Shown here: piece by piece, positions 1 through 64,000 of the stretch
Layout: each line of letters begins with the position of its first letter
Position numbering within the stretch: the first letter of the stretch is position 1
Source of the DNA: Citreicoccus inhibens
GTDB taxonomy: Bacteria; Myxococcota; Myxococcia; Myxococcales; Myxococcaceae
Length of the DNA: 64,000 bases
Assembly (NCBI RefSeq): GCF_019039035.1
Contig: NZ_JAHNZT010000009.1
Span: 186,001-250,000, forward strand
Reading direction: 5' to 3'
Position numbers and translations under genes: made by a program
Notes under the pieces: generated by a model
Database searches by the model: none
Seen by the model: the letters and a program-made list of their open reading frames with translations, nothing else
Told to the model about the DNA's origin: nothing

Positions 1-162
1 CGGCTGATGCCCGGCGGCGACGAGGCAGTGCGCGTTCCGGTGCAGCTCGGCCGGGGCTCGGTGAATGCCGTGGAGGTCGTGCAGGGCCTCTCGGAAGGTG
101 ATCAGGTGGTGCTCTCAGACATGACCGCGTGGGACGCGGTCGAGCGGGTGAGGCTGCGATGA
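1..162 (+). CDS. Efflux periplasmic adaptor (HlyD/MFP family), C-terminal fragment
   Basis: This is the last 53 codons of a gene that begins outside the window. The visible tail contains VEVVQGLSEGDQVVLSDM followed by a short VERVRLR end, which is the usual C-terminal beta-domain of membrane fusion proteins that link an inner-membrane MacB-type exporter to an outer-membrane channel. The stop codon overlaps the start of the next gene (ATGATGA at 159-165), so the adaptor and the following ATPase are translationally coupled. The substrate cannot be told from this fragment. The family call is good for a partial gene because the adaptor-ATPase-permease order is standard. Confidence 0.75.
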   Translation, partial: RLMPGGDEAVRVPVQLGRGSVNAVEVVQGLSEGDQVVLSDMTAWDAVERVRLR

Positions 163-926
163 TGACGACGACGAATGACAGTGTGCCCGCGCAGGAGTCC
201 GAGGGTGCGGTGCTGGCCGGTGGACCGAAGGTGGAGGCAGGCAAGGCCCTCATTCAGTTGGAGGGACTGACCAAGGTCTTCGAGACCGAGGAGGTGGAGA
301 CGCACGCGCTCTCCAACATCCACCTCACCGTGCGGCAGAACGAGTGGGTGGCCATCGTGGGCCCCTCGGGCTCGGGCAAGTCCACCTTGCTGGCGGTGCT
401 GGGACTCCTGGACACGGCCACGCGCGGCGCGTACCTGCTGGACGGGCGCAGCGTGTTGGACCTGTCCTCCTCCGACCGCGCGCTCGTGCGCAACCGGCAC
501 ATCGGGTTCATCTTCCAGAGCTTCAACCTGATTGGCGACCTGACGGTCTTCGAGAACGTGGAGCTGCCGCTCACCTACCGGGGCATGCCCGCGGCGGAGC
601 GCAAGCAGCGGGTGGAGCGCGCGCTGGAGCGCGTGGGCATGGCGCACCGCGCGCGGCACATGCCGGGACAGCTCTCGGGCGGTCAGCAGCAGCGTGTCGC
701 GGTGGCCCGCGCGGTGGCCGGAGACCCCATCATCCTCCTGGCCGACGAGCCCACCGGTAACCTCGACTCGAAGAACGGCGAGGCGGTGATGCAGCTGCTG
801 GGCGAGCTGCACAAGGCGGGCGCCACCATCTGCATGGTGACGCACGACCCGGCGCACGCGCGCGTGGCCACGCGCACCGTCAGCCTCTTCGACGGCCGCG
901 TGGTGCAGGACGAGCAGCGCCGCTAG
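159..926 (+). CDS. ABC transporter ATP-binding protein (MacB/LolD type)
   Basis: Predicted 255-residue cytoplasmic ATPase that powers the permeases downstream. Visible motifs are Walker A (GPSGSGKST), a Q-loop (FIFQSFNLI), the ABC signature (LSGGQQQR), Walker B with the LolD/MacB-type DEPTGNLD, and the H-loop (MVTHD). The start is placed at the ATG overlapping the adaptor stop; an earlier in-frame GTG would run into the adaptor gene. A roughly 30-residue N-terminal extension precedes the nucleotide-binding domain. It is separated from the first permease by about 100 bp that hold a terminator-like hairpin, so expression may be uncoupled from the permeases. Confidence 0.92.
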   Translation: MMTTTNDSVPAQESEGAVLAGGPKVEAGKALIQLEGLTKVFETEEVETHALSNIHLTVRQNEWVAIVGPSGSGKSTLLAVLGLLDTATRGAYLLDGRSVLDLSSSDRALVRNRHIGFIFQSFNLIGDLTVFENVELPLTYRGMPAAERKQRVERALERVGMAHRARHMPGQLSGGQQQRVAVARAVAGDPIILLADEPTGNLDSKNGEAVMQLLGELHKAGATICMVTHDPAHARVATRTVSLFDGRVVQDEQRR

Positions 927-990
927 TCGGCGTCGAATCCCGTCCGAGTCGCCCGCGCACGGCGTGGGCACCGGACGGTGGTGGTGGATG

Positions 991-1018
991 GGCGCCAGGA
1001 CATGGCGCCTCTTTTCTT
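991..1018 (+). terminator. Intrinsic terminator/attenuator between ATPase and permease genes
   Basis: A perfect 7-bp stem, GGCGCCA (991-997) and TGGCGCC (1003-1009), with a 5-nt loop is followed at once by TCTTTTCTT. This has the form of a Rho-independent terminator. It ends only a few bases before the GGAGG ribosome binding site (about 1019-1023) of the GTG start at 1028. It therefore sits inside the export operon rather than at its end. Confidence 0.7.
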
Positions 1019-1027
1019 GGAGGCCCC

Positions 1028-3433
1028 GTGCTGAGTTCCCTGAATCAAGACATGCGGTATGCGCTGCGCACGCTGCGAGGCAGCCCGGGCTTCGTGCTGG
1101 CCGCGGTGTTGGCGCTCGCGCTGGGGATTGGCGCGAACAGCGCGGTCTTCAGCGTGGTGAATGGGGTGCTGCTCACGCCGCCGCCGTTCCGAGAGCCCGA
1201 GCGGCTCGTGCACCTCTCCAATGACTTCGCCAAGGCGGGCATCCGGCTCGCGCCCGTGTCGATGCCTGAGTACCGCGACCATCAATCCCTGGCGCGGGTC
1301 TTCTCGTCGGTGGCGGCGTATGTCCAAGGTGACCTGACCCTCACGGGGCGGGACACGCCGGTACGGCTCGGCGCGACGTCCTCCACCGCGTCGCTCTTCT
1401 CCACGCTGGGCGTGACGCCCGCGCTGGGGCGGACGTTCACCGAGGCGGAGGAGGTTCCGGGGCGCGACAAGGTGGTGGTGCTCACGCAGAAGGCGTGGCG
1501 GGTGTACTTCGCCGCGGACCCCGCGGTGCTCGGCCGGAGCCTGCTCCTCGACGGTGAGTCTTACACCGTGGTGGGCGTGCTGCCCCCGGGCGTGGCGTAT
1601 CCGGCGGACACGGACCTCTACCGTCCCTTCGCGCCGCCGCCCGAGCAGACCACGGAGGCGCAGCGCGGGGAGCGCTACCTCTCGATGCTGGGGCGGCTGA
1701 AGCCGGGCGTGACGCTGGAGGCCGCTCGCCAGGACATGACGCGCGTCATGGCGCTCATGGTGGCGGATCATCCCAAGTATGGAAACGGCGGCTGGTCCAT
1801 CCAGTTGAGGTCGCTGGAGGACCTGGTGGTGGGGGACGTGAGGGGGACGCTGTGGATGCTGTTGGGGGCGGTGGGGTTCGTGCTGCTGGTGGCGTGCTCG
1901 AGCGTGGCGAACCTGCTGCTGGCGCGAGCAGCGACGCGGAGCCGCGAGGTGTCGATTCGAGCGGCGCTGGGAGCCGGGCGCGGGCGGCTGGTGGCGCAAT
2001 TCCTGACGGAGAGCCTGCTGCTGGCCGCGGCGGGCGGCGTGTTGGGATTGCTGCTGGCGATGTGGGGGACGGACGCGCTGCTGACGCTGGTGGGAGAGAG
2101 CCTGCCGCGCGCGGCGGAGGTGAAGCTGGACAGGTGGTCGCTGCTGTTCACCGGAGGCATGTCGTTGCTGACGGGGCTGTTGTTTGGGTTGGTGCCGGCG
2201 TTGCAGTCGAGCCGGGCGGACCTGAGCGCGGCGATGCGGCAGGGGGCGAAGGGGACGGCGGAGGGCGCGGTGAAGCTGCGCTCGGGGCTGGTGGTGGCGC
2301 AGATGGCGCTGGCGTTGGTGCTGCTGGTGGGAGCGGGGTTGTTCGCGAAGAGCTTCCTGGCGCTGCGCTCGGTGGACGTGGGCTTCACGCCCGAGGGGGT
2401 GTTGACGGGTCAGCTCTCGCTCCCGGCCACGCGCTACAAGGAATCGGAGCGTCAGGTGGCCTTCCACCGCGAGCTGCTGGAGCGGATTCAATCGCTGCCA
2501 GGAGTGGAGTCAGCGGGGCTCACCAACATCCTGCCGTTGGGCGGACGCTTGACGCGCGGCTTTGAGATCGAGGGACGGACGAAGGGCCCGGGCGAGGTGT
2601 GGCCGGCCGTGCAGTTCCGCACGGTGAGCCCCGACTATCTGCACACGTTGCGCGCGACGCTGCGCGAGGGCCGGATGTTGGATGCGCGCGATGATGCGGC
2701 GGCACCCGGCGCGGCGATCATCAACAAGTCGCTCGCGGACTTCTTCTGGCCGCGAGGGGACGCGGTGGGCAAGCGGCTGCGGCTGGGGAATCCCGCCGCG
2801 GCTTGGACGACGGTGGTGGGCGTGGTCGACGACTTGCGCGAGTGGGGCGTGGATCAACCGGCGCGCCCCGCCATGTACTACGCCCTCGCGCAGTTTCCTT
2901 CCGCGGACCTGGCGCTCGCGGTGCGCGCGAAGGACAGCGTGCGCGCGAGCGTGGAGGCGGAGCTGCGGGCGATGGACCGAGACGTGCCGATGTTCGCGGT
3001 GAGCCCGTTGTCTCGACTGGTGGACGAGTCGATTGGCTCGCGGCGGCTGTCGGCGCTGCTGATGGGGCTGTTCGCGGGAGTGTCGCTGGTGCTGGCGGCG
3101 CTCGGAATCTCGGGAGTGATTGCGTACGCGGTGGCGCAGCGGACGCGAGAGATGGGGATTCGGATGGCGTTGGGCGCGGAGCCGGGAGATGTGTTGCGGC
3201 TGGTGTTGGGGCAGGGGATGAGGCTGGCGGGGCTGGGCGTGGGCGTGGGGCTGGTGCTGTCACTGGGATTGGCGAGGCTGTTGGGGTCGATGCTGTACGG
3301 GGTGACAGCGTATGACCCGTGGACGTTCGTGGGCGTGGCGGCGCTGCTGAGCGGCGTGGCGCTGTTCGCGACCTGGTTGCCCGCGCGTCGGGCGACGCGG
3401 GTAGACCCCATCATCGCGCTGCGCGCGGAGTGA
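1028..3433 (+). CDS. ADOP/MacB-FtsX family ABC transporter permease (copy 1)
   Basis: An 801-residue inner-membrane permease of the duplicated MacB type, twice the length of a usual FtsX permease. Order of parts: one TM segment near residues 20-42, a first periplasmic MacB core domain, a three-TM FtsX block around 275-390, another TM near 425, a second periplasmic domain (about 445-665), and a final FtsX block to the C-terminus ending in PARRATRVDPIIALRAE. The start is a GTG with GGAGG 5 nt upstream. The product probably works with the flanking ATPases and the adaptor to extrude a peptide, lipid or drug. It is nearly identical to the next gene in the membrane-encoding parts but diverged in the periplasmic ones. 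Confidence 0.9.
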   Translation: MLSSLNQDMRYALRTLRGSPGFVLAAVLALALGIGANSAVFSVVNGVLLTPPPFREPERLVHLSNDFAKAGIRLAPVSMPEYRDHQSLARVFSSVAAYVQGDLTLTGRDTPVRLGATSSTASLFSTLGVTPALGRTFTEAEEVPGRDKVVVLTQKAWRVYFAADPAVLGRSLLLDGESYTVVGVLPPGVAYPADTDLYRPFAPPPEQTTEAQRGERYLSMLGRLKPGVTLEAARQDMTRVMALMVADHPKYGNGGWSIQLRSLEDLVVGDVRGTLWMLLGAVGFVLLVACSSVANLLLARAATRSREVSIRAALGAGRGRLVAQFLTESLLLAAAGGVLGLLLAMWGTDALLTLVGESLPRAAEVKLDRWSLLFTGGMSLLTGLLFGLVPALQSSRADLSAAMRQGAKGTAEGAVKLRSGLVVAQMALALVLLVGAGLFAKSFLALRSVDVGFTPEGVLTGQLSLPATRYKESERQVAFHRELLERIQSLPGVESAGLTNILPLGGRLTRGFEIEGRTKGPGEVWPAVQFRTVSPDYLHTLRATLREGRMLDARDDAAAPGAAIINKSLADFFWPRGDAVGKRLRLGNPAAAWTTVVGVVDDLREWGVDQPARPAMYYALAQFPSADLALAVRAKDSVRASVEAELRAMDRDVPMFAVSPLSRLVDESIGSRRLSALLMGLFAGVSLVLAALGISGVIAYAVAQRTREMGIRMALGAEPGDVLRLVLGQGMRLAGLGVGVGLVLSLGLARLLGSMLYGVTAYDPWTFVGVAALLSGVALFATWLPARRATRVDPIIALRAE

Positions 3434-4811
3434 GTGAATCCATGAGCATGTTGCTTCAGGACGTGAAGTACGCGCTGCGCACGTTGAAAGGCAGCCCAGG
3501 CTTCGTGTTGGCCGCGGTGCTAGCGCTCGCGCTGGGGATTGGCGCGAACAGCGCGGTCTTCAGCGTGGTGAACGGGGTGCTGCTCACGCCGCCACCGTTC
3601 CGAGAGCCCTCGCGGCTCGTGCACCTCTTCGGCAACTTCAAGGCCGCGGACTTGAAGGACATCTCGGTGTCCGTGCCCGAGTACCACGACTACCAGGAGA
3701 TGCCGCGGGTCCTCGAGAGCGTGGCGGCGTACGCGCCGACCAGCCTGACGATGACCGGGGGCGACACGCCGCTGCGCTTCACCGTCGTGTACAGCACGGC
3801 GTCGTTCTTCTCCACGCTCGGCGTGCAGCCGATATTGGGGCGCTTCTACACGCAGGAGACGGAGACGCCGGGCCGCGACAAGGAAGTGGTGCTCACGCAG
3901 AAGGCGTGGCGCATCCACTTCGGCAAGGACCCCGCCGTGCTCGGGCACGTGCTCGTGCTCGACGGTGAGTCCTACACGGTGGTGGGCGTGCTGCCGGCGG
4001 GTGTGTCGTATCCGGCGGACACGGACCTCTACATTCCCTTCGCGCCTCCTCCCATGACGTCCACCGATTCCCGGCGGGGCAACCGCTACCTGGACGTGGT
4101 GGCGCGGCTCAAGCCGGGCGTGACGCTGGAGGCGGCGCGCCGGGACCTGGCGCGGGTGTCGGGTGAGCAAGAGGCTGCGTACCCCGACAACTACAAGGAC
4201 GGCGGCTGGGGCATCAGCGTCAACTCCATGGAGGACCTGGTGGTGGGGGACGTGAGGGGGACGCTGTGGATGCTGCTGGGGGCGGTGGGGTTCGTGCTGC
4301 TGGTGGCGTGCTCGAGCGTGGCGAACCTGCTGCTGGCGCGAGCAGCGACGCGGAGCCGCGAGGTGTCGATTCGAGCGGCGCTGGGAGCCGGGCGCGGGCG
4401 GCTGGTGGCGCAATTCCTGACGGAGAGCCTGCTGCTGGCCGCGGCGGGCGGCGTGTTGGGATTGCTGCTGGCGATGTGGGGGACGGACGCGCTGCTGACG
4501 CTGGTGGGAGAGAGCCTGCCGCGCGCGTCGGAGGTGAAGCTGGACGGGTGGTCGCTGCTGTTCACCGGAGGCATGTCGTTGCTGACGGGGCTGTTGTTTG
4601 GGTTGGTGCCGGCGTTGCAGTCGAGCCGGGCGGACCTGAGCGCGGCGATGCGGCAGGGGGCGAAGGGGACGGCGGAGGGCGCGGTGAAGCTGCGCTCGGG
4701 GCTGGTGGTGGCGCAGATGGCGCTGGCGTTGGTGCTGCTGGTGGGGGCGGGGTTGTTCGCGAAGAGCTTCCTGGCGCTGCGCTCGGTGGACGTGGGCTTC
4801 ACGCCCGAGGG
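1815..4811 (+). repeat. Homogenised direct repeat within the permease pair (583 bp, two copies)
   Basis: Positions 1815-2397 and 4229-4811 align without gaps over 583 bp; by eye I count four mismatches. A second highly similar block covers the 5' ends (about 1060-1200 against 3478-3615) and a third the 3' ends (about 3030-3430 against 5450-5859). The intervening periplasmic-domain segments are clearly diverged. This mosaic pattern indicates gene conversion rather than a simple recent duplication. Confidence 0.85.
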
Positions 4812-5859
4812 CGTGCTCACGGGGCGCGTGTTCCTGCCGGCCACGCGTTACAAGGAGTCGGCGCGCCGGGTGGCCTTCCACCGCGAGTTCCTGGAGCGCG
4901 TGCAGGCGCTGCCGGGAGTGGAGTCGGCGGGACTCACCAACATCCTGCCGCTGGGTGGGCGCTCGGACCGGAGCTTCGACGTCGAGGGCCGCACGGAGGA
5001 CCCCAACGAGCACTTGCCCGCGGTGGAGTACCGCACGGTGACGCCCGACTATCTGCGCACGTTGCGCGTGAAGCTGAGGGCGGGCCGGATGCTCCAGGCC
5101 TCGGATGGTCCGGACTCGCCGTGGGCGGTGGTCATCAACAAGTCCTTCGCGGATGCGTACTGGCCGAGCGGGGACGCGTTGGGCAAGCGCCTGAAGCTGC
5201 ACGGCGACGACACGCAATGGACCACGGTGGTGGGAATCGTGGAGGACCTGCGCGAGTGGAACCTGAGCCAGCCCGCGCGGCCGGCCGCCTATTGGTCCAT
5301 GGCGCAGCTGCCGGCGTCGCGCATGGGGTTGGTGGTGCGCGCGAAGTCGGGCATCGAGGAGTCGGTGCGCGCGAGCGTGGAGGCGGAGCTGCGAGCGGTG
5401 GATCGGGACGTGCCGATGTTCGCGGTGAGCCCGCTGGCGCGGCTGGTGGATGAGTCCATTGGCTCGCGGCGGCTGTCGGCGCTGCTGATGGGGCTGTTCG
5501 CGGGAGTTTCGGTGGTGCTCGCGGCGTTGGGAATTTCCGGAGTGATTGCGTACGCGGTGGCGTTGCGGACGCGCGAGATGGGGATTCGCATGGCGCTGGG
5601 CGCGGAGCGGGGCGATGTGATGAGGCTGGTGCTGGGCCAGGGCATGAAGCTGGCGGGGCTGGGGGTGGGCGTGGGCCTGGTGCTGTCGCTGGGATTGGCG
5701 AGGCTGTTGGGGTCGATGCTGTACGGGGTGACGGCGTATGACCCGTGGACGTTCGTGGGCGTGGCGGCGCTGCTGAGCGGCGTGGCGCTGCTCGCGACCT
5801 GGTTGCCCGCGCGGCGGGCGACGCTGGTGGACCCCATCATCGCGCTGCGCGCGGAGTGA
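3442..5859 (+). CDS. ADOP/MacB-FtsX family ABC transporter permease (copy 2)
   Basis: A paralogue of the preceding permease, 805 residues, with the same two-FtsX-block architecture and the same DPIIALRAE end. I place the start at ATG 3442, 8 nt after the upstream stop, with GGAG about 11 nt before it; a GTG overlapping the upstream stop (3430) is also possible and would add four residues. Periplasmic segments differ from copy 1 (for example KAADLKDISVSVPEYHDY against KAGIRLAPVSMPEYRDH), suggesting different ligands or a heterodimer. It is followed 5 nt later by a second ATPase gene. Confidence 0.9.
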   Translation: MSMLLQDVKYALRTLKGSPGFVLAAVLALALGIGANSAVFSVVNGVLLTPPPFREPSRLVHLFGNFKAADLKDISVSVPEYHDYQEMPRVLESVAAYAPTSLTMTGGDTPLRFTVVYSTASFFSTLGVQPILGRFYTQETETPGRDKEVVLTQKAWRIHFGKDPAVLGHVLVLDGESYTVVGVLPAGVSYPADTDLYIPFAPPPMTSTDSRRGNRYLDVVARLKPGVTLEAARRDLARVSGEQEAAYPDNYKDGGWGISVNSMEDLVVGDVRGTLWMLLGAVGFVLLVACSSVANLLLARAATRSREVSIRAALGAGRGRLVAQFLTESLLLAAAGGVLGLLLAMWGTDALLTLVGESLPRASEVKLDGWSLLFTGGMSLLTGLLFGLVPALQSSRADLSAAMRQGAKGTAEGAVKLRSGLVVAQMALALVLLVGAGLFAKSFLALRSVDVGFTPEGVLTGRVFLPATRYKESARRVAFHREFLERVQALPGVESAGLTNILPLGGRSDRSFDVEGRTEDPNEHLPAVEYRTVTPDYLRTLRVKLRAGRMLQASDGPDSPWAVVINKSFADAYWPSGDALGKRLKLHGDDTQWTTVVGIVEDLREWNLSQPARPAAYWSMAQLPASRMGLVVRAKSGIEESVRASVEAELRAVDRDVPMFAVSPLARLVDESIGSRRLSALLMGLFAGVSVVLAALGISGVIAYAVALRTREMGIRMALGAERGDVMRLVLGQGMKLAGLGVGVGLVLSLGLARLLGSMLYGVTAYDPWTFVGVAALLSGVALLATWLPARRATLVDPIIALRAE

Positions 5860-5864
5860 GCATC

Positions 5865-6551
5865 ATGTCCGAACCCCTCATGCGGCTGCGTGACGTGGAG
5901 AAGTCCTACCCCCTGGCCGGAGGCCGCAGCTGGGTGCTGCGCCGCATCCACCTGGACATCCAGCCCGGCGAGTTCGTCACCCTGATGGGCCCCTCGGGCG
6001 CGGGCAAGTCCACGCTGCTGTCCATCCTGGGCCTGCTCGACGCCGAGTGGACCGGCGAGTACTGGCTGGATGGCAAGGGGGTGCACTCGCTGAAGACCAA
6101 GGAGCGGGCGGAGCTGGCCCGGCGAACCATCGGCTTCGTCTTTCAGCAGTACCACCTGCTGGACACCCTCACCGTGGCGGAGAACCTGGAGGTTCCCCTG
6201 TCCTATCGCGACCTCAAGCGCTCCGAGCGCGAGGCGCTGGTGGGCGACATGCTCGACCGCTTCCAACTCGTGGGGAAGAAGGACCTGTTCCCCTCGCAGC
6301 TCTCGGGCGGTCAGCAGCAGTTGGTGGGCGTGGCGCGCGCGCTCATCTCCAACCCCAAGGTCCTCCTCGCGGACGAGCCCACCGGCAACCTTCATTCCGG
6401 GCAGGCGAAGCAGATCATGGAGGTCTTCCAGGAGCTCAACCGGGCGGGCACCACGGTGGTCCAGGTGACGCACTCGGACGCCAACGCCGCCTATGGCCAC
6501 CGCATCATCCGGCTCGCGGATGGCTGGATGCAGCCCACTCCGGCCCCCTGA
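5865..6551 (+). CDS. ABC transporter ATP-binding protein (LolD/MacB type), second of operon
   Basis: A 228-residue ATPase with Walker A GPSGAGKST, Q-loop FVFQQYHLL, signature LSGGQQQL, Walker B ADEPTGNL and H-loop VTHSD. Two departures from the consensus are visible: the signature ends QQQL rather than QQQR, and the D-loop reads GNLHSG where LolD-like proteins usually have GNLDS. The ATG at 5865 lies just after the permease stop. Having two different ATPases around two permeases suggests an asymmetric transporter or two alternative engines. Confidence 0.9.
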   Translation: MSEPLMRLRDVEKSYPLAGGRSWVLRRIHLDIQPGEFVTLMGPSGAGKSTLLSILGLLDAEWTGEYWLDGKGVHSLKTKERAELARRTIGFVFQQYHLLDTLTVAENLEVPLSYRDLKRSEREALVGDMLDRFQLVGKKDLFPSQLSGGQQQLVGVARALISNPKVLLADEPTGNLHSGQAKQIMEVFQELNRAGTTVVQVTHSDANAAYGHRIIRLADGWMQPTPAP

Positions 6552-6560
6552 GGCGCCTGC

Positions 6561-6587
6561 TCCCTGGGCGGAAGGCCGACCCAGGGA
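6561..6587 (+). terminator. Perfect 8-bp hairpin between transporter and two-component genes
   Basis: TCCCTGGG (6561-6568) and CCCAGGGA (6580-6587) form a perfect stem with an 11-nt loop, starting 10 nt after the ATPase stop codon. No T-run follows, so this may be an inefficient terminator or an RNA-processing or stability element rather than a classic intrinsic terminator. Confidence 0.45.
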
Positions 6588-6648
6588 ACGGTGTTCCCCG
6601 CGTCACCCCGCTTTCTGGCACATTCTCTCCCGTTCGTTGGTGACCCCC

Positions 6649-8082
6649 GTGTTCGAGTCCACCCCCGCTGTCCCCGCTGCCTCACCGGAGCCCGTGGCCC
6701 CCGCACGGGCCGCGCGCATCCTGCTCGCCGATGATCAAGCGGACGTGCTGGATGCGCTCCGGCTGCTGCTCAAGCGCGATGGCTATTCCATTGTCACCGC
6801 GCAGTCGCCCGCGGGCGTCCTCGCCACGCTGGACGCCGAGGACGTCGACCTGGTGTTGATGGACCTCAACTACGCGCGCGACACCACGTCCGGGCGCGAG
6901 GGATTGGACTTGCTCGCGCGCCTGCGCGGGATGGATGCGTCGCTGCCCATCGTGGTGATGACGGCGTGGGGAAGCGTGGAGGGCGCGGTGGAGGCCATGC
7001 GCGCCGGCGCGCGCGACTACGTGCAGAAGCCGTGGGACAACACGCGGCTGCTCGCCACGCTGCGCACGCAGCTGGAGCTGGGGCAGGCGCTCAAGCGCAG
7101 CCGCCGGCTGGAGGAGGAGAACCAGCACCTGCGCCGAGGCCAGGGCGGACTGCCCTCCCTGGTGGGTGACTCCCGCTCGATGCAGCCGGTGCGCCGCCTC
7201 ATCGAGCGCGTGGCGCCCTCGGGCGCGAACGTGCTCGTCACGGGCGAGCACGGCACGGGAAAGGAAGTCGTCGCGCGGCTGATGCACGCGGCCAGCACGC
7301 GCAAGGACCGGGCGTTCGTCGCGGTGAACTCGGGAGGCCTGTCCGAGGGCGTCTTCGAGAGCGAGCTGTTCGGCCACGTGAAGGGCGCCTTTACGGACGC
7401 GAAGACGGACCGCATCGGCTGCTTCGAGCTGGCGGACGGCGGCACGCTCTTCCTGGATGAGATTGGCAACATGCCGCTCACGCAGCAGGCGAAGCTCTTG
7501 CGCGTGCTCCAGACGGGTGAGCTGCACCCGGTGGGCTCCTCCAAGACGCGCCGGGTGGACGTGCGCGTGGTGAGCGCCACCAACGTGGACCTGGCGAAGG
7601 CGGTGGCCGAGGGCCGCTTCCGCGAGGACCTGCTCTACCGGCTCAACACGGTGGAGGTGCAGCTGCCCTCGCTGCGCGAGCGGCGCGAGGACATTCCCCT
7701 GCTGGCCGCGCACTTCCTGGCGGAGCACGGCAAGCGCTATGGCCGTCCGCAGATGCGGCTCGCCCCGAGCGCGCTGGAGGCCCTCCTGGCCTACCCGTGG
7801 CCCGGCAACGTTCGCGAGCTGGAGCACGCGGTGGAGCGCTCGCTGCTGATGGCCTCGGGCGAGGAGGTGCTGGCCGAGGACCTGCTGCTCAAGCGCGGCG
7901 GCAACAACGGAGGCACGTCGCGCCTGGAGGAGATGACGCTGGAGGAGGTGGAGCGCTACCTCATCGAGCGCGCCCTGGCGCGGCACGAGGGCAACGTGAG
8001 TGACGCGGCCAAGGGCCTGGGCCTGTCGCGCAGCGCGCTGTACCGCCGGCTCCAGTACTACGGAATCAAGGGCGCTCGGTGA
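6649..8082 (+). CDS. Sigma-54-type response regulator (NtrC/AtoC architecture)
   Basis: About 477 residues: receiver domain (roughly 22-135, phospho-acceptor Asp in LMDLNY near 71, Lys in YVQKPWD), AAA+ domain (about 160-395) with Walker A GEHGTGKE and Walker B LFLDEIGN, and a Fis-type HTH at the C-terminus (SDAAKGLGLSRSALYRRL). The loop that contacts sigma-54 reads GAFTDA, not GAFTGA. This subfamily is commonly found beside MacB-type exporters, so control of the upstream operon is a reasonable inference. Two GTG codons (6640 and 6649) are possible starts; neither has a clear ribosome binding site. The kinase gene overlaps its stop codon. Confidence 0.9.
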   Translation: MFESTPAVPAASPEPVAPARAARILLADDQADVLDALRLLLKRDGYSIVTAQSPAGVLATLDAEDVDLVLMDLNYARDTTSGREGLDLLARLRGMDASLPIVVMTAWGSVEGAVEAMRAGARDYVQKPWDNTRLLATLRTQLELGQALKRSRRLEEENQHLRRGQGGLPSLVGDSRSMQPVRRLIERVAPSGANVLVTGEHGTGKEVVARLMHAASTRKDRAFVAVNSGGLSEGVFESELFGHVKGAFTDAKTDRIGCFELADGGTLFLDEIGNMPLTQQAKLLRVLQTGELHPVGSSKTRRVDVRVVSATNVDLAKAVAEGRFREDLLYRLNTVEVQLPSLRERREDIPLLAAHFLAEHGKRYGRPQMRLAPSALEALLAYPWPGNVRELEHAVERSLLMASGEEVLAEDLLLKRGGNNGGTSRLEEMTLEEVERYLIERALARHEGNVSDAAKGLGLSRSALYRRLQYYGIKGAR

Positions 8083-9431
8083 AGCCACAGCGGGCGCCGC
8101 CACCGCACGACGTGCAGGTGTTGGGGCTGGCGCTCCTGGCGGGTCTGCCCGCGGTGGCCGTGGCGTTCGTGCTGGTGTGGACCGGCGCGTTGAGCGCGAA
8201 GGTCCAGTGGACCCTCTCCGCGCTCATCCTGGGGTTCTATGCCGGCGGAGGATTGGCGTTGCGCGAGCGCATCGTCCGCCCGCTGCATGCGCTGGCCAAC
8301 CTGTTGGCCGCGCTGCGCGAGGGGGACTACTCGGTGCGCGGCCGCGGCGCGCGCGGAGGTGATGCGCTCGGCGAGGTGCTGCTGGAGGTGAACGCGCTGG
8401 GCGACACGCTGCGCGAGCAGCGGCTGGGCGCGATGGAAGCGGGCGCGCTCCTCGAGCAGGTGATGGAGGAGATTGACGTCGGGGTGCTCGCCTTCGACGT
8501 GGCGGGCACGCTGCGGCTGGTGAACCGCGCTGGTGAGAAGCTCTTGGGCCACTCGCGCGCGCAGCTCGTGGGCAAGGGCGCTGGGGCCTTGGGGCTGGCG
8601 GACCTGTTGGAGGGGCCCGCGCCGCGCCGGCTGACGCGTGGGTTCTCGGAAGAGGGCGGGCCCTACGAGCTGCGGCGCGGGTCGTTCCGGCAAGGCGGCC
8701 TGCCGCATCAGCTCGTGGTGGTGGCGGACCTGCGGCTCGCCCTGCGAGAGCAGGAGCGCGAGGCGTGGCGCCGGCTGGTGCGCGTGCTCAGCCACGAAAT
8801 CAACAACTCGCTGGCGCCCATCCAGTCCATCGCGGACTCGCTGCGCGGGCTGCTGTCCCCGGGGCCGCATGCGTCGGATTGGGAGGATGACATGCGGGCG
8901 GGGTTGGGCATCATCGCCCGGCGCTCGGAGTCGCTCGCGCGCTTCATGTCTGCCTATGCGCGGCTGGCGCGGCTGCCACCCCCCGCGCTCCGAGACGTGT
9001 CGCTGGACGGCTGGGTGCGCCGCGTGGTGGCGCTGGAGCAGCGCTCGCTGGTGTCGGTGCGCGCGGGCCCGGTGTTGGTGGTGCGCGGAGATGAAGACCA
9101 GCTGGAGCAACTCCTCATCAACCTGGTCCGCAACGCGGTGGACGCCGTGCAGTCCGAGCCGGAGAAGGGCAGCGGTGTCTGGGTTTCGTGGGGCGTCCAC
9201 GCGCCCGGCTCCGTGGAGGTCTGGGTGGAGGACGAGGGCCCGGGGCTGGCGGACACCGGCAACCTCTTCGTGCCGTTCTTCACCACCAAGCCGCAAGGCA
9301 GCGGCATCGGGCTGGCGTTGAGCCGGCAGATCGCCGAGGCGCATGGCGGCAGCCTGCGCCTGGAGAACCGCCCGGATGGGCGAGGCTGCCGGGCACGCCT
9401 CAAGCTGCCGCTGGATGCCCCGGGCGCTTGA
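8079..9431 (+). CDS. Membrane sensor histidine kinase, partner of the upstream regulator
   Basis: A 450-residue kinase: two N-terminal TM segments (about 12-35 and 42-60), a HAMP-like linker, a PAS-like segment (EEIDVGVLAFDVAGTLRLVN), the H-box LSHEINNSLAP with the phospho-accepting His near 239, and a HATPase domain with NLVRNAVDAV, EDEGPGL and GSGIGLALS. The GTG start overlaps the regulator stop (GTGA), which strongly implies co-translation. There is little periplasmic sequence between the two TM segments, so it probably senses a membrane or cytoplasmic signal, such as the load on the exporter. Confidence 0.92.
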   Translation: MKPQRAPPPHDVQVLGLALLAGLPAVAVAFVLVWTGALSAKVQWTLSALILGFYAGGGLALRERIVRPLHALANLLAALREGDYSVRGRGARGGDALGEVLLEVNALGDTLREQRLGAMEAGALLEQVMEEIDVGVLAFDVAGTLRLVNRAGEKLLGHSRAQLVGKGAGALGLADLLEGPAPRRLTRGFSEEGGPYELRRGSFRQGGLPHQLVVVADLRLALREQEREAWRRLVRVLSHEINNSLAPIQSIADSLRGLLSPGPHASDWEDDMRAGLGIIARRSESLARFMSAYARLARLPPPALRDVSLDGWVRRVVALEQRSLVSVRAGPVLVVRGDEDQLEQLLINLVRNAVDAVQSEPEKGSGVWVSWGVHAPGSVEVWVEDEGPGLADTGNLFVPFFTTKPQGSGIGLALSRQIAEAHGGSLRLENRPDGRGCRARLKLPLDAPGA

Positions 9432-9443
9432 GCGGTCCGCTCA
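9429..9443. terminator. Palindrome containing both convergent stop codons
   Basis: TGAGCG (9429-9434), a 3-nt loop, then CGCTCA (9438-9443). The left arm is the TGA stop of the kinase and the right arm holds the stop of the minus-strand gene that converges on it. The hairpin may act as a short bidirectional terminator. The same design recurs at 34101-34173. Confidence 0.45.
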
Positions 9444-9959
9444 GGCCGTCTGCTCGTCCAGGTGCAGGTCGTACGCGGGCGACAGCTCCACCACGTTCAT
9501 CGTGAGCAGGTGGTACAGGATGGCGTCGCTCAGCCAGAAGAACAGGGCGCTGAAGCTCACGTAGACAAGCTGGGAGTTGGGCCAGATTTGCAGCGGGTGG
9601 TGGAACACCTCGGCGGCGATGAACCCAGCGAACCACTCCCCCATCCAGCCAATCACCGTGCTGGTGATGAGCCGTTGCCACAGCTTCACCCGGCGCGGAT
9701 AGAACCAGAAGTGGTGCAGCGCCCACAGCAGCGTCACCGCGGCCGCCCACAAGAACAGGCTGCTGAACGAGAACCACTCATAGGGCGACTCCGGGTAGAC
9801 CCAGCCCCAGCTCCCGTTCATCCACCGCCACGCCACGTTCTCCGACAGCTCCAGGAACCAGAACAGGGGCGTGATGTAGAGCACCTGCCTCACGAGGACG
9901 CTCAGAAACGAGGCCAGCGTCTTGAGGAGCTGCCCCATGGGCCAGGTCAGCGTGATCAT
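9441..9959 (-). CDS. Small polytopic membrane protein, function unknown
   Basis: 172 residues with about four hydrophobic segments (near 12-38, 65-88, 102-122 and 132-155) rich in Trp, Phe and Tyr. A conserved-looking core reads WMGEWFAGFIAAEVFHHPLQIWP. I do not recognise a named family. The ATG at 9959 has GAGGGACGG just upstream. It is convergent with the kinase gene and divergent from the next gene, so it looks monocistronic. Confidence 0.7.
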   Translation of the reverse strand: MITLTWPMGQLLKTLASFLSVLVRQVLYITPLFWFLELSENVAWRWMNGSWGWVYPESPYEWFSFSSLFLWAAAVTLLWALHHFWFYPRRVKLWQRLITSTVIGWMGEWFAGFIAAEVFHHPLQIWPNSQLVYVSFSALFFWLSDAILYHLLTMNVVELSPAYDLHLDEQTA

Positions 9960-10228
9960 CCCGTCCCTCGCTCCGGCGGTTGGCCGCTGTCACCGCTCTC
10001 CGGACAGAACGGAGTCGCCTTTATTTCTTGATTTATTCGAACCCGTCAGCTCGCAGGAAAGGCATAAATCTCTGGAGTTTCAGGATGTTGTCGAAGTCCT
10101 GCCCGCCGGATGGAGGCCAGCGTTCCCAGGTAGACAACCCGGGTGGTGTTTGACGGGGAGAGGAAGACTATCCAGGATTGCTGAGTCCCCAGATGGGGAT
10201 GCTTTCACCACACTTCCGGAGATTCAGC

Positions 10229-10489
10229 ATGCGCGTTCGTCCCCTTCGTCGCTCCCTGCTGTTCACCGCGGTCGCCACGTTCCTCGGCGCAGCCGCGGGT
10301 TTCTTCGTGGCCACGGATGCGCGGGCGGACGACCCCGGCACTGGCGTGGAGCAGGAGAGCCGCGAGTACTACTCCGATGCGGCCATGACCCAGCACGTCG
10401 GGGGCTGGTGGTACGACTGCAATGGCAATGTCCGCTCCTGGGGCGTGCAGACCATTTACATGACCAGCTACCGCTCCGCTTGCTACTAG
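10229..10489 (+). CDS. DUF6289-like small secreted protein
   Basis: 86 residues with a clear signal peptide (MRVRPLRRSLLFTAVATFLG, cleavage probably after ADARA). The mature part is about 50 residues, EQESREYYSDAAMTQHVGG followed by WWYDCNGN and WGVQTIYMTSYRSACY. The pattern YYSDA-VGG-CNG-WG matches the small secreted DUF6289 proteins found in many predatory and soil bacteria; two Cys could form one disulfide. The ATG at 10229 is chosen because GGAG lies 7 nt before it and the signal peptide starts there; upstream ATGs lack this. Function is unknown. Confidence 0.75.
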   Translation: MRVRPLRRSLLFTAVATFLGAAAGFFVATDARADDPGTGVEQESREYYSDAAMTQHVGGWWYDCNGNVRSWGVQTIYMTSYRSACY

Positions 10490-10706
10490 CCGGATGTTTC
10501 CGCCCCGGGTGTGGCACTCTCTCGGGGCACCCTTGCCCTGTCGAACCATTCCGCTATTTTTGTGTAGTCAAGTCAGTGTTCGCGGATTTGGATTTGGGAT
10601 TGCTGGCAGGCTGATTCCTGTCACGAAACGACGGCAGCCATCCGCTGTCGTTCCACAGACGCGCCGGGGCCCGCCGCGAGCCTCGGCGCGTCGCTGTGTT
10701 CGTGGG

Positions 10707-13466
10707 TCAGTACGTGGCCTTGAGGCCGAGCAGCGGGAGGATGACAGGGATTCCCACCGCCCGGCGGATGGGCGCTCGGGTCATTGAGTCGACCGTGTAC
10801 TCGTAGGAGAGGACCTCCTCCTGGACGGAGGCGTTGAGGATGTCCAGGTAGGCATCGAAGGTGAAGTCCTCCATGGCCCACGACTTCGCCACGCGCAGGT
10901 CCACGCGGAAGAAGGACGGCAGTCGCTCGGCGCGATCGAGGTCCTGCCGCACCCAAGGATTCCCCTCTCCGTTGTCCACCACGCGCTGGGTGAGCGAGGC
11001 GACCTCGCCCGACTCGGGGCGGCCGGAGTTGACGTGCACCACCGTTCCCACCGTCCAGTTGTTGCCGAACTTGTAGCTGAGCGCGGCGTTGAAGACGTGG
11101 GCCTGCTCGAACGCGAAGGGCAGGGTCCCCTCCACTGTCTCCACCACCTGGTTGAGATCGCCGATGCGGCTGAAGCGCATGTGCCGCTTGCTCTGCAGGA
11201 AGCTGTAGGACACCCAGCCGAACCAGTTGCCGCCCAGCGGGTGGCGCACCATCAGCTCGAACCCGTAGGCATAGCCGCTGGCGGCGGGGTCCTTCATCAG
11301 CAGGTCGCGGCGGCGGCGGTTCTCCGCCACGTCCGTCAGGTCGAACTCCACCGTGCGAGACAGCGGGTTGTAGAAGACGTCCGCGTTCAACTCCAGGCCC
11401 TCGGTCGCCTTCCACTCGGCTCCCACGTCCATCTGCGCGCCGGACTGGAGGCCGTAGCGCAGGCCCGCGGTGTCCATCGCGGGGATGTGCAGCAGGACGC
11501 TCGGCGGCTGGTGGTAGAGGCCCGCCCCCCCCTTGAGCGTGAGCGTGTCGGTCAGCTCGTGTCGTACGGTGAGGCGCGGCTCGACGGCCGTATGCGTGAT
11601 TCCCGGCACCAGGTGATAGGCATCCACGCGCACGCCCGGCAGCACCATCCATCGCTCGGTGGGCTTCCAGGTGACGGACGCGTACGCGCCCGTGAACGTC
11701 GCGAGCGACGAGGGATTCTTCAGCGGATCCGCCTCTTCACCGGGGCGCCAGCCGGGGGGGCGCGCGGTGCCGTCGATGTGTGTGGCGGCGCGCCGGTGCT
11801 CCACGTCGCCGCCCACGAGCAGCTCCAGGTCGTCCGAGAGAGCGCGCTTCCAGCTGGCGCGCGCCGCGAAGCTCGTCTGCTCCAAGCCGTACTCGCCCAC
11901 CTGCTCGCGCGTGAGCACGAGCGTCTTCTTGTTCTGGACGGTCTGCTCGCCATCGAGTCCGAGCGCGTCCGTGCCGAAGGTGAGGCCCAGCTCGCCCTCG
12001 CCGCCCGCCAGCGGATGTGTGCCCCGCAGGTCCACACGATGGAAGCGCGACGCGATACTGCCGCCCTCGGCGTCCGGCAGCCACTCGGAGTGGACCCCCA
12101 CGGTGTCCGAGCTGCCCAGTGCGAACAGGCGCACGCGCCCCGCGCCCACCTTCTGCTCGATGCGCGCCTGGTAGTCCCAGAAGCCCGCGCGCACCAGCTC
12201 CGCATCCTTGATGTCGAACGCGTGGGTGGTGAGCGAGAGGAGCAGCGCGGAGTAGCTGAAGCGGCCGGCCACGCTGATGCTGGTGCCCGTGGACTCGATG
12301 GGGTACTCGATGAAGCCGCCGCTGTTGAGCAGATCCGCGTAGGCCGTGAAGTGGAGTCGGTCCTCGCGTGGGCGTGACAGGCGTCCCTCCACCGCGCCGC
12401 CGAGCACGCGTCCATACTGGACGGGAGGCGCGCCGGGATAGAAGTCCACCGCGTCGAGGAAGTCCGGGTGGATGACCGCGGGCCCCAACAGCAAGTGGTA
12501 CAGCATGGGGACGCGCACGCCGTCGAGGAAGAAGCCCGTGGCCGCGGGCTGGCTGCCGCGTACGACGGGATAGCTGATGCCGGAGGCGATGCTGCCCACG
12601 CCCGGCATCAACATCACCACGCGGAAGGGGTCACCCATGGTGCCGGGCACCTCGCGAATCTCCTGCTCATGGAGGGTGATGCGGGTGACCTCGGTGCGTG
12701 GCCGGTCGTCGCGGACCACGGTCTCGTAAGGATTCACCACGCCGGGTTGCAGGCGATAGACGACCTCGACCACCTGGCCGGTGGTGAGCGTCTCCTCGAA
12801 GGTGGCGGGCTTGTGTCCCGGCGCGCGCACCTCGATGCGATGCGCGCCCGCGGAGGTGCCCAGGGTGAAGCGGCCTTCCGTGTCGGTGGTGGCGGCGGGG
12901 GTGGCGCTGCCGTCGAGGAAGAGCGTGGCATCCACGAGGGGGCGCCGAGTGCCGCGCGCGCGCACCACGCCGGAGACGCGGGAGACCGCGACCTCGACGG
13001 GGCGGGGTGGCTCGAAGCGATAGACGAAGGGCAGGCGCACGGAGACGGGCGTGCCCCCCAGCGTGGCGGGAGTGAAGCGCAGCCCGGGCGCGGCGGCGAG
13101 GGCGGCGTCGGTGAGGCGTGGCTCGCTCGGGGCTTGGACGACCTTCGTTTCAGAGACGTGGCCTTGCTCGTCCACGAGCAGCTCCAGCGTCACCTCGCCC
13201 GGAGTGCCCTCCAACCCTTGTGGCCACGCGGCGGGCGAGTCGGCCAGGAGGGTGGGCGGGACGAGCACCGCCTCGCCTCCGGTGGGTGGGAGGCCCAGGC
13301 GCTGGGCATCCTCCGTGGAGATGCCCGTGCCCCCATCCGTGGCATGAACATCCACCTCGACTTGTCTGGGCGCACTCGTGCCGGAGGGGACACCTTGGGC
13401 GTGGGATGTCGAGGCGAGCGCGAGCGATGCGAGCAGGAGGAGCGCGACGACGCGGGGAGAAGGCAT
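10707..13466 (-). CDS. TonB-dependent outer-membrane receptor with fused TonB C-terminal-like domain
   Basis: A 919-residue precursor: signal peptide (VALLLLASLALASTSHA), a TonB C-terminal-like domain at about 80-155 (VTLELLVDEQGHVSETKVVQ then LRFTPATLGGTPVSVRLPFVYRFE), a carboxypeptidase-regulatory-like beta-sandwich at about 165-245, a plug domain from about 255, and a long beta-barrel ending in LLGLKATY with the terminal aromatic residue expected of outer-membrane proteins. The substrate is unknown; no transporter or siderophore gene is nearby. The built-in TonB-like module at the N-terminus is an unusual but recurrent myxobacterial layout. A palindrome abuts the start codon. Confidence 0.88.
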   Translation of the reverse strand: MPSPRVVALLLLASLALASTSHAQGVPSGTSAPRQVEVDVHATDGGTGISTEDAQRLGLPPTGGEAVLVPPTLLADSPAAWPQGLEGTPGEVTLELLVDEQGHVSETKVVQAPSEPRLTDAALAAAPGLRFTPATLGGTPVSVRLPFVYRFEPPRPVEVAVSRVSGVVRARGTRRPLVDATLFLDGSATPAATTDTEGRFTLGTSAGAHRIEVRAPGHKPATFEETLTTGQVVEVVYRLQPGVVNPYETVVRDDRPRTEVTRITLHEQEIREVPGTMGDPFRVVMLMPGVGSIASGISYPVVRGSQPAATGFFLDGVRVPMLYHLLLGPAVIHPDFLDAVDFYPGAPPVQYGRVLGGAVEGRLSRPREDRLHFTAYADLLNSGGFIEYPIESTGTSISVAGRFSYSALLLSLTTHAFDIKDAELVRAGFWDYQARIEQKVGAGRVRLFALGSSDTVGVHSEWLPDAEGGSIASRFHRVDLRGTHPLAGGEGELGLTFGTDALGLDGEQTVQNKKTLVLTREQVGEYGLEQTSFAARASWKRALSDDLELLVGGDVEHRRAATHIDGTARPPGWRPGEEADPLKNPSSLATFTGAYASVTWKPTERWMVLPGVRVDAYHLVPGITHTAVEPRLTVRHELTDTLTLKGGAGLYHQPPSVLLHIPAMDTAGLRYGLQSGAQMDVGAEWKATEGLELNADVFYNPLSRTVEFDLTDVAENRRRRDLLMKDPAASGYAYGFELMVRHPLGGNWFGWVSYSFLQSKRHMRFSRIGDLNQVVETVEGTLPFAFEQAHVFNAALSYKFGNNWTVGTVVHVNSGRPESGEVASLTQRVVDNGEGNPWVRQDLDRAERLPSFFRVDLRVAKSWAMEDFTFDAYLDILNASVQEEVLSYEYTVDSMTRAPIRRAVGIPVILPLLGLKATY

Positions 13467-13470
13467 GGGC

Positions 13471-13485
13471 CCGGTGCAACACCGG
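13471..13485 (-). promoter_or_regulatory. Palindrome 4 nt upstream of the receptor start codon
   Basis: CCGGTG (13471-13476), a 3-nt loop and CACCGG (13480-13485) form a perfect inverted repeat in the minus-strand leader, where a ribosome binding site would be expected; no purine-rich site is otherwise visible. It could be a repressor operator or an RNA hairpin that limits translation. Confidence 0.4.
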
Positions 13486-13583
13486 TCGGCCTCGCAACTG
13501 TTACCGACCCGGTCGATTTATTTTCCGCCCCGCCGAACTCCGGCGGAACAGCTGGGGTCGTGGCCGACCTGAACCTCCGGAAA

Positions 13584-13967
13584 CTAACCGACCGCGTTCT
13601 TCTTGTTGTGGAAGAGCGAGTCCCCCAGTCGGCACACGTTCTTGCCTTCGAATTTCACGTCGAAGGAATACAGCATGAACTCGGCGGCTCCTTGGGTGGA
13701 GCCACTCATGACTCCACCTCCGGCGGTCCCGGCGTCGTCTCCCGACGACTTCTTGTACTGAGCCCCTTTGACCATCGGCATCTTCCCGTTGACCTGAACG
13801 GTCTTGGGGCCCTTGTCCGCGTCCGAGCTCATCGCGACGTTTGGATAGGGAATGGGAATGGGGCCACCCGGGCTCGGGGTCTTGCATACATCTGGAAAGG
13901 CGATGCTCTGCCCGCCGCTGTCCTCCGCGGCGATCCCTCGGCCATTGGCGTAGACCTTTGCACCCAT
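13584..13967 (-). CDS. PAAR-like protein (DUF4150), T6SS tip
   Basis: 127 residues. The N-terminus MGAKVYANGRGI, then FPDVCKTPSPGGPIPIPYPN and KTVQVNGKMPMVKGAQY, matches DUF4150/Tox-PAAR-like proteins, which sharpen the T6SS VgrG spike and carry effectors. Most of the protein is the PAAR-like fold, with no toxin fused behind it, so here the tip and the toxin are separate polypeptides. It is the last gene of a minus-strand run of ketosynthase-like protein, AHH nuclease, immunity protein and PAAR, with 31 bp to the immunity gene. Confidence 0.85.
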   Translation of the reverse strand: MGAKVYANGRGIAAEDSGGQSIAFPDVCKTPSPGGPIPIPYPNVAMSSDADKGPKTVQVNGKMPMVKGAQYKKSSGDDAGTAGGGVMSGSTQGAAEFMLYSFDVKFEGKNVCRLGDSLFHNKKNAVG

Positions 13968-13998
13968 GAGGCGTCTCCCGCGTGCTGTGAAGGTGTCT

Positions 13999-14553
13999 CT
14001 ACGTCTCGTCCCGAGGCGCGGCGTCCAACGGAATCAGGCGCACGCCGCGAAGCCCCGCGGCCGCTACTGCCTGCCGAACCTTCTCCGAGACGAGGATGGT
14101 CAGCGTTGACTCGGCCAGCCGGAACATGGGCACGCCCATCGTCTTCGCCTCATCCAGCACGAGCCTGTCGAACTTCATCAGGGGCGGTTCGTGGTCGGGT
14201 AGGTACTGGGATTGCTCCAGATCCGCGCAGGCAATCCGGCCGAGGATATTGACGGCCCGGTAGTCGGTGTACGTCTTCCCCTGCGTGGGATGAACCAGCT
14301 CCACCTTGTAGAGGTCCATGTTCTTCACCCCCGCGCTCTTGAGCGCATCGATGAGCCGGGTGGAGAAGATGGGGATGGTGAGGATGAGGTCCGGCGGTGG
14401 GGCCGCGCTCTCGGGATGAAGCTCACAGCGGATGGGTTCCTCGACCTGCGCTTTGCTGCGCACCCCCATGGTCCAAGGCACTTCTGCTGTCGGTGTCGAC
14501 GACAGGCCAGCGAAGTTCGGGGAGTATGGTTCGTTGGTCAGCCGGTAATACAC
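13999..14553 (-). CDS. imm11-type (DUF1629-like) immunity protein
   Basis: 184 residues, no signal peptide, so cytoplasmic. The C-terminal half has the layout I associate with imm11 family proteins: VNILGRIACADLEQS, KFDRLVLDEAKTMGVPMFRL and a final VSEKVRQAVAAAGLRGVRLIPL. It starts 21 nt after the stop of the nuclease gene, the expected place for the cognate antidote. I infer that it protects the producer and its kin from the AHH nuclease. Family assignment is from pattern memory and is moderately sure. Confidence 0.7.
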   Translation of the reverse strand: MYYRLTNEPYSPNFAGLSSTPTAEVPWTMGVRSKAQVEEPIRCELHPESAAPPPDLILTIPIFSTRLIDALKSAGVKNMDLYKVELVHPTQGKTYTDYRAVNILGRIACADLEQSQYLPDHEPPLMKFDRLVLDEAKTMGVPMFRLAESTLTILVSEKVRQAVAAAGLRGVRLIPLDAAPRDET

Positions 14554-14573
14554 GTTAGGCCCTCCGTGGGGTC

Positions 14574-15545
14574 TCAGGTCTTACGAGAGATGCCGCCCTT
14601 GCTGTTGAGTGTAATCTTCTCCGACATGAGTGACTGCGTCACATGGTAGGCCAGCGGCGAGACCCAGACCGTCCAATGATCTGGGCGACCTGTGAAGCAG
14701 CTCTTGAAGGAGGAGGACGCCGCGTTGATCTTCGCCACCAATGCGTAGGGCGGGTAGTGCTTGCCATCGTCGGACTTCGAGCGCTTGCAGACGTAGTGGT
14801 AGTTCAACATCAGGTCGCCCAGGTTGTTGCAGGACGCCAGGGCTTCGTCATTGTAGGAAGCCGTCGCTCCGGAGGCCGTCGGGTAGCTTGCCTTGTGGTC
14901 AACGTAGTGCATCTGGAGCCACGTCGCGAGCATCACTGTCTCTCCGATGCTCTGCTGGGCCGGGTTGCTGAGTTGGCTCCATTTTCTGCCGTAGAAATCT
15001 CGCAGCGCTATTTTCTGGTCCGGCGTGGAGAGTGCCGGCGCTGCGGTCGGATCCTTGAGGCGAGCCTCGCGGAGTTCCGAGACCTTCCGCTTGCGCATCC
15101 AATAGATGTCCGGAAGGTGAGGAAGGAAGATGCCATTGAGGGCACCATCAATGGTGTAGCCAATGTCTTGTTTGATTTTCCCTTTGCTCTCGCGTGTCCA
15201 CGTCTCCAGCTTCGACTTCGCCATCACCGCATCGCCTGGAATGATGTGGTGGGGGGCTGCGGCCATCTCGACCTCGAAGTCCTCGAGGATTCCTGCGGCG
15301 GCGTGCCAGCCTGTTGTTGGGTCATTCCCTCCAGGGATTGGATGGATGGGACCCACGGATGGATCCGAGGCGATCTCCCGCGCGGGGCTCAAGAGGTTCT
15401 TCCGGAGTTCCTCCTCATCTTTCTGCGCGCCGTGTTTGGTCTTGTAGTTGCGCAGCTTGGGCTCGTTGTTCTTGCAGAAGAGACAGTCATCCGGGTGTGC
15501 GTCCCCCATATCCGGTGGGACGATGTCCTCACCAAACTCTGGCAT
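14574..15545 (-). CDS. AHH-domain (HNH/ENDO VII superfamily) nuclease, predicted T6SS toxin
   Basis: 323 residues. The catalytic signature runs from APHHIIPGD (His99-His100) through NGIFLP (Asn137) to MHYVDHKASYP (His213, His217), the spacing seen in AHH nucleases. An N-terminal CLFCKNN (Cys21, Cys24) may add a metal site or be part of the delivery segment. There is no signal peptide, RHS repeat or fused PAAR, so it should be loaded as cargo by neighbouring adaptors. The ATG overlaps the end of the ketosynthase-like gene by 17 bp, indicating translational coupling. Codon use is visibly more A/T-rich than in the flanking genes. Confidence 0.82.
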   Translation of the reverse strand: MPEFGEDIVPPDMGDAHPDDCLFCKNNEPKLRNYKTKHGAQKDEEELRKNLLSPAREIASDPSVGPIHPIPGGNDPTTGWHAAAGILEDFEVEMAAAPHHIIPGDAVMAKSKLETWTRESKGKIKQDIGYTIDGALNGIFLPHLPDIYWMRKRKVSELREARLKDPTAAPALSTPDQKIALRDFYGRKWSQLSNPAQQSIGETVMLATWLQMHYVDHKASYPTASGATASYNDEALASCNNLGDLMLNYHYVCKRSKSDDGKHYPPYALVAKINAASSSFKSCFTGRPDHWTVWVSPLAYHVTQSLMSEKITLNSKGGISRKT

Positions 15546-16602
15546 GACCCTGACCTCCTGGCTCTACTGCTCGCAGCAGCACGGCGGCTCGCTCCTCGTG
15601 GTCGGAGGAGCAGGATACAAGGCAGGGCCCCTTTCTGTACCCGCGCTGCAGGCCTATCGCGGCCAACGCCAGCATGAGCGCCCCGAGCCCCGCCCCGGGA
15701 TCGCCGAGGTTCTCCACGGGATGCTCAATCTTCAGGACGTCGTGGAATCGCCGCTGGAAGCGCACCTGCCCGACTCCCCATTCCTTTGCCCAGAAGCTCT
15801 CGCCATTGAAGCCCAAGTACGCCGTGCGCACCCGCTCCACCTCCTGCGGCATGCCAGTGAATGCCTCATGGAACGCGGCGGAGAGCCCCTCGCCTCGGTA
15901 GGGCACTTGGCTGTCTCGGTGCCCCGGTTCCCGTCCAATGCCCATTCCGAAGATTTCTCCCAACGGCGCTTTTCTTCTTCGTCGTGCAGTCCCCGAAGGG
16001 GCGAGCCATAGGAATCCAGCCCCTTCGCCAGGGATGAACGTGTCGGAGGGGCGAGTGCCCGCAATCCGACAATCCGCTTCGAGGCCCGCCAGTACCGTCG
16101 GGTCGATGAGAGAGTCGACTCCACCTACGATGACGTCCTGGCCTTTCCCCGCGGAGAGGTACCCAAGAGCTTCAGCGAGCGCCCAGAGCCCCGCGGCTCG
16201 TCCGCAAGGAATGACCCTGCTTGCGTTGGGCGAGATGCGTGCCCCGCTCGCATGGATCAACTCCCGAAGGAACACGTCCCCTGTGCCATGAGGTCCAGCC
16301 ATGTCCTCAGGCAGGCCCAGGAACAACGCGGCGGTGTTCGACTCACTCGCAGCCTCCTTCAAGGCGGAGAGGGCAAGTCGCAGCATTCGCTCCTCGCGAT
16401 AGGGGAAGGAACTCGGAGGGGTAGGAGAGTCCGGCAGCGGATTGAGGAAGCCCGCAACGAAGGGGCGGAAGTGAAGGTCCAGCATGGCGGTCTCTCGGGT
16501 GCGGACGATGCCGGCCCGAATCGCCGCGGCGGTGGTTGGCGCAGTGAGGCCCACCGGGGTCGCCATTCCGACCGCCAGTATCTCCACGGAGCGCGTCAAC
16601 AT
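15529..16602 (-). CDS. Beta-ketoacyl-synthase-like (thiolase-fold) protein, catalytically degenerate, T6SS-linked
   Basis: 357 residues from ATG 16602; an upstream TTG (16683) would add an unlikely 27-residue leader. The ketosynthase fold is visible in the N-terminus (ILAVGMATPVG), the Cys elbow (VIPCGRAAGL, Cys133) and the late strand PGEGAGFLWL. The two catalytic His motifs are lost: the HGTGT position reads LGFNGES (263-269) and the usual GH-AAG reads GDPGAG (300-305). It is therefore unlikely to condense acyl chains. Thiolase-like proteins of this sort occur in T6SS effector clusters beside DUF2169 and PAAR genes; an adaptor or chaperone role is my inference. Confidence 0.75.
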   Translation of the reverse strand: MLTRSVEILAVGMATPVGLTAPTTAAAIRAGIVRTRETAMLDLHFRPFVAGFLNPLPDSPTPPSSFPYREERMLRLALSALKEAASESNTAALFLGLPEDMAGPHGTGDVFLRELIHASGARISPNASRVIPCGRAAGLWALAEALGYLSAGKGQDVIVGGVDSLIDPTVLAGLEADCRIAGTRPSDTFIPGEGAGFLWLAPSGTARRRRKAPLGEIFGMGIGREPGHRDSQVPYRGEGLSAAFHEAFTGMPQEVERVRTAYLGFNGESFWAKEWGVGQVRFQRRFHDVLKIEHPVENLGDPGAGLGALMLALAAIGLQRGYRKGPCLVSCSSDHEERAAVLLRAVEPGGQGHARVW

Positions 16603-16759
16603 GCGGCAGCTCGGGCGAAATGCTGCCTCCTGGCTTCGTGCTCCATCCCATTCATCTCGATTCTCCCGGCGCAGGTCGCCCAACCCCCGTCGCGAACGTC
16701 GAGCCTCGGGAGTATAACACGGTACCGGCCAATCTCAGGCCCGGAGGGGGATACCTTTC

Positions 16760-17305
16760 ATGACCATTCCTTCAGAGAAAGCCGCCACGGAGTCCAATGT
16801 GGACGAGGCGCCGCGAGAGCGCATCTGGGGCAGTCGTCTGGGTTGGGTCGTGGGTGTGAACGCGGAAGGGCGCCTTCTGGTGGACTATCGCGGCAACCTG
16901 GACGGACCGCTGCTCGCGAAGAGGACCCTGCAGGTGACTCCGGCGGCGGTGAAGGATGCCGTGGCCACCCGACAGACAGCGGTATTGCTTTTCGAGGAGG
17001 GGGATCCGCGGCTGCCCTTGCTGATTGGACTGGAGCTGGCCCCCAGCTCGACGCCGCTGCTCGACGCGCTCCTGTCGGAGGACAGTCCCGAGCCACAATC
17101 AGAGGCCGCGCCAGCGCTACCCACCGAAGCCCATGTTGATGGGCAGCGTGTGGTCATTGAAGGGAAGGATGAGGTCGTTCTCCAGTGTGGTCAGGCCAGC
17201 ATCACCCTGCGACGCAATGGCAAGGTTGTCATTCGTGGGGCGTATGTCGAGACGCACGCCTCAGGAGTCAATCGCATCAAGGGTGGTTCGGTTCAGGTGA
17301 ACTGA
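16760..17305 (+). CDS. DUF6484 protein with spike-like C-terminal beta repeats
   Basis: 181 residues, no signal peptide. The N-terminal part (GSRLGWVVGVNAEGRLLVDY to LLFEEGDPRLPLLIGLEL) has the form of DUF6484; the C-terminus (VVIEGKDEVVLQCGQASITL, then RRNGKVVIRGAYVETHASG and NRIKGGSVQVN) reads like the short-period beta-prism of VgrG/gp5 needles. No vgrG gene is in the window. It heads the plus-strand arm of the T6SS island, 157 bp from the divergent ketosynthase-like gene. I infer a needle extension or effector carrier that sits with VgrG or PAAR. Confidence 0.75.
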   Translation: MTIPSEKAATESNVDEAPRERIWGSRLGWVVGVNAEGRLLVDYRGNLDGPLLAKRTLQVTPAAVKDAVATRQTAVLLFEEGDPRLPLLIGLELAPSSTPLLDALLSEDSPEPQSEAAPALPTEAHVDGQRVVIEGKDEVVLQCGQASITLRRNGKVVIRGAYVETHASGVNRIKGGSVQVN

Positions 17306-17315
17306 GGGGGGCACG

Positions 17316-18608
17316 ATGCTGTTCGATGTCTTCGAGGAGCACCTCGCTGAAGCTGGCTTCCTTTGGACCCAATGGGAGCGGGCTCTGGTTTCTCCTGCCT
17401 TCATCCTGGAGGAATCCGCGGCGGTGGAGGAGCGGTTGGTTGCGCATCTGGACGGATTGGTGGTCGCGGGTGCGGCGGCTGTTGAACCCTTGCAGGCTCG
17501 CCTGCTGGAGGGAGAAGACCCGGGCGCGGTCTTTGCCTCGGCCTGGGCGCTGCTCTCCTTGGCGCCCGCCTTCGTCCTGGACGTCGTGAAGGCGGGAGAA
17601 GGGGCGTATTCGCCCGAGTGTTGGGCTGCGCTGCACCGTGCGCTGGAGTTGGCGGAGGGGCGCGAACTGGAGGCGGCCCTCGCCTCGTGGCTCCATGCAG
17701 GAGAGGGGCGTCTTCGTGCGCTCGCGCTCGATGTCTTGAGTTTTCGGGGGAGAGCCCCCGTGGGCGCGGCGCTGGAGTTGTTAGGCCAGTCGGAGGACCT
17801 GGCTGTCGCGGCGGCCCTGCGAGCATTGCGGCCTTCGGCCCGGAGTTCGCCTCCTCGGGAGCTTGGGGTGCTCCTGAAGGAGACGCGTCCCGAGATCCGA
17901 CGGGCTGCCGTGGATGCGGGGCTGATGTTTGGGCTGAGTGAAGCCTTGGCGGCGACCCGCGCGGATGCTGTTTCGGGGACGGGGGCGGTCCGCAAGAGTG
18001 CCTGGACGTTGCTGGCGCTGATGGGCGAGGCGCGCGACCTCGAGCGGCTGAGCTCACTCACGACAGACGTGGCCAGCCGCGAGGATGCCCTCTGGGCGTT
18101 GGGATACAGCGGGCGCAGAGACGCCGCGGACGCGTGCGTGGTAGCCATGGCCGGACCGACGCGTGTGGCTCAGCTCGCGGGAGAGGCCTTTGCGGCCATC
18201 ACGGGACTCGTATTGGAGGGGGCCTACGTGATGGAGGAGGACGCCGCTGAAGATGCATTGCCTCCGCTGGAAGAGGATGACCTGGATGCAGACCTATCCC
18301 TTCGCCCGGAGGACGCTCTTCCTCGACCCAATCCCGAGGCGGTCGCACACTGGTGGCAGGTGAATCGAAAGGACTTCGTGCCGGGGTCCCGATACCTGAG
18401 AGGGCACGTGTTCACGGGCGCGCGATTGCTGGACGCGCTGACCCACGAACCGATGCGGCGGCGGCAGGTGCATGCCTGGGAGCTGATGCTGCGGACCCGG
18501 GGGGCTTGGCATGTCGAGGTGCGAGAATTCTCCGTGAAGCAGCAGGTCGCGTTGGAGCGCGCTGCGGAGATTCGTGAGCGTCTCCCCTCGTGGCCTTTTG
18601 GGACTTGA
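17316..18608 (+). CDS. TIGR02270 family protein (HEAT-like helical repeats)
   Basis: 430 residues, mostly Leu/Ala-rich helical repeats, with the N-terminal signature MLFDVFEEHLAEAGFLWTQW typical of TIGR02270 proteins, which occur with DUF2169 in T6SS loci of myxobacteria and proteobacteria. The C-terminal third has a conserved-looking block, VAHWWQVNRKDFVPGSRYLR then GRLLDALTHEPMRRR-like residues and an acidic linker before it (EEDAAEDALPPLEEDDLD). It is 10 nt after DUF6484 and just ahead of DUF2169, so all three are one operon. The role is unknown; a scaffold for effector loading is likely. Confidence 0.78.
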   Translation: MLFDVFEEHLAEAGFLWTQWERALVSPAFILEESAAVEERLVAHLDGLVVAGAAAVEPLQARLLEGEDPGAVFASAWALLSLAPAFVLDVVKAGEGAYSPECWAALHRALELAEGRELEAALASWLHAGEGRLRALALDVLSFRGRAPVGAALELLGQSEDLAVAAALRALRPSARSSPPRELGVLLKETRPEIRRAAVDAGLMFGLSEALAATRADAVSGTGAVRKSAWTLLALMGEARDLERLSSLTTDVASREDALWALGYSGRRDAADACVVAMAGPTRVAQLAGEAFAAITGLVLEGAYVMEEDAAEDALPPLEEDDLDADLSLRPEDALPRPNPEAVAHWWQVNRKDFVPGSRYLRGHVFTGARLLDALTHEPMRRRQVHAWELMLRTRGAWHVEVREFSVKQQVALERAAEIRERLPSWPFGT

Positions 18609-18621
18609 GCCGGAGGTCGTC

Positions 18622-19647
18622 ATGTTTCAGTTGCGGAACGAAACGCCCTTCTCGCCCGGCATGTTCTTGTTTCCCGACGCGCAGGGCGTGGACACGGTGT
18701 ACGTGGTGCTGAAGGCCACGTTCTGTCTGACGGACGGACGGCTGAGCGTTGCGGAACAGCAGACCCCCGTCACCCTGGCGGACACGTACCGAGGAGAGCC
18801 AGGGCAGTCGAGCCTACAGGCCGCGAGCGAAGCCCACCTCCTGAGGCCGGGGACCGATGTCTTGGTCGAGGGCGAAGCCCACGCGCCGAAGGGGCGGCCC
18901 GTGGATTCATGTCTGGTTCAGGTCCGCGTCGGCCCCGTGCGGCAGGTCATCCAGGTATTTGGGGATCGGACGTGGAAGGGGGGATGGGTTTCACCGAGCC
19001 CCTCGACCCCTGAGCCCTTCGCCGTGATGCCCCTCATCTGGGAGCGTGCCTTTGGTGGCACGGTCAGTGCCGGGCAGGCGCAGATGGATGCCGAAACGCG
19101 CAACCCCGTGGGACAAGGCTATCGGGGGAAGCGCAGGAGCGCGGACATGGTGGGGCGCGCATTGCCCAACCTGGAGAATCCTCGCCAACTGATTCGCTCT
19201 ACCGCGGATGCCCCCGCGCCCGTCGGACTGGGGCCTGTTTCGCCATCATGGGAGCCACGCAAGTCATTGGCAGGGACCTACGATGACGCATGGCAGACGC
19301 AGCGTGCGCCGTATCTCCCCCGCGATTTCCGAGCGGAGTTCTTTCGCGCATCACCTCCCGCGTTGAGCGCGCACGACGGGTTGATGGGAGGAGAGCAAGT
19401 CGAACTGCTCAACCTGTCGCCCTCGGGATTGCTCCGCTTCACGCTCCCGCAGTGCACGGTGGGCGCCACGGTGCGGATCGCTGGCAGAGCGGAGCACCCG
19501 CGACTCCTCTTGGAGACGGTTCATCTGTCCCCAACGGAAGGGCGCGTATGTCTGACATGGCGCGGCGCGGTTGTTTGTGACAAGCGCGCCCTGAAGGTGG
19601 AGGAAGTCCGCTTCCAGTCTCGGGCGATGGCGGGTGTGGCCGCGTGA
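18622..19647 (+). CDS. DUF2169 protein, T6SS effector adaptor (copy 1)
   Basis: 341 residues, cytoplasmic. Diagnostic DUF2169 motifs are present: N-terminal LRNETPFSPGMF, KATFCLTDG, the GDRTW strand, LIWERAFGG, RNPVGQGY, LPNLENP and a GTYDDAW loop. DUF2169 proteins serve as adaptors that load T6SS toxins on the VgrG/PAAR tip. The ATG at 18622 is chosen because GGAGG lies 6-10 nt before it. It is the third gene of the plus-strand arm, and I infer that it loads the AHH nuclease. Confidence 0.88.
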   Translation: MFQLRNETPFSPGMFLFPDAQGVDTVYVVLKATFCLTDGRLSVAEQQTPVTLADTYRGEPGQSSLQAASEAHLLRPGTDVLVEGEAHAPKGRPVDSCLVQVRVGPVRQVIQVFGDRTWKGGWVSPSPSTPEPFAVMPLIWERAFGGTVSAGQAQMDAETRNPVGQGYRGKRRSADMVGRALPNLENPRQLIRSTADAPAPVGLGPVSPSWEPRKSLAGTYDDAWQTQRAPYLPRDFRAEFFRASPPALSAHDGLMGGEQVELLNLSPSGLLRFTLPQCTVGATVRIAGRAEHPRLLLETVHLSPTEGRVCLTWRGAVVCDKRALKVEEVRFQSRAMAGVAA

Positions 19648-19668
19648 GCCGCCGGTCAGGCCCTCCCG

Positions 19669-20937
19669 TCACTCAAACAGGGACAGCTCGCCCAGCCGGC
19701 TCATGCCCCATGTATCGATTTGGGTCCCTTTCTGTTGCAGCACGGTGAGTCGGACGTAACGCACGAGCCCAATGTCATTCAGGGGAAAATCCAGGTAGTG
19801 GGGCTCGGTTTCGGGATTGAAGGGAGGGTCGCCGTAAGGGCTGTCTTTCGCGCTGTAGTCAGCGATGGTCCCGAAGGTGCGCCAGGTCATGTGCCGTGTA
19901 ATCTCCACGGCATCGGCAGGCGCCTCCTGGAGGAGGTTCCACTGCTCTCCATCCGCGCTCCCCTCCAGGCGAACCCGCGCGGTGGCCTGGGGCTGCAGGG
20001 GGAAATCCAGCGCGCGCACCACGGCCCGCTTCAGTCGCGCGGGAGCGGCCAGCGAGAGCCGAAGCTCCTGGGTCGGGGATGGCCCCCTTGGATCCGAAGA
20101 CGTCGTATTGAGTCCCACCGCGTCTGGCTTTCCGTCCGTCCAGGGACACACGTCCGAAGGGGAGGGCTGACACGAGGCGCCTCGGCTGACGGGACGGAGC
20201 GCGCCAGCCCCGAGCGGAATCCGGCCCGTGCGCCACTCCATGCGGAAGCTCACGTAGCTGCCCTCGGCGCCCAGGGGCTTGAAGCCCCACCCACCCACGG
20301 ACAGGGCCCGAAGCTGCGCGTCCGGCGCGGCGAAGTCCTCCATCACGTAGGGGTTGGGCTCCCAGGGAGAGGTGACGTCCCACTGGTACCAGAACGTCGC
20401 GCTGCCACTGCTCAGCCACACGCTGGGCCGCGGGACGGAGGGCTCCAGCGTGTCTTCCCCGCTGGTGCCGTCGTCGACGGTGAGCGGTGGCTGGGCGGTG
20501 ATGGGGCGCGTGGGGCTGGGGGGCGCGGGCGCGAAGGTGAGGCGTGGGCCCGGCGTCGCCGCCAGGTTCGCGGCCCAGGGCTGCAAGGGCGGCAGCTCCA
20601 CGTCGTCATCGAAGAGGAAGGACAGGATGGCGCCCTGGCCCGAGGCGTCCAGCGGGAGGGCCATGCGGAAGCGGTACCCCTCGCCCACGGTCTCGGGGGT
20701 GGGGTCGGAGTCGCCCTTGAGGATTTCCAGCGTGAAGTCGCCTGCGTCGTTGGCGGAGATGGACGAGAAGGGCTTGAAGTCCACCGGCCATGAGCCCGTG
20801 GAGAAGTCGAAGCCGTGCTGCGAGCGGTCCACGGCGAGCGCCTCGACCGGGTGGCCCGAGCCATCCGCGTTCAGCACGCGGCCGTAGGCGAAGATGGGGT
20901 CCTCGAGATAGCGCCCGCAGCCAGCGGCGAAGCTCAA
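19669..20937 (-). pseudogene. Lipoprotein with discoidin-like domain, start region frameshifted (downstream duplicate)
   Basis: The body is intact and parallels the next gene: GCGRYLEDPIFAYGRVLNAD, a carboxypeptidase-regulatory-like segment, and a C-terminal F5/8 type C-like region with RVRLEGSADGEQWNLLQE. The problem is the 5' end. The duplicate uses GTG to encode a lipoprotein signal ending LAAGC. Here the equivalent GTG is out of frame, because this copy has two extra bases in the signal region, and the only canonical in-frame start left is TTG 20937, which leaves just MSFAAGC. The hydrophobic stretch TLLLPVSLLSFAAGC is still encoded upstream in frame but without a normal start codon. It may be a recent pseudogene, or use a CTG. 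Confidence 0.6.
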
Positions 20938-21036
20938 CAGGGAGACGGGCAGCAGCAGAGTCGGAGGGTGGACACGATGGAGCTACAACACCGTATCCGC
21001 CTCGGGGTGTCCCTCGCTCCCCGCGACACGAACCCG

Positions 21037-22323
21037 TCACTCAAACAGAGACAGTTCCGCCAGTCGGGTCATGGGAATCATCGTGACCTTGGCCCCCTCC
21101 CGTTTCACCACGGTGAGACGGACGTGGCGCACCGGCCCGATGTCCTTCAGGGGGACATCCAGATAGGTGGGCTCGCCATCGGGATTGAACGGTGGGTCGT
21201 AAGGGCTGTCTTTCGCGCTGTAGTCGGCGAGGCCCGCGAACGTGTTCCAGGCCGCGTCCTCTGAGAGCGGCGTGACCGGCGTCTCCTGGAGGAGGCTCCA
21301 CTGTTCTCCATCCGCGCTCCCCTCCAGGAGCACCTGCACCGTGGTCTTGTAGGCCGGGATGAAATCCAGCGCGCGCACCACGGCTCGTGTCAGCCGCGTG
21401 GGCGAGGTCAGCGAGAGGGTGAGCGCCTCGGCATGAGGGAGCCGACCCGGATATTGATTGAAGCTCACCACGTCCGCTTTGCCGTCCGTCCAGGGACATC
21501 CGTTCGCGGGCGCGGGCTGGCATGCGGCGCCGCGGCTGACGGGACGGAGCGCGCCGGCCACGATGGGAATCCGCGCCGTGCGCCACTCCATGCGGAAGCT
21601 CACGTAGCTGCTCTCGGCGCCCAGCGGCTTGAAGCCCCACCCGCCCACGGACACGGTCCGAAGCTGCGCGTCCGGCGCGGCGAAGTCCTCCATCACGTAG
21701 GGATTGGGCTCCCAAGGAGAAGTGACGTCCCACTGGTACCAGAACGTCGCGTCGCCACTGTGCAGCCACGCGACGGGCACCGGGCGGGTGGGCTCCACCT
21801 TCTGACCGCCGTTGGTGCCGTCGTCGAAGGTGAGCGGCGGCTGGGCGGTGATGGGACGCGTGGGGCTGGGGGGCGCGGGCGCGAAGGTGAGGCGCGGGCC
21901 CGGCGTCGCCGCCAGGTTCGCCGCCCAGGGCTGGAGAGGCGGCAGCTCCACGTCGTCATCGAAGGAGAAGGACAGGAAGGCGCCCTGGCCCGAGGCGTCC
22001 AGGGGGAGGGCCATGCGGAAGCGGTACCCCTCGTCCACCGTCTCCGGGGTGGGGTCGGAGTCCGCCTTGACGATTTCCAGCGTGAAGTCTCCCGCGTCGT
22101 TCGCGGAGACGGACGAGAAGGGCGTGAAGTTCACCGGCCACGCGCTCGTGGTGGAGTCGAAAGCGTGCGGCGAGCGGTCCACGGAGAGCCCTTCAATCTT
22201 GCGGCCAGAGCCATCCGCGTTCAGCACGCGGCCGTAGGCGAAGATGGGGTCCTCGAGATTGCGCCCGCAGCCAGCGGCGAGGCTCAACAGGGCGAAGGGC
22301 AGGAACAGTCGGGGGCTGGACAC
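21037..22323 (-). CDS. Lipoprotein with carboxypeptidase-regulatory-like and discoidin-like domains
   Basis: 428 residues. GTG start, signal peptide MSSPRLFLPFALLSLAAGC with lipobox LAAGC (Cys19). After it: GRNLEDPIFAYGRVLNADG, a probable carboxypeptidase-regulatory-like sandwich, a Pro/Ser/Thr-rich linker (PAPPSPTRPITAQPPL), and a C-terminal half with RLTRAVVRALDF, VQVLLEGSADGEQWSLLQE and VRHVRLTVVK, which looks like an F5/8 type C (carbohydrate- or lipid-binding) module. A surface-binding role is inferred. The gene and its 5' flank are duplicated next door. Confidence 0.72.
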   Translation of the reverse strand: MSSPRLFLPFALLSLAAGCGRNLEDPIFAYGRVLNADGSGRKIEGLSVDRSPHAFDSTTSAWPVNFTPFSSVSANDAGDFTLEIVKADSDPTPETVDEGYRFRMALPLDASGQGAFLSFSFDDDVELPPLQPWAANLAATPGPRLTFAPAPPSPTRPITAQPPLTFDDGTNGGQKVEPTRPVPVAWLHSGDATFWYQWDVTSPWEPNPYVMEDFAAPDAQLRTVSVGGWGFKPLGAESSYVSFRMEWRTARIPIVAGALRPVSRGAACQPAPANGCPWTDGKADVVSFNQYPGRLPHAEALTLSLTSPTRLTRAVVRALDFIPAYKTTVQVLLEGSADGEQWSLLQETPVTPLSEDAAWNTFAGLADYSAKDSPYDPPFNPDGEPTYLDVPLKDIGPVRHVRLTVVKREGAKVTMIPMTRLAELSLFE

Positions 22324-22586
22324 GATTTCGCTGCAACACCGCGGGCGCCTCGCGGTGTCACTCGCTCCCCGCGATTCTTGTCCAGAGGGCCGCGAGCCCC
22401 TCCCTTTCGTCCACGGACCGACGTCCTTTCCACCTCCTGCCCTCGGAACGTGTGCACCCCGACACGGGGGGCTGCCCCCAAGTCCTGTCGGACTGGAGGT
22501 TTACGGGGTGGTGTCCCTACCCTTTTCCACGCCGGATGAAACGCGACCCAGCCCGCGCGTGTCGGCGTGAAGAAGGAGGACGCTCC

Positions 22587-23702
22587 ATGCGCTCGCCCAA
22601 GTACGCGCTGCTCATCCAGGGCCTGGAGCACATCCTGGCCGGACGTCAGGCGGAGGCGGCCGAGGCCCTCGCGCTGCTGTACACGCGTCTGGATGTGGCG
22701 GCGGAGCCGGAGGACCTGCACTACGTGCTGTTTGCCACGGCGCTGTCCAAGCGGCTCGTCGGAGGCGAGGGCGTGTTCAACCCCTACCTGCGCCCGGAAG
22801 CGAGCACGGGCGCGACGGCGCAGATCGACCTGTTCCGCATGCTCGTCACGCACATGCCGCTGGCGTCGGCGGCGGACGCGGTGGCGAATACGGTGCTGGC
22901 GGGCTTCCTCAAGGGCCACGACTCGGCCACGTTGCTGGACGTGGGCATCGGGCAGGGGCGGCAGATGCGCACGCTCTTGCGCCTGCTCGCGCGCGAAGGT
23001 GCCCTGCCGCGCCGGCTGACCGTGGTGGGCGTGGAGCCGAGCGGGGTGAGCCTCGTCCAGGCGGGAGCGGCGGTGGCCGAGGTGGCGGCGGAGCTGGGCG
23101 CCTCGGTGCGCTTCGTGCCGATGGAGCGCCCCGTCGAGGCGGTGGCGGACGTGACGTGGGCGGAGCTGCGCTCGGTGCCGCGACCGCTGGTGGTGAACGC
23201 CGCGTTCGCGATGCACCACATCTCGGAGACGACGGCGCGCGCGGGTGAGGCCCGAGACCGGGTGCTGCGGCGGCTGCACGGCCTGGGGCCGCAAGGCGTG
23301 GTGCTGTGCGAGCCCAATGTGGACCACCACCGCGTCCCCCCGCGCGAGCGCTTCTTCAATGCGTGGCGACACTTCACGACCGTCTTCCACCTGTTGGATT
23401 CGCTGGAGGTGCCCCGAGACGAGCGGGCCGCCATCAAGCGATTCTTCGGGAGGGAGGTGGACGACATCGTGGGGACCGTGGATGACCCGGAGCGCTGCGA
23501 GCGCCATGAGACAGCGGCGGCCTGGTGGGAGCGACTGCGCCGCGCGGGCTTCGCGCCCATGAAGGGCCTGGAGCGCCTGCGGCCCGAGGGCGTGCACCCC
23601 GCGGTGAAGCTGCGGCCCGAGCCCGGGGTCGTGGGCATCACCTACCGCGACGAGTCCGTGGTGGCGGTGCTGTGCGCCACGCCGCGAGGAGGCTTGGGAT
23701 GA
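22587..23702 (+). CDS. Bacterial GRAS-family protein (methyltransferase-like)
   Basis: 371 residues, no signal peptide. A Rossmann methyltransferase glycine loop is visible as LLDVGIGQGRQ (near 117-127), followed by VVGVEPSGVSL and a VVNAAFAMHHI strand. The C-terminal part has the hallmark GRAS motif set: WRHFTTVFHLLDSLEVPR, FFGREVDDIVGTVDDPERCERHE and WWERLRRAGFAP, which match the plant PFYRE region (GREI-N-V-ERxERHE-W-RAGF). Bacterial GRAS proteins are predicted small-molecule methyltransferases ancestral to plant GRAS transcription regulators. The start has a strong AAGGAGGA site. It is coupled to the next gene by an ATGA overlap. Confidence 0.85.
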   Translation: MRSPKYALLIQGLEHILAGRQAEAAEALALLYTRLDVAAEPEDLHYVLFATALSKRLVGGEGVFNPYLRPEASTGATAQIDLFRMLVTHMPLASAADAVANTVLAGFLKGHDSATLLDVGIGQGRQMRTLLRLLAREGALPRRLTVVGVEPSGVSLVQAGAAVAEVAAELGASVRFVPMERPVEAVADVTWAELRSVPRPLVVNAAFAMHHISETTARAGEARDRVLRRLHGLGPQGVVLCEPNVDHHRVPPRERFFNAWRHFTTVFHLLDSLEVPRDERAAIKRFFGREVDDIVGTVDDPERCERHETAAAWWERLRRAGFAPMKGLERLRPEGVHPAVKLRPEPGVVGITYRDESVVAVLCATPRGGLG

Positions 23703-24199
23703 CGGACGAGACCGAGCTGGACGCGCTGGCGCGCCGCGTGGTCGCTCGCTGCCGGGACGTGGGCGCGCGGCTGGCGTTGGCCGAGGCGTGCACCGGCGGC
23801 CTCATCGCCGCGCACCTCACGGACGTGCCCGGCGCCTCCGCGGTGGTGGAGCGGGGCTTCGTTCCCTACTCGCACGAGTCGAAGGTGGAGCAGCTCGGGA
23901 TGTCCCTGGCGTTGTTCCAGACGCATGGCTCGGTGAGCGCGGAGGCCGCGCGCGGCATGGTGCTGGGCGTGTTGGAGCGCTCGCGGGCGGACTGGGCGCT
24001 CGCGGAGACTGGCATCGCCGGGCCCACGGGCGGCACCGAGGCCAAGCCAGTGGGGCTCGTCTTCCTCGCCCTCGCGCGCCGCGGCGCCGAGCCCGAGGTG
24101 GAGCGCCATGTCTTCCCGGGAGACCGTCGCGCGGTGAGACGCGCCACCGCGGCGCGATGTCTGACATTGCTCATGGAGCGGCTCGCCGTGGATTCGTGA
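23699..24199 (+). CDS. CinA C-terminal family (PncC-type nicotinamide mononucleotide amidase)
   Basis: 166 residues, the length of stand-alone PncC. Motifs: LALAEACTGGLIAAHLTDVP, FVPYSHESKVEQLGM, HGSVSAEAARGM and ETGIAGPTGGTEAKPVGLVF. The family converts NMN to nicotinate mononucleotide in pyridine nucleotide salvage. The consensus start motif ESCTGG reads EACTGG here, with Ala in place of Ser. The ATG overlaps the GRAS gene stop (ATGA at 23699-23702), so the two proteins are made together. Confidence 0.88.
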   Translation: MTDETELDALARRVVARCRDVGARLALAEACTGGLIAAHLTDVPGASAVVERGFVPYSHESKVEQLGMSLALFQTHGSVSAEAARGMVLGVLERSRADWALAETGIAGPTGGTEAKPVGLVFLALARRGAEPEVERHVFPGDRRAVRRATAARCLTLLMERLAVDS

Positions 24200-24305
24200 A
24201 CGCTCGCACCTCCCCTCGGCCGCCTATCCGTGGACGACCTCCTCCTTTATCCTGAGTCGGTTATGCCTGCAAAACCGTAAAATCCAGACTGAAAGGAGAG
24301 CCGCG

Positions 24306-24707
24306 ATGTTTCAGGTCGAAGTGGACGGTCAGCACGCCATCGTGGACTTCGTTCTCGATGGGTACGTGCGGGTGGATGAGATGCAGCGGTTCGTCCTGGA
24401 GCTGAAGGTGGCGACCGACTCGCTCATGGGGCGTGAAATCAAGATCAAGGCGGACGTGCGCACGTTCAAGCCCGCGTCTCCCGAGGCGGCGGACATGATT
24501 CGCCGCGTGCAGGAGTACGGAATCCGCTCCGGGGTGAAGCGGGTGGCGGAGCTGGTGGAGAGTCAGATTGTGGCGCTCCAGCTCAACCGCATCGCCCACG
24601 AGAGCGGGACGGACAAGATTCTGCGTCGCTTCTGGCAGGAGTCCGCCGCGCGGTATTGGCTCCTGCACGGCGACGAAGAAGGCGCGAGCGCCTCGTCGGA
24701 GCTGTGA
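24306..24707 (+). CDS. Small cytoplasmic protein, weakly STAS-like, function unknown
   Basis: 133 residues, no signal peptide or TM segment. The alternation of short strands and helices (MFQVEVDGQHAIVDFVLDGY, then EIKIKADVRTFKPASPEAADMI, then VKRVAELVESQIVALQLNRI) recalls the single-domain STAS-like proteins that are common in myxobacteria, but I cannot see a defining motif. AAAGGAGAG precedes the ATG. It is convergent with the next gene, 13 bp apart. Confidence 0.6.
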   Translation: MFQVEVDGQHAIVDFVLDGYVRVDEMQRFVLELKVATDSLMGREIKIKADVRTFKPASPEAADMIRRVQEYGIRSGVKRVAELVESQIVALQLNRIAHESGTDKILRRFWQESAARYWLLHGDEEGASASSEL

Positions 24708-24720
24708 CCGGCGTGCGGGC

Positions 24721-25539
24721 TCAGCCGCCCACGCGCGCGAGCGCGGGCATCAGCCGGTACTCGCGCCGGGTCGGGAGGCCTCGCGCGGTGGCGAGGCGCA
24801 GCAGGGCGAGCCCCTCGACGAACACCAGGCGCAAGGTCCGCGCCTCGGCGGAGGGGGCCAGGCGCAGGGCGGCCAGCTCGTCACAGTGGGCTTCGTGCTC
24901 TCGGCCGCGTGCCTCCAGCGCGGCGTCAAAGGCCTCGGCGTCCTGACTCATCAGCGCGTGGCACACGGCGCGCCGCGCGTCGGGCGCGGACTCCAGGCGC
25001 CCCCAGCGGTCGAGCAGGGCCTGGTGCGCCGCGGTGGGGTGGAAGTCCTCCAGGACGAGGAGGTGGAGGAAGTGGGCGTAGAGGAAGTCCTCCTCGTACT
25101 CCTCCTCCTGGAGCCAGACCCGCGAGGACAGGCGGGCCAGCTCGCGCGCGAGCGCGTCATGTCCCGAGGCCAGCGCATCGCAGAAGGGCTGTAGGTGGCT
25201 GGTGCCCGTGAAGCGCCCGTTGCGGCCACCCTGTCGGGCTGTCATCAAAAGCTGGCGTCGCGCCTCCGCCGAGCGTGTCAGGTGGGCGAAGAAGCCGCGC
25301 GTGTCTGTCTCCGTGCGCAGCAGGGCGATGGCTAGCATTTGCTCATGCAATGAGACTTCGTGAAGCAGCCGGATGTGGGCGGCGTCGTTGGCGGGGCTTT
25401 GCAGGGCCTCGCTGCGCAAGTCCAGCTCGTAGCGCAGGTGGAGGACCAGGGCATTCAAGGGGGTGGCCGCCGACCGCCAATCCCTGACATCTCGAACCCG
25501 CTCGTGCTCCAGTGAGAGCGCGCGTGCTGGGAGGGGCAT
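24721..25539 (-). CDS. Imm49-like helical protein (possible immunity protein)
   Basis: 272 residues from ATG 25539, which has AAGGAG 9 nt upstream; an upstream start (25593) lacks this. The product is nearly all alpha-helical, with an acidic patch (LQEEEYEEDFLYAHFLHLLV) and a C-terminal LRLVFVEGLALLRLATARGL. The overall pattern resembles Imm49 immunity proteins, frequent in myxobacterial toxin loci, but I hold this with moderate confidence only. It lies 101 bp downstream of a DUF2169 adaptor gene on the same strand, which supports a link to effector biology. No partner toxin is visible nearby. Confidence 0.5.
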   Translation of the reverse strand: MPLPARALSLEHERVRDVRDWRSAATPLNALVLHLRYELDLRSEALQSPANDAAHIRLLHEVSLHEQMLAIALLRTETDTRGFFAHLTRSAEARRQLLMTARQGGRNGRFTGTSHLQPFCDALASGHDALARELARLSSRVWLQEEEYEEDFLYAHFLHLLVLEDFHPTAAHQALLDRWGRLESAPDARRAVCHALMSQDAEAFDAALEARGREHEAHCDELAALRLAPSAEARTLRLVFVEGLALLRLATARGLPTRREYRLMPALARVGG

Positions 25540-25640
25540 GGGTGACTCCTTGGCAGGAATCCTGATTATCCTCGAAATGGGAGGTCTGCCCATTCACCCG
25601 CCCGAAAGGGCAATCACACGCCCATCACTATCGGACAGTT

Positions 25641-26696
25641 TCACGCCGCGCCGGCGCGTGACTCCGGAGGGCGGGAGACCCCCTGGGCCGTGATGCGCAT
25701 CGTGCGCACGGAGTGAAAGCCATCCTCCAAAGCCAGATGCGCCCGCCACATGAGCACCACGCGCTTCGCGTCCGGCTCCAGGATGACCGTGTCCAGGCGG
25801 ACATCGGGCCTGGCGTCCTCCGCGCCCGTCTGCTCCACCGTGACGACGGGCGTCGGCTGTGCGGGGAGGGAGAAGCCGAGCCGCCCCTGCGGGGTGACGT
25901 TCACCAGCATGACGGCCTCGTCGCCGCGCAGGTAGCCCGGCGCCACGAGCCCCGGCGCGCCCGCGTTGAAGAAGCGGCGGTCGAAGTCGGTGGGCAGCAA
26001 GGGCTTGCGCGCGGTCTCCCAGGCCTTGTCATACGTGCCCGCGAACGCGGCCCGCGGCTGCCAGTGTGGCGAGGTGAAGCCCACGCCCATGGGCGTCACG
26101 CGCTGGCCGAGCTCGCGCAGGGGCTGCGCGGGGTCCTCGAGGTTGGGCAGCATCAGCCCCTCCTCGAAGTTGCGAGGGCTGGCGCGGAAGCCCACGCCCA
26201 CGGGGTTGCGGGGCTCGAAGCCGTGCTTCTTCGTGTCCGCGTCGCTCTTGTCCCAGCCACCGAAGGCGCGCTCCCACGTCAGCGGGAGCTTTTCGAAGGG
26301 GAGGGGCTGGGTCATGCCCACGCGCCCCAGGCTTCGGAACCAGGTCCGCTCGCCCACGACGCGCAGGGCCTTCTTCACGGGCCCCACCTGCAAGGCCACC
26401 AGCGTCTCGGTGTCTCCCTTGCGCTGGGTGTAGCCGTGGCCGATGAGCACCACGTCCGTGGCGGGCTTGAAGAAGGCGCACTCGGGCTCGTACTTGTCGC
26501 TGGACTCGCCGGGCTTGCCCCAGGGCTCGCCGGCCCACTTCACCGGCTCCTGCTCCGCGGCGAGCATCAGGCGGCCATCGCTCAGCAGGTACGTGGCCTT
26601 GATGAGCAGCAGCAGGAGCGGCCGGCCCTCTTCGTCCGCGCAGCCCATGAACTCGCAGATGAAGGGCGTCTCGTTCTCGACCGTGGGATGACCCAT
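25641..26696 (-). CDS. DUF2169 protein, T6SS effector adaptor (copy 2)
   Basis: 351 residues with the full DUF2169 motif set: VENETPFICEFMG, IKATYLLSDG, VVGERTWFR, LTWERAFGG, EPRNPVGVGF, LPNLEDP, AGTYDKAWE and RRFFNAG. It differs strongly from copy 1 at 18.6-19.6 kb, so it is an older paralogue rather than a duplicate of the same event. It follows the hexapeptide-repeat gene by 37 bp and precedes the Imm49-like gene, forming a three-gene minus-strand set. I infer that it loads a different T6SS cargo. Confidence 0.87.
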   Translation of the reverse strand: MGHPTVENETPFICEFMGCADEEGRPLLLLLIKATYLLSDGRLMLAAEQEPVKWAGEPWGKPGESSDKYEPECAFFKPATDVVLIGHGYTQRKGDTETLVALQVGPVKKALRVVGERTWFRSLGRVGMTQPLPFEKLPLTWERAFGGWDKSDADTKKHGFEPRNPVGVGFRASPRNFEEGLMLPNLEDPAQPLRELGQRVTPMGVGFTSPHWQPRAAFAGTYDKAWETARKPLLPTDFDRRFFNAGAPGLVAPGYLRGDEAVMLVNVTPQGRLGFSLPAQPTPVVTVEQTGAEDARPDVRLDTVILEPDAKRVVLMWRAHLALEDGFHSVRTMRITAQGVSRPPESRAGAA

Positions 26697-26733
26697 GCCA
26701 CGGTTCTAGCACTGGCGGTGGCGGCCTCGCGCG

Positions 26734-27789
26734 TCAGCCCATGCGCCGCAGACCGGGGAGGTCCTCGGGGCGCAGCGCCCAACGGGGCAGCTCGGGCGGC
26801 GAGGCGCGCGTGCCCACCTGCGTGGCGGGGAAGCCCTCCAGGAGCGCGCCATCCGGGAAGACGGAGCGCTGCTTCACCAGCGCGCCCGCGCCCACGTGGC
26901 AGCCCCGGCCCAGGCGCGAGCCGTCGCAGAGGATGGCGCCCGGCTCGATGACCGAGCCCGCGCCGATGTGGCAGCCGTGGAGCATGCACCCCGGCCCCAC
27001 GATGACGCCGTCCTCCAGCGCCAGCATCGTGTCGGGCAGCAAGTGCAGCACGGTGTTCTCCAGAATCTGCACCCGCGCGCCAATCCGCACCGGCCCGTGC
27101 GCATCGCCGAGAATCTTCACGCCCGCGCCGATGATGGCTCCGGCGCCGATGACGACGTCCCCCATCACCTCCGCGGAAGAGAAGAGCGTGGCGGTGGGAT
27201 GGATGAAGGGGTGCTTGTCTTGAAAGGCATACAACTGTCCCATGGGTGCATCCTCGACACGGTCTCGCGCGGAGAAGGCGGTGAGTGGCTGATAGGTGAG
27301 GCTCAGGCCTCCCTCTCGTTGCCGTTCCACGCGGAGCAGGTCCTCGGGGTTTGCGCGGCGGATGATGCGGCCGGGCCTGCCCACCACCACGGACTGGTCC
27401 GGGACGGACATGCCGGGCGGGATGACCGTGCCTTCACCGAGGAAGCAGCGGTCGCCCAGCGAGGCTCCCGGCAGCAGGACGGAGCCGTGACCCACTTCGC
27501 ACAGGTGCCCCACGCGCGCGCCGATGACGAGGCTGCGGTGCCCGATGACGACCTTCTCGCCCACCGTGACGGGCCGCTCCGGCGTGCCCACCATCACCGC
27601 GTTCTCGAGCAGCGACGAGCCCGCGCCCAGCTGCACGGCGCCCCCATGCGAGCGCACCACGGCCCCCTGCGCGATGACGGCGCCCGGGCCCACGTGCACC
27701 GTGCCGAGCAATCGCGCGGACGAGGCGAGGGTGAGGTGGTGGCCCCCCGCGGCAGGTAAGGGGGCGGGGGCGGGAAGTGGGGCGCTCAT
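26734..27789 (-). CDS. Double left-handed beta-helix (hexapeptide repeat) protein, gamma-carbonic-anhydrase-like
   Basis: 351 residues containing two successive hexapeptide-repeat domains, about 18-145 and 200-330, joined by a linker (NPEDLLRVERQREGGLSLTY). Each has the LbetaH rhythm, for example VTVGEKVVIGHRSLVIGARV and VRIGARVQILENTVLHLLPD. Single-domain homologues are gamma-carbonic anhydrases or acyltransferases; the zinc-binding His set is not clearly intact, since only scattered His such as CHIGAGS and VGHLCEVGHGS are seen. The next gene encodes DUF2169, so a structural role in effector loading is possible. Confidence 0.75.
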   Translation of the reverse strand: MSAPLPAPAPLPAAGGHHLTLASSARLLGTVHVGPGAVIAQGAVVRSHGGAVQLGAGSSLLENAVMVGTPERPVTVGEKVVIGHRSLVIGARVGHLCEVGHGSVLLPGASLGDRCFLGEGTVIPPGMSVPDQSVVVGRPGRIIRRANPEDLLRVERQREGGLSLTYQPLTAFSARDRVEDAPMGQLYAFQDKHPFIHPTATLFSSAEVMGDVVIGAGAIIGAGVKILGDAHGPVRIGARVQILENTVLHLLPDTMLALEDGVIVGPGCMLHGCHIGAGSVIEPGAILCDGSRLGRGCHVGAGALVKQRSVFPDGALLEGFPATQVGTRASPPELPRWALRPEDLPGLRRMG

Positions 27790-27981
27790 CGTGCAGGCAA
27801 GCTACACCCGGCGCTCTGACTGAGGCGCCACCCCCCGGCGCAGTATCTCTGTCCACGTGACGACTGAGGGAGCCCTCGCCTCCGGGGAACCCCTTGGCCT
27901 GCCTGCCGAGCGGGCCCCTCCTCGGGCCCCGGCGCGCGCGCGTCAGCCCCGGGGGAAGCGCTCGTCGCTGGACGCCGTTTC

Positions 27982-27999
27982 GCCTTCCTGTAGGAAGGC
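27982..27999 (+). promoter_or_regulatory. Perfect hairpin in the leader of the MATE gene
   Basis: GCCTTCC (27982-27988), loop TGTA, GGAAGGC (27993-27999): a 7-bp perfect inverted repeat ending 17 nt before the ATG at 28017, just ahead of the AGGGAGG ribosome binding site. It is suited to a repressor operator or a translation-control hairpin for the exporter. Confidence 0.45.
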
Positions 28000-28016
28000 T
28001 CAGGGAGGCAGTCCCC

Positions 28017-29462
28017 ATGGAAGACACATCCCCGGTGAACGGGACCGACGCGCCCGCGAACTCACCGAGGCAAGCGCCCGAGGGCTTCGGCGCCCTGGTG
28101 CGGGAGGCCCTGCGAGGCACCCACCTGGACCTGACCCAGCTCCCCTTGAAGCGCGCCATCATCCTGCTGGCGGTGCCCATGGTGCTGGAGATGGTGATGG
28201 AGTCCGTGTTCGCCGTGGTCGACGTCTTCTTCGTCGGCCGGCTCGGGGCGGACGCCGTGGCGACGGTGGGGCTCACCGAGTCACTGCTCACCCTGGTCTA
28301 TGCCGGCGCCATGGGGTTGAGCATCGGCGCCACGGCGATGGTGGCGCGGCGGGTGGGCGAGAAGAACTGGGACCGGGCCGCGCGCACCGCCGTGCAGGCC
28401 ATGGGGTTGGGGGTGGTGCTGGCGGTGGTGTTGGCGGGGGTGGGCGTCACGTTCGCGCGCCCGATGATGCAGGCGCTGGGCGCCTCGCCGTGGGTGCTGG
28501 AGCACGGCGTGCCCTACACCCAGGTGATGCTGGGCGGCGTGGTGAGCATCCTGCTGCTCTTCCTCTTCAATGCCATCTTCCGAGGCGCCGGCGACGCGGC
28601 CATCGCCATGCGGGTGCTGTGGCTTGCCAACGGTGTGAACATCCTGTTGGCGCCGTGTCTCATCTTTGGGCTGGGGCCCTTCCCGGCGATGGGCGTGGTG
28701 GGTGCGGCGTGGGCCACGACGATTGGCCGAGGCGTGGGCGTGCTGTACCAGCTCTGGAGGCTGGTGCGCGGTGACGGCCGGCTCAAGCTGCGGCGCGAGC
28801 ACCTGCGATTGGAGTGGGGCACCGTCACGTCGATGCTGCGGCTGTCGGGCGCGGCGGCGTTCCAGAACCTGGTCAACATGTCGAGCTGGGTGGTGTTGAT
28901 CCGCCTCGTGTCTGGCTTTGGCAGCACGGCGCTGGCCGGCTACACCATCGCCATCCGGTTGGTGATGTTCGCCATGCTCCCGGCGTATGGGCTGGCGAAC
29001 GCGGCCTCCACGCTGGTGGGGCAGAGCCTGGGCGCGCGTCAGCCCGAGCGGGGCGAGCGCGCGGTGTGGATGGCGGGTCGCTACAACACCGTGTTCCTGG
29101 GGTCGTTGGGGTTGCTGTTCTTTGTCTTCGCCACGCCGATCCTCCACTTCTTCTCGCAGGACGCGGAGGTGGTGAGGCAGGGCGTGATGGCCATCCGAAT
29201 CTTCAGCCTGTTCTTCCTGTGCTGGGGGTTCGGCATGGTGCTCACCACGGCCTTTGACGGCGCGGGAGACACCCTGACGCCCACGCTCATCAACGTGTTT
29301 GGCTTCTGGCTCTTGGAGCTGCCGCTCGCCTGGGTTCTGTCTCGGCCGGTGGGGCTGGGGCCGGAGGGCGTGTTCATCGCCGTGTCCGTGTCCTTCGCCT
29401 TCATGGCGGCGGCGAGCGTCATCCTCTTCCGCCGGGGACGCTGGAAGCTGCGGGTCGTGTAG
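28017..29462 (+). CDS. MATE family efflux transporter
   Basis: 481 residues. A hydrophilic N-terminus of about 45 residues precedes twelve predicted TM segments arranged as two six-helix lobes. MATE-type features: AVPMVLEMVMESVFAVVDVF in TM1, FFVGRLGADAVATVGLTESL, GAGDAAIAMR and, in the second lobe, FDGAGDTLTPTLINVFGFWL. The family exports drugs or secondary metabolites using Na+ or H+. The start ATG 28017 has AGGGAGG at a good distance. The substrate is not indicated by neighbours. Confidence 0.92.
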   Translation: MEDTSPVNGTDAPANSPRQAPEGFGALVREALRGTHLDLTQLPLKRAIILLAVPMVLEMVMESVFAVVDVFFVGRLGADAVATVGLTESLLTLVYAGAMGLSIGATAMVARRVGEKNWDRAARTAVQAMGLGVVLAVVLAGVGVTFARPMMQALGASPWVLEHGVPYTQVMLGGVVSILLLFLFNAIFRGAGDAAIAMRVLWLANGVNILLAPCLIFGLGPFPAMGVVGAAWATTIGRGVGVLYQLWRLVRGDGRLKLRREHLRLEWGTVTSMLRLSGAAAFQNLVNMSSWVVLIRLVSGFGSTALAGYTIAIRLVMFAMLPAYGLANAASTLVGQSLGARQPERGERAVWMAGRYNTVFLGSLGLLFFVFATPILHFFSQDAEVVRQGVMAIRIFSLFFLCWGFGMVLTTAFDGAGDTLTPTLINVFGFWLLELPLAWVLSRPVGLGPEGVFIAVSVSFAFMAAASVILFRRGRWKLRVV

Positions 29463-29463
29463 C

Positions 29464-29495
29464 CCGGGCCACACGCCGAGGGGTGGCTCGCCCGG
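29464..29495 (+). terminator. Hairpin after the MATE gene
   Basis: CCGGGC (29464-29469) pairs with GCCCGG (29490-29495), with additional CAC/GTG pairing inside, beginning right after the TAG stop. A T-rich stretch (TTTTCTTT) follows only some 18 nt later, so efficiency as an intrinsic terminator is uncertain. Confidence 0.35.
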
Positions 29496-29558
29496 ATGCG
29501 TGCTTCAGGTTTTCTTTGGACCTGGCGGGCACACTGTCTCCATGGCCGGGAGTCCCTC

Positions 29559-30239
29559 GTGAGCAGCCGACCCATTCTCGTGGTGGAGGACGATGCCCAA
29601 CTCGGCGCGCAGGTGGTGGAGCACCTGCACCGCGCTGGCTTCCAGACCGAGTGGTGGCGCGAGGGGCGCCGTTGGCCCGTGGGCGAGCCCGCGCCCTGGG
29701 AGTTGGTCATCCTGGACCTCATGCTGCCCGGGACCTACGGGTTGGACTTGCTGAAGGACCTGCGGGCCGGCTCGGACGTGCCCGTGCTCATCCTCAGCGC
29801 TCGTGCGGACGCGGGAGACCGCGTGCGCGCGCTGCGGCTGGGCGCGGATGACTACCTCACCAAGCCCTTCTGGCCCGATGAACTCATTGAACGCGTGCGC
29901 GCGCGGCTGCGGCGCCCGGTGCTCCAGCGCGAAGGTGAGCAGGTGCGCGTGGGGCCCGTGAAGTTGGATCCGGTGGCGCGCACCGTGGAAGTAGACGACG
30001 TGCCGGTGGAGCTGACGCGTGTCGAGTTCGAGCTGCTGGCGGCGCTCGCCCGGCGCGCGGGTTCAGCGGTGAGCCGGAGGTGGTTGGTCGAGCATGCGCT
30101 GGACCCCGAGCGCGAGGGCACGGAGCGCACGCTGGACGTCCATGTCTCGCGGCTGCGCAAGAAGCTGGGCCACGAGGGGCTCATCGAGACGGTGTGGGGC
30201 ATCGGCTATCGCATCGCGGTGCCCGGGAGCGACGCGTGA
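29559..30239 (+). CDS. OmpR/PhoB-type response regulator
   Basis: 226 residues: receiver domain with ILVVEDDAQL, phospho-acceptor Asp54 in VILDLMLPG and YLTKPFWPDE, then a winged-helix DNA-binding domain (VELTRVEFELLAALARRAG, RTLDVHVSRLRKKLG, IETVWGIGYRI). A GTG start with GGGAG upstream is preferred to a longer in-frame ATG (29496). The kinase gene overlaps its stop. It should bind direct repeats near its own or neighbouring promoters; none is obvious by eye. Confidence 0.93.
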   Translation: MSSRPILVVEDDAQLGAQVVEHLHRAGFQTEWWREGRRWPVGEPAPWELVILDLMLPGTYGLDLLKDLRAGSDVPVLILSARADAGDRVRALRLGADDYLTKPFWPDELIERVRARLRRPVLQREGEQVRVGPVKLDPVARTVEVDDVPVELTRVEFELLAALARRAGSAVSRRWLVEHALDPEREGTERTLDVHVSRLRKKLGHEGLIETVWGIGYRIAVPGSDA

Positions 30240-31819
30240 AGCTGCGGCCGAGGCTCGTCGTCACGGCGCTGGCGTTGACGGTGCCGCTGCTCGCCGCCAT
30301 CGCCTGGGGACACTGGCTCACCGCCGAGTACGCGCGCGCGCAGACCCTGTCCGACAGCGTGCTCGCGCGGATGCAGGAAGGTGGGCGCGCGAGCTGCGAG
30401 GAGCGCCCCACCACTTGGACCCTGGGGCGAATGGCGCCGCCGCTTCGGTTCCCGCCCCACCGCGAGAGCGGAGCGCCCCCGTCCGAGCGACTGGGGCCAC
30501 CGCCGCACGGCATGCCATGGGAGTCACGAAGCGATACGTCCGCGCCGCCAGGGCCGCGAGGTGACGCGTCCGACCCGGGCGCTCCTCCGTCGGAACACGG
30601 GCCGAGCGCGCGGCAGGGACCGAGCCCCTTCGCGCCCGGTGTCTTCGTGGAGGGCCTGCCGCCCGGGACCCAGCTCTACGCCTACGATGCCTCGCTCCAC
30701 TCTCGAAACCCGGACGCCCCCGAGCTCACGGGCGCGGAGCTGTCCGCCACGGGCAGCACGGCGACTCGGCCCGTGTCCTGGGGAACGGACACCGTGCAGC
30801 GCGTGGCGGTGCGGATGCCCTGGAGCACCGGCCCGTGCGCGGTGGTGCTGGCGCAGCGCGTCCCACCGCCGCCAGGGCGAGACGTCCTGCCTCCCGCGGG
30901 GCCCACGCTGTTGACCGTGCTGGTGACCATGCTCGCGCTGCTGCTGTCGCTCGGCCCCGTGGTGCGTCGGCTCCGACGCCTGACCGCCAGCGCCCGCGCG
31001 CTCTCGTCCTCCGGCTACGAGGGCGAGGTGGACGTGCGCGGCGGCGACGAGGTGAGTGAGCTGGCGCGCGCCTTCGACGAGGCGGCGCGGGAGATTCGCT
31101 CGCACCTGGCCCAGCGCGACCGCCGCGAGCGCGCCCTGCGTGGCTTCTTGGAGAACACCACGCACGACGTGAACATCCCGTTGACGGTGTTGCAGGGACA
31201 CCTCGCGGCGCTGCGCGAGGACGCGGCGCGGGGGGCTCCGGTGGACCGCGAGCGGGTGGCCTCGGCGGTGGACGAGGTGCACTACCTGGGCTCGTTGGTG
31301 CAGAACCTCGCGACCGCCGCGCGGCTGGAGGCCGGAGAGCCCTCGCTGCACCGCGCCCCGGTGGACCTCAACGAGGTCGTCCGCCGCTGCGTGGCCCGCC
31401 ACCGCCCCGTGGCCGCGCAGGGCGGGCTGTCGCTCGAAGGCGCGACCCCCGAGGTCGCCACCTGGGTGGACGCGGACGTCACCCTGGTGGAGCAGGCCGT
31501 GGGCAACCTCGTCTCCAATGCGCTGAGGCACAACCGGCCCGGGGGCCACGCCGCCGTGGTGCTCGACACCACCGACGGGGGCTTCCTGCTGCGGGTGCTG
31601 GACGACGGGCCCGGCATCCCCGACGAGGAGCTGCCGCGCCTGTCCGAGCGCTACTTCCGGGGCAACGAGGCCCGCACCCGCGCGCCGGGGGGACGGGGAA
31701 TCGGCCTCCACATCGCCTCCGAGGTCGCTCGCGCCCATGGCTGGCACATGGAGATGGCGCGCGCCGGGCCCGGGGGGCTCCAGGTTGAGCTTGCCGGCCC
31801 CACCGTGGCCGGGCGGTAG
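30236..31819 (+). CDS. Membrane sensor histidine kinase paired with the OmpR-type regulator
   Basis: 527 residues. TM1 (about 8-27), an extracytoplasmic domain of about 200 residues rich in Pro, Gly and Arg (including PPSERLGPPPHGMPW), TM2 (about 220-240), HAMP, and an H-box FLENTTHDVNIPLTVLQGHL with His near 310. It differs from the usual HELRTPL by reading HDVNIPL. The HATPase has NLVSNALRHNR, DDGPGIP and GGRGIGLHIA. The start GTG overlaps the regulator stop (GTGA). The low-complexity sensor domain gives no ligand clue. Confidence 0.92.
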   Translation: MKLRPRLVVTALALTVPLLAAIAWGHWLTAEYARAQTLSDSVLARMQEGGRASCEERPTTWTLGRMAPPLRFPPHRESGAPPSERLGPPPHGMPWESRSDTSAPPGPRGDASDPGAPPSEHGPSARQGPSPFAPGVFVEGLPPGTQLYAYDASLHSRNPDAPELTGAELSATGSTATRPVSWGTDTVQRVAVRMPWSTGPCAVVLAQRVPPPPGRDVLPPAGPTLLTVLVTMLALLLSLGPVVRRLRRLTASARALSSSGYEGEVDVRGGDEVSELARAFDEAAREIRSHLAQRDRRERALRGFLENTTHDVNIPLTVLQGHLAALREDAARGAPVDRERVASAVDEVHYLGSLVQNLATAARLEAGEPSLHRAPVDLNEVVRRCVARHRPVAAQGGLSLEGATPEVATWVDADVTLVEQAVGNLVSNALRHNRPGGHAAVVLDTTDGGFLLRVLDDGPGIPDEELPRLSERYFRGNEARTRAPGGRGIGLHIASEVARAHGWHMEMARAGPGGLQVELAGPTVAGR

Positions 31820-31912
31820 GTCCAATTCCGACACGTCGACACTTCCGTCGAGACGCGGCTTCCAGGCGCGGGGGGCTTTCCGCCAGACTCCGCGCTTTCG
31901 CGGAGGCGCGTC

Positions 31913-32176
31913 ATGGGACTGTGCGGCTGGCTCGTCTTTGGGTTCTTCGCGGGGCTGGTGGCCCGCGCGCTCACGCCGGGAGACCAGAGCCTGGGGTGTC
32001 TGGGCACCACGGCGCTGGGCGTGGCGGGCGCGTTCGTGGGGGGCTTCCTGGGCTCGGTGTGGCACGGGGACAACTGGCGGGACCCCGAGCCCGCGGGCTT
32101 CCTGGGGTCCGTGCTGGGGGCGGTGGTGTTGCTCTGGCTGGCCCACGTGGCCTTCGGGAGCCGGCGGCGGCGCTAG
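31913..32176 (+). CDS. GlsB/YeaQ/YmgE family (transglycosylase-associated) small membrane protein
   Basis: 87 residues with three hydrophobic segments and the family pattern WLVFGFFAGLVARALTPG, then GCLGTTALGVAGAFVGGFLG and GFLGSVLGAVVLLWL, ending in a run of Arg. Family members are induced by stress and stationary phase in several bacteria; their biochemical role is not known. It appears to be monocistronic. Confidence 0.88.
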   Translation: MGLCGWLVFGFFAGLVARALTPGDQSLGCLGTTALGVAGAFVGGFLGSVWHGDNWRDPEPAGFLGSVLGAVVLLWLAHVAFGSRRRR

Positions 32177-32321
32177 ACGCTCGGAACCGGACGGTGTTCC
32201 CCAACGACACTCCTCCCACAGGCCGGGGAATGCGTGTCTCACCAGAGTGTAGTAAGTCGCGCCCCGGGCCCGCGCAGCGGGGGGAATCGTCGCTGCGCCA
32301 CGCCAAAGGAAAGGCAACGAC

Positions 32322-33152
32322 ATGCGGAAGACGTACCTGGTGATGACGATGCTGAGTCTGGCGGCCTGCCAGCCTCAGGGTCAGAAGAAGGAAGGCACTG
32401 CGGCGACCTCGACGGCCGCGGCCACCAATCCTCAGACGGAGGAGCAGAAGACGTTCTACGCCCTCGGCCAGTCCATCGGCCGCAGCGTTGGCGTGTTCGA
32501 CATGTCTCCGGAGGAGCTGGAGTTCGTCAAGGCGGGCATGTCCGCCCAGGTGACGGGCCAGACCGCGGCGGTGGACCTGGAGACCTACGGTCCCAAGCTC
32601 CAGGCGCTCGCGGGTGAGCGCCGTCAGCGCAAGGCCAAGGCGGAGAAGGAGAAGTCGGCGAAGTTCCTGGAGGAGAAGGCCAAGGAGACCGGCGCGGTGA
32701 AGACCGAGTCGGGCCTCATCTACAAGGAGCTGACGCCTGGCACTGGCGCGTCGCCCGTGGCCACCGACATCGTCAAGGTGAACTACAAGGGCACGCTCCC
32801 GGACGGCAAGGAGTTCGACAGCTCCTACAAGCGCGGCGAGCCCGCGCAGTTCCCGCTCCAGGGCGTCATCAAGTGCTGGACCGAGGGCGTGCAGAAGATG
32901 AAGGTGGGCGGCAAGGCCCAGCTCGTCTGCCCGTCTGACATTGGCTACGGCGACAACGGCGCGCCCCCGAACATCCCCGGCGGTTCCGCGCTGGTGTTCG
33001 AGGTCGAGCTGCTCGAGATCGTGAAGCCGCCGGAGCCGCCCGCGGGCGCCATTCCGAACGCCAACATGGTCCCGGGCGCCAAGCCGGCCGTCCCGGGCAA
33101 GCCGTCCGCGCCGCCGGCCCCGAAGGCGGGCACGGCCACGCCGACGAAGTAG
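32322..33152 (+). CDS. FKBP-type peptidyl-prolyl isomerase, lipoprotein
   Basis: 276 residues. Signal with lipobox SLAAC (Cys16), an FKBP_N dimerisation segment (about 45-120, EEQKTFYALGQSIGRSV), a linker helix of charged residues, an FKBP catalytic domain (about 126-235: VKVNYKGTLPDGKEFDSSY, WTEGVQKMKVGGKAQLVCPS, GYGDNGAPPNIPGGSALVFE), and a Pro/Ala-rich tail. This is the FkpA/Mip type that assists folding of envelope proteins. The FKBP domain has the key aromatic and Asp residues. A strong terminator follows. Confidence 0.93.
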   Translation: MRKTYLVMTMLSLAACQPQGQKKEGTAATSTAAATNPQTEEQKTFYALGQSIGRSVGVFDMSPEELEFVKAGMSAQVTGQTAAVDLETYGPKLQALAGERRQRKAKAEKEKSAKFLEEKAKETGAVKTESGLIYKELTPGTGASPVATDIVKVNYKGTLPDGKEFDSSYKRGEPAQFPLQGVIKCWTEGVQKMKVGGKAQLVCPSDIGYGDNGAPPNIPGGSALVFEVELLEIVKPPEPPAGAIPNANMVPGAKPAVPGKPSAPPAPKAGTATPTK

Positions 33153-33186
33153 TCACGCGGTCCTCTCCTGGGGAGAGTGACAGCAC

Positions 33187-33224
33187 GAGGGCCGGGCGAG
33201 GGTCATCCTCCCCCGGCCCTCTTT
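33187..33224 (+). terminator. Rho-independent terminator after the FKBP gene
   Basis: GAGGGCCGGG (33187-33196) and CCCGGCCCTC (33212-33221) form a perfect 10-bp stem followed by TTT. It separates the FKBP gene from the hydrolase gene starting at 33255. Confidence 0.75.
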
Positions 33225-33254
33225 CATTTCCAGACGCATCCCGGAGGGCACCGC

Positions 33255-34103
33255 ATGCAGGCCAAGCTTCGCTGGAGCCGTGTCGTGTCGTGGTTGGGCG
33301 TCGTGCTGGTGTGGAGCGCGTGCGCGACGGGCCGTCCGCACGAGGTTGCCAACGCGCCGTCCCCCACGGGCGCGGTCTCCGAGGAGCAGTTCAAGGCCAT
33401 GCACCAGCTGCGCACGGACGCGGCGCCCGCGCGCAAGGGGCAGGAGGTGGAGCTGGCCGGGAGCAAGGCCTACCTGAGCCTGCCCGAGGGCGTCTCTGGC
33501 CCCATGCCGGGCATCATCGTCATCCACGAGTGGTGGGGCCTGAACGAGCACGTCCAGCACTGGGCGGATCGGCTCGCGGCGGAGGGCTACGCGGCGCTCG
33601 CGGTGGACCTGTATGGCGGCAAGGTGGCCACCACGCGGGATGAGGCGCTGTCACTGCTCAAGGCCGTGAACCCCGAGCACGCGCTGGCCACGCTCCAGGC
33701 GGCGCAGTCGTTCCTCCAGAAGGACCCGCGCATCCAGGCGCCTCGCACGGGCACCATCGGTTGGTGCTTCGGTGGGGGCTGGTCCCTCACCGCGGCCATG
33801 TCGCTGCCCGAGCTGACCGCGGCCGTCATGTACTACGGCACGCCGGTGACGGACGCCCAGCAGCTCTCGCGGATCCACGCGCGGCTGCTCGCCATCTTCG
33901 GGACGAAGGATGCCTCCATCCCGCCGGACACCGTGCGCGCCTTCGAGAAGGCGCTGGACGACGCGGGCGTGCAGAGCCGCATCCTGGAGTACGACGCGGG
34001 CCATGCCTTCGCCAACCCGTCCGGCGCGGGCTACGACCCGCGAGCGGCGTCGGCGGCCTGGGCGGAGACGTCCCTGTTCTTCCAACGCACGCTGAAGCAG
34101 TGA
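33255..34103 (+). CDS. Dienelactone hydrolase family protein, lipoprotein
   Basis: 282 residues. Signal peptide with lipobox VWSAC (Cys23). The alpha/beta-hydrolase core shows IIVIHEWWGLNEHV, the nucleophile elbow GWCFGGGWS (Cys about 171), Asp in FGTKDASIP (about 218) and His in YDAGHAFANP (about 250): the Cys-Asp-His triad of dienelactone hydrolases. Envelope location is unusual for this mainly cytoplasmic family, though common in myxobacteria. GGAGGG precedes the ATG. The stop codon is part of the first unit of a palindromic repeat. Confidence 0.92.
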   Translation: MQAKLRWSRVVSWLGVVLVWSACATGRPHEVANAPSPTGAVSEEQFKAMHQLRTDAAPARKGQEVELAGSKAYLSLPEGVSGPMPGIIVIHEWWGLNEHVQHWADRLAAEGYAALAVDLYGGKVATTRDEALSLLKAVNPEHALATLQAAQSFLQKDPRIQAPRTGTIGWCFGGGWSLTAAMSLPELTAAVMYYGTPVTDAQQLSRIHARLLAIFGTKDASIPPDTVRAFEKALDDAGVQSRILEYDAGHAFANPSGAGYDPRAASAAWAETSLFFQRTLKQ

Positions 34104-34173
34104 GCGCCACCGCGCTCAGGGAAGCAGTGAGCGCCGGCCGCGCTCAGGGAAGCAGTGAGCGCCACCGCGCTCA
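34094..34173. repeat. Three tandem palindromic repeats between convergent genes
   Basis: Three units of 25-28 bp start at 34094, 34121 and 34149, each beginning GAAGCAGTGAGCGCC. Each contains TGAGCGC-spacer-GCGCTCA, a potential hairpin. The TGA of unit 1 is the stop codon of the hydrolase gene, and the terminal TCA of unit 3 is the stop of the CAP-domain gene on the other strand. They probably act as a bidirectional terminator that arose by slippage. Confidence 0.75.
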
Positions 34174-34773
34174 ATACGGGCGCTGCCCCGCGTAGTTGCC
34201 GGGCGGCGCGTAGTCACACACCCAGAGCTCCCAGTTGGGGAACTTGCTCCCGAAGGGCGAGTTCGTCGTGCACTTCTGCGAGGCGCAGCCGAGCCGCGCG
34301 GTGTTGCGCCAGACAATCTGGGTGTAGTGGCCGCAGGTCTTCCCATCGGCGCACTTGTTGGTCGCCAGGGTGTAGTCCTTGGCCTCCGAGGCCCAGTTCG
34401 TCACCACGTCCTCGGTCTGCCACAGGTCCGGCGTGGCGGCGGCGATGTTCTCGCCATAGTTGCCGCGGTTGGCGTTGTGCTCGAACCTGCACTGCACGGC
34501 CCACTTGGCGGCCGTGGTCTCCGCGTCCGTGTCCCAGGTGAGCGCGGGCAGCGCGGGCGTGGGCTGCGGCGTGGCGCCCGCGCGCACGGCGTTGTGCGCG
34601 GTGAGCATGTCCTGGACGAACTGCGGATCCGCGTGCGGGGGTGTCCCCGCGTCGCCCTCCGCGCCGGGAGGATCATCGGGCGGGTCCACCGTGGTATCCG
34701 AGTCACAGCCGGACAGCAGTGACGTCGCGAGGAGGCCCAGGCTCAGCAGGTGTCGGAGGGGGAGGTGGCGCAT
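34171..34773 (-). CDS. CAP-domain (SCP/PR-1) lipoprotein (copy A)
   Basis: 200 residues from ATG 34773 with a lipobox signal (LLATSLLSGC), an Asp/Pro-rich linker, and a CAP domain: AHNAVRAGATPQPTPALPAL, CRFEHNANRGNYGENIAAAT, CGHYTQIVWRNTARLGC and LWVCDYAPPGNYAGQRPY. The CAP cavity His/Glu residues (HN, GEN, GHYTQ) are present. CAP proteins are secreted lipid- or sterol-binding or proteolytic-type modules; function here is unknown. A paralogue lies 375 bp downstream in genome order, on the same strand. Confidence 0.92.
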   Translation of the reverse strand: MRHLPLRHLLSLGLLATSLLSGCDSDTTVDPPDDPPGAEGDAGTPPHADPQFVQDMLTAHNAVRAGATPQPTPALPALTWDTDAETTAAKWAVQCRFEHNANRGNYGENIAAATPDLWQTEDVVTNWASEAKDYTLATNKCADGKTCGHYTQIVWRNTARLGCASQKCTTNSPFGSKFPNWELWVCDYAPPGNYAGQRPY

Positions 34774-34805
34774 GGCCGCGATTATCCGCGTCCGCACACG
34801 TCCCT

Positions 34806-34821
34806 GCACAGGGGCCTGTGC
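34806..34821. promoter_or_regulatory. Perfect inverted repeat in a divergent intergenic region
   Basis: GCACAGG (34806-34812), a 2-nt spacer and CCTGTGC (34815-34821) lie between the divergent starts at 34773 (minus) and 34909 (plus), with further CACAC/GTGTG symmetry outside. This is a candidate binding site for a dimeric regulator of one or both genes. Confidence 0.4.
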
Positions 34822-34908
34822 GGTGTGGGGGCTGCTGGACCCCGGACCTACTTCCGGCCGGCCCCCAGACACCCCGTGTTAGGCTTCGCGCGCGGGTCGG
34901 AGGTGTCC

Positions 34909-35139
34909 ATGAGCAGCAAGGATTACGAGTCGCGCGCGAACAAGCTCGCTCGGGCGTTGGATGGCGAGGACGAGTTCAGCATCTTCTCCGTCGACCCGGA
35001 CGCTCGGAAGTTGAAGGTCGAGCTGACGGGCAAGAAGCAGGAGGACGCGCCGCCCCCGCCCGCCCCGGAGAACCCCGCGGAGCAGCCCTCGGAGGAGGGC
35101 GCCTTCATGCGGTTGTTCCGCAAGATGTTCAAGGGCTAG
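34909..35139 (+). CDS. Small acidic/charged protein, function unknown
   Basis: 76 residues, no signal peptide: MSSKDYESRANKLARALDGE, a short beta-like stretch (FSIFSVDPDARKLKVELTG), a Pro-rich acidic linker and a basic amphipathic tail (GAFMRLFRKMFKG). The ATG at 34909 has GGAGG 7 nt upstream, which with the coding-like composition makes it a convincing small gene. The tail could bind membrane. It is inserted between two CAP-domain genes of the opposite strand. Confidence 0.7.
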   Translation: MSSKDYESRANKLARALDGEDEFSIFSVDPDARKLKVELTGKKQEDAPPPPAPENPAEQPSEEGAFMRLFRKMFKG

Positions 35140-35148
35140 GCGACCTGC

Positions 35149-35721
35149 TCAGTAGGGGCGCTCGCCCACCCAGTTGCCGGGCGGCGCGTAGTCACACACC
35201 CAGAGCTGCCACGTGGGCGCGTCCTTGCCGAACGGCGAGTTCTTGGTGCACAGCCGCGTGGCGCAGCCCACCGCCTTCGTGTTTCGCCACACCACCTGCG
35301 TGTAATGACCGCACATCTTCCCCCGCGTGCAGGCGTTGCGCGCCAGGTCGAAGTCCGCGGACTCATCCACCCAGCTCTTCACCACCTGCGGCGTCGTCCA
35401 CGTGTTCGGCGTGGCGGCCGCGAGGTTCTCGCCGAACTCGCCCCGGTTGGGGTTGTGCTCGAAGCGGCACTCCTTCGCCCAGGACTCGGCCTTGCGCGCG
35501 GCGTCGTCGGACCAGGTGAGCGCGGGCAGCGCGGGCTTGGGCGTGGGGCGCGCGCGGGCTCGGGCCTGGTTGTGCGCGGCCACCATCTCCTTCTCGAACT
35601 CGCGCGTCGCGGCGGGGCGAGGCGCGGGCGCGGGGCGCTGCGCCTTGGCGCCCATGCCACACGCGAGCAGAGGAGACAGGAGGACCACGAGGCACCAGGG
35701 GCGAGCGAGGGACACAGGCAT
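35149..35721 (-). CDS. CAP-domain (SCP/PR-1) lipoprotein (copy B)
   Basis: 190 residues from ATG 35721, lipobox LSPLLAC, then a Pro/Ala-rich linker and a CAP domain close to that of copy A: AHNQARARARPTPKPALPAL, CRFEHNPNRGEFGENLAAAT, CGHYTQVVWRNTKAVGC and LWVCDYAPPGNWVGERPY. The two copies share the block around CGHYTQ and the identical start of the C-terminal strand, so they come from a local duplication. It is separated from the preceding DUF1552 gene by about 50 bp and may be co-transcribed with it. Confidence 0.92.
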   Translation of the reverse strand: MPVSLARPWCLVVLLSPLLACGMGAKAQRPAPAPRPAATREFEKEMVAAHNQARARARPTPKPALPALTWSDDAARKAESWAKECRFEHNPNRGEFGENLAAATPNTWTTPQVVKSWVDESADFDLARNACTRGKMCGHYTQVVWRNTKAVGCATRLCTKNSPFGKDAPTWQLWVCDYAPPGNWVGERPY

Positions 35722-35774
35722 GGTCGCAGTATCCGCCGAGGGGCCCACGCGCGCAGCCGCCCCCTCGCGGCGTC

Positions 35775-37115
35775 TCAGCCCTCCAGCCCCGACAGGGGGC
35801 CGGTGCCGTCTCCGAACTGCGAGACGGGCGCCCCCAGGATGCCGAGCATGGAGATGAACAGGTTGGCCAAGGGGTCGCCGCTGTAGCGAAGGTGCCGGTT
35901 CGTGTGGAGGGCGCCCCCCGCGCGGCCAGCGATGAGGATGGGCAGGTTCTTGTGCTCGTGGGAGTTGCCGTCCGCGATCTCGCTGGAGAAGTACGCCATG
36001 CTGTGATCCAACAGCGTCGCGTCCGACTCCTGCACCGCCTTCAAGCGCTGGACCAGATAGGCGTACTGCTCCACCTCCCATCGGTCGATGGTGGCCAGCG
36101 CCTCGAAGTTGGAGGGGAGGTTCTGGTGATGCGAGTAGGTGTGGTGGCCGCTGGTGAGGCCGAGGAAGGGATAGGCCTTGTCGCTGCGCGCGTTGGCCAG
36201 CATGAACGTGCAGATGCGGGTGAGGTCACACTGAAAGGCCAGGACCACCAGGTCCATCATGGCCTTGGCCTTCACGCGCACGTCGGTGGTGTCCTCGGGC
36301 GCCACGCCGGGCGAGCACGAGGGGCCTTGGGACTCCAGCGCGTTGACGCGCAGCTCCAGCTCGCGCACGCCCGTGAGGTACTCATCCAGCTTGCGGCGGT
36401 CCGTGCCGCCGAGCTGCCCCTGGAGTGACTTCGCGTCCTCTCGCACGAAGTCGATGATGCTCAGGCCATAGGCGCGCCGCTTCTCCACCTGCGCTTGCGT
36501 GGCGCTGGGGTCGAAGTCCGCGAAGAGGCGGTTGAACACGGCCTGGGGCCGCGTCTCCTTGGGCACGGGCGTGGCGGGCCCCGCCCACGCGATGTTGTTG
36601 GCGTAAGGGCACGCATAGCCCGAGTCGCAGTTGCCGATGCCCTTGCCCGCATCGATGCCCAGCTCCAGCGAGGCGAAGCGCGTCGCCTTGCCGACGGCAT
36701 TCGCCGCGACCTGATCCATGGAGATGCCCGAGTGGATGTCCGTGCCCTCGGTCTTGTAGGCCTTGGCGCAGCTCAGGAAGGCGGACGTCGCCGCGGCGTG
36801 GTGCCCATCTCCGTCCGGGCGCCCCGGCGCGTTGGCCAGCCCGCTGATGACGATGAGGTCATCCTTCACGGGCGCCAGGGGTTGGAGCGTGGGCGTCAGC
36901 TGCCAGTCGGAGCCCACGGCGGAGGGCGTCCACCGGGGCATGTGGATGCCGCAGGCCGTGTAGAAGACGAAGAGGCGCCGCGGTGCCCCGGCGGGCGTGG
37001 CCGCGGCATCGGCGCGGGCTCGGTGCGGGAGCATCTGCTCGAGGAGCGGGAGCGCCAGCAGCGCGCCGGCACCGCGCAGCAGCGTGCGACGGGAGAGGGT
37101 GAACTTCTTGCTCAT
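35775..37115 (-). CDS. DUF1552 protein with Tat-like signal
   Basis: 446 residues. The N-terminus SRRTLLRGAGALLALPLLEQ is a twin-arginine-type signal. DUF1552 features: RLFVFYTACGIHMPRWTP, DLIVISGLANAPG, DGHHAAATSAFLS, SMDQVAANAVG and a C-terminal HEHKNLPILIAGRAGG. DUF1552 proteins resemble the alkaline phosphatase/sulfatase-like DUF1501 group and are almost always beside DUF1592 proteins, as here (ATG overlaps the upstream TGA). The role is unknown; export in folded form suggests a bound cofactor. Confidence 0.88.
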   Translation of the reverse strand: MSKKFTLSRRTLLRGAGALLALPLLEQMLPHRARADAAATPAGAPRRLFVFYTACGIHMPRWTPSAVGSDWQLTPTLQPLAPVKDDLIVISGLANAPGRPDGDGHHAAATSAFLSCAKAYKTEGTDIHSGISMDQVAANAVGKATRFASLELGIDAGKGIGNCDSGYACPYANNIAWAGPATPVPKETRPQAVFNRLFADFDPSATQAQVEKRRAYGLSIIDFVREDAKSLQGQLGGTDRRKLDEYLTGVRELELRVNALESQGPSCSPGVAPEDTTDVRVKAKAMMDLVVLAFQCDLTRICTFMLANARSDKAYPFLGLTSGHHTYSHHQNLPSNFEALATIDRWEVEQYAYLVQRLKAVQESDATLLDHSMAYFSSEIADGNSHEHKNLPILIAGRAGGALHTNRHLRYSGDPLANLFISMLGILGAPVSQFGDGTGPLSGLEG

Positions 37116-38815
37116 GGCCGTGGGGTCTCCGTCTCGGCGCGCCGGTGGGTGAAGTGATTGCTTTGGATGACGCCGAGGATGTAGTCGCTGAGGCGTCCGC
37201 CTCGTGCCTCGGCTTGCTTGACGATGTCGCGCACCGCGCACTGGTCCTTCGTCGTGGTGCCGCGGCCCAGCGCGTACGTCATCAGGTGCTCGGTGAAGCA
37301 GGGCGCGAGGTCGGGATCGCTCTTCACGATTTGCCGCATCTGCATCACGCCGGTGAACGTCGTCCCGTCGGGCAGCTCGCCGCTCGAGTCGACGGGCGCG
37401 CCGCCTTCCTCCTTCAGGCGCCAGCGGCCCACCGGGTCGAAGTTCTCCAGGCCGAACCCGAGCGGATCCATCAGGCTGTGGCACCCCGCGCACGAGGGCT
37501 GGGAGCGATGCATCTTCATGCGCGCCTTGATGTTGAGGCGCGGGTCCACCGTGGTCGGCAGGCCCTCCACGTTGGGCGGCGGTGGCGGTGGCGCCTTGCA
37601 CAGCAGCTGCTCCAAGACCCAGACGCCGCGCTTCACGGGCGAGGTGCGATCCGGATTGGACGTCACGGTGAGCAGCGAGCCCTGCGCGAGGATGCCCGCG
37701 CGCTCGGGCCGGTCTCGGAGGCTGATGCGCTTCAGCTCGTCTCCGCCCACGGGAGGCAGGCCGTAGTGCGCGGCCAGTCGGTCGTTCACGTAGGTGAACG
37801 GCGCGTCCAGGAGGTCCTTCATCGTCAGGTCGCTGGTGAGGAACTCGCGGAAGAAGAGCGTGGTCTCCTGGTGCATGGCCACGCGCAGCGGCTCATCGAA
37901 GCCGTAGCGCGTATCGGGCTCGGCGGCGTCCAGCGCGCGGGTGTAGAGCCACTGGCCCGCGAAGTTGTCCACCAGCGCCTGGGCCTTCGCGTCACCGAGC
38001 ATGCGATGCACCTGCCGCTCCAGGACGGCGGGGTCCTGCAACGTGCCGTCGTCCGCCGCGGCGCGCAGCGCTTCATCCGGCATGCTGCTCCAGAGGAAGT
38101 AGGACAGGCGGCTCGCCAGTTCGTCGTCGCTCAAGGGGTGCTCGGAGCCCGCGGCGGAGGCCGGGTCCTTCTCCACGCGGAAGAGGAAGTGGGGCGACAC
38201 GAGCACGGCGCGCAGCGCCAGCTTCAGGCCGACCTCGGGTGAGTCTCCGTGCTGGCGCGCCAGCGCGAGGAAGCCCAGCAAGCGCGTCACCTCCGCGTCC
38301 GCCACGGTGCGCCGCCACGCGCGGTGGGCGAAGGCCGCGAGGATGTCGCGCGCGCAGGGCTCGGGCGACAGGGTGTCCATCACGCAGCGCGCGCCCACGT
38401 CGCCGCGGGTCCAGGCTTCGTCCACCAGACGCTCCGCCGCGCTGGAGTACTTCTCCATCAGCAGGGGCGACATGCTGAGCACGTCCGCGTTGTTGTCGAA
38501 GCCGAAGCCGTGGTCGTCCGCGGGGAAGTCCCGGGCGGGGTGCGTGGTGTCACCCAGCAAGTCCCTCACGGTGTTGTCATATTCGGCACGGTTGAGCCGG
38601 TGCAGCGTGACCCGGCCCGGGTCTCTGGCGTCACTGCGGCACATGGCCTCGGGGTCCACGGGGGGGGGATGGGCTGGTTCCTCCGGGAGGGGCGCGTCCG
38701 GTCCGGGCAGCACGCGGGCCTTGGGCGGCGTGTTGGATGGACATGCGGCGAGCACCAGCGTGAGCGCCAGTCCCGTCAGTGCCAGCGCGTTTCGTCGACG
38801 ATTCGTGGAGGTCAC
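37112..38815 (-). CDS. DUF1592/DUF1588/DUF1585 protein with CxxCH heme motif, lipoprotein
   Basis: 567 residues from GTG 38815 (GGGAG upstream), signal with lipobox LVLAAC. Domains in order: DUF1587-like (VTLHRLNRAEYDNTVRDLLG), DUF1595-like (CARDILAAFAHRAWRRTVAD), DUF1592 (SRLSYFLWSSMPDEALRAAA), DUF1588 (RAGILAQGSLLTVTSNPDRT, GVWVLEQLLCKAPPPPPPNV, then CAGCHSLMDPLGFGLENFDP) and DUF1585 at the end. The CAGCH motif near residue 441 is a canonical c-type heme attachment site. This family is widespread in planctomycetes and myxobacteria with an unknown substrate. It is translationally coupled to the DUF1552 gene. Confidence 0.88.
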   Translation of the reverse strand: MTSTNRRRNALALTGLALTLVLAACPSNTPPKARVLPGPDAPLPEEPAHPPPVDPEAMCRSDARDPGRVTLHRLNRAEYDNTVRDLLGDTTHPARDFPADDHGFGFDNNADVLSMSPLLMEKYSSAAERLVDEAWTRGDVGARCVMDTLSPEPCARDILAAFAHRAWRRTVADAEVTRLLGFLALARQHGDSPEVGLKLALRAVLVSPHFLFRVEKDPASAAGSEHPLSDDELASRLSYFLWSSMPDEALRAAADDGTLQDPAVLERQVHRMLGDAKAQALVDNFAGQWLYTRALDAAEPDTRYGFDEPLRVAMHQETTLFFREFLTSDLTMKDLLDAPFTYVNDRLAAHYGLPPVGGDELKRISLRDRPERAGILAQGSLLTVTSNPDRTSPVKRGVWVLEQLLCKAPPPPPPNVEGLPTTVDPRLNIKARMKMHRSQPSCAGCHSLMDPLGFGLENFDPVGRWRLKEEGGAPVDSSGELPDGTTFTGVMQMRQIVKSDPDLAPCFTEHLMTYALGRGTTTKDQCAVRDIVKQAEARGGRLSDYILGVIQSNHFTHRRAETETPRP

Positions 38816-39082
38816 GTCGCGCTCCCCCTGCCGTCCCGCGAAGGCGCGGGTCCAACCTCCGCTCAAGCAAGACGCTCACCAACCCCGGGGGTGGTGGCTG
38901 GCGGACGGATGAGCGCGTCCGCGGGGCAGGAATGCTCCCCGCGGGTGCCATGGGGCATGTGCTGCGCGAGCGTGGGTTCGGAAGCGAAGTTCTCCGACAG
39001 GGAAGGAGAAGCGGCGCGTGTCCTGTGGCCTCGGCGGGAGGGCATGGCTGGGGCCGGGGCGTTCCGGTAGAGGGAGGACGCC

Positions 39083-40882
39083 ATGACCGATTCACGCGCC
39101 GCCGACGCTGACGACTACCCGCTGTTGGTGGAGGTGCTGCCGGAGCCGCTGCGCACCCAGGCTCGGGGGATGGCTTCGGGCGAAGTGCTGGAGTGGGTGT
39201 TGGACCTGGGGCGTCCGCCCGAGGTCCGCACGGTGCACGGCTCGGCGCGGCTGCGCGAGGAGCCCGTGCGCGAGGAGGAGCTGGAGGCGGTGCTGGCGCG
39301 GGTGGGCGCGCTGGGGGAGGACAACCGCGCGGGCGTCGAGCGCACGCTTCACCGAGTGTCGGGTATCCGCAACCGCCGAGGCCGCGTGGTGGGCCTGACG
39401 CTGCGGGTGGGGCGGGCGGTGTACGGCACCATCGACATGCTGCGCGACCTCATCGCCTCGGGCCGCAACCTGTTGCTGTTGGGGCGGCCGGGCGTGGGCA
39501 AGACGACGAAGCTGCGCGAGGTGGCGCGCGTGCTCGCGGATGACCTGCGCAAGCGGGTGATGGTGGTGGACACCTCCAACGAGATTGGGGGCGATGGGGA
39601 TGTGCCGCATCCGGGCATTGGGACCGCGCGGCGGATGCAGGTGTCGCGGCCGGATCGCCAGCACGACGTGATGATCGAGGCGGTGGAGAACCACATGCCC
39701 GAGGTCATCATCGTGGACGAGATTGGGACGTCGGCGGAGGCGAGCGCGGCACGGACCATCGCGGAGCGCGGGGTGCAGCTGGTGGCGACGGCGCATGGAA
39801 ACACGCTGGAGAACCTGGTGTTGAACCCCACGCTGTCGGACCTGGTGGGGGGCGTGCACTCGGTGACGTTGAGCGACGACGAGGCGCGCCGGCGCAACAC
39901 GCAGAAGACCGTCAGTGAGCGCAAGGCGCCGCCCACGTTCGACATCGTGGTGGAGATGGTGAGCCGCGACGAGGTGCGCGTGCATCGGGACACGGCGGAC
40001 GCGGTGGACCGACTCCTGTCCGGGAGGCCCGTGGGCGGTGAGCCGCGACGTCACGGAGCGGAGCCTTCGTTCACGCCGACCCAGGAGCACCTGGCGAGCG
40101 GGAGTGCTCCGGGTCTTGCCGAACCGATGCGGCGCACCGCGCCCGTGGAGCGCGCCGAAGTGGCGTCACCCGCGGAGGTCGTTGCACCCGCGGATGTTCC
40201 AGCGACTGTGAGCCCATGGCCTGGGGTCACGCGAGGACCCCAGTTCGTGCGACAGTCGGCGGGAGGAGCGGAGGCCCCTCCGGCGCGCTTCAATCGCGCA
40301 GAGGCCGTTCGGGCGACGGGCGTGGTGAACGCGCAAGGCGAACCCACCCGCATCCATCCCCACGGCGTGAGCCGGGACGTGCTCCAGCGCGTGCTGCGCG
40401 AGCTGCCAGTGGACGTGAAGCTGGTGAGCCGATTGGAGTCGGCGGACCTCGTGGTGTCCTTGCGCGCGAAGGCGAATGACCCCCGCATGCGGCGGATCGT
40501 GGCGCTGACGGGCGCGCGCGTGGCGGAGGTGCGCCGCGACAGCACCGCCGAGCTGCGCCGGGCGCTGCGCGACGTCTTCATGATTCTGGAAGGCGTGGAC
40601 TCCGAAGAGGTGCGCGAGGCCGTGGCGGAGGCGGAGCAAGCCATCCAGCGGGTGCTGCGCGAAGGGGTCGTGGTGGCGCTCGCGCCGCGGTCCTCTCGGG
40701 TGCGCAAGCTTCAGCATCGACTGGTGGCGCGCTATCCGCTGGAGACCGTGAGCCACGGCAGCGAACCCGCGAGACACCTCACCCTGTATCCGGTGGGCGC
40801 GGAGCTCGAAGCCGAAGCCGCCCGCCTGCGAGACCCCGGCGATGACGACTCAGCCGCGCCGCTCGACCCCGCCGAGCCCTGA
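39083..40882 (+). CDS. Ycf45/SpoIIIAA-like ATPase with C-terminal R3H domain
   Basis: 599 residues. N-terminal helical region (SGEVLEWVLDLGRPPEVRTV), an AAA ATPase of the Ycf45 type with Walker A GRPGVGKTT (about 134-142), VVDTSNEIGGDGDVPHP, Walker B VIIVDEIGTSAEASAA, and VATAHGNTLENLVLNPTLSD. A Pro/Ala-rich linker (about 325-410) leads to a C-terminal part (about 425-580) with an R3H nucleic-acid-binding module. The family occurs in plants (Ycf45) and many bacteria, and is presumed to act on nucleic acid. GAGGGAGGA precedes the ATG. Confidence 0.88.
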   Translation: MTDSRAADADDYPLLVEVLPEPLRTQARGMASGEVLEWVLDLGRPPEVRTVHGSARLREEPVREEELEAVLARVGALGEDNRAGVERTLHRVSGIRNRRGRVVGLTLRVGRAVYGTIDMLRDLIASGRNLLLLGRPGVGKTTKLREVARVLADDLRKRVMVVDTSNEIGGDGDVPHPGIGTARRMQVSRPDRQHDVMIEAVENHMPEVIIVDEIGTSAEASAARTIAERGVQLVATAHGNTLENLVLNPTLSDLVGGVHSVTLSDDEARRRNTQKTVSERKAPPTFDIVVEMVSRDEVRVHRDTADAVDRLLSGRPVGGEPRRHGAEPSFTPTQEHLASGSAPGLAEPMRRTAPVERAEVASPAEVVAPADVPATVSPWPGVTRGPQFVRQSAGGAEAPPARFNRAEAVRATGVVNAQGEPTRIHPHGVSRDVLQRVLRELPVDVKLVSRLESADLVVSLRAKANDPRMRRIVALTGARVAEVRRDSTAELRRALRDVFMILEGVDSEEVREAVAEAEQAIQRVLREGVVVALAPRSSRVRKLQHRLVARYPLETVSHGSEPARHLTLYPVGAELEAEAARLRDPGDDDSAAPLDPAEP

Positions 40883-40916
40883 TGGCTCCGGCGCGATGCT
40901 CGGAGGAGGAGCCCGG

Positions 40917-40949
40917 GGCCGGAGGACACATGGGGTGTGCCCCCCGGCC
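40917..40949. terminator. Hairpin between convergent genes
   Basis: GGCCGG (40917-40922) pairs with CCGGCC (40944-40949), and inside it GG/CC and ACAC/GTGT continue the stem. It lies in the 82-bp gap between the convergent ATPase and M3 peptidase genes and may terminate either transcript. No T-run is present. Confidence 0.45.
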
Positions 40950-40964
40950 TGAATCGGGCTTGCG

Positions 40965-43061
40965 CTACGGCGCGTCCTTCGCCGTGCGGGTGTTCTTCGA
41001 GGCGCTTCCGTCGAGGAAGGCCCGGTAGGCGTCGAAGCCGTAGGGGCGTCCGAGGAAGTCCTTCGCCAGCTCGGCGGCGGGCTTGGCGCCACCGGGCTCC
41101 AGCACCGTGTGGCGGTACTTCATCGCCGTGTCCCGGTCCAGGTAGCCGTGCTTCACGAACTCCGTCTCCAGGTCCTTCGCGATGACCGAGGACCAGAGGT
41201 ACGTGTAGTACGCGGCCGAGTACCCATCCAGGTGACCGAACGCGAGCTCGAAGTGGGTGCCGTCGCGGTACTCGTGGCGGAACGGGCTGAGCTTCTTCTG
41301 CAGCTCACTCTGCACACCCGACAAGTCGAAGCCCGGGTCGCGCGAGTAGTACGCGAGGCTCAGCGCGGACAGGAAGAGCTGGCGACGCGCCCACAGGCCC
41401 TGGCCGAACTCCTTCGACGCGCGCAGCTTCTCCACCAGGTCCGCCGGGATGGGCTCGTGCGTCTGGTAGTGCCTGGCGAACTCCTTGAGCACCTCGGGCT
41501 GCTGCGCCCACTGCTGGAGCAGCATGGACGGCGTCTCCACGAAGTCCCACTCGGTGCGGATGCCCGTGATGCCGCTCCACTGCTGGTGCCCGGAGAAGAT
41601 GGCGTGCAGCAGGTGGCCGAACTCGTGGAAGAACGTCTCCACCTCGTCGTGCGTCATCAGCTCGCCGGGGCGCGCGAAGTTGCACACGAGCACGCCTTCC
41701 GGATAGCGCTTGCCGCTCTGGCCCGACACCAGGTCGAACTGGGCCGCGTGCTTGTACTTGTCGTCGCGCGGATGCATGTCCAGGTAGATGCGGCCGAGCA
41801 GCTTGCCGCCGTCCACCACGTCATAGGTCTCCACGTCCGTGTGCCAGACCTTGGCGTCCTTCACCGGCTGGAACGTGATGCCCCACAGCCGCGAGGTGAT
41901 GCCCAGCACGCCTTCCTTCACCTGCGCGTACTCGAAATACGGACGCACCGCCTGCGAGTCGAACCCGAAGCGCTCCGAGCGCAGCCGGTCCTCGTAGTAG
42001 TCCTGGTCCCACGGGTCCACCGCCGTGGCGCCACGCACGTCCTTCTTCTTGCGCGCCAGCAGGTCCGCCATCTCCTGCTTCGCGCGGGCCTCGGTGGCGC
42101 CGGAGAGCTGGTCGATGAAGTCCGCCGCCGCCTGCTGCGTGCGCGTCATGCGCGTCTCGGTCGTGTACGCGGCCCAGTTCGCGTAACCCAGCAGCGTGGC
42201 CAGCTCGTGCCGCTTCGCGATGAGCTGCGTGAGCACCTCCTGGTTCTTCGGGAACGCACGCTGGCGGTAGGTGCGCCACAGCCGCTCACGCGCCTTGGCG
42301 TTCTTCGCGTACGTCATGAACGGGAAGTAGTCCGGGTAGTTGGTGGTGATGGCCACCTTGCCGTCCTTCCCCGCGGGGTGGGACGCCCGGTAGTCCTCCG
42401 GCAGCCCGTCCATCTCCTTGACCGTGAACGTCGCGGTGCGCACGTCCTCCGCGATGTTCTTCCCGAACTCCTGCCCCAGCTTGAGGATGGCCTCGTTGAG
42501 CGCCTTCACCTTCTCGCGCGTGGGCTCGTCCCGGTCCACGCCCGAGCGACGGAAGTCGAGCAGCACGCGCTGGAGCCAGTACTGCGTGGGGCCATCCGCC
42601 TTGGACAGGTCCACCAGGGACAGCGCGTCGTAGACGCTCCGGTCCTGGGAGATCTCCACGTTGACGGCGTCCACGTCCTGCTCGCACGCGCGGGCGGCGT
42701 CGCGCATGGCGGCGTCCGGCAGCACCTCGCGACCCAGGCCGGAGCGGTTGGTCGCGTTGAAGAGCGACGCCATCGCCTCGTCATAGGCGGCCAGCACGGC
42801 CGGCCCGTTCGTCCTTGCGTTGAGCTTCTTCAGCGAGGCCACCTGCGCCCGCGCCCGCTCGATGTCGGCGGTGCACGCGGCGGTGAATGCCGCGGGGGTG
42901 CCGGAGAGCAGCTCGGACCCCCGGGGAGGCGGCAAGGGCTTGGGCGCGGAGTTGGCGGCCTTGAGCTTCGCCTGCAACTCGGGCTTGTGGGCGATGCTGC
43001 CATTCGAGCAAGCCGTGGCGGCCAGCGCGGCCGTCAGGGTCAGGGCAGAGAGTCGTTTCAA
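40965..43061 (-). CDS. M3 family metallopeptidase (oligopeptidase), lipoprotein
   Basis: 698 residues. I choose the TTG at 43061 because GGAAGGAG lies just upstream and it yields a clean lipobox signal (LKRLSALTLTAALAATAC); a longer ORF start lacks both. The zinc site is HEFGHLLHAIF (near 475) with the third ligand in IRTEWDFVETPS. Flanking M3 features are present (RLYLDMHPRDDKYKHAAQFD-like strand, GHLDGYSAAYYTYLWS, and FLGRPYGFDAYRAFL). M3 enzymes cleave short peptides; an envelope-anchored form would fit digestion of prey or matrix peptides. Confidence 0.93.
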   Translation of the reverse strand: MKRLSALTLTAALAATACSNGSIAHKPELQAKLKAANSAPKPLPPPRGSELLSGTPAAFTAACTADIERARAQVASLKKLNARTNGPAVLAAYDEAMASLFNATNRSGLGREVLPDAAMRDAARACEQDVDAVNVEISQDRSVYDALSLVDLSKADGPTQYWLQRVLLDFRRSGVDRDEPTREKVKALNEAILKLGQEFGKNIAEDVRTATFTVKEMDGLPEDYRASHPAGKDGKVAITTNYPDYFPFMTYAKNAKARERLWRTYRQRAFPKNQEVLTQLIAKRHELATLLGYANWAAYTTETRMTRTQQAAADFIDQLSGATEARAKQEMADLLARKKKDVRGATAVDPWDQDYYEDRLRSERFGFDSQAVRPYFEYAQVKEGVLGITSRLWGITFQPVKDAKVWHTDVETYDVVDGGKLLGRIYLDMHPRDDKYKHAAQFDLVSGQSGKRYPEGVLVCNFARPGELMTHDEVETFFHEFGHLLHAIFSGHQQWSGITGIRTEWDFVETPSMLLQQWAQQPEVLKEFARHYQTHEPIPADLVEKLRASKEFGQGLWARRQLFLSALSLAYYSRDPGFDLSGVQSELQKKLSPFRHEYRDGTHFELAFGHLDGYSAAYYTYLWSSVIAKDLETEFVKHGYLDRDTAMKYRHTVLEPGGAKPAAELAKDFLGRPYGFDAYRAFLDGSASKNTRTAKDAP

Positions 43062-43374
43062 AGGGGGCTCCTTCCAGGGGCATCGGAAACGCCAGGGCTT
43101 CATGCCACATCCCCGGTGGCCTCGGCCCGCACTCGATGGAATCGCTCGCTCGGCGGGTGCCCTGGCCGAGCGGGCCATGCCCACGCCGCGTGTCGCATGG
43201 CTCACACTGCTCGGACGGGGCTTTCCGCGCCTGGGCCGGCCACGCGGGGCGGGCGCTCGAGAGCGGGTGCGTCATGGCTTCGTGACGCAACCCGCCTTGT
43301 GCGCCGAGGCAGAGGCCCGCTACTGGCTGCGGTTGATTTCGGGGTCAATCACCTGGCCGGAGAGACGCAACACC
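43062..43374. other. 313-bp divergent intergenic region
   Basis: This gap separates the divergent M3 peptidase and Cys-rich lipoprotein genes. The only structure I see is an 8-bp inverted repeat, CGCTCGGC (43147-43154) and GCCGAGCG (43165-43172). No convincing promoter, small gene or RNA motif is visible. It presumably contains both promoters. Confidence 0.5.
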
Positions 43375-44268
43375 ATGCGGAAGATGCTCGGTGCGGTCGC
43401 GACGTTGATGCTGTGGGCATGTGGCGGAGCGGGCGGGGCGCCGGAGTCAGCGCCGAAGACAGAGGGGTTGTCGCTGTCCACCGAGCCGGGCGTGACGCAG
43501 GGGTCGTTCGTGCGCACCGGCGCCGAGGTGACGTTCTCTTCGCGCGAGGTGGAGTCCGGGGTCTACCGGCTGGAGCTGCGGCTGCACGGCATGACGCTGA
43601 CCGGGCTGTTGGATCCAGCCAACGGCGTGTCGACGATGGACGGCTTCGCGGATGGCAACGCGCAGGACACGCAGCTGTTGGACGCGGATCGCGAGCTGGT
43701 GTCCGCGCTCTACGCCGAGCTGAACACGGCGCTGCCCGCGGGTGACGCGGCGGCGCCGGAGGCCATGTACCTGCGGCGCGCGGTGGGCTTGTGGGCCGAG
43801 AACCCCACCACCGTCGAGCTGAAGCGACTGGTGATGGGCGAGCAGGGCCGCGGCTACACCATGTTGTGCAGCTATGCGAAGTGCAACGGCAAGTTCACGG
43901 GGAGCTGCGGCGGCGTCTACAACTGGTACTCGTATGCGAAGCACGACTGCAACAAGGGTGGCTTTGATTGGGCGGGCAACCAGCAGATCGCCCAGCTCGG
44001 TGACCACACGTCGTGCAGCGGTGACGAGTACTACCTGAGCGGCAGCACGTGGCTGTGCGGCGAGCCCGACCACTGGTCGCGCCCGAAGGTCATGGGCATC
44101 TGCTGGGGCCGCTGCGGCGGTGGCTGTGGTGGTGACACCCAGTACACGCTGGACGCCACGAACCACGACGGCTGCGTGCGCAACGGCCACATGCTGGCGA
44201 GCGCCTACTGCGACGACCAGTTCGTCTCCGCGAGCGACGACGAGCTGTTCGCGCCCAACTGCTACTGA
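43375..44268 (+). CDS. Cys-rich secreted lipoprotein, function unknown
   Basis: 297 residues. Signal MRKMLGAVATLMLWACGG with lipobox (Cys16). The N-terminal half is beta-type (RTGAEVTFSSREVESGVYRL, LRLHGMTLTGLLDPANGVST); the C-terminal 120 residues hold twelve Cys, an even number that suggests six disulfides (TMLCSYAKCNGKFTGSCGG, TSCSGDEYY, GICWGRCGGGCGG, AYCDDQF, ending NCY). I do not recognise the family; the Cys-rich part is probably a compact extracellular domain. It is followed 11 bp later by a small lipoprotein gene. Confidence 0.75.
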   Translation: MRKMLGAVATLMLWACGGAGGAPESAPKTEGLSLSTEPGVTQGSFVRTGAEVTFSSREVESGVYRLELRLHGMTLTGLLDPANGVSTMDGFADGNAQDTQLLDADRELVSALYAELNTALPAGDAAAPEAMYLRRAVGLWAENPTTVELKRLVMGEQGRGYTMLCSYAKCNGKFTGSCGGVYNWYSYAKHDCNKGGFDWAGNQQIAQLGDHTSCSGDEYYLSGSTWLCGEPDHWSRPKVMGICWGRCGGGCGGDTQYTLDATNHDGCVRNGHMLASAYCDDQFVSASDDELFAPNCY

Positions 44269-44279
44269 GCCCTGCATCC

Positions 44280-44660
44280 GTGGCGCGGCGTTGGGGTGAC
44301 AAGGTGTGGGCCGCGGGGTGGGCGCTCCTGGCGCTCGCCTGCGCGCCCACGACGTCCGTGAAGGCGGAGGCGGGAGAAGCGGCGGTGCGTCGCTTCTTCG
44401 CCGCGTTGCCTTCGCGGGACTGCGCGGTGCTGGAGCCGATGCTCGCCACCGGCGGCGGGGCGCGTCCGTGCGAGGACACGGTGCGCGAGCTGCGCGAGCA
44501 TGGGCTCATGCTCGAAGAGGTTCTCGAGGCCAAGGTGGACGGGCGCGATCCGAACGCGGTGCTCGTGCGGGCGCGGATGTCGAGTGATGGAGCGGTGCGG
44601 CGCGAGCCGTATCTCTTGAGGGTGGAGCAGCAGGCGGGGAGCTGGCGCCTGCGGCTGTGA
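44280..44660 (+). CDS. Small lipoprotein, function unknown (NTF2-like outline)
   Basis: 126 residues, GTG start. Lipobox ALLALAC, then EAAVRRFFAALPSRDCAVLE, EVLEAKVDGRDPNAVLVRAR and YLLRVEQQAGSWRLRL. The helix then beta-sheet pattern ending in a strand with a Trp is reminiscent of the NTF2/SnoaL-like fold common in small lipoproteins, but no motif is diagnostic. It is 11 bp downstream of the Cys-rich lipoprotein gene. Confidence 0.65.
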   Translation: MARRWGDKVWAAGWALLALACAPTTSVKAEAGEAAVRRFFAALPSRDCAVLEPMLATGGGARPCEDTVRELREHGLMLEEVLEAKVDGRDPNAVLVRARMSSDGAVRREPYLLRVEQQAGSWRLRL

Positions 44661-44712
44661 GTCGCCATTCGCGCGGGCCCTTCAACAGGGTGCGCGCGTC
44701 GGACCGGGTGTG

Positions 44713-45264
44713 ATGCGAATCCGTTATCGCTTGTTGTGGGCTGGCGTGGCGGTGTTGGGGATGGCGGTGCTCGCGGTGTGGCTGTGGCCCTCGCCGAGCG
44801 CGCCGCTGCCCCCGGCCCCGGTGATGGCGGACGCGCCGATGGCCGCTCCTCGCCCGCCGGAGCCTGCGCCGGGTCCGCGCCCGGTGGCGGTGCCCGCCGC
44901 GCCGCGTCCCGTCACGGGCGAGTCGACGGAGGCTCGAGCCACGGTGGTTCCGCCGCGCCCGGGAGATGTCCCGCCCGAGCCGGAGGTCTCGAATCCCCCC
45001 CCGCAGCAGAACGACCCCATCGAGCCGGAGAAGCCCCAGACGGCGCGCTGGCGTCTGGCGAAGACGGAGCGCATCACCGCGGTGCTGGGACGGGACGTGG
45101 AGCGACTGGAGCGCGAGCGGGAGATGGCGGACTCTCGAGGCGACAGCGCGCGACGTGAGCAATTGGAGTTGCTCATTCAGCGTCAGCGCGTGCGGCTGAG
45201 TGAGCTGCGCGAGGAGGTCGCCACGCTCACCGAGGCCGCCAAGAACGAGCCGCCCGAGGAGTGA
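44713..45264 (+). CDS. Membrane-anchored Pro-rich coiled-coil protein, unknown
   Basis: 183 residues (start ATG 44713; GTG 44710 is equally possible). N-terminal TM helix (YRLLWAGVAVLGMAVLAVWLW), a Pro/Ala-rich periplasmic linker (about 30-115) and a charged C-terminal helix, RDVERLEREREMADSRGDSA then RREQLELLIQRQRVRLSELR, that should form a coiled coil. There is no enzymatic motif. A periplasmic spacer or scaffold is a reasonable guess. It is convergent with the oxidoreductase gene. Confidence 0.65.
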   Translation: MRIRYRLLWAGVAVLGMAVLAVWLWPSPSAPLPPAPVMADAPMAAPRPPEPAPGPRPVAVPAAPRPVTGESTEARATVVPPRPGDVPPEPEVSNPPPQQNDPIEPEKPQTARWRLAKTERITAVLGRDVERLEREREMADSRGDSARREQLELLIQRQRVRLSELREEVATLTEAAKNEPPEE

Positions 45265-45289
45265 GCGGCATCGTGGGTGCGCCGGCGGC

Positions 45290-46156
45290 TCAGCGGATCA
45301 GCGCGCGCTCCAGCTCGGTGGCGCCACGGCGGACTTCGCCGACGCCGGCTTCGGCATCGATGTGCCCCGCGTTGTGGGCGTCCTGAAGCTCCGCGACGAG
45401 CTGGGCATAGGCCGCGCTCAGTCCGCCCGCGAGGAGGGCGGGGAGCCATCGCTCGCGCTCCAGTGCCTGCGGGACGACGGGGCGCTCCACGATTCGCTCG
45501 AAGACCTTCGCGACGTCCTGCGCCGAGTAACGGCGAGGCCCTTCTGCATGAACGATGCGAGGGGTGCCGGGCGACGGAGGGGGCTCCCCGAGCAGGTCCG
45601 CCGCGATGAGCCCCACGTCGGGCGCGGACACGGTGGGGTACAGCTTGGTGACGGGGTGGTGCAGGCTCACGAGGACACCGCGCTCGCGCGCCGCGCGCAG
45701 ATGGCGCGCACTGTTCTGCATGTGCTCGGCGGAGCGCAGGAAGGTCATGGGCACCGAGGTCTTGCGGAGCCGCGCCTCGAGCCGATGGAAGATGAGGGTG
45801 ACGCCCGTGCCCGCCGGCACTTGGGCGCCGTAGTCGGAGATGACGACGACGGCACGAGGCCGAGCGATGTCGATGGCGTCGCCCAGCGAGTCGATGATGC
45901 GCTGAGCATCCGCGGCGGGGTCGTCGCCGTTCGCACGCAGCGGGCAGATGACGAGGGCGCCCTCCGCACCCTGGAGGGCACGCGCCACGGCCTGGGGATC
46001 GAGGAGATCCGCCTGGGCCAGCTCACATCCGAGCTGGGCGAGGCGCTCGCCTCGGGTCATGTCGCGCAGAACGGCTCGGACCGGGAGTCCGCGCCGTCGG
46101 AGTTCCGTCGCGGCCGCGCCGCCCACTCTTCCTGTCGCACCAAGGATGACGAACAT
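45290..46156 (-). CDS. NmrA-like NAD(P)-binding protein
   Basis: 288 residues. The Rossmann motif GATGRVGG is at the N-terminus (MFVILGATGRVGGAAATELR), followed by VRAVLRDMTRG and ADLLDPQAVARALQGAEGAL, with a later VVVISDYGAQ. This is the NmrA/SDR-a5 type: oxidoreductases or redox-sensing regulators. The catalytic Tyr-Lys pair of classical SDRs is not evident. It is divergent from the serine protease gene, with a 258-bp gap. Confidence 0.85.
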   Translation of the reverse strand: MFVILGATGRVGGAAATELRRRGLPVRAVLRDMTRGERLAQLGCELAQADLLDPQAVARALQGAEGALVICPLRANGDDPAADAQRIIDSLGDAIDIARPRAVVVISDYGAQVPAGTGVTLIFHRLEARLRKTSVPMTFLRSAEHMQNSARHLRAARERGVLVSLHHPVTKLYPTVSAPDVGLIAADLLGEPPPSPGTPRIVHAEGPRRYSAQDVAKVFERIVERPVVPQALERERWLPALLAGGLSAAYAQLVAELQDAHNAGHIDAEAGVGEVRRGATELERALIR

Positions 46157-46414
46157 GCGGGCGAGAATAGAGGGCGACGGCGCGCCCGTCGCGGCCGACC
46201 TGCGACGATGCGTGTCGTGGGCGCGCTGTCGAACGGTCCCGTGACACGACTGGGACGCCGCGAAGTTGAGTGGCAGCCCGAGCGCCTGGCGGAAGGCGGG
46301 GCGCGACGCGCTGCGTGTGCCGCGCTGTGGGCGCACGACGTTGGAGCGGGTGCGTGGCAAGCCTTGCCCCAACGTGCGATGAGTGAGGCCGCACCGAGGC
46401 AAGGAAGGCCGTGC

Positions 46415-47590
46415 ATGGCAGACCGTCCCTGGATCCTGAGCGCGCTGGGGATGATGTGGCTGGCGACCGCCGTGGGGCTGGGGTGTCAGCCCGTCTCCGA
46501 GCCGGGCGCGGCAATGGCCACGGGCGTTGCTTCGCGGGCCGTGGTTCAGGGCACGGATGCTCCGGGAGACCCAGCCGCTGTCGCGCTCGTGGCGCGGCGT
46601 GCGCGGTGCTCGGGTGAGCCGCCGGTGTTGCTGTGCTCGGGCGCGCTCATCGCGCCGGATGTGGTGCTCACGGCGGCGCACTGTCTCGCGCTTCTCGGGC
46701 AGGACGGTGGCTATGAAGTCTTCGTTGGCCAGCGCCTCCTTCCCGCGCCGGATGGGCAGTTCGTGCGGGTGGCTCACGCCCTCTCGCACCCGGGCTACGT
46801 GCCGGAGACCCACGAGAACGATGTCGCGCTCCTGCGGCTCGCGCGCGCAGTGGACGTGCCGCCGTTCGTGCTCCCGTCGAGGTCCGGTGGGGGGCCCGCC
46901 GTGGGGGATGCGACGCGGGTGCTCGGTTACGGCGACACGAAAGATGCGCAAGCGCCCGCGGGCCTGCGGCGACAGGGCGCGCTGACGGTCACGCGCGTGG
47001 ATGCACGCGCGTTCCATGCAGGCCCTGCGCCCTCGATGAGCTGCGTGGGTGACAGTGGTGGGCCGGTGCTCTGGGCCCAGTCGGGCCCCGAGGTGCTCGC
47101 TGGCATCACGGTGAGCGGTGACGTGGCGTGCCGCACGGAGGCCGTCAACGTGCGAGTGGAGGCCGTCCTGGATGACTTCATCCGGCCGTTCCTCGCGGAG
47201 CCCCCGCTGAGCGACACCTCCACGCTGCACCTCGATGCGCTCTGTCGCGAGTCTTGCGCCGATGCTCGCGAATGTCCGTCCGGCCTCGCGTGTGTCGCGT
47301 CCGCGGGCGGCCCAGGTCGCTGCGTGTTGTCAGCGCTCCAGGATGGAGACTTCGGTGCGCACTGCGCGGAGGACGCCGCCTGTGCCTCAGGAATCTGCGC
47401 GAGGCTCGACTCCGACGGCGCAGAGGCGTGTCGTTGCTTCACGCCGTGCGCCGCGCCGCCCGAGCCCACCGAGGCCCCGGACGCGTCGAAAGCAGAAGGC
47501 TGTGCCTCCACGTCGGGTCTGCTGCCTGGGTTGGCAGGTTGGGTCATCCTGGCCACGCGTCGCCGCGCCCGTTCGTCATGGATTGGCTGA
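46415..47590 (+). CDS. Trypsin-like serine protease with MYXO-CTERM-like tail
   Basis: 391 residues from ATG 46415 (AAGGAAGG upstream). Signal peptide with lipobox-like AVGLGC, then a trypsin domain: His in LTAAHC (about 88), Asp in ENDVALLRLA (about 135), Ser in SCVGDSGGPVL (about 212). Behind it are a Cys-rich linker (LCRESCADARECPSGLACVA, CAEDAACASGICARL, CRCFTPC) and a C-terminal tripartite tail, GCASTSGLLPGLAGWVILAT followed by RRRAR, matching the MYXO-CTERM sorting signal, which is processed by a myxosortase for surface display. Likely a surface protease used in predation. Confidence 0.9.
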   Translation: MADRPWILSALGMMWLATAVGLGCQPVSEPGAAMATGVASRAVVQGTDAPGDPAAVALVARRARCSGEPPVLLCSGALIAPDVVLTAAHCLALLGQDGGYEVFVGQRLLPAPDGQFVRVAHALSHPGYVPETHENDVALLRLARAVDVPPFVLPSRSGGGPAVGDATRVLGYGDTKDAQAPAGLRRQGALTVTRVDARAFHAGPAPSMSCVGDSGGPVLWAQSGPEVLAGITVSGDVACRTEAVNVRVEAVLDDFIRPFLAEPPLSDTSTLHLDALCRESCADARECPSGLACVASAGGPGRCVLSALQDGDFGAHCAEDAACASGICARLDSDGAEACRCFTPCAAPPEPTEAPDASKAEGCASTSGLLPGLAGWVILATRRRARSSWIG

Positions 47591-47669
47591 ATTGCTAGCA
47601 TTGTGAGTGTTGCTGGATTGTGTGGTCTGCTTTTCGGGCGGCATGTCGCCGCTCGGGAGGAAGCCCTCG

Positions 47670-49868
47670 ATGCGCAATCGATTGCTCGCGGTCTGTCTCA
47701 CCCTCGTCCAGTTCGCATGTGAAGGAACCCAGCCACCCCTGCCGACTTCCGCGCCCGTCGCACGGGACTCGGGCGAGGACATCCAGGCGGCGCTGCGTGC
47801 GTTGCCCTCGGCGGAATCAGCCGGCGCGGGCGAGGAGGGGGTTCCATTCCTCGTGCGAGGTGACCTGGGCCGGGTCGAGGTCTCGGGACAGGCGCTCTCC
47901 GCGCGCGACACCGAGGCGCGTGCGAGCGCCGTGCTGGAGTCCATCGCTCCGGTGTTCCGCCTGCGCTCTTCGGAGTTGGTCCTGCGCCGCTCCAGCCAGG
48001 ACGCGCGCGGTGACACGCATCTGCGCTACGGCCAGAGGCACGAAGGGCTGGAGGTCATCGGACAGGAGCTCATTCTCCACGTGGATGGCTCGGGGCGCGT
48101 CTTCGCCGCGAATGGCACGGCGCGCGGAGACGCAGCCGCGCCGGTGCCCTCGGACGCGCGCCTGTCGCCGGCGGAGGCGGGCGTGGTCGCGCTGGGCGCC
48201 ACGCCGGGAGGCTCGCGCGTGGAGGGGACGCCTCGGCTCGCCTATGTCCGTGCCTCCGCGGAGGCGCGCCTGTCGCTCGTGTTCGAGGCGGTGGTCACCG
48301 GCGTGTTCGCGGCGCTGCCCGTGCGTGACCACGTCTATGTCAATGCGCTCGACGGCGCGGTGGTGTCTCGCACCTCGGACATCCACGAGGTGAAAAACCG
48401 CCGCATCTACTCCGCCAACGGAGGCTATGCGCTGCCGGGAGCCCTGAAGCGCGCCGAGGGGGGCGTCGCCTCCACGGATGCGGCCGTCAATGCGGCCTAC
48501 GACAACCTGGGCCGTTTCTACGACTGCTACCAATCCCTCTTCGGGCGTGACTCCTTCAATGGCACGGGCGGCGCGCTGCTGGCGAGCGTCCACTATGGCA
48601 GCACCTATGTGAATGCCTATTGGGACGGCACGCAGATGGTCTGCGGTGACAGCCCCACCACGGGGCCGCTGTGCAATGACATGGACATCGTCATGCACGA
48701 GTTCACCCATGCCGTGACGCAGTCCGAGTCCAACCTCAGCTACACGGGCGAGCCCGGCGGCCTCAACGAGAGCCTCTCCGACATGGGCGCCGCCTACTGC
48801 GAGAGCTGGGTCTTGGGCGGCTCCACGGCGCCAGAGGTCTGGCGCATCGCCGAGGACACCTTCGGTGCGTCTGCCTATTCGTTGGCGGATCCCGCGCGCA
48901 ATGGTGGCTCGGTGGACTTCTATGGCGACTTCGACGCGAGCGCGGACCCCCACCTGGGCGCGGGCATCCCGGGCCTGGTCTTCTCGCTGCTCGCGCAGGG
49001 CGGAACGCATCCGCGCGGGCTCACCTGCAACCCGGTTGCGTCCATCGGACTCACGCGCGCCGCGGTGATTTTCTACATGGCGAACACCAACTACTTCACG
49101 CCCACCACCACGTTCGCCCAGGCGAAGGCCCTCACCGAAACGGTGGCGGACACCTATTACGGGCCGACGGTGAAGGCCTCGGTGACCCAGGCGTGGCTGG
49201 CCGTGGGCGTGGGGACGGGCCTGGGGGTCGCGTGTCCGCCCGTCGCGCTCGCCAACGGCGTGGGCGTGCGTCAACTCTATGGCGCGCTGGGCAGCTCCAC
49301 CGCCGTGTACGCCATCACGCTGCCCGCCGGCGCCTCCAACCTGGTGGTGAGCGCCAGCGGAGGCACGGGCGACGCGGACCTCTATCTCCGCTTCGGCGCC
49401 GCGCCCACCTCCACGCTGTATGACTGCCGTCCCTATCTCACGGGGACCGCCGAGTCCTGCGTCTACGCCACCCCGGCGGTAGGCACCTACTACGTCATCC
49501 TGCGCGGTCGAGACGCCTTCGCCGGCGTCACCCTGCGCGCCTCCTTCACGCGCCCGGATGGCTCCACCGTGCTGTGGGTGCCGGACTTGGCGGGGGCCAC
49601 TGGCTCGCTCCAGACCTGGAGCTACTCGGCCGTGGCCGGACAGTCCGTCACCTTCTCGCTGTCCCCCGGTCCGTCGGGCGCCACGGGAGACGCGGACCTC
49701 TATGTCCGCTTCGGAGGGCCGGCCTCACCCACCCTCTATGACTGCCGTTCCTCCAACAAGGACAACCTGGAGCAGTGCGGTCCGCTGACCCACGCCACGG
49801 CGGGCACGTACTCCGTCCTCGTGCACGGGTACTCGGCCTTCACGGGCGTGGACGCGCTGGTGCAGTAA
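47670..49868 (+). CDS. M4 (thermolysin-type) metalloprotease with two PPC domains
   Basis: 732 residues from ATG 47670 (GGGAGGA upstream). Signal peptide, an FTP propeptide (about 60-200, LRYGQRHEGLEVIGQELILH), an M4 catalytic domain with HEFTHAVTQSESNLSYTGEP (zinc His about 343 and 347) and third ligand in GGLNESLSDMGAAY, and two C-terminal PPC domains (about 530-630 and 640-732), each with GDADLYLRFG or GDADLYVRFG and a YYVILRGRDAF/YSVLVHGYSAF end. PPC domains are usually removed after secretion. It is presumably a major extracellular protease for prey protein. Confidence 0.95.
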   Translation: MRNRLLAVCLTLVQFACEGTQPPLPTSAPVARDSGEDIQAALRALPSAESAGAGEEGVPFLVRGDLGRVEVSGQALSARDTEARASAVLESIAPVFRLRSSELVLRRSSQDARGDTHLRYGQRHEGLEVIGQELILHVDGSGRVFAANGTARGDAAAPVPSDARLSPAEAGVVALGATPGGSRVEGTPRLAYVRASAEARLSLVFEAVVTGVFAALPVRDHVYVNALDGAVVSRTSDIHEVKNRRIYSANGGYALPGALKRAEGGVASTDAAVNAAYDNLGRFYDCYQSLFGRDSFNGTGGALLASVHYGSTYVNAYWDGTQMVCGDSPTTGPLCNDMDIVMHEFTHAVTQSESNLSYTGEPGGLNESLSDMGAAYCESWVLGGSTAPEVWRIAEDTFGASAYSLADPARNGGSVDFYGDFDASADPHLGAGIPGLVFSLLAQGGTHPRGLTCNPVASIGLTRAAVIFYMANTNYFTPTTTFAQAKALTETVADTYYGPTVKASVTQAWLAVGVGTGLGVACPPVALANGVGVRQLYGALGSSTAVYAITLPAGASNLVVSASGGTGDADLYLRFGAAPTSTLYDCRPYLTGTAESCVYATPAVGTYYVILRGRDAFAGVTLRASFTRPDGSTVLWVPDLAGATGSLQTWSYSAVAGQSVTFSLSPGPSGATGDADLYVRFGGPASPTLYDCRSSNKDNLEQCGPLTHATAGTYSVLVHGYSAFTGVDALVQ

Positions 49869-49934
49869 CGGCGGCCTGGAATCATCCACTCCGGGAAGAT
49901 TGCCGGGGCGTGTCGTTCTGCAGGAGCCAGTGAA

Positions 49935-49948
49935 GGGGCCCGGGCCCC
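49935..49948. promoter_or_regulatory. 14-bp perfect palindrome between protease and secreted-protein genes
   Basis: GGGGCCCGGGCCCC is fully self-complementary. It lies 67 bp after the protease stop and 36 bp before the next start, in a 116-bp gap. It could be part of a terminator or an operator. Confidence 0.3.
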
Positions 49949-49984
49949 CGAGCGGGCGGATTCCTCACTGACGAGCACACGCCT

Positions 49985-52645
49985 ATGTCCCAGAAAAGCA
50001 GTCGTATCGCGGCGGGAGTCGCCGCGAGCGCCCTCCTCATGTCTCCGATAGCGGCCCGGGCCGCTGTCTCCACCGGGCCCATCATCATCATCGACCCGTG
50101 TGTCCTCTACACGCTCACCCTCGCGGGCTGCCAGAACCCACAGAACTCCTGTGAGACCGCCGCCCGCGAGCGCGCGAAGACGGACCCGGACGCCACCTGC
50201 AACACGCTCATCAAGCAGGCCGCGGATGCACAGGCCGCGACCATGCCGCAGCGCACGGTGGTGGTGCCCACGCTGCGCAAGTCGGACGGCACTTCGGTGA
50301 CGCCCCCCGAGCCCACCCGCACCGCCGCCATCCAGAAGGATGACCCCAACGGCTACTCCATGAGTGGCCTGGGGTCGTTCTATCTGGGTCAGGTGCACCG
50401 CGCGCAGACGTACCTGCCCGAGACGAGCGCGTACTCCGACTATCTGGCCAACTACCGGCAGCAGCAGCGCGACGCGTGGAACGCGAACGGCTACGCGCTC
50501 ACGTCCTGCTCCGAGTACGTCTACGAGAAGTACTACGACTACAGCGTCTTCGAGGACGCCATCGTGTCGCGCGGCAGTGATTACCGCGGCATCTACAGCG
50601 TCGCGTATGCCATTGCCCGCGCGCCCTACTTGCCGCCCGCGTCGGCCATTGGCACGCGAGGCATCTCGGACCCCGTCCAGCGCGGCAAGGACGGCACGCC
50701 CTTCTCGCCGGCCATCACGTTCCCGCAGGGCGAGCCGAAGAACCAGTTCTTCACCGTGCCCGTCTCCACGTCCAGCAAGGTGAGCATCCTGAAGGGCGGG
50801 ACGCAGGACTCCGTGGCCTACGGGCCCAACGGCGTCATCCTCATCTCGATGAAGGACTTGCAGCGCACGCGCCTGGACCTGTCGGGCGTGGCGTTCGAGG
50901 ACGCGGCGCTCAAGCCGCTCATCGACGCGGGCGCGCACTACTACGATGAGAGCTGGGCGTGGCACAAGCAGATGAACGCGCGCAACGCCTCCGTGCTCGA
51001 CGAGCAGATGTACGAGCTGGAGCGCAAGCAGGAGGACTTCAGCCAACTGCTCGCCAAGCGCGAGGAACTCGTCAACACCATCGCGTCGATGTTCAACCCG
51101 AAGCCGCCGCTGGTGGGCACCGCGCCGCGCTTCACGGACAACTGGTGGAGGGATCCGGTCTGGAACCCGGACCCCATCGCGGTGAACCAGTTCGCGCAGG
51201 TGAACATCAACGTGCTGCCGCAGGTGGGCACGCTGGCCGCGCCGACCACGCTCACCTCGACGAACACGCGGGCCGCGACGACCTCGCTCGCGTCGACGAG
51301 CACGCAGTCCGCCGTCGTCATCCCGGGCCCCATCATCACCCAGCAGCCGGTGCTCTCGCCCATCAACACGGCGGCGCTCTCCACCATCTGCACCGGCAAC
51401 CCCATCATCTGCCTGCTCTACCGCCTGGAGGCGCTGGACGGCGCCATCGAGCAGTCGCTGCACGACGCGCAGGCCCTGGGCTGCCTGGACTTCAACACCA
51501 CCGGCCCCGCGGCGTGTGACTGGTCGCCCAAGCGCTTCGCCAGGCGCGTGCTGGGCCAGTACCAGGTCGAGCGCGAGAAGGGCTTCCAGAAGTGCTCGGA
51601 CTACACCGACAACGACTTCACCTCGCTCAAGACGAAGGTGATGGCGGCGGGCAGCGTCAACTACCCGTCCACGGACTACACCACCAGCCCCGCGAAGCTG
51701 GAGCAGTACTTCGTGCGTCGGGACATCTACCTGAACGCCCTGCGCAACGTGACGGGCGACCTCATCGACCCGGCCACCGGCAAGGCCCGCGTGAAGTGGG
51801 AGGCGGGTGACTCGTACAGCATGGGCGACGACACGTTCGGCGCGTCCGCCACGTACAACGTCTCCTTCGAGATGAGCAACCTGGGCCAGAGCGACTGCGC
51901 CGCCTCGCCGCGCGCGTACGGCAGCTTCACGGCCACGGGCCGCGCGTTCGGCTCCTCGGTGCAGTTGGTCAGCGCGCTGGCGGACGTGACGGATCAGCAC
52001 GCCAAGGTGAAGTTGGACGTGCTCGACAACTCCGTCCACCTGGTCAACGTGGACAAGGACATCCCGGTGGGCACGTACAACGTGGTGTCCGGCTCGAAGA
52101 TGAAGAGCGCCACGTTCGTGCAGGCCGAGGTCACCTTCGTCATCGTCGTGGTGCCCGTGACGCTGGGCGCGAAGGTGGGCGGCACGGTGGGCCTCAACTA
52201 CGCGGTGGATGCCAAGCACGACGTCACGACGACCAACGGCTGCAAGGTCAACTCCATCGGCGTCAGCGGCACCGTGTCGCCGTTCGCCTCGGTGGACGGT
52301 GAGCTGTACGCGGGCGTGGACCTGTTCATCGTGTCCGCGGGCGTGAAGGGCAAGCTCCAGGTGGTGCATGCCTCCATCCCGCTCCAGGCCAGCGCGTCGC
52401 TCGTGTACGGCGCGGGTGGCAACAGCGTGCTCACCTTGAACCTGGCCGCGCGCAGCGACCTGAAGTTCACCTTCCTCTCCGGCTCCATCGCCGCGTTCGT
52501 GGAAGTGGGCTTCTGCCCGGCCTGCGTCTCCTACGACGCCACGCTCGTGAGCTGGGACGGCCTCCACTACGACATCAACCTCTTCAACAAGTCCGTCGTC
52601 GTGCCGCTCGCGGACGTGCAGTACCTCGTGACGCACGCCCTCTGA
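49985..52645 (+). CDS. Large secreted protein, unrecognised; possible lipid-binding partner of the downstream vitellogenin-like protein
   Basis: 886 residues. Signal peptide (ASALLMSPIAARAA), then no family I recognise. About 1-470 is mixed, with Cys pairs (CVLYTLTLAGC, SCETAARERA), a helical segment DEQMYELERKQEDFSQLLAK and a Thr/Ser-rich stretch (TLTSTNTRAATTSLASTSTQ). About 600-886 is almost wholly beta-type, with long amphipathic strands (VTFVIVVVPVTLGAKVGG, LFIVSAGVKGKLQVVHASI, LKFTFLSGSIAAFVEVG). It is 59 bp ahead of the next gene, in what looks like one operon. That pairing and the strand-rich half suggest a lipid-carrying role; this is inference. Confidence 0.7.
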   Translation: MSQKSSRIAAGVAASALLMSPIAARAAVSTGPIIIIDPCVLYTLTLAGCQNPQNSCETAARERAKTDPDATCNTLIKQAADAQAATMPQRTVVVPTLRKSDGTSVTPPEPTRTAAIQKDDPNGYSMSGLGSFYLGQVHRAQTYLPETSAYSDYLANYRQQQRDAWNANGYALTSCSEYVYEKYYDYSVFEDAIVSRGSDYRGIYSVAYAIARAPYLPPASAIGTRGISDPVQRGKDGTPFSPAITFPQGEPKNQFFTVPVSTSSKVSILKGGTQDSVAYGPNGVILISMKDLQRTRLDLSGVAFEDAALKPLIDAGAHYYDESWAWHKQMNARNASVLDEQMYELERKQEDFSQLLAKREELVNTIASMFNPKPPLVGTAPRFTDNWWRDPVWNPDPIAVNQFAQVNINVLPQVGTLAAPTTLTSTNTRAATTSLASTSTQSAVVIPGPIITQQPVLSPINTAALSTICTGNPIICLLYRLEALDGAIEQSLHDAQALGCLDFNTTGPAACDWSPKRFARRVLGQYQVEREKGFQKCSDYTDNDFTSLKTKVMAAGSVNYPSTDYTTSPAKLEQYFVRRDIYLNALRNVTGDLIDPATGKARVKWEAGDSYSMGDDTFGASATYNVSFEMSNLGQSDCAASPRAYGSFTATGRAFGSSVQLVSALADVTDQHAKVKLDVLDNSVHLVNVDKDIPVGTYNVVSGSKMKSATFVQAEVTFVIVVVPVTLGAKVGGTVGLNYAVDAKHDVTTTNGCKVNSIGVSGTVSPFASVDGELYAGVDLFIVSAGVKGKLQVVHASIPLQASASLVYGAGGNSVLTLNLAARSDLKFTFLSGSIAAFVEVGFCPACVSYDATLVSWDGLHYDINLFNKSVVVPLADVQYLVTHAL

Positions 52646-52704
52646 GGCGCGCGTTCCGAGTCCCCACCTCCGCACGCGCCTGACCTGGCCTGAAGGAAAC
52701 ACCC

Positions 52705-54567
52705 ATGCGCACCCGTCTGCTCATCACCCTCGGCGTCGCCGGGGCCCTTGCCCTGCTGTTGGCCGTGGGACTCGGCCTCTTCTCCGAGTCACCCGCGGTG
52801 GTCCCCGACGCCCCCGTCCGCTTCGCCTTCCCGAGCGGAAGGGCCTGGGCGTGGCGCCTGTCGTACGACGCCGCCAGCCACGTGACGCTGTCTGGGACGT
52901 CCGGTGCCGCGGGCACCTCGTCCCTGGCCGGGCGCGTGTTGCTGGACGGGCGGCTGGTGCTCAAGGGCCTGGGCAAGCAAGGTGACGCGTGGCGCGTGGG
53001 CCTGCGGCTGGAAGACTTGCGGCAGCACTCGTTGCAAGTCTTTGGCAAGGAAGTGCTCCCGGATGCGGCGTCCACCGACGCCATCTTCCAGGGGCGCGAG
53101 GCCGTGCTGGAGGTGGGCCCGGAGGGAGACGTGCGCAGCGTCTCCTTCCGGGAGCAGGACCCGTCCCTCTTCAAGAACACCGTGCAGGCCTTGGTGGGGG
53201 ACCTGCAGGTGGTGTTGCGCGACGGCGAGGCGTGGACGGTGGAGGAGTCCACCTCGCGAGGCCGCGCTCGCACGGGCTACACGCGCCGAGGCGCGGATGA
53301 TGCGCAGGGCGCGCACCTGGAGAAGCGCCGCGACGTGTACACGGAGGTGGTGGGCCTGGGACAAGGTGGCCCGCTCCGCGTGGACTCACACTTCCTGGCG
53401 GACGTGTCGCGCGCCGGGTTGTTGGAGCGACTGGAGGGCGAAGAGACGGTGGAGCGCCTGGGCCCCACGGGCACGGCGCTGGCGGGCACCACGGTGCACC
53501 TGCGCCTGGTGCGTGAAGAGGGCGGCGTGGCGCCGGACGCGGCCCCGTCCTCGGTGGTGGCCGAGGCCCAGCAGCGCCTGCCGCCGGGGCGCATGGTGGT
53601 GGAGGCCCAGACGCGCGAGAACATGCTGGCGCAGCAGGTGGATGGCCTCACCGTGGAGAAGCTCGATTCCTTGCTGAAGTCCTTCGGCCGCGGCGGCGTG
53701 ATGCCCGACCACAACCATTTCCTCCTCCAGGCCACGGGCCTCTTGGAGCAGCAGCCCGCGCTGTGCGCGCACATGGTGGACGTCTTCCGAGACCCGGCGA
53801 TGGGCAGTCAGGGCCGCGCGCTGGTGCTGGACCTGCTGGCCGGCGCGGGCACGCCCGAGGCCCAGGCCGCGTTGGTGGACGCGCTGCGCACCCCCGAGGC
53901 CCATGCCGAGCGCTACCACATGATGCTCAGCCGACTGTCGCTGCTCACCGAGCCCACGGTGGAGACGGTGCGCTTCGCCCAGTCACTCTACGGTGGCACC
54001 GACGGCGACGTGCACATCGCCAGCGCGTACTCGCTGGGCGCCACCGCGGGCGCGCTCTACCGCAACGCGCATTCCCCCGAGGCGCTGGCCGCAGTGCAGC
54101 GAATCGCCTCCGACTTGCGCGACGCGAAGGCCCCGGTGGATCAGGCCCACCTGCTGCTGAGCCTGGGCAACGCGGGCGTGCCCGAGACCGTGGCCACGGT
54201 GATGCAGTACGCCCACGCCGACAACGCCGAGGTGCGCGAGGCCGCTGCCAAGGCGCTGCGCAAGGTGCGAGGCCCCGAGGTGGAGAGCGCCCTCATGGGG
54301 CTGGCCCACGACGCCGCGGTGCCCGTGCAGGCCACCGCCTTCGAGTCCCTGGGGCGCCAGAAGCTCCAGGCCGATGCGCTGGTGCAACTGCGTGACCTGG
54401 CGCTGGCCGGACAGGTGAACGTGCAGAACTACCACGGGCTCGTTTCATTGGTGGAGCCGTACGTCCACACCGAGCCCGCCGTGCGCGACCTGCTCGAGTA
54501 CCTGCTCACCCAGGACGTGCCGGACCGGCAGATTCGCACCCGCATCCGCGGGCTGCTGGAAGGCTGA
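52705..54567 (+). CDS. Vitellogenin/LLTP N-terminal-module-like protein (beta-barrel plus helical superhelix)
   Basis: 620 residues with an N-terminal signal or anchor helix (LLITLGVAGALALLLAVGLG). About 35-290 is a beta-rich domain that follows the order of the lipid-transfer N-sheet: FPSGRAWAWRLSYDA, GRVLLDGRLVLKGLG, EGDVRSVSFREQDPSLFKNT (compare the eukaryotic rule of a G-x-V strand then N-x-x-R), EESTSRGRARTGYTRRG and a basic LEKRRDVY. About 315-620 is a right-handed helical superhelix with GTPEAQAALVDALRTPEAHA, LTEPTVETVRF, LLLSLGNAGVPETVATVMQY and VREAAAKALRKVRG, the GTPEAV, PT and LGNAG signatures of vitellogenin_N. Generic HEAT annotation would hide this. A periplasmic or outer-membrane lipid-transfer role is inferred. 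Confidence 0.65.
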   Translation: MRTRLLITLGVAGALALLLAVGLGLFSESPAVVPDAPVRFAFPSGRAWAWRLSYDAASHVTLSGTSGAAGTSSLAGRVLLDGRLVLKGLGKQGDAWRVGLRLEDLRQHSLQVFGKEVLPDAASTDAIFQGREAVLEVGPEGDVRSVSFREQDPSLFKNTVQALVGDLQVVLRDGEAWTVEESTSRGRARTGYTRRGADDAQGAHLEKRRDVYTEVVGLGQGGPLRVDSHFLADVSRAGLLERLEGEETVERLGPTGTALAGTTVHLRLVREEGGVAPDAAPSSVVAEAQQRLPPGRMVVEAQTRENMLAQQVDGLTVEKLDSLLKSFGRGGVMPDHNHFLLQATGLLEQQPALCAHMVDVFRDPAMGSQGRALVLDLLAGAGTPEAQAALVDALRTPEAHAERYHMMLSRLSLLTEPTVETVRFAQSLYGGTDGDVHIASAYSLGATAGALYRNAHSPEALAAVQRIASDLRDAKAPVDQAHLLLSLGNAGVPETVATVMQYAHADNAEVREAAAKALRKVRGPEVESALMGLAHDAAVPVQATAFESLGRQKLQADALVQLRDLALAGQVNVQNYHGLVSLVEPYVHTEPAVRDLLEYLLTQDVPDRQIRTRIRGLLEG

Positions 54568-54589
54568 GCCCCTCCCCTCGGGGTGGGGC
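54568..54589 (+). terminator. GC hairpin directly after the vitellogenin-like gene
   Basis: GCCCC-T-CCCC (54568-54577) pairs with GGGG-T-GGGGC (54580-54589) around a 2-nt loop with one T-T mismatch, starting immediately after the stop. The T-run of a canonical terminator is missing. Confidence 0.4.
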
Positions 54590-54724
54590 AGGCCCGCCTC
54601 AGACGCGGGCCCCTGGTGGGCGGGCTGGCCCTGGAGTTGCTTGGGCGTGGGTACCTTGTCTCCAGGAGCGTCCCTTCGTGGCAGCGGTGCCGCGAGGGTG
54701 CGGTCCGCCTGCCTCGGACACACC

Positions 54725-55432
54725 ATGTCCCAGCCTCCCAGCGCGTTCCCCGCCTTGCTGTCCATGCTGCGCCGCCACGGCCTGGTGCCGGCGCTCCTGT
54801 GCAGCACCGCCGCCGTGGCCCTGTTGGCCTTCCGGCTGGATTGGAGTCAGGGCGCCAGCTACGTGTTTCTCCTCTGGAATCTCATCCTCGCGTGGCTGCC
54901 GTACCTGCTGGCCCTCGCCGCGCGCTGGTTGATGGTGCGCGGGCAGGAGCGCTGGTGGAGCCTGGGGCCGCTCGCCGTCGCGTGGTTGGCCCTCTTCCCC
55001 AACGCGCCCTACCTGCTCACGGACTTCATCCACCTGAGCCAGCGGCCCGTCGTGCCGATGTGGTTCGACGCGGCCCTGCTCGCGCTGTTCGCCGCCACCG
55101 GGTGGTTGCTCGGGCTGCTGTCGCTGGAGATATGGAAGCACTGGCTTCAGCGCCGCTGGGGGCCCGTGGGGGCGTGGGCCTTCGTCGCGCTCACCTCGCT
55201 CTTGTGCGGCTATGGCATCTACCTGGGCCGCGTGGAGCGCTGGAACAGCTGGGACGTGCTGGCGGATCCCCGGCGCCTCTTGTCCGCGGTGCATGCCCAC
55301 GCCACCGCGCCCGGGGACTTCCCGTACCTGCTCGGGGTGACGGTCCTCTTCGCCGCGCTGCTGCTCCTGTCCTACGCCGCCTTTGAGTCGCTGCGCCTGC
55401 GCTTCCGCCGCGCGCAATGGCAGCGGAGCTGA
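54725..55432 (+). CDS. DUF1361 integral membrane protein
   Basis: 235 residues with about six TM segments. Family motifs: FLLWNLILAWLPYLLALAAR, LFPNAPYLLTDFIHL, WFDAALLALFAATGWLLGLL and GIYLGRVERWNSWDVLADPR. These polar-rich loops are characteristic of DUF1361; function is unknown. The ATG at 54725 is chosen from the start of family similarity; no strong ribosome binding site is visible. Confidence 0.88.
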   Translation: MSQPPSAFPALLSMLRRHGLVPALLCSTAAVALLAFRLDWSQGASYVFLLWNLILAWLPYLLALAARWLMVRGQERWWSLGPLAVAWLALFPNAPYLLTDFIHLSQRPVVPMWFDAALLALFAATGWLLGLLSLEIWKHWLQRRWGPVGAWAFVALTSLLCGYGIYLGRVERWNSWDVLADPRRLLSAVHAHATAPGDFPYLLGVTVLFAALLLLSYAAFESLRLRFRRAQWQRS

Positions 55433-55504
55433 CGCCACCCCGGACAGAATGACACCGCCCCCACCCGAGTCGGGCGAGGACGGTGTCGGTGGGACGCGGG
55501 GACC

Positions 55505-55801
55505 TCAGCCGCCGTGCAGCCGCGAGCGCCGACGGGGTCCACCCCGGTGCTTCACGGCCATCTCGCTGGGCGCCTTCTTGCGGCCTTGCAGCGACGTCCT
55601 GCGACGGTGGCTCTTGGGCTTGTGCGACTCGGAGGCGGGGCCCAGGGTGGCCCGCTCCAGCGCCCTTCTCAGTTGAATCGCAGCGGCGTCGTCATGGGGC
55701 AGCATCCGGCGGCCCTTGCTGGCCTGCTGGCTGGGTTGCGCCGAGTGCGCGCTCACGCGTCGCTTGTTCGTGATGCCTGCCATTCTCGTCCGTACGGCCA
55801 T
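55505..55801 (-). CDS. Small highly basic protein, unknown
   Basis: 98 residues, about a quarter Lys/Arg/His, without hydrophobic core: MAVRTRMAGITNKRRVSAHS, then SKGRRMLPHDDAAAIQLRRA and SHKPKSHRRRTSLQGRKKAP. The ATG at 55801 has AGGAGGG 5-11 nt upstream. A nucleic-acid-binding or disordered role is likely. It is one of several small genes in this stretch, so low conservation is possible. Confidence 0.55.
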   Translation of the reverse strand: MAVRTRMAGITNKRRVSAHSAQPSQQASKGRRMLPHDDAAAIQLRRALERATLGPASESHKPKSHRRRTSLQGRKKAPSEMAVKHRGGPRRRSRLHGG

Positions 55802-55986
55802 GAAGCCCTCCTGCCGTTGAGGTAGGGACGGCGCCTTGGCTTTTCCATCCCCCTCCAGAGGGGAGGACGGGGGCCCCGCTGCGTGTTCGGACGCGCGCGG
55901 CACGGCGTCATCCTCTCCCCCCGGAGGAGTGGGCCCCTCCACGGGTCCAACCCGGGGAAGGGCCCGCCGCCCCCGGTGGAAGGTGC

Positions 55987-56454
55987 TCACGTCAGCGAGC
56001 TGGAGCGCTTGCCGCGCTTGGGCGGCCGCGTGCTGAGCGTCTCCGGCGGGAACAGCCAGCCGTCCTCGGTGCGCGAGGCGCTCATCGTGCTCGTCGTCGA
56101 GGGCGCCACGCTGACGCCGCGGCAGCCGCGGCACCAGGACTGCGGACGCTGCTCGCCGCGGATGACGCGAAAGCCAAAGTCCTGCTCGGTGGGCCCCACA
56201 TGCGAGCAGCGCGGGCAGCGACTCAGCGACGTGGTGCCCGTCTCCTTGGCCCGCTGCCGCCCGTGCTCCACCACCAGCGCGAGCGCCGCCGCGAAGCCCA
56301 GCCGCCGCTCCGCCGCGACGTGGAACTGGCGCGCCCGCTTCCGCTTCCCCCGACCGAGCACCGGCATGAGGTCCATCCCCCCGAGCAGGTTGCGCTGCTC
56401 CAGGACACGCGACGACGGGCTGTTGGCGTTCGAGTGGCTCACGCGACAACTCAT
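55987..56454 (-). CDS. Small zinc-ribbon-like protein, unknown
   Basis: 155 residues from ATG 56454, or slightly longer from 56472 or 56490. A basic N-terminal part (LGRGKRKRARQFHVAAERRL) precedes a treble-type Cys set, CPRC then CRGC about 25 residues later, likely to bind one zinc. The C-terminus (PPETLSTRPPKRGKRSSSLT) is Pro/Ser/Lys-rich and probably disordered. Zinc ribbons of this kind occur in regulatory and RNA-binding proteins, but I cannot assign a function. Confidence 0.55.
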   Translation of the reverse strand: MSCRVSHSNANSPSSRVLEQRNLLGGMDLMPVLGRGKRKRARQFHVAAERRLGFAAALALVVEHGRQRAKETGTTSLSRCPRCSHVGPTEQDFGFRVIRGEQRPQSWCRGCRGVSVAPSTTSTMSASRTEDGWLFPPETLSTRPPKRGKRSSSLT

Positions 56455-56650
56455 ACCGAGCCGGTCTGACATGCCCGCGCGACGGGGCACGCCTCAGGCG
56501 GGAGGACTGAACAAAAGACCAGCAATCTTCATGGGTTGGGTCATCTCGCGGCCTGGAGTCAGGCGGCGGGGGCGGGGGCCCGGCCGTCTGGCCGTCCCAG
56601 CCCGGCGGGGGGCGTGCGCACCGTGGTTCTGATGGCCAGGGAGGCGCGCC

Positions 56651-57106
56651 ATGACCCGTCCGAGCACCGAGTCCGAGTTGCTGTACCGCCGCCACCAGCG
56701 GCACGAGTCCCACGTGAACACGACCTACGCGGCCTTCATCCGGCACGTGCGCGAGCTGGCCGAGGTGGAGGAGCCGGTGGCCGAGCGCGCGGCGGTGGCC
56801 GTGCTGGGCGCCCTGGAGCGGCGCATCCAGCAATCCCAGGCGAGGAACCTGGAGGCGCAGCTGCCGCGCCGGCTGGTGGAGCTGCTGCCCGCGCAGGAGC
56901 TGCGCCCGGAGCGGCCCCTGCGCTTCGGCAAGGAGGTGTTCGTCGACTCCGTGGCGGACGCGCTGCAGAAGCCGCTGGAGGAGGCCGAGTGGCTGGTGCG
57001 CTGCGTGTTCCTCGCCCTGCAGGATCAGATCTCCGAGGGCGAGGCGGACGACGTCGCCAGCAACCTGCCCCCGGACCTGCAGGCGCTCTGGCGCATCTCG
57101 CAGTGA
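56651..57106 (+). CDS. DUF2267 protein
   Basis: 151 residues, cytoplasmic, largely helical. The DUF2267 pattern is clear: EEPVAERAAVAVLGALERRI, LEAQLPRRLVELLPAQEL, FVDSVADALQKPLEEAEWLV and CVFLALQDQISEGEADDVAS then NLPPDLQALW. The family is often seen with CBS-domain or stress genes; its role is unknown. AGGGAGG lies upstream of the ATG. Confidence 0.88.
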   Translation: MTRPSTESELLYRRHQRHESHVNTTYAAFIRHVRELAEVEEPVAERAAVAVLGALERRIQQSQARNLEAQLPRRLVELLPAQELRPERPLRFGKEVFVDSVADALQKPLEEAEWLVRCVFLALQDQISEGEADDVASNLPPDLQALWRISQ

Positions 57107-57115
57107 GCGCGAGGA

Positions 57116-58624
57116 CTACTCGGCGGAGTCCGGCCCGATGGGGCCCGCGCCCGCGCCGTCGCCCACGTTGAACACGGGCGTGCCGCCCGGGAGGCTGGGG
57201 TCGTGCGGCAGGCTGCCGCGCGGGCTGCGCAGGTACACGAACGGGGTGGCGAAGAGGAAGTTGCTCACCCGGGACGTGTAGATGTCCGCGTAGCGCTCCA
57301 CCTGCCGCGCCAGGTGGCTCTTGTCGTTGCCCGCGCGCGTGAGCAGGCCCCAGTGCGGGTTGGACAGCTCGGTGGCGGCGCGGGCCAGCGGGCCAATCTC
57401 CGCGTCCAGCGCCTCCAGCTCCGTGCGCAGCTCGGCCAGGCGGGCCACCAGCTCCGTCTCCGGCGTGGTGCCGCGCGGCCCGTACTGGTGGCGCCGGCGC
57501 TGCAGCTCCAGGCGCACCTGGCAGCTCTCCGCCTCCAGCCGCTCCTTGCGCTCCATGCGCTCGCCCAGGCGCAGCTCGGTGGCGCGGAAGGCGGCGATGG
57601 CGCGCACCTCGTCCTCCAACTCGCGGAGGATGAGCGCGGTGCGCCAGCGCAGCACGTTCTTGCTGACGTGCACGTCGCCGAACATGTGGTCGCCCACGTA
57701 GAGGATTTCATCCCCGCTCATGCCCAGGTGCCGCTCCAGCTCCAGCGCGCTGCCGCCGAAGTAGGGCGTGCCCGCCTTGAGCGGCCCCGCGTGCGGCCGC
57801 AACAGCGCCTCGCCACCCACCTCCACCACGTCGAAGAGGGCCGAGCGCGTGGTGAAGAACTCGGGCTTGCGCGCGCTGACGATGACCACGTCGAACAGCT
57901 GGCGCCACGTCATGCCCGCCGGCAGGTGCCGGTCGAACGCGAAGTGCATCATGGGCTCGGTGTAGGCCCACTCGCTGTTGGTGATGAGCAGGAGCTTCTT
58001 GCCCGCGTTCTTCTGGTCCAGGAGCGCCAGCGGCGTCTCCGGGTCATCCAGGACGTAACGCTCCGGGTCCGCGATGATCTCCGCCTTGAGCCGCCCCTGC
58101 ATGTGCGTGGCGTCCAGGTTCTTGCGCACGTGCTCGTAGAGGTCCGCGTAGCCCATGGGGCCCGGCAGCTGGCCCGCGTCCAGCCGGTCCACGAGCTGCG
58201 CGTAGATGCAGGCCTCGGACAGCGAGAAGAGGGTGTTGAGGAACACCCAGCGGCGCTCGGACAGGTCCACCACGATGCGTGCGTAGGCCTCGCGCTGCGC
58301 CTCGAACTCCAGGGGGCGCGTGCCGTGCAGGGCCTTCTTCACGAAGCCGAAGCGGTTGGCCTTCAGCAGGTTGCCCGTGGCGGTGTCGATGATGAGCCCG
58401 CGGATGGCCAGCATCGGGTCGAATGTCAGGTCGGCGACCGGCCAACCCTGCTCCACCAGGCGGTCCCGGATGTACTCGTAGGCGCGACGCTCCCATGCTT
58501 CCACCCGATAATGGATGAGCGTGTAGTCCATGTCGTAGCCCACGGCCTTGATGGCGCGCATGTTGAGGGTGCGGTTACAGAAGAGGCCACGCTCAGGCGG
58601 GGGACCGGGAATGTGAGGGCGCAT
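57116..58624 (-). CDS. HAD-IG family 5'-nucleotidase
   Basis: 502 residues from ATG 58624, the start that places PPPERGLFCNRTLN at the N-terminus as in family members. HAD motif I is DMDYTLIHY (catalytic Asp pair), motif II lies in LLLITNSEWAYTEPMM, and motif III/IV in EILYVGDHMFGDVHVSKNVL. A long charged coiled-coil insertion (RLGERMERKERLEAESCQVR) follows. These cytosolic-type enzymes hydrolyse IMP/GMP or related nucleotides. It is convergent with DUF2267, 9 bp apart. Confidence 0.92.
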   Translation of the reverse strand: MRPHIPGPPPERGLFCNRTLNMRAIKAVGYDMDYTLIHYRVEAWERRAYEYIRDRLVEQGWPVADLTFDPMLAIRGLIIDTATGNLLKANRFGFVKKALHGTRPLEFEAQREAYARIVVDLSERRWVFLNTLFSLSEACIYAQLVDRLDAGQLPGPMGYADLYEHVRKNLDATHMQGRLKAEIIADPERYVLDDPETPLALLDQKNAGKKLLLITNSEWAYTEPMMHFAFDRHLPAGMTWRQLFDVVIVSARKPEFFTTRSALFDVVEVGGEALLRPHAGPLKAGTPYFGGSALELERHLGMSGDEILYVGDHMFGDVHVSKNVLRWRTALILRELEDEVRAIAAFRATELRLGERMERKERLEAESCQVRLELQRRRHQYGPRGTTPETELVARLAELRTELEALDAEIGPLARAATELSNPHWGLLTRAGNDKSHLARQVERYADIYTSRVSNFLFATPFVYLRSPRGSLPHDPSLPGGTPVFNVGDGAGAGPIGPDSAE

Positions 58625-58752
58625 AGGCAGCCCCAGGCTTTGCCCCGGTCGGCGCCAAAAGTCGATGCCCACGTGGGCCGTCCGAGGCTCGGGGGCGTGG
58701 AAAGATGCGATACAGGTCGGCCCGAGGGGCCGGAAGCGAAGGGCGCGGAACG

Positions 58753-59391
58753 ATGAAGACGCAGTCGAGCCGGGTGGTGCTGTGGGCGCTGGTGCTGGTG
58801 GCCCCGGGCGCGTGGGCGCAGGAGTGGGAGACGGTGACCGAGACGCCGTACGTCGTGAAGGTGCGCCCGCGCCCCGGCACCCAGGCCCGCGAAGTGTGGG
58901 CCGAGGGACAGCTCGACGCGAGCGCCGCGGACGTGCAGGCGGCGCTGGAGAACGTGGACACCTACCGCTTCTGGATGCCCTACGTGAAAGAGGCCCGCAC
59001 GGTGAAGACCGTGGCGGAGGGCGAGCACGTCTCGTACACGCGCCTGGACCTGCCCGTCGTCACGGCGCGCGACTTCATCATCCACGTGGTGCGCGAATCC
59101 GGCGTGGCGCCGGATGGCACGGGCGTCTTCGCGCAGCGCTGGTGGGCGGAGCCGGACCTGTTCCCCAGCCGTCGCGACACCGTGCGCGTGCGCCTCAATG
59201 AAGGCACCTGGCACGTGGAGCCTCGGGGCGAGCACGCCTCGTATGCCGTCTACCGGTTCTCGGTGGACCCCGCGGGCTCCATCCCGACGTTCCTGGTCAA
59301 CATGGGCCAGAAGAGCGCGGTGCGAGACACGCTGCGCGCGGTGGAGAAGCGGGCGCAGCAGCTCGCCGCCGAGCGCCAGTCGGGGAAGTGA
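58753..59391 (+). CDS. Secreted START-domain lipid-binding protein
   Basis: 212 residues with a signal peptide (VVLWALVLVAPGAWA) and a START domain through most of the protein: VWAEGQLDASAADVQAALEN, YRFWMPYVKEARTVKTVAEG, YTRLDLPVVTARDFIIHVVR, HASYAVYRFSVDPAGSIPTF and LVNMGQKSAVRDTLRAVEKR. START domains bind lipids in a deep cavity; a secreted one suggests periplasmic lipid handling. It is divergent from the nucleotidase gene and precedes the PAS kinase by 77 bp. Confidence 0.88.
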   Translation: MKTQSSRVVLWALVLVAPGAWAQEWETVTETPYVVKVRPRPGTQAREVWAEGQLDASAADVQAALENVDTYRFWMPYVKEARTVKTVAEGEHVSYTRLDLPVVTARDFIIHVVRESGVAPDGTGVFAQRWWAEPDLFPSRRDTVRVRLNEGTWHVEPRGEHASYAVYRFSVDPAGSIPTFLVNMGQKSAVRDTLRAVEKRAQQLAAERQSGK

Positions 59392-59468
59392 CGTCCGCCG
59401 GACGGGTTGGCGCCGAGGGCGGGCGCCCCCATCGTTGAGGGAAGGGGGCTCGCCTCTTCCGTCAACCC

Positions 59469-61901
59469 ATGGCTCGCCTGCACGACAGCCCCCTCCTCGC
59501 GTCCGTCTTCGCCAGCATGGGAGAGGGCGTCCTCGTGGTGGATGCGTCCCACCACTTCGTCCTGCTCAACCCCGCCGCCGAGCGCATCCTGGGCCTGGGG
59601 CCCGTGGACGTGCCCGTGGAGCAGTGGTCCGAGCACTTCGGGCTGTACCTGCCGGACCAGGCCACGCTCTATCCGCCCGAGCGCCTGCCCGTGGTGCGCG
59701 CCCTCCACGGAGAGCTCGTCGATCGCGCCGAGGTCTTCCTGCGCAACGCCGAGCGGCCCTCGGGGGCCTGGCTGCTCGTCAGCGCGCGCCCGGTGCGCGA
59801 CGAGAACGGGCGGACGCAGGGCGGCTTGTGTGTCTTCAACGACGTCACCGACTTGAAGCGGAGCGAGGAGTCGCTGCGCGCGGGCGAGGAGAAGTACCGC
59901 TCGCTCTACAACAACACGCCCGTGATGATGCACTCCATCGACCGCACGGGGCGGCTCATCAGCGTCAGCGATTGTTGGTTGAGCACCCTGGGGTACGAGC
60001 GCGCGGAGGTGCTCGGGCGCGACTCGGTGGAGTTCCTCACGGCCGAGTCCCAGCGCTACGCGCGCGACGTCGTCCTGCCCGAGTACTTCAAGACGGGCAT
60101 CTGCCGGGACGTGCCGTATCAGCTCGTGAAGAAGAACGGGCAGCGCATCGACGTGCTCTTGTCCGCCATCGCGGAGCGCGATGCCTCGGGCCGGGTCAGT
60201 CGCTCGCTCGCGGTGCTCATCGACGTGACGGAGCGCAAGCGCGCCGAGCAGGCCCTGCTGGAGAGCGAGACGCGCCTGCGCTCCATCCTGGACAACGCGC
60301 CCGCGGTCTTCTTCCTGCTCGACGCGCGGGGGCGCTACATCTTCGTCAACCGCGCGTGGGAGCAGCTGCTGCACCGCACGCGTCAGCAGGTCGCGGGGCG
60401 GACCCTCTTCGATGTCTTCCCTCGCGACATCGCCGAGGCCCTCGACCACGCGAACCAGGCCGTCTTCCGCTCTCGCGCGCCCGTTGAGCAGGAGGAGCGC
60501 GTGCCGCACGACGACGGCGTCCACGTGCACCTCACGCAGAAGTTCCCGCTCATCGACTCGAACGGCTCGGTGTACGCGATGTGCGGCATCTCCACGGACA
60601 TCACCGAGCGCAAACGGACGGAGGCCTCCCAGCACTTCCTGGCCGAGGCGAGCCGCGAGCTGGTGACGTCGCTCGACTACGAGACGACGCTCCAGCGCGT
60701 CGCCGAGCTGGCCGTGCCGTCGCTCGCGGAGCTGTGCGTGGTGTTCATGCGCTCGGATGGCGCGCGGCTGCGCCCGGTGGCCGTCGCGGACAGCGTCCCC
60801 GCGCGCGCGAGCACGGTGCGGGAGTTCCTGGAGGCCCACCCGCCGCGAGTGGACGCGCGGAGGGGGCCGGCTCGCGTGCTGTCCTCGGGGCACGCGGAGT
60901 CCTCGCGCGAGTCCCGGGGGCTGCTGGCCGCGAGAGCGCTGGCGGAGCCGCGCTGGGCGGCCGTGGGGGCGCTGCTGGAGCGGCCTTCGCTCGGCGTCCC
61001 GTTGCGCGCGCGGGGACGCACCTTGGGCGTGCTGTACCTCGTCTCGCCGCAGCCGGGGCAGGTGTACTCGCGCGAGGAGCTGGCGCTGACCGAGGAGCTG
61101 GGGCGCCGGGCCGCGTTCGCCATCGACAACGCGCAGCTCTACTGCTCGGCGCAGGAGTCCATCCGCGCGCGGGATGAGTTCCTCTCCATCGCGTCCCATG
61201 AACTCAAGACGCCGCTCACCTCCATGAAGCTGCGCGTGCAGCAGATGGGCGCGGCGCTCGCGAGTACGCCTCGGGGCTTGCCCGTCGTGGCGAAGCTGGC
61301 GCGGATGCTGGGCGTCTTCGACGAGCAGCTCAAGCGCTTGTCCCAACTGGTGGACCACCTGCTGGATGTCTCGCGGGTCAACGAGCGCCGGCTCGCACTT
61401 CGCCTGGAGCCGCTGGACCTGTCAGAGGTGGCACGTCAGGTGGCGAGTCACGTCGCCGAGCAGCTCGACAAGGCGGAGTGCGCCTTCGAATTGGTGGCGC
61501 CGGAGCCCGTGTTGGGGCGGTGGGACCGTCTGCGGATGGAGCAGGTCATGCTCAACCTGCTGACCAACGCGATGAAGTACGGCGCGGGGCACCCCATCCA
61601 GATGGAGGTAGCGCCCCACGCGCACAAGGCCTGGCTCGTGGTGAGGGACCACGGCATGGGCATCCCGCATGAGGCGCAGGGCCGCATCTTCGCGCGCTTC
61701 GAGCGCGCCGCGTCCCGCAACTACGGCGGGCTGGGACTGGGCCTCTTCATCACGCGCCAGATTGTGGAGGCGCACGGCGGAGACATCTGGGTGGAGAGCG
61801 AGCCGGGACAGGGCTCCACCTTCGTCGTGGAACTCCCGCTGGAGCCTGTCCCGGCCCGGACCCCTGTCAGAGCTGAGGGAACCGCACCCCGGGGACGGTG
61901 A
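59469..61901 (+). CDS. Soluble multi-PAS/GAF sensor histidine kinase
   Basis: 810 residues, no TM segment: PAS 1 (about 8-125), PAS 2 (about 140-250, MMHSIDRTGRLISVSDCWLS), PAS 3 (about 270-385, VFFLLDARGRYIFVNRAWEQ), GAF (about 395-560), HisKA with ASHELKTPLTSMKLRVQQMG (His about 577), and HATPase (NLLTNAMKYG, RDHGMGIP, GLGLGLFITRQIV). No receiver domain is fused and no regulator gene is adjacent, so it is an orphan kinase. The 3' end overlaps the convergent DUF2381 gene by 35 bp. Confidence 0.93.
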   Translation: MARLHDSPLLASVFASMGEGVLVVDASHHFVLLNPAAERILGLGPVDVPVEQWSEHFGLYLPDQATLYPPERLPVVRALHGELVDRAEVFLRNAERPSGAWLLVSARPVRDENGRTQGGLCVFNDVTDLKRSEESLRAGEEKYRSLYNNTPVMMHSIDRTGRLISVSDCWLSTLGYERAEVLGRDSVEFLTAESQRYARDVVLPEYFKTGICRDVPYQLVKKNGQRIDVLLSAIAERDASGRVSRSLAVLIDVTERKRAEQALLESETRLRSILDNAPAVFFLLDARGRYIFVNRAWEQLLHRTRQQVAGRTLFDVFPRDIAEALDHANQAVFRSRAPVEQEERVPHDDGVHVHLTQKFPLIDSNGSVYAMCGISTDITERKRTEASQHFLAEASRELVTSLDYETTLQRVAELAVPSLAELCVVFMRSDGARLRPVAVADSVPARASTVREFLEAHPPRVDARRGPARVLSSGHAESSRESRGLLAARALAEPRWAAVGALLERPSLGVPLRARGRTLGVLYLVSPQPGQVYSREELALTEELGRRAAFAIDNAQLYCSAQESIRARDEFLSIASHELKTPLTSMKLRVQQMGAALASTPRGLPVVAKLARMLGVFDEQLKRLSQLVDHLLDVSRVNERRLALRLEPLDLSEVARQVASHVAEQLDKAECAFELVAPEPVLGRWDRLRMEQVMLNLLTNAMKYGAGHPIQMEVAPHAHKAWLVVRDHGMGIPHEAQGRIFARFERAASRNYGGLGLGLFITRQIVEAHGGDIWVESEPGQGSTFVVELPLEPVPARTPVRAEGTAPRGR

Positions 61902-62733
61902 AGAGCCGCGCGCCGTCTCGGTCCCTCAACTCCACCGTGTACTCGCCGAGGAGCGTGTCTGGCCGCGCCTCCACCTCCACCACGATGGGCACTTTCGATT
62001 GCTCACGCAGCGGCGCTTCTTGGGAGACCGTCGCCTTCGCGAATTCGTTGCCATGCGTGGCGCGGACGGTGGCGTGAGTGGGGACTCGCGAGAGGGGGAG
62101 GTCTTGCTCTCGAATGAAGACGACCACGGCGACGCGCTCGCTGGCGCGAAGGCTCAGGAGCGAGTCGACAGGAGGCATGTCCGACGCGCGGAGGATGGAG
62201 TCCGTGTGGCGCAACTGTGTTTTGACTCCGCGCGGGTCAACCCCACCTTGGCTGAACACCTCGTCGAGTCCGCCGGGATTCGTCCCCGGGCGAAGGCACT
62301 GCGCCGCTTCGGGGCCCGAGGAGGGGGACGAGGCCAGCCGGATCCGAACCTCGTCATCGGGCCCGACCGCGTGAACGACCAGCCGCAGCCGCGTGTGAGC
62401 TGGGACCGCGCCTTGGGCGAAGCGCACGTCGAGCCACAGGCGCGTGTCCTCATTCAGTGACCCTGTGGGCAGCAGGACGAGTGTGTCAGAAGTCACCGCG
62501 ACATCGTCGAAGTGCACCGAGTCCCTGGGGGACAGGGACTCGGAGGCCAGGGGCTGTGCGAAGCGCAGGGTGATGGCGCGCCCGGGTTGGATGTGGATCT
62601 CGGGTGCACCCGTGTCCTGCGCCGGAGGCGGTGCGAGGGGACGAGGCTCGAGTGAGACCTGGGGCGTATCGGGACGGAATGTCTCGGTGGTCAGGAGCAG
62701 CGCCACGAGGCACCCGCCAAGAGATGCGGGCAC
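61867..62733 (-). CDS. DUF2381 family protein
   Basis: 288 residues from GTG 62733, which gives a signal peptide (VPASLGGCLVALLLTTETFR). The middle part shows the DUF2381 rhythm (HIQPGRAITLRFAQPLASES, LLPTGSLNEDTRLWLDVRFA, VPAHTRLRLVVHAVGPDDEV) and the C-terminus is a beta-sandwich-like half (VATVRATHGNE-type, EYTVELRDRDGARLFTVPGV). DUF2381 is a large Myxococcus-specific paralogue family that typically pairs with a Ser/Thr kinase gene, as here (16 bp downstream of the kinase stop). Longer upstream starts would overlap the kinase gene. Confidence 0.85.
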   Translation of the reverse strand: MPASLGGCLVALLLTTETFRPDTPQVSLEPRPLAPPPAQDTGAPEIHIQPGRAITLRFAQPLASESLSPRDSVHFDDVAVTSDTLVLLPTGSLNEDTRLWLDVRFAQGAVPAHTRLRLVVHAVGPDDEVRIRLASSPSSGPEAAQCLRPGTNPGGLDEVFSQGGVDPRGVKTQLRHTDSILRASDMPPVDSLLSLRASERVAVVVFIREQDLPLSRVPTHATVRATHGNEFAKATVSQEAPLREQSKVPIVVEVEARPDTLLGEYTVELRDRDGARLFTVPGVRFPQL

Positions 62734-62749
62734 AGACGGGGTTCCTGGC

Positions 62750-64000
62750 TCAGTCGAACTTGGGGAAGACGGGGAAGGTCGAGTCGATGCCAGCGGAGTT
62801 CGCCTCGCCGTTGGGGTGACGGGCGAGGCCCACTTGGATGTCTTCGCCATCGGTGGTCCAGGCGTCGAAGCAGACGGGGACGACACGACCCGTGGCGTCC
62901 TGTGCCTTCGTGAAACGGATGAAGACGCGCGTCTCAGAGAAGATGAACGTTCCCTTCAGCAGCAGGTTCATGGGGATGCGGTTCAGGGGGAAGTTGACGG
63001 TGCCCACCGCGGGCTGTCCGTCGCGCGCGTTGAAGCGCCGATCCGTGTGGCCGGGCTCCCAGGCCACACCGATGGGTTCGGTGCCTCGCAGACCGTACTC
63101 CTTGCGCATCGTCTCCACGGCATTCGCGGGGCACGGGGGGGCCGGCGGACCGGAACGCGTCTGCACGCCCGCGCAGGCCAGGCCTGTGCATGCGGTGACC
63201 GTGGCCACCTTGAGGGCGCGGCGCAAAGGGGTGGCGTTCTGCCGCGAGGCAGGCGGGTGAGACAGAGAGGGATTGGGCACGGCGGGGGTTTCCTTTGGAG
63301 ACGCCGCCGGTGTGGCGACGACCGCGGGGGTAGGGCTCACGGGGAGCGGAACCGCGGCAGGCCCAATGTGTGGGGACTCTGCGGGTGACGCCAGTTTATT
63401 ACCTTGGGAGGGGTCGATTTTGGAGGTGACCCTGGAGGTTGTGCTGTCATTGAGGCCCCGGGACTGGACGAAGTGCCACCAGAGTCCGCCGAGCAGCAGG
63501 CACAGCGCGGCGGTCACTCCCCAGCGAGGGCGGGGGCCGGGCGGCGGCAGCGCGGGCTCCTGTCGCTCCTGCCACCGGGCGAGCGCGTCGAGCCAGCTCT
63601 CGGGGAGGAGGCGCGCGAGTCGCCCCGGCCAGGGCGAAGGCGGTGGGTAGGCGCGGCTGGGCCAGCGCGGCACGTGCACCTGCGCGGGCGCATCGTCCGG
63701 TTGAGAGGGGGCGCGGGGCTCCTCGAGGAACAGCCGTGTGGCGTAGGGCGCCTCGGGGGCGGTGAGCATGCCCTCCACCAGCTCCGCGTGGAGCTGACCG
63801 CCATGTCGCGGGCGCCGCCTCGGGTCCTTCTCCAGCAAGCGGAGGATGGTCCGAGCGAGCGGGGTGGGGATGCGTGGGTTGATGGCCTGGGGTGGCGGCG
63901 GAGCCCGGGTCGCGATGGCCAGATAGAGCAGGTCGGTGGGCAGGTCGGGCGGGAAGGGATAGTGGCCGGTGGCCGCGCGGTAGAGGCAGACGCCGAGCGC
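62750..64000 (-). CDS. Membrane Ser/Thr protein kinase, partial (N-terminus outside the window)
   Basis: 417 residues are visible, starting inside the kinase C-lobe (ALGVCLYRAATGHYPFPP, then RTILRLLEKDPRRRPRHGGQ, the end of a Hanks-type kinase). A Pro-rich cytoplasmic linker, one TM helix (WGVTAALCLLLGGLWWHFVQ), an Ala/Pro/Ser-rich spacer and an extracytoplasmic C-terminal domain (PLNRIPMNLLLKGTFIFSET, ARHPNGEANSAGIDSTFPVF) follow. The latter has six or so Cys before it and may be a sensor. The upstream part of the gene runs beyond position 64000. DUF2381 follows in the same operon. Confidence 0.85.
   Translation of the reverse strand, partial: ALGVCLYRAATGHYPFPPDLPTDLLYLAIATRAPPPPQAINPRIPTPLARTILRLLEKDPRRRPRHGGQLHAELVEGMLTAPEAPYATRLFLEEPRAPSQPDDAPAQVHVPRWPSRAYPPPSPWPGRLARLLPESWLDALARWQERQEPALPPPGPRPRWGVTAALCLLLGGLWWHFVQSRGLNDSTTSRVTSKIDPSQGNKLASPAESPHIGPAAVPLPVSPTPAVVATPAASPKETPAVPNPSLSHPPASRQNATPLRRALKVATVTACTGLACAGVQTRSGPPAPPCPANAVETMRKEYGLRGTEPIGVAWEPGHTDRRFNARDGQPAVGTVNFPLNRIPMNLLLKGTFIFSETRVFIRFTKAQDATGRVVPVCFDAWTTDGEDIQVGLARHPNGEANSAGIDSTFPVFPKFD

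Follow-up and report, generated by a model that had tools for sequence, protein, structure and literature searches.

We studied a window of 64,000 nt from Citreicoccus inhibens (assembly GCF_019039035.1, contig NZ_JAHNZT010000009.1, positions 186,001–250,000, forward strand), whose genome comprises 9.05 Mb in 123 contigs. Two open reading frames lie where the earlier note had placed them, in tandem on one strand with 59 bp between them: a gene for an exported protein (P0002), followed by a gene for a protein (P0001) that resembles the N-terminal module of the animal large lipid transfer proteins (LLTPs). Homologs of P0002 are called partners below. The features of the locus are collected in Table 1. 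We searched 49800–54800 for promoter- and terminator-like sites and detected none. An opposite-strand open reading frame of 988 aa overlaps the P0002 gene; we took it as a high-GC artefact.

Table 1. Features of the two-gene locus, numbered from the first letter of the window.
Feature	Position	Strand	Basis
P0002, partner gene, 886 aa, exported, C-terminal beta domain	49985..52645	+	ORF, ATG start, translation
P0002 probable Sec signal peptide, ends ...AARA	49985..50062	+	direct reading, simple pattern match
P0002 residues 596-875, amphipathic beta domain, putative lipid-holding sheets	51770..52609	+	AlphaFold2, Foldseek, VIA, amphipathicity
Intergenic stretch, 59 bp, with GAAGGAA ribosome-binding-like sequence	52646..52704	+	read from sequence
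P0001, LLTP-like gene, 620 aa	52705..54567	+	ORF, ATG start, PF01347 38.5 bits, predicted structure
P0001 probable N-terminal membrane anchor, residues 3-24	52711..52776	+	hydrophobic window 2.56 after MRTR; predicted helix, low pLDDT
P0001 predicted N-terminal half beta-barrel, residues 48-275, 11 strands	52846..53529	+	AlphaFold2 model; apoB barrel chain 9bd8_A alignment
P0001 predicted helix inserted in barrel, residues 154-167	53164..53205	+	AlphaFold2 model
P0001 predicted helical (HEAT-like) superhelix, residues 304-619	53614..54561	+	AlphaFold2 model; PF01347 and HEAT_2 matches
P0001 L487-G488-N489 motif; N489 possibly at the place of human MTP N479	54163..54171	+	conservation; weak phmmer match

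The earlier note had assigned P0001 to the LLTPs from a series of short peptides (FKNTVQALVGDLQVVL, GTPEAQAALVDAL, LTEPTVET and LLLSLGNAGVPETVATVMQY), all of which do occur in the translation, and had pointed to Pfam as a check. The check gave a match over the cut-off: residues 371–538 align with positions 356–543 of the PF01347 (Vitellogenin_N) profile at 38.5 bits, the cut-off being 24, so the likeness of the helical part exceeds chance. P0001 also matched HEAT_2, with a score slightly higher than that for Vitellogenin_N (40.2 bits), and both families were matched at E ≤ 0.01 by all 18 members of an alignment that includes P0001. As a single sequence P0001 found MTP in the PDB at E about 0.48–0.49 (phmmer). 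A profile of the 18 members reached lipovitellin (1lsh) at E 2.5e-11 through a single continuous alignment of profile positions 87–546 with chain residues 19–507, and MTP at E 5.6e-9. Lipovitellin was outscored in that search by alphaRep designs, and MTP ranked below many of them; much of the P0001 sequence signal is therefore HEAT-like. The barrel half was searched separately. Its profile found no LLTP in the PDB, and when the profile was cut at residue 458, leaving the barrel and the first helices, lipovitellin was lost and the alphaReps remained. P0001's own barrel matched 0 Pfam families; PF01347 was touched by the barrels of 2 of the 18 members (best E 0.0019) and by one of ten single barrel domains, at profile positions 84–150. 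By sequence, the LLTP assignment thus depends mainly on the helical half, and the barrel is without sequence proof.

PF01347 matches were also counted genome by genome. There were three over the cut-off in the C. inhibens genome itself; among 60 genomes, this one included, 24 had a match and 12 a match over the cut-off, and among the control genomes 2 of 14 had a match, over the cut-off in 1. A single-protein scan of genome contigs with P0001 found no relative. With a profile built from eight aligned rows of a subfamily we recovered 12 loci. P0001-type paralogues are ∼20% identical. Our search of plasmids with P0001 and one partner domain gave no match.

The structure of P0001 was predicted with AlphaFold2, using P0001 and 12 homologs from named contigs and no templates (mean pLDDT 82.6, pTM 0.53). 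The model has the 11 strands, the single helix between them and the helical superhelix listed in Table 1. Foldseek, run against 350,542 PDB chains, placed LLTPs at all of ranks 1–10 (E 1.8e-17 to 4.7e-8), in the order MTP, MTP, lipovitellin, apoB, apoB, apoB, MTP, apoB, honey-bee vitellogenin and an apoB beta barrel. Rank 11 was an alphaRep at E 1e-5, and other HEAT/ARM proteins were at 1e-5 or worse. TM-scores for the LLTP rows were modest, 0.34–0.47 by query length. In VIA-align, 542 residues of P0001 aligned to lipovitellin 1lsh (Z 19.9, rmsd 10.0), model residues 40–389 to the apoB barrel chain 9bd8_A (Z 18.9, 307 residues, rmsd 5.4), and model residues 37–610 to residues 22–614 of MTP 6i7s_G (Z 17.0, rmsd 12.6); the high full-length rmsd may come from a differing placement of the two domains. 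HEAT/ARM repeats reached Z 15–19, over the helical half only. Identity between P0001 and the animal LLTPs was 11–15% in the Foldseek and VIA-align comparisons. Prediction and comparison together show P0001, as modeled, to be an LLTP N-terminal module: a half beta-barrel with an inner helix, then a helical superhelix. The structural comparison suggested in the earlier note thus came out in its favor, with best matches that take in the beta-barrel as well as the helical domain; the beta-domain that it had described is present in the predicted structure, with 11 strands, and was not recovered by sequence, where no Pfam family matched. A reading of P0001 as helical repeats only was considered, and is largely refuted by the LLTP-type N-terminal domain found in the model, by Foldseek and by VIA.

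P0002 matched no Pfam family, and neither did any of 12 partner proteins; sequence searches of the PDB and Pfam with the partner domain found no LLTP. Its AlphaFold2 model, made from P0002 and 11 partner homologs, was poor overall (mean pLDDT 45.3), with a run of long strands at residues 589–874, where ten-residue blocks had pLDDT 42–86. The earlier note's description of the last ∼290 residues as amphipathic beta-strands is borne out: residues 596–875 are amphipathic at beta periodicity (z 5.8 vs shuffles, at 170 degrees), while residues 1–595 gave z −1.9. Foldseek ranks 1–3 for the P0002 model were MTP (E 1.7e-4), MTP (2.3e-4) and lipovitellin (3.5e-4), each with probability 1.00. MTP 8eoj came seventh (0.94) and honey-bee vitellogenin twelfth (0.47), and non-LLTP proteins had probabilities of at most 0.38 among the best 50 rows. 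TM-scores by query length were low (0.10–0.15), the greater part of the query being disordered. The VIA order began with an autotransporter barrel, 3qq2 (Z 9.6, 118 residues), and FhaC (Z 8.3, rmsd 32). Third was MTP 8eoj_B, residues 613–880 of which aligned to P0002 605–877 over 217 residues (rmsd 7.3) at Z 8.1, near the level, Z < 8, that VIA grades as middling. MTP 6i7s_G aligned over 230 residues, MTP 614–877, at Z 6.6, and other outer-membrane barrels at Z 6–8, many of them at 15–32 Å rmsd.

The two alignments to MTP are complementary, P0001 taking residues 22–614 and the P0002 domain 613–880, so that if the P0002 domain has the LLTP lipid-sheet fold, the two proteins tile MTP. The comparisons support this fold, that of the LLTP lipid-holding sheets, for the modeled C-terminal domain of P0002, with less certainty than the assignment of P0001. 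The proposal in the earlier note that this domain is the lipid-holding part is accordingly supported, with less firmness than its reading of P0001: MTP and lipovitellin are its best Foldseek matches and it aligns to the C-terminal domain of MTP, but the model is of low confidence.

The order of the VIA matches could also mean that P0001 is an LLTP module while the P0002 domain is something else, such as an outer-membrane or surface beta structure, which the pair would serve in the periplasm as scaffold or as assembly factor instead of carrying lipid. A first place for an autotransporter barrel, many outer-membrane barrels behind it and a partner without sequence match to LLTPs fit such an arrangement, as does the ending of 11 of 59 partners in an aromatic residue, a signature of outer-membrane beta-barrels at the C-terminus. 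However, the other 48 partners, including P0002, which ends in L, have no terminal F, W or Y, the three first Foldseek places went to LLTPs at full probability with no other kind of protein above 0.38 among the best 50, and the MTP region aligned to P0002 is the very part that P0001 lacks. We therefore consider a scaffold unlikely.

To follow the two genes across the Myxococcota we ran a P0001-type profile and a partner-domain profile on 195 genomes of the phylum. P0001-type matches were found in 81 genomes and partner-domain matches in 74, the majority belonging to the family of C. inhibens itself. Partner matches totaled 134, a count of matches rather than genes, two being pieces of one place. 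At least 115 of these lay ≤2.5 kb from a P0001-type match, with profile-to-profile gaps of 170–1175 bp, and at least 122 adjoined an LLTP-like gene, which answers positively the question, raised in the earlier note, of whether the pair is conserved in other myxobacteria. In the 115 pairs the partner came first in tandem in 85 and the P0001-type gene in 24; six were divergent. Among the matches listed, 36 of 150 P0001-type matches had no nearby listed partner. We looked closely at 21 unpaired P0001-type loci and found no partner in the surrounding stretch, one of these regions ending at a contig end.

The two domains have diverged in step. Over 59 pairs their distance matrices correlated at 0.951; when partners were shuffled within genomes (1000 shuffles), the correlation had a mean of 0.316, a standard deviation of 0.076 and a maximum of 0.631. 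Nearest neighbors agreed at 33 of 42 loci, against a mean of 8.6 and a maximum of 20 in the shuffles. P0001-type and partner genes have been kept and duplicated together. Such co-divergence is not proof of contact, since genes that are linked diverge together whether or not their products meet.

A broader set of 384 genomes, at least 189 of them from outside the phylum given that at most 195 are from within it, was searched with each domain. The barrel domain alone was found in 73 genomes (E ≤ 1e-5) and the partner domain in 72 (E ≤ 1e-6), and for both domains every matching genome was inside the phylum. Both also occur in the phylum outside the window's family. That myxobacteria recently acquired an LLTP gene from an animal, and that the gene was split after its arrival, would suit the description of LLTPs from animals in the portions of the literature that we consulted. 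It is very unlikely in view of this spread beyond one family, of paralogues that share only ∼20% identity, and of the 11–15% identity to animal LLTPs.

One short motif may mark a contact between the two proteins. L487 and N489 are invariant in a 13-row P0001 alignment. In MTP, L477 and N479 link the helical domain with the lipid sheet, N479 by a bond between the two (PMC7444587). A weak phmmer match (E 0.49) joins P0001 376–524 to MTP 8eoj_B 361–514, with an offset of 10 at its C-terminal end. From the end points of this match, assuming no gap, and from the common L-x-N spacing, N489 may correspond to MTP N479, a correspondence not proven residue by residue. Of 59 paired proteins, 58 have N at this position, vs 5 of 21 unpaired paralogues, which otherwise have R (14/21) or L (2/21). 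These 21 are what remained of 26 rows (R 14, N 10, L 2) after five paired or weakly paired proteins, all with N, were dropped by reading. The contrast is a lead rather than a test, because the unpaired proteins are alike and the events are not independent.

Cellular placement was judged from crude sequence patterns with gene starts taken as given, rather than with a trained predictor. An N-terminal hydrophobic window above 1.6 was present in 44 of 58 P0001-type proteins (one of the 59 was left out, its upstream residues being missing), usually, by eye, after basic residues and ahead of a P/A/S/T-rich linker with a median length of 33 residues. A-x-A was nearby in 17 of the 58. This N-terminal stretch of P0001 looks like an inner-membrane anchor. 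A simple Sec-signal pattern fits 43 of 59 partners. What the earlier note called a secreted operon is thus apt for the upstream gene, with its probable signal peptide, and not for P0001, whose N-terminus is anchor-like.

Taking these observations together, P0001 and P0002 are probably a split relative of the animal LLTPs that would form a two-chain LLTP-like lipid-transfer complex. None of the 59 pairs examined, out of at least 122, has the two genes fused in one open reading frame, and because the one-chain feature is absent we class this as a split LLTP-like pair rather than as a canonical LLTP. It is scarcely credible that P0001 is a HEAT-repeat protein of the ordinary sort, anchored in the membrane and preceded by an unrelated beta domain, its LLTP likeness a HEAT cross-reaction, for while HEAT_2 outscores Vitellogenin_N (40.2 vs 38.5 bits), two of 14 control genomes match PF01347 (one over the cut-off), alphaReps top the 18-member profile search and HEAT/ARM proteins align well to the helical half, the ten best Foldseek matches are all LLTPs, with other HEAT/ARM proteins at 1e-5 or worse, and an apoB barrel chain aligns to model residues 40–389 at Z 18.9.

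For the split LLTP-like pair we propose the following mechanism. The N-terminal anchor of P0001 would tether the protein to the inner membrane and leave its module in the periplasm, the topological counterpart of the ER lumen, in which MTP acts. The sheets of exported P0002 would pack on the helical domain of P0001 and so close a lipid cavity. The complex could then draw hydrophobic lipid out of the inner membrane and hand it on; the recipient would be the outer membrane, the outside or P0002, the last acting as a mobile carrier.

LLTPs (MTP, apoB, vitellogenin) are treated as an animal superfamily in the portions of the literature consulted (PMC1783640, for example). Among the open-access papers listed in our searches, as judged from abstracts, we found none on a bacterial LLTP; databases may contain an annotation that no paper describes, and PF01347 matches in bacteria may already be among their entries. 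For the origin of LLTPs the bacterial pair would be a possible outgroup. We can entertain, as a doubtful but conceivable extension, that the two-chain LLTP of Myxococcota corresponds in bacteria to the lipoprotein and yolk machinery that animals later used as one chain, and perhaps represents its ancestral split form. With the division falling between helical domain and lipid-holding domain, the pair would offer a small genetic system for lipid-loading tests. If the reading as a split LLTP-like pair is true, it would add a new type of lipid mover to those of the Gram-negative envelope. Triglyceride lipid bodies during development (PMC4048283) and sterol production (PMC12004948) are on record for the myxobacterial phylum.

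Of the known systems, the MTP large subunit (6i7s, 8eoj) is like the pair in its half beta-barrel and helical domain, in a beta domain that matches the P0002 domain in length and place, and possibly in L477/N479, near whose place the P0001 L-x-N motif would fall. It differs in being one chain, as opposed to two genes here; P0001 also has a probable membrane anchor and is 14–15% identical to MTP. Lipovitellin/vitellogenin (1lsh, 9ens) shares the PF01347 module, and 1lsh aligns to P0001 over 542 residues at Z 19.9. Unlike it, the pair has two chains, its 12 searched partner proteins had no Pfam match, and no yolk role is known. Apolipoprotein B-100 (9e9r, 9bd8) has a similar N-terminal beta-barrel, that of chain 9bd8_A, and is far larger, at ∼4500 residues (9ea7, target length 4526) vs 620 + 886. 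HEAT-repeat proteins and alphaReps resemble the helical half of P0001, which matches HEAT_2, but they match that half only and fall below ten LLTP chains in Foldseek. As to function, the job proposed for the pair would be comparable to that of LolA/LolB, Mce/Mla and the AsmA-like bridges, the bacterial shuttles that carry lipid between membranes.

Partners of the large lipid transfer protein (LLTP)-like P0001 differ in length. Long ones such as P0002, the 886-aa partner in the window, carry an N-terminal half that short partners (about 390–450 aa) lack. That half and other genes of the window outside the pair, the P0001-type gene and its partner gene side by side, are collected in the table.

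Features of the window within and outside the pair
Feature	Position in window	Placement or detail	Basis
P0002 N-terminal half (residues 1–595)	49985-51769	helix at 310–370	low predicted confidence
Trypsin-like protease and thermolysin-like protease (M4, PPC)	45200-49868	directly upstream of the pair	Pfam
DUF1361 gene (uncharacterised family)	54641-55432	next gene after the pair	Pfam, 1.4e-39
Toxin PAAR-like protein	13584-13967	further ORFs alongside, to about 19.6 kb	Pfam, PF13665, 3.8e-39
Two neighbouring genes encoding tandem MacB and FtsX permease domains	1028-5859		

The pair was also present at L060, a locus from a record titled Comamonas sp. KCTC 72670; this title seems to be a mislabel. 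Unpaired P0001-type paralogues, those with no partner gene nearby, lay immediately after dnaA (Pfam DnaA) in two loci, L048 (87–3524) and L049 (6021–11471). The gene order at L049 places dnaA between a paired P0001-type gene and the unpaired one. Three further loci (L142, L157 and L160) had unpaired paralogues similarly close to a contig start.

Of 33 loci, 14 (L032, L034, L041, L043, L044, L046, L047 and L052–L058) encoded a protein with the motif C...W-A-R-K-C/W close to the pair; the window was not among them. These proteins ranged from 147 to 439 aa, and the start was signal-like in most. Five were scanned against Pfam: four gave sub-threshold matches to HINT/intein domains (PT-HINT, best 8.8e-6), and the remaining one matched PPC domains only. 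If these are indeed self-processing, Hedgehog-like proteins, their position adjoining a lipid carrier would be a curiosity.

Relatives of the M4 protein upstream of the pair in the window were found in four other loci (L047, L052, L054 and L055), at 43–44% over about 530 aa. One protein cluster had members in six loci (L041, L043, L046, L053, L056 and L057); the one in L056 is a PPC-bearing subtilase. Among animal LLTPs, the group of MTP, vitellogenin and apoB, processing is carried out by proteases.
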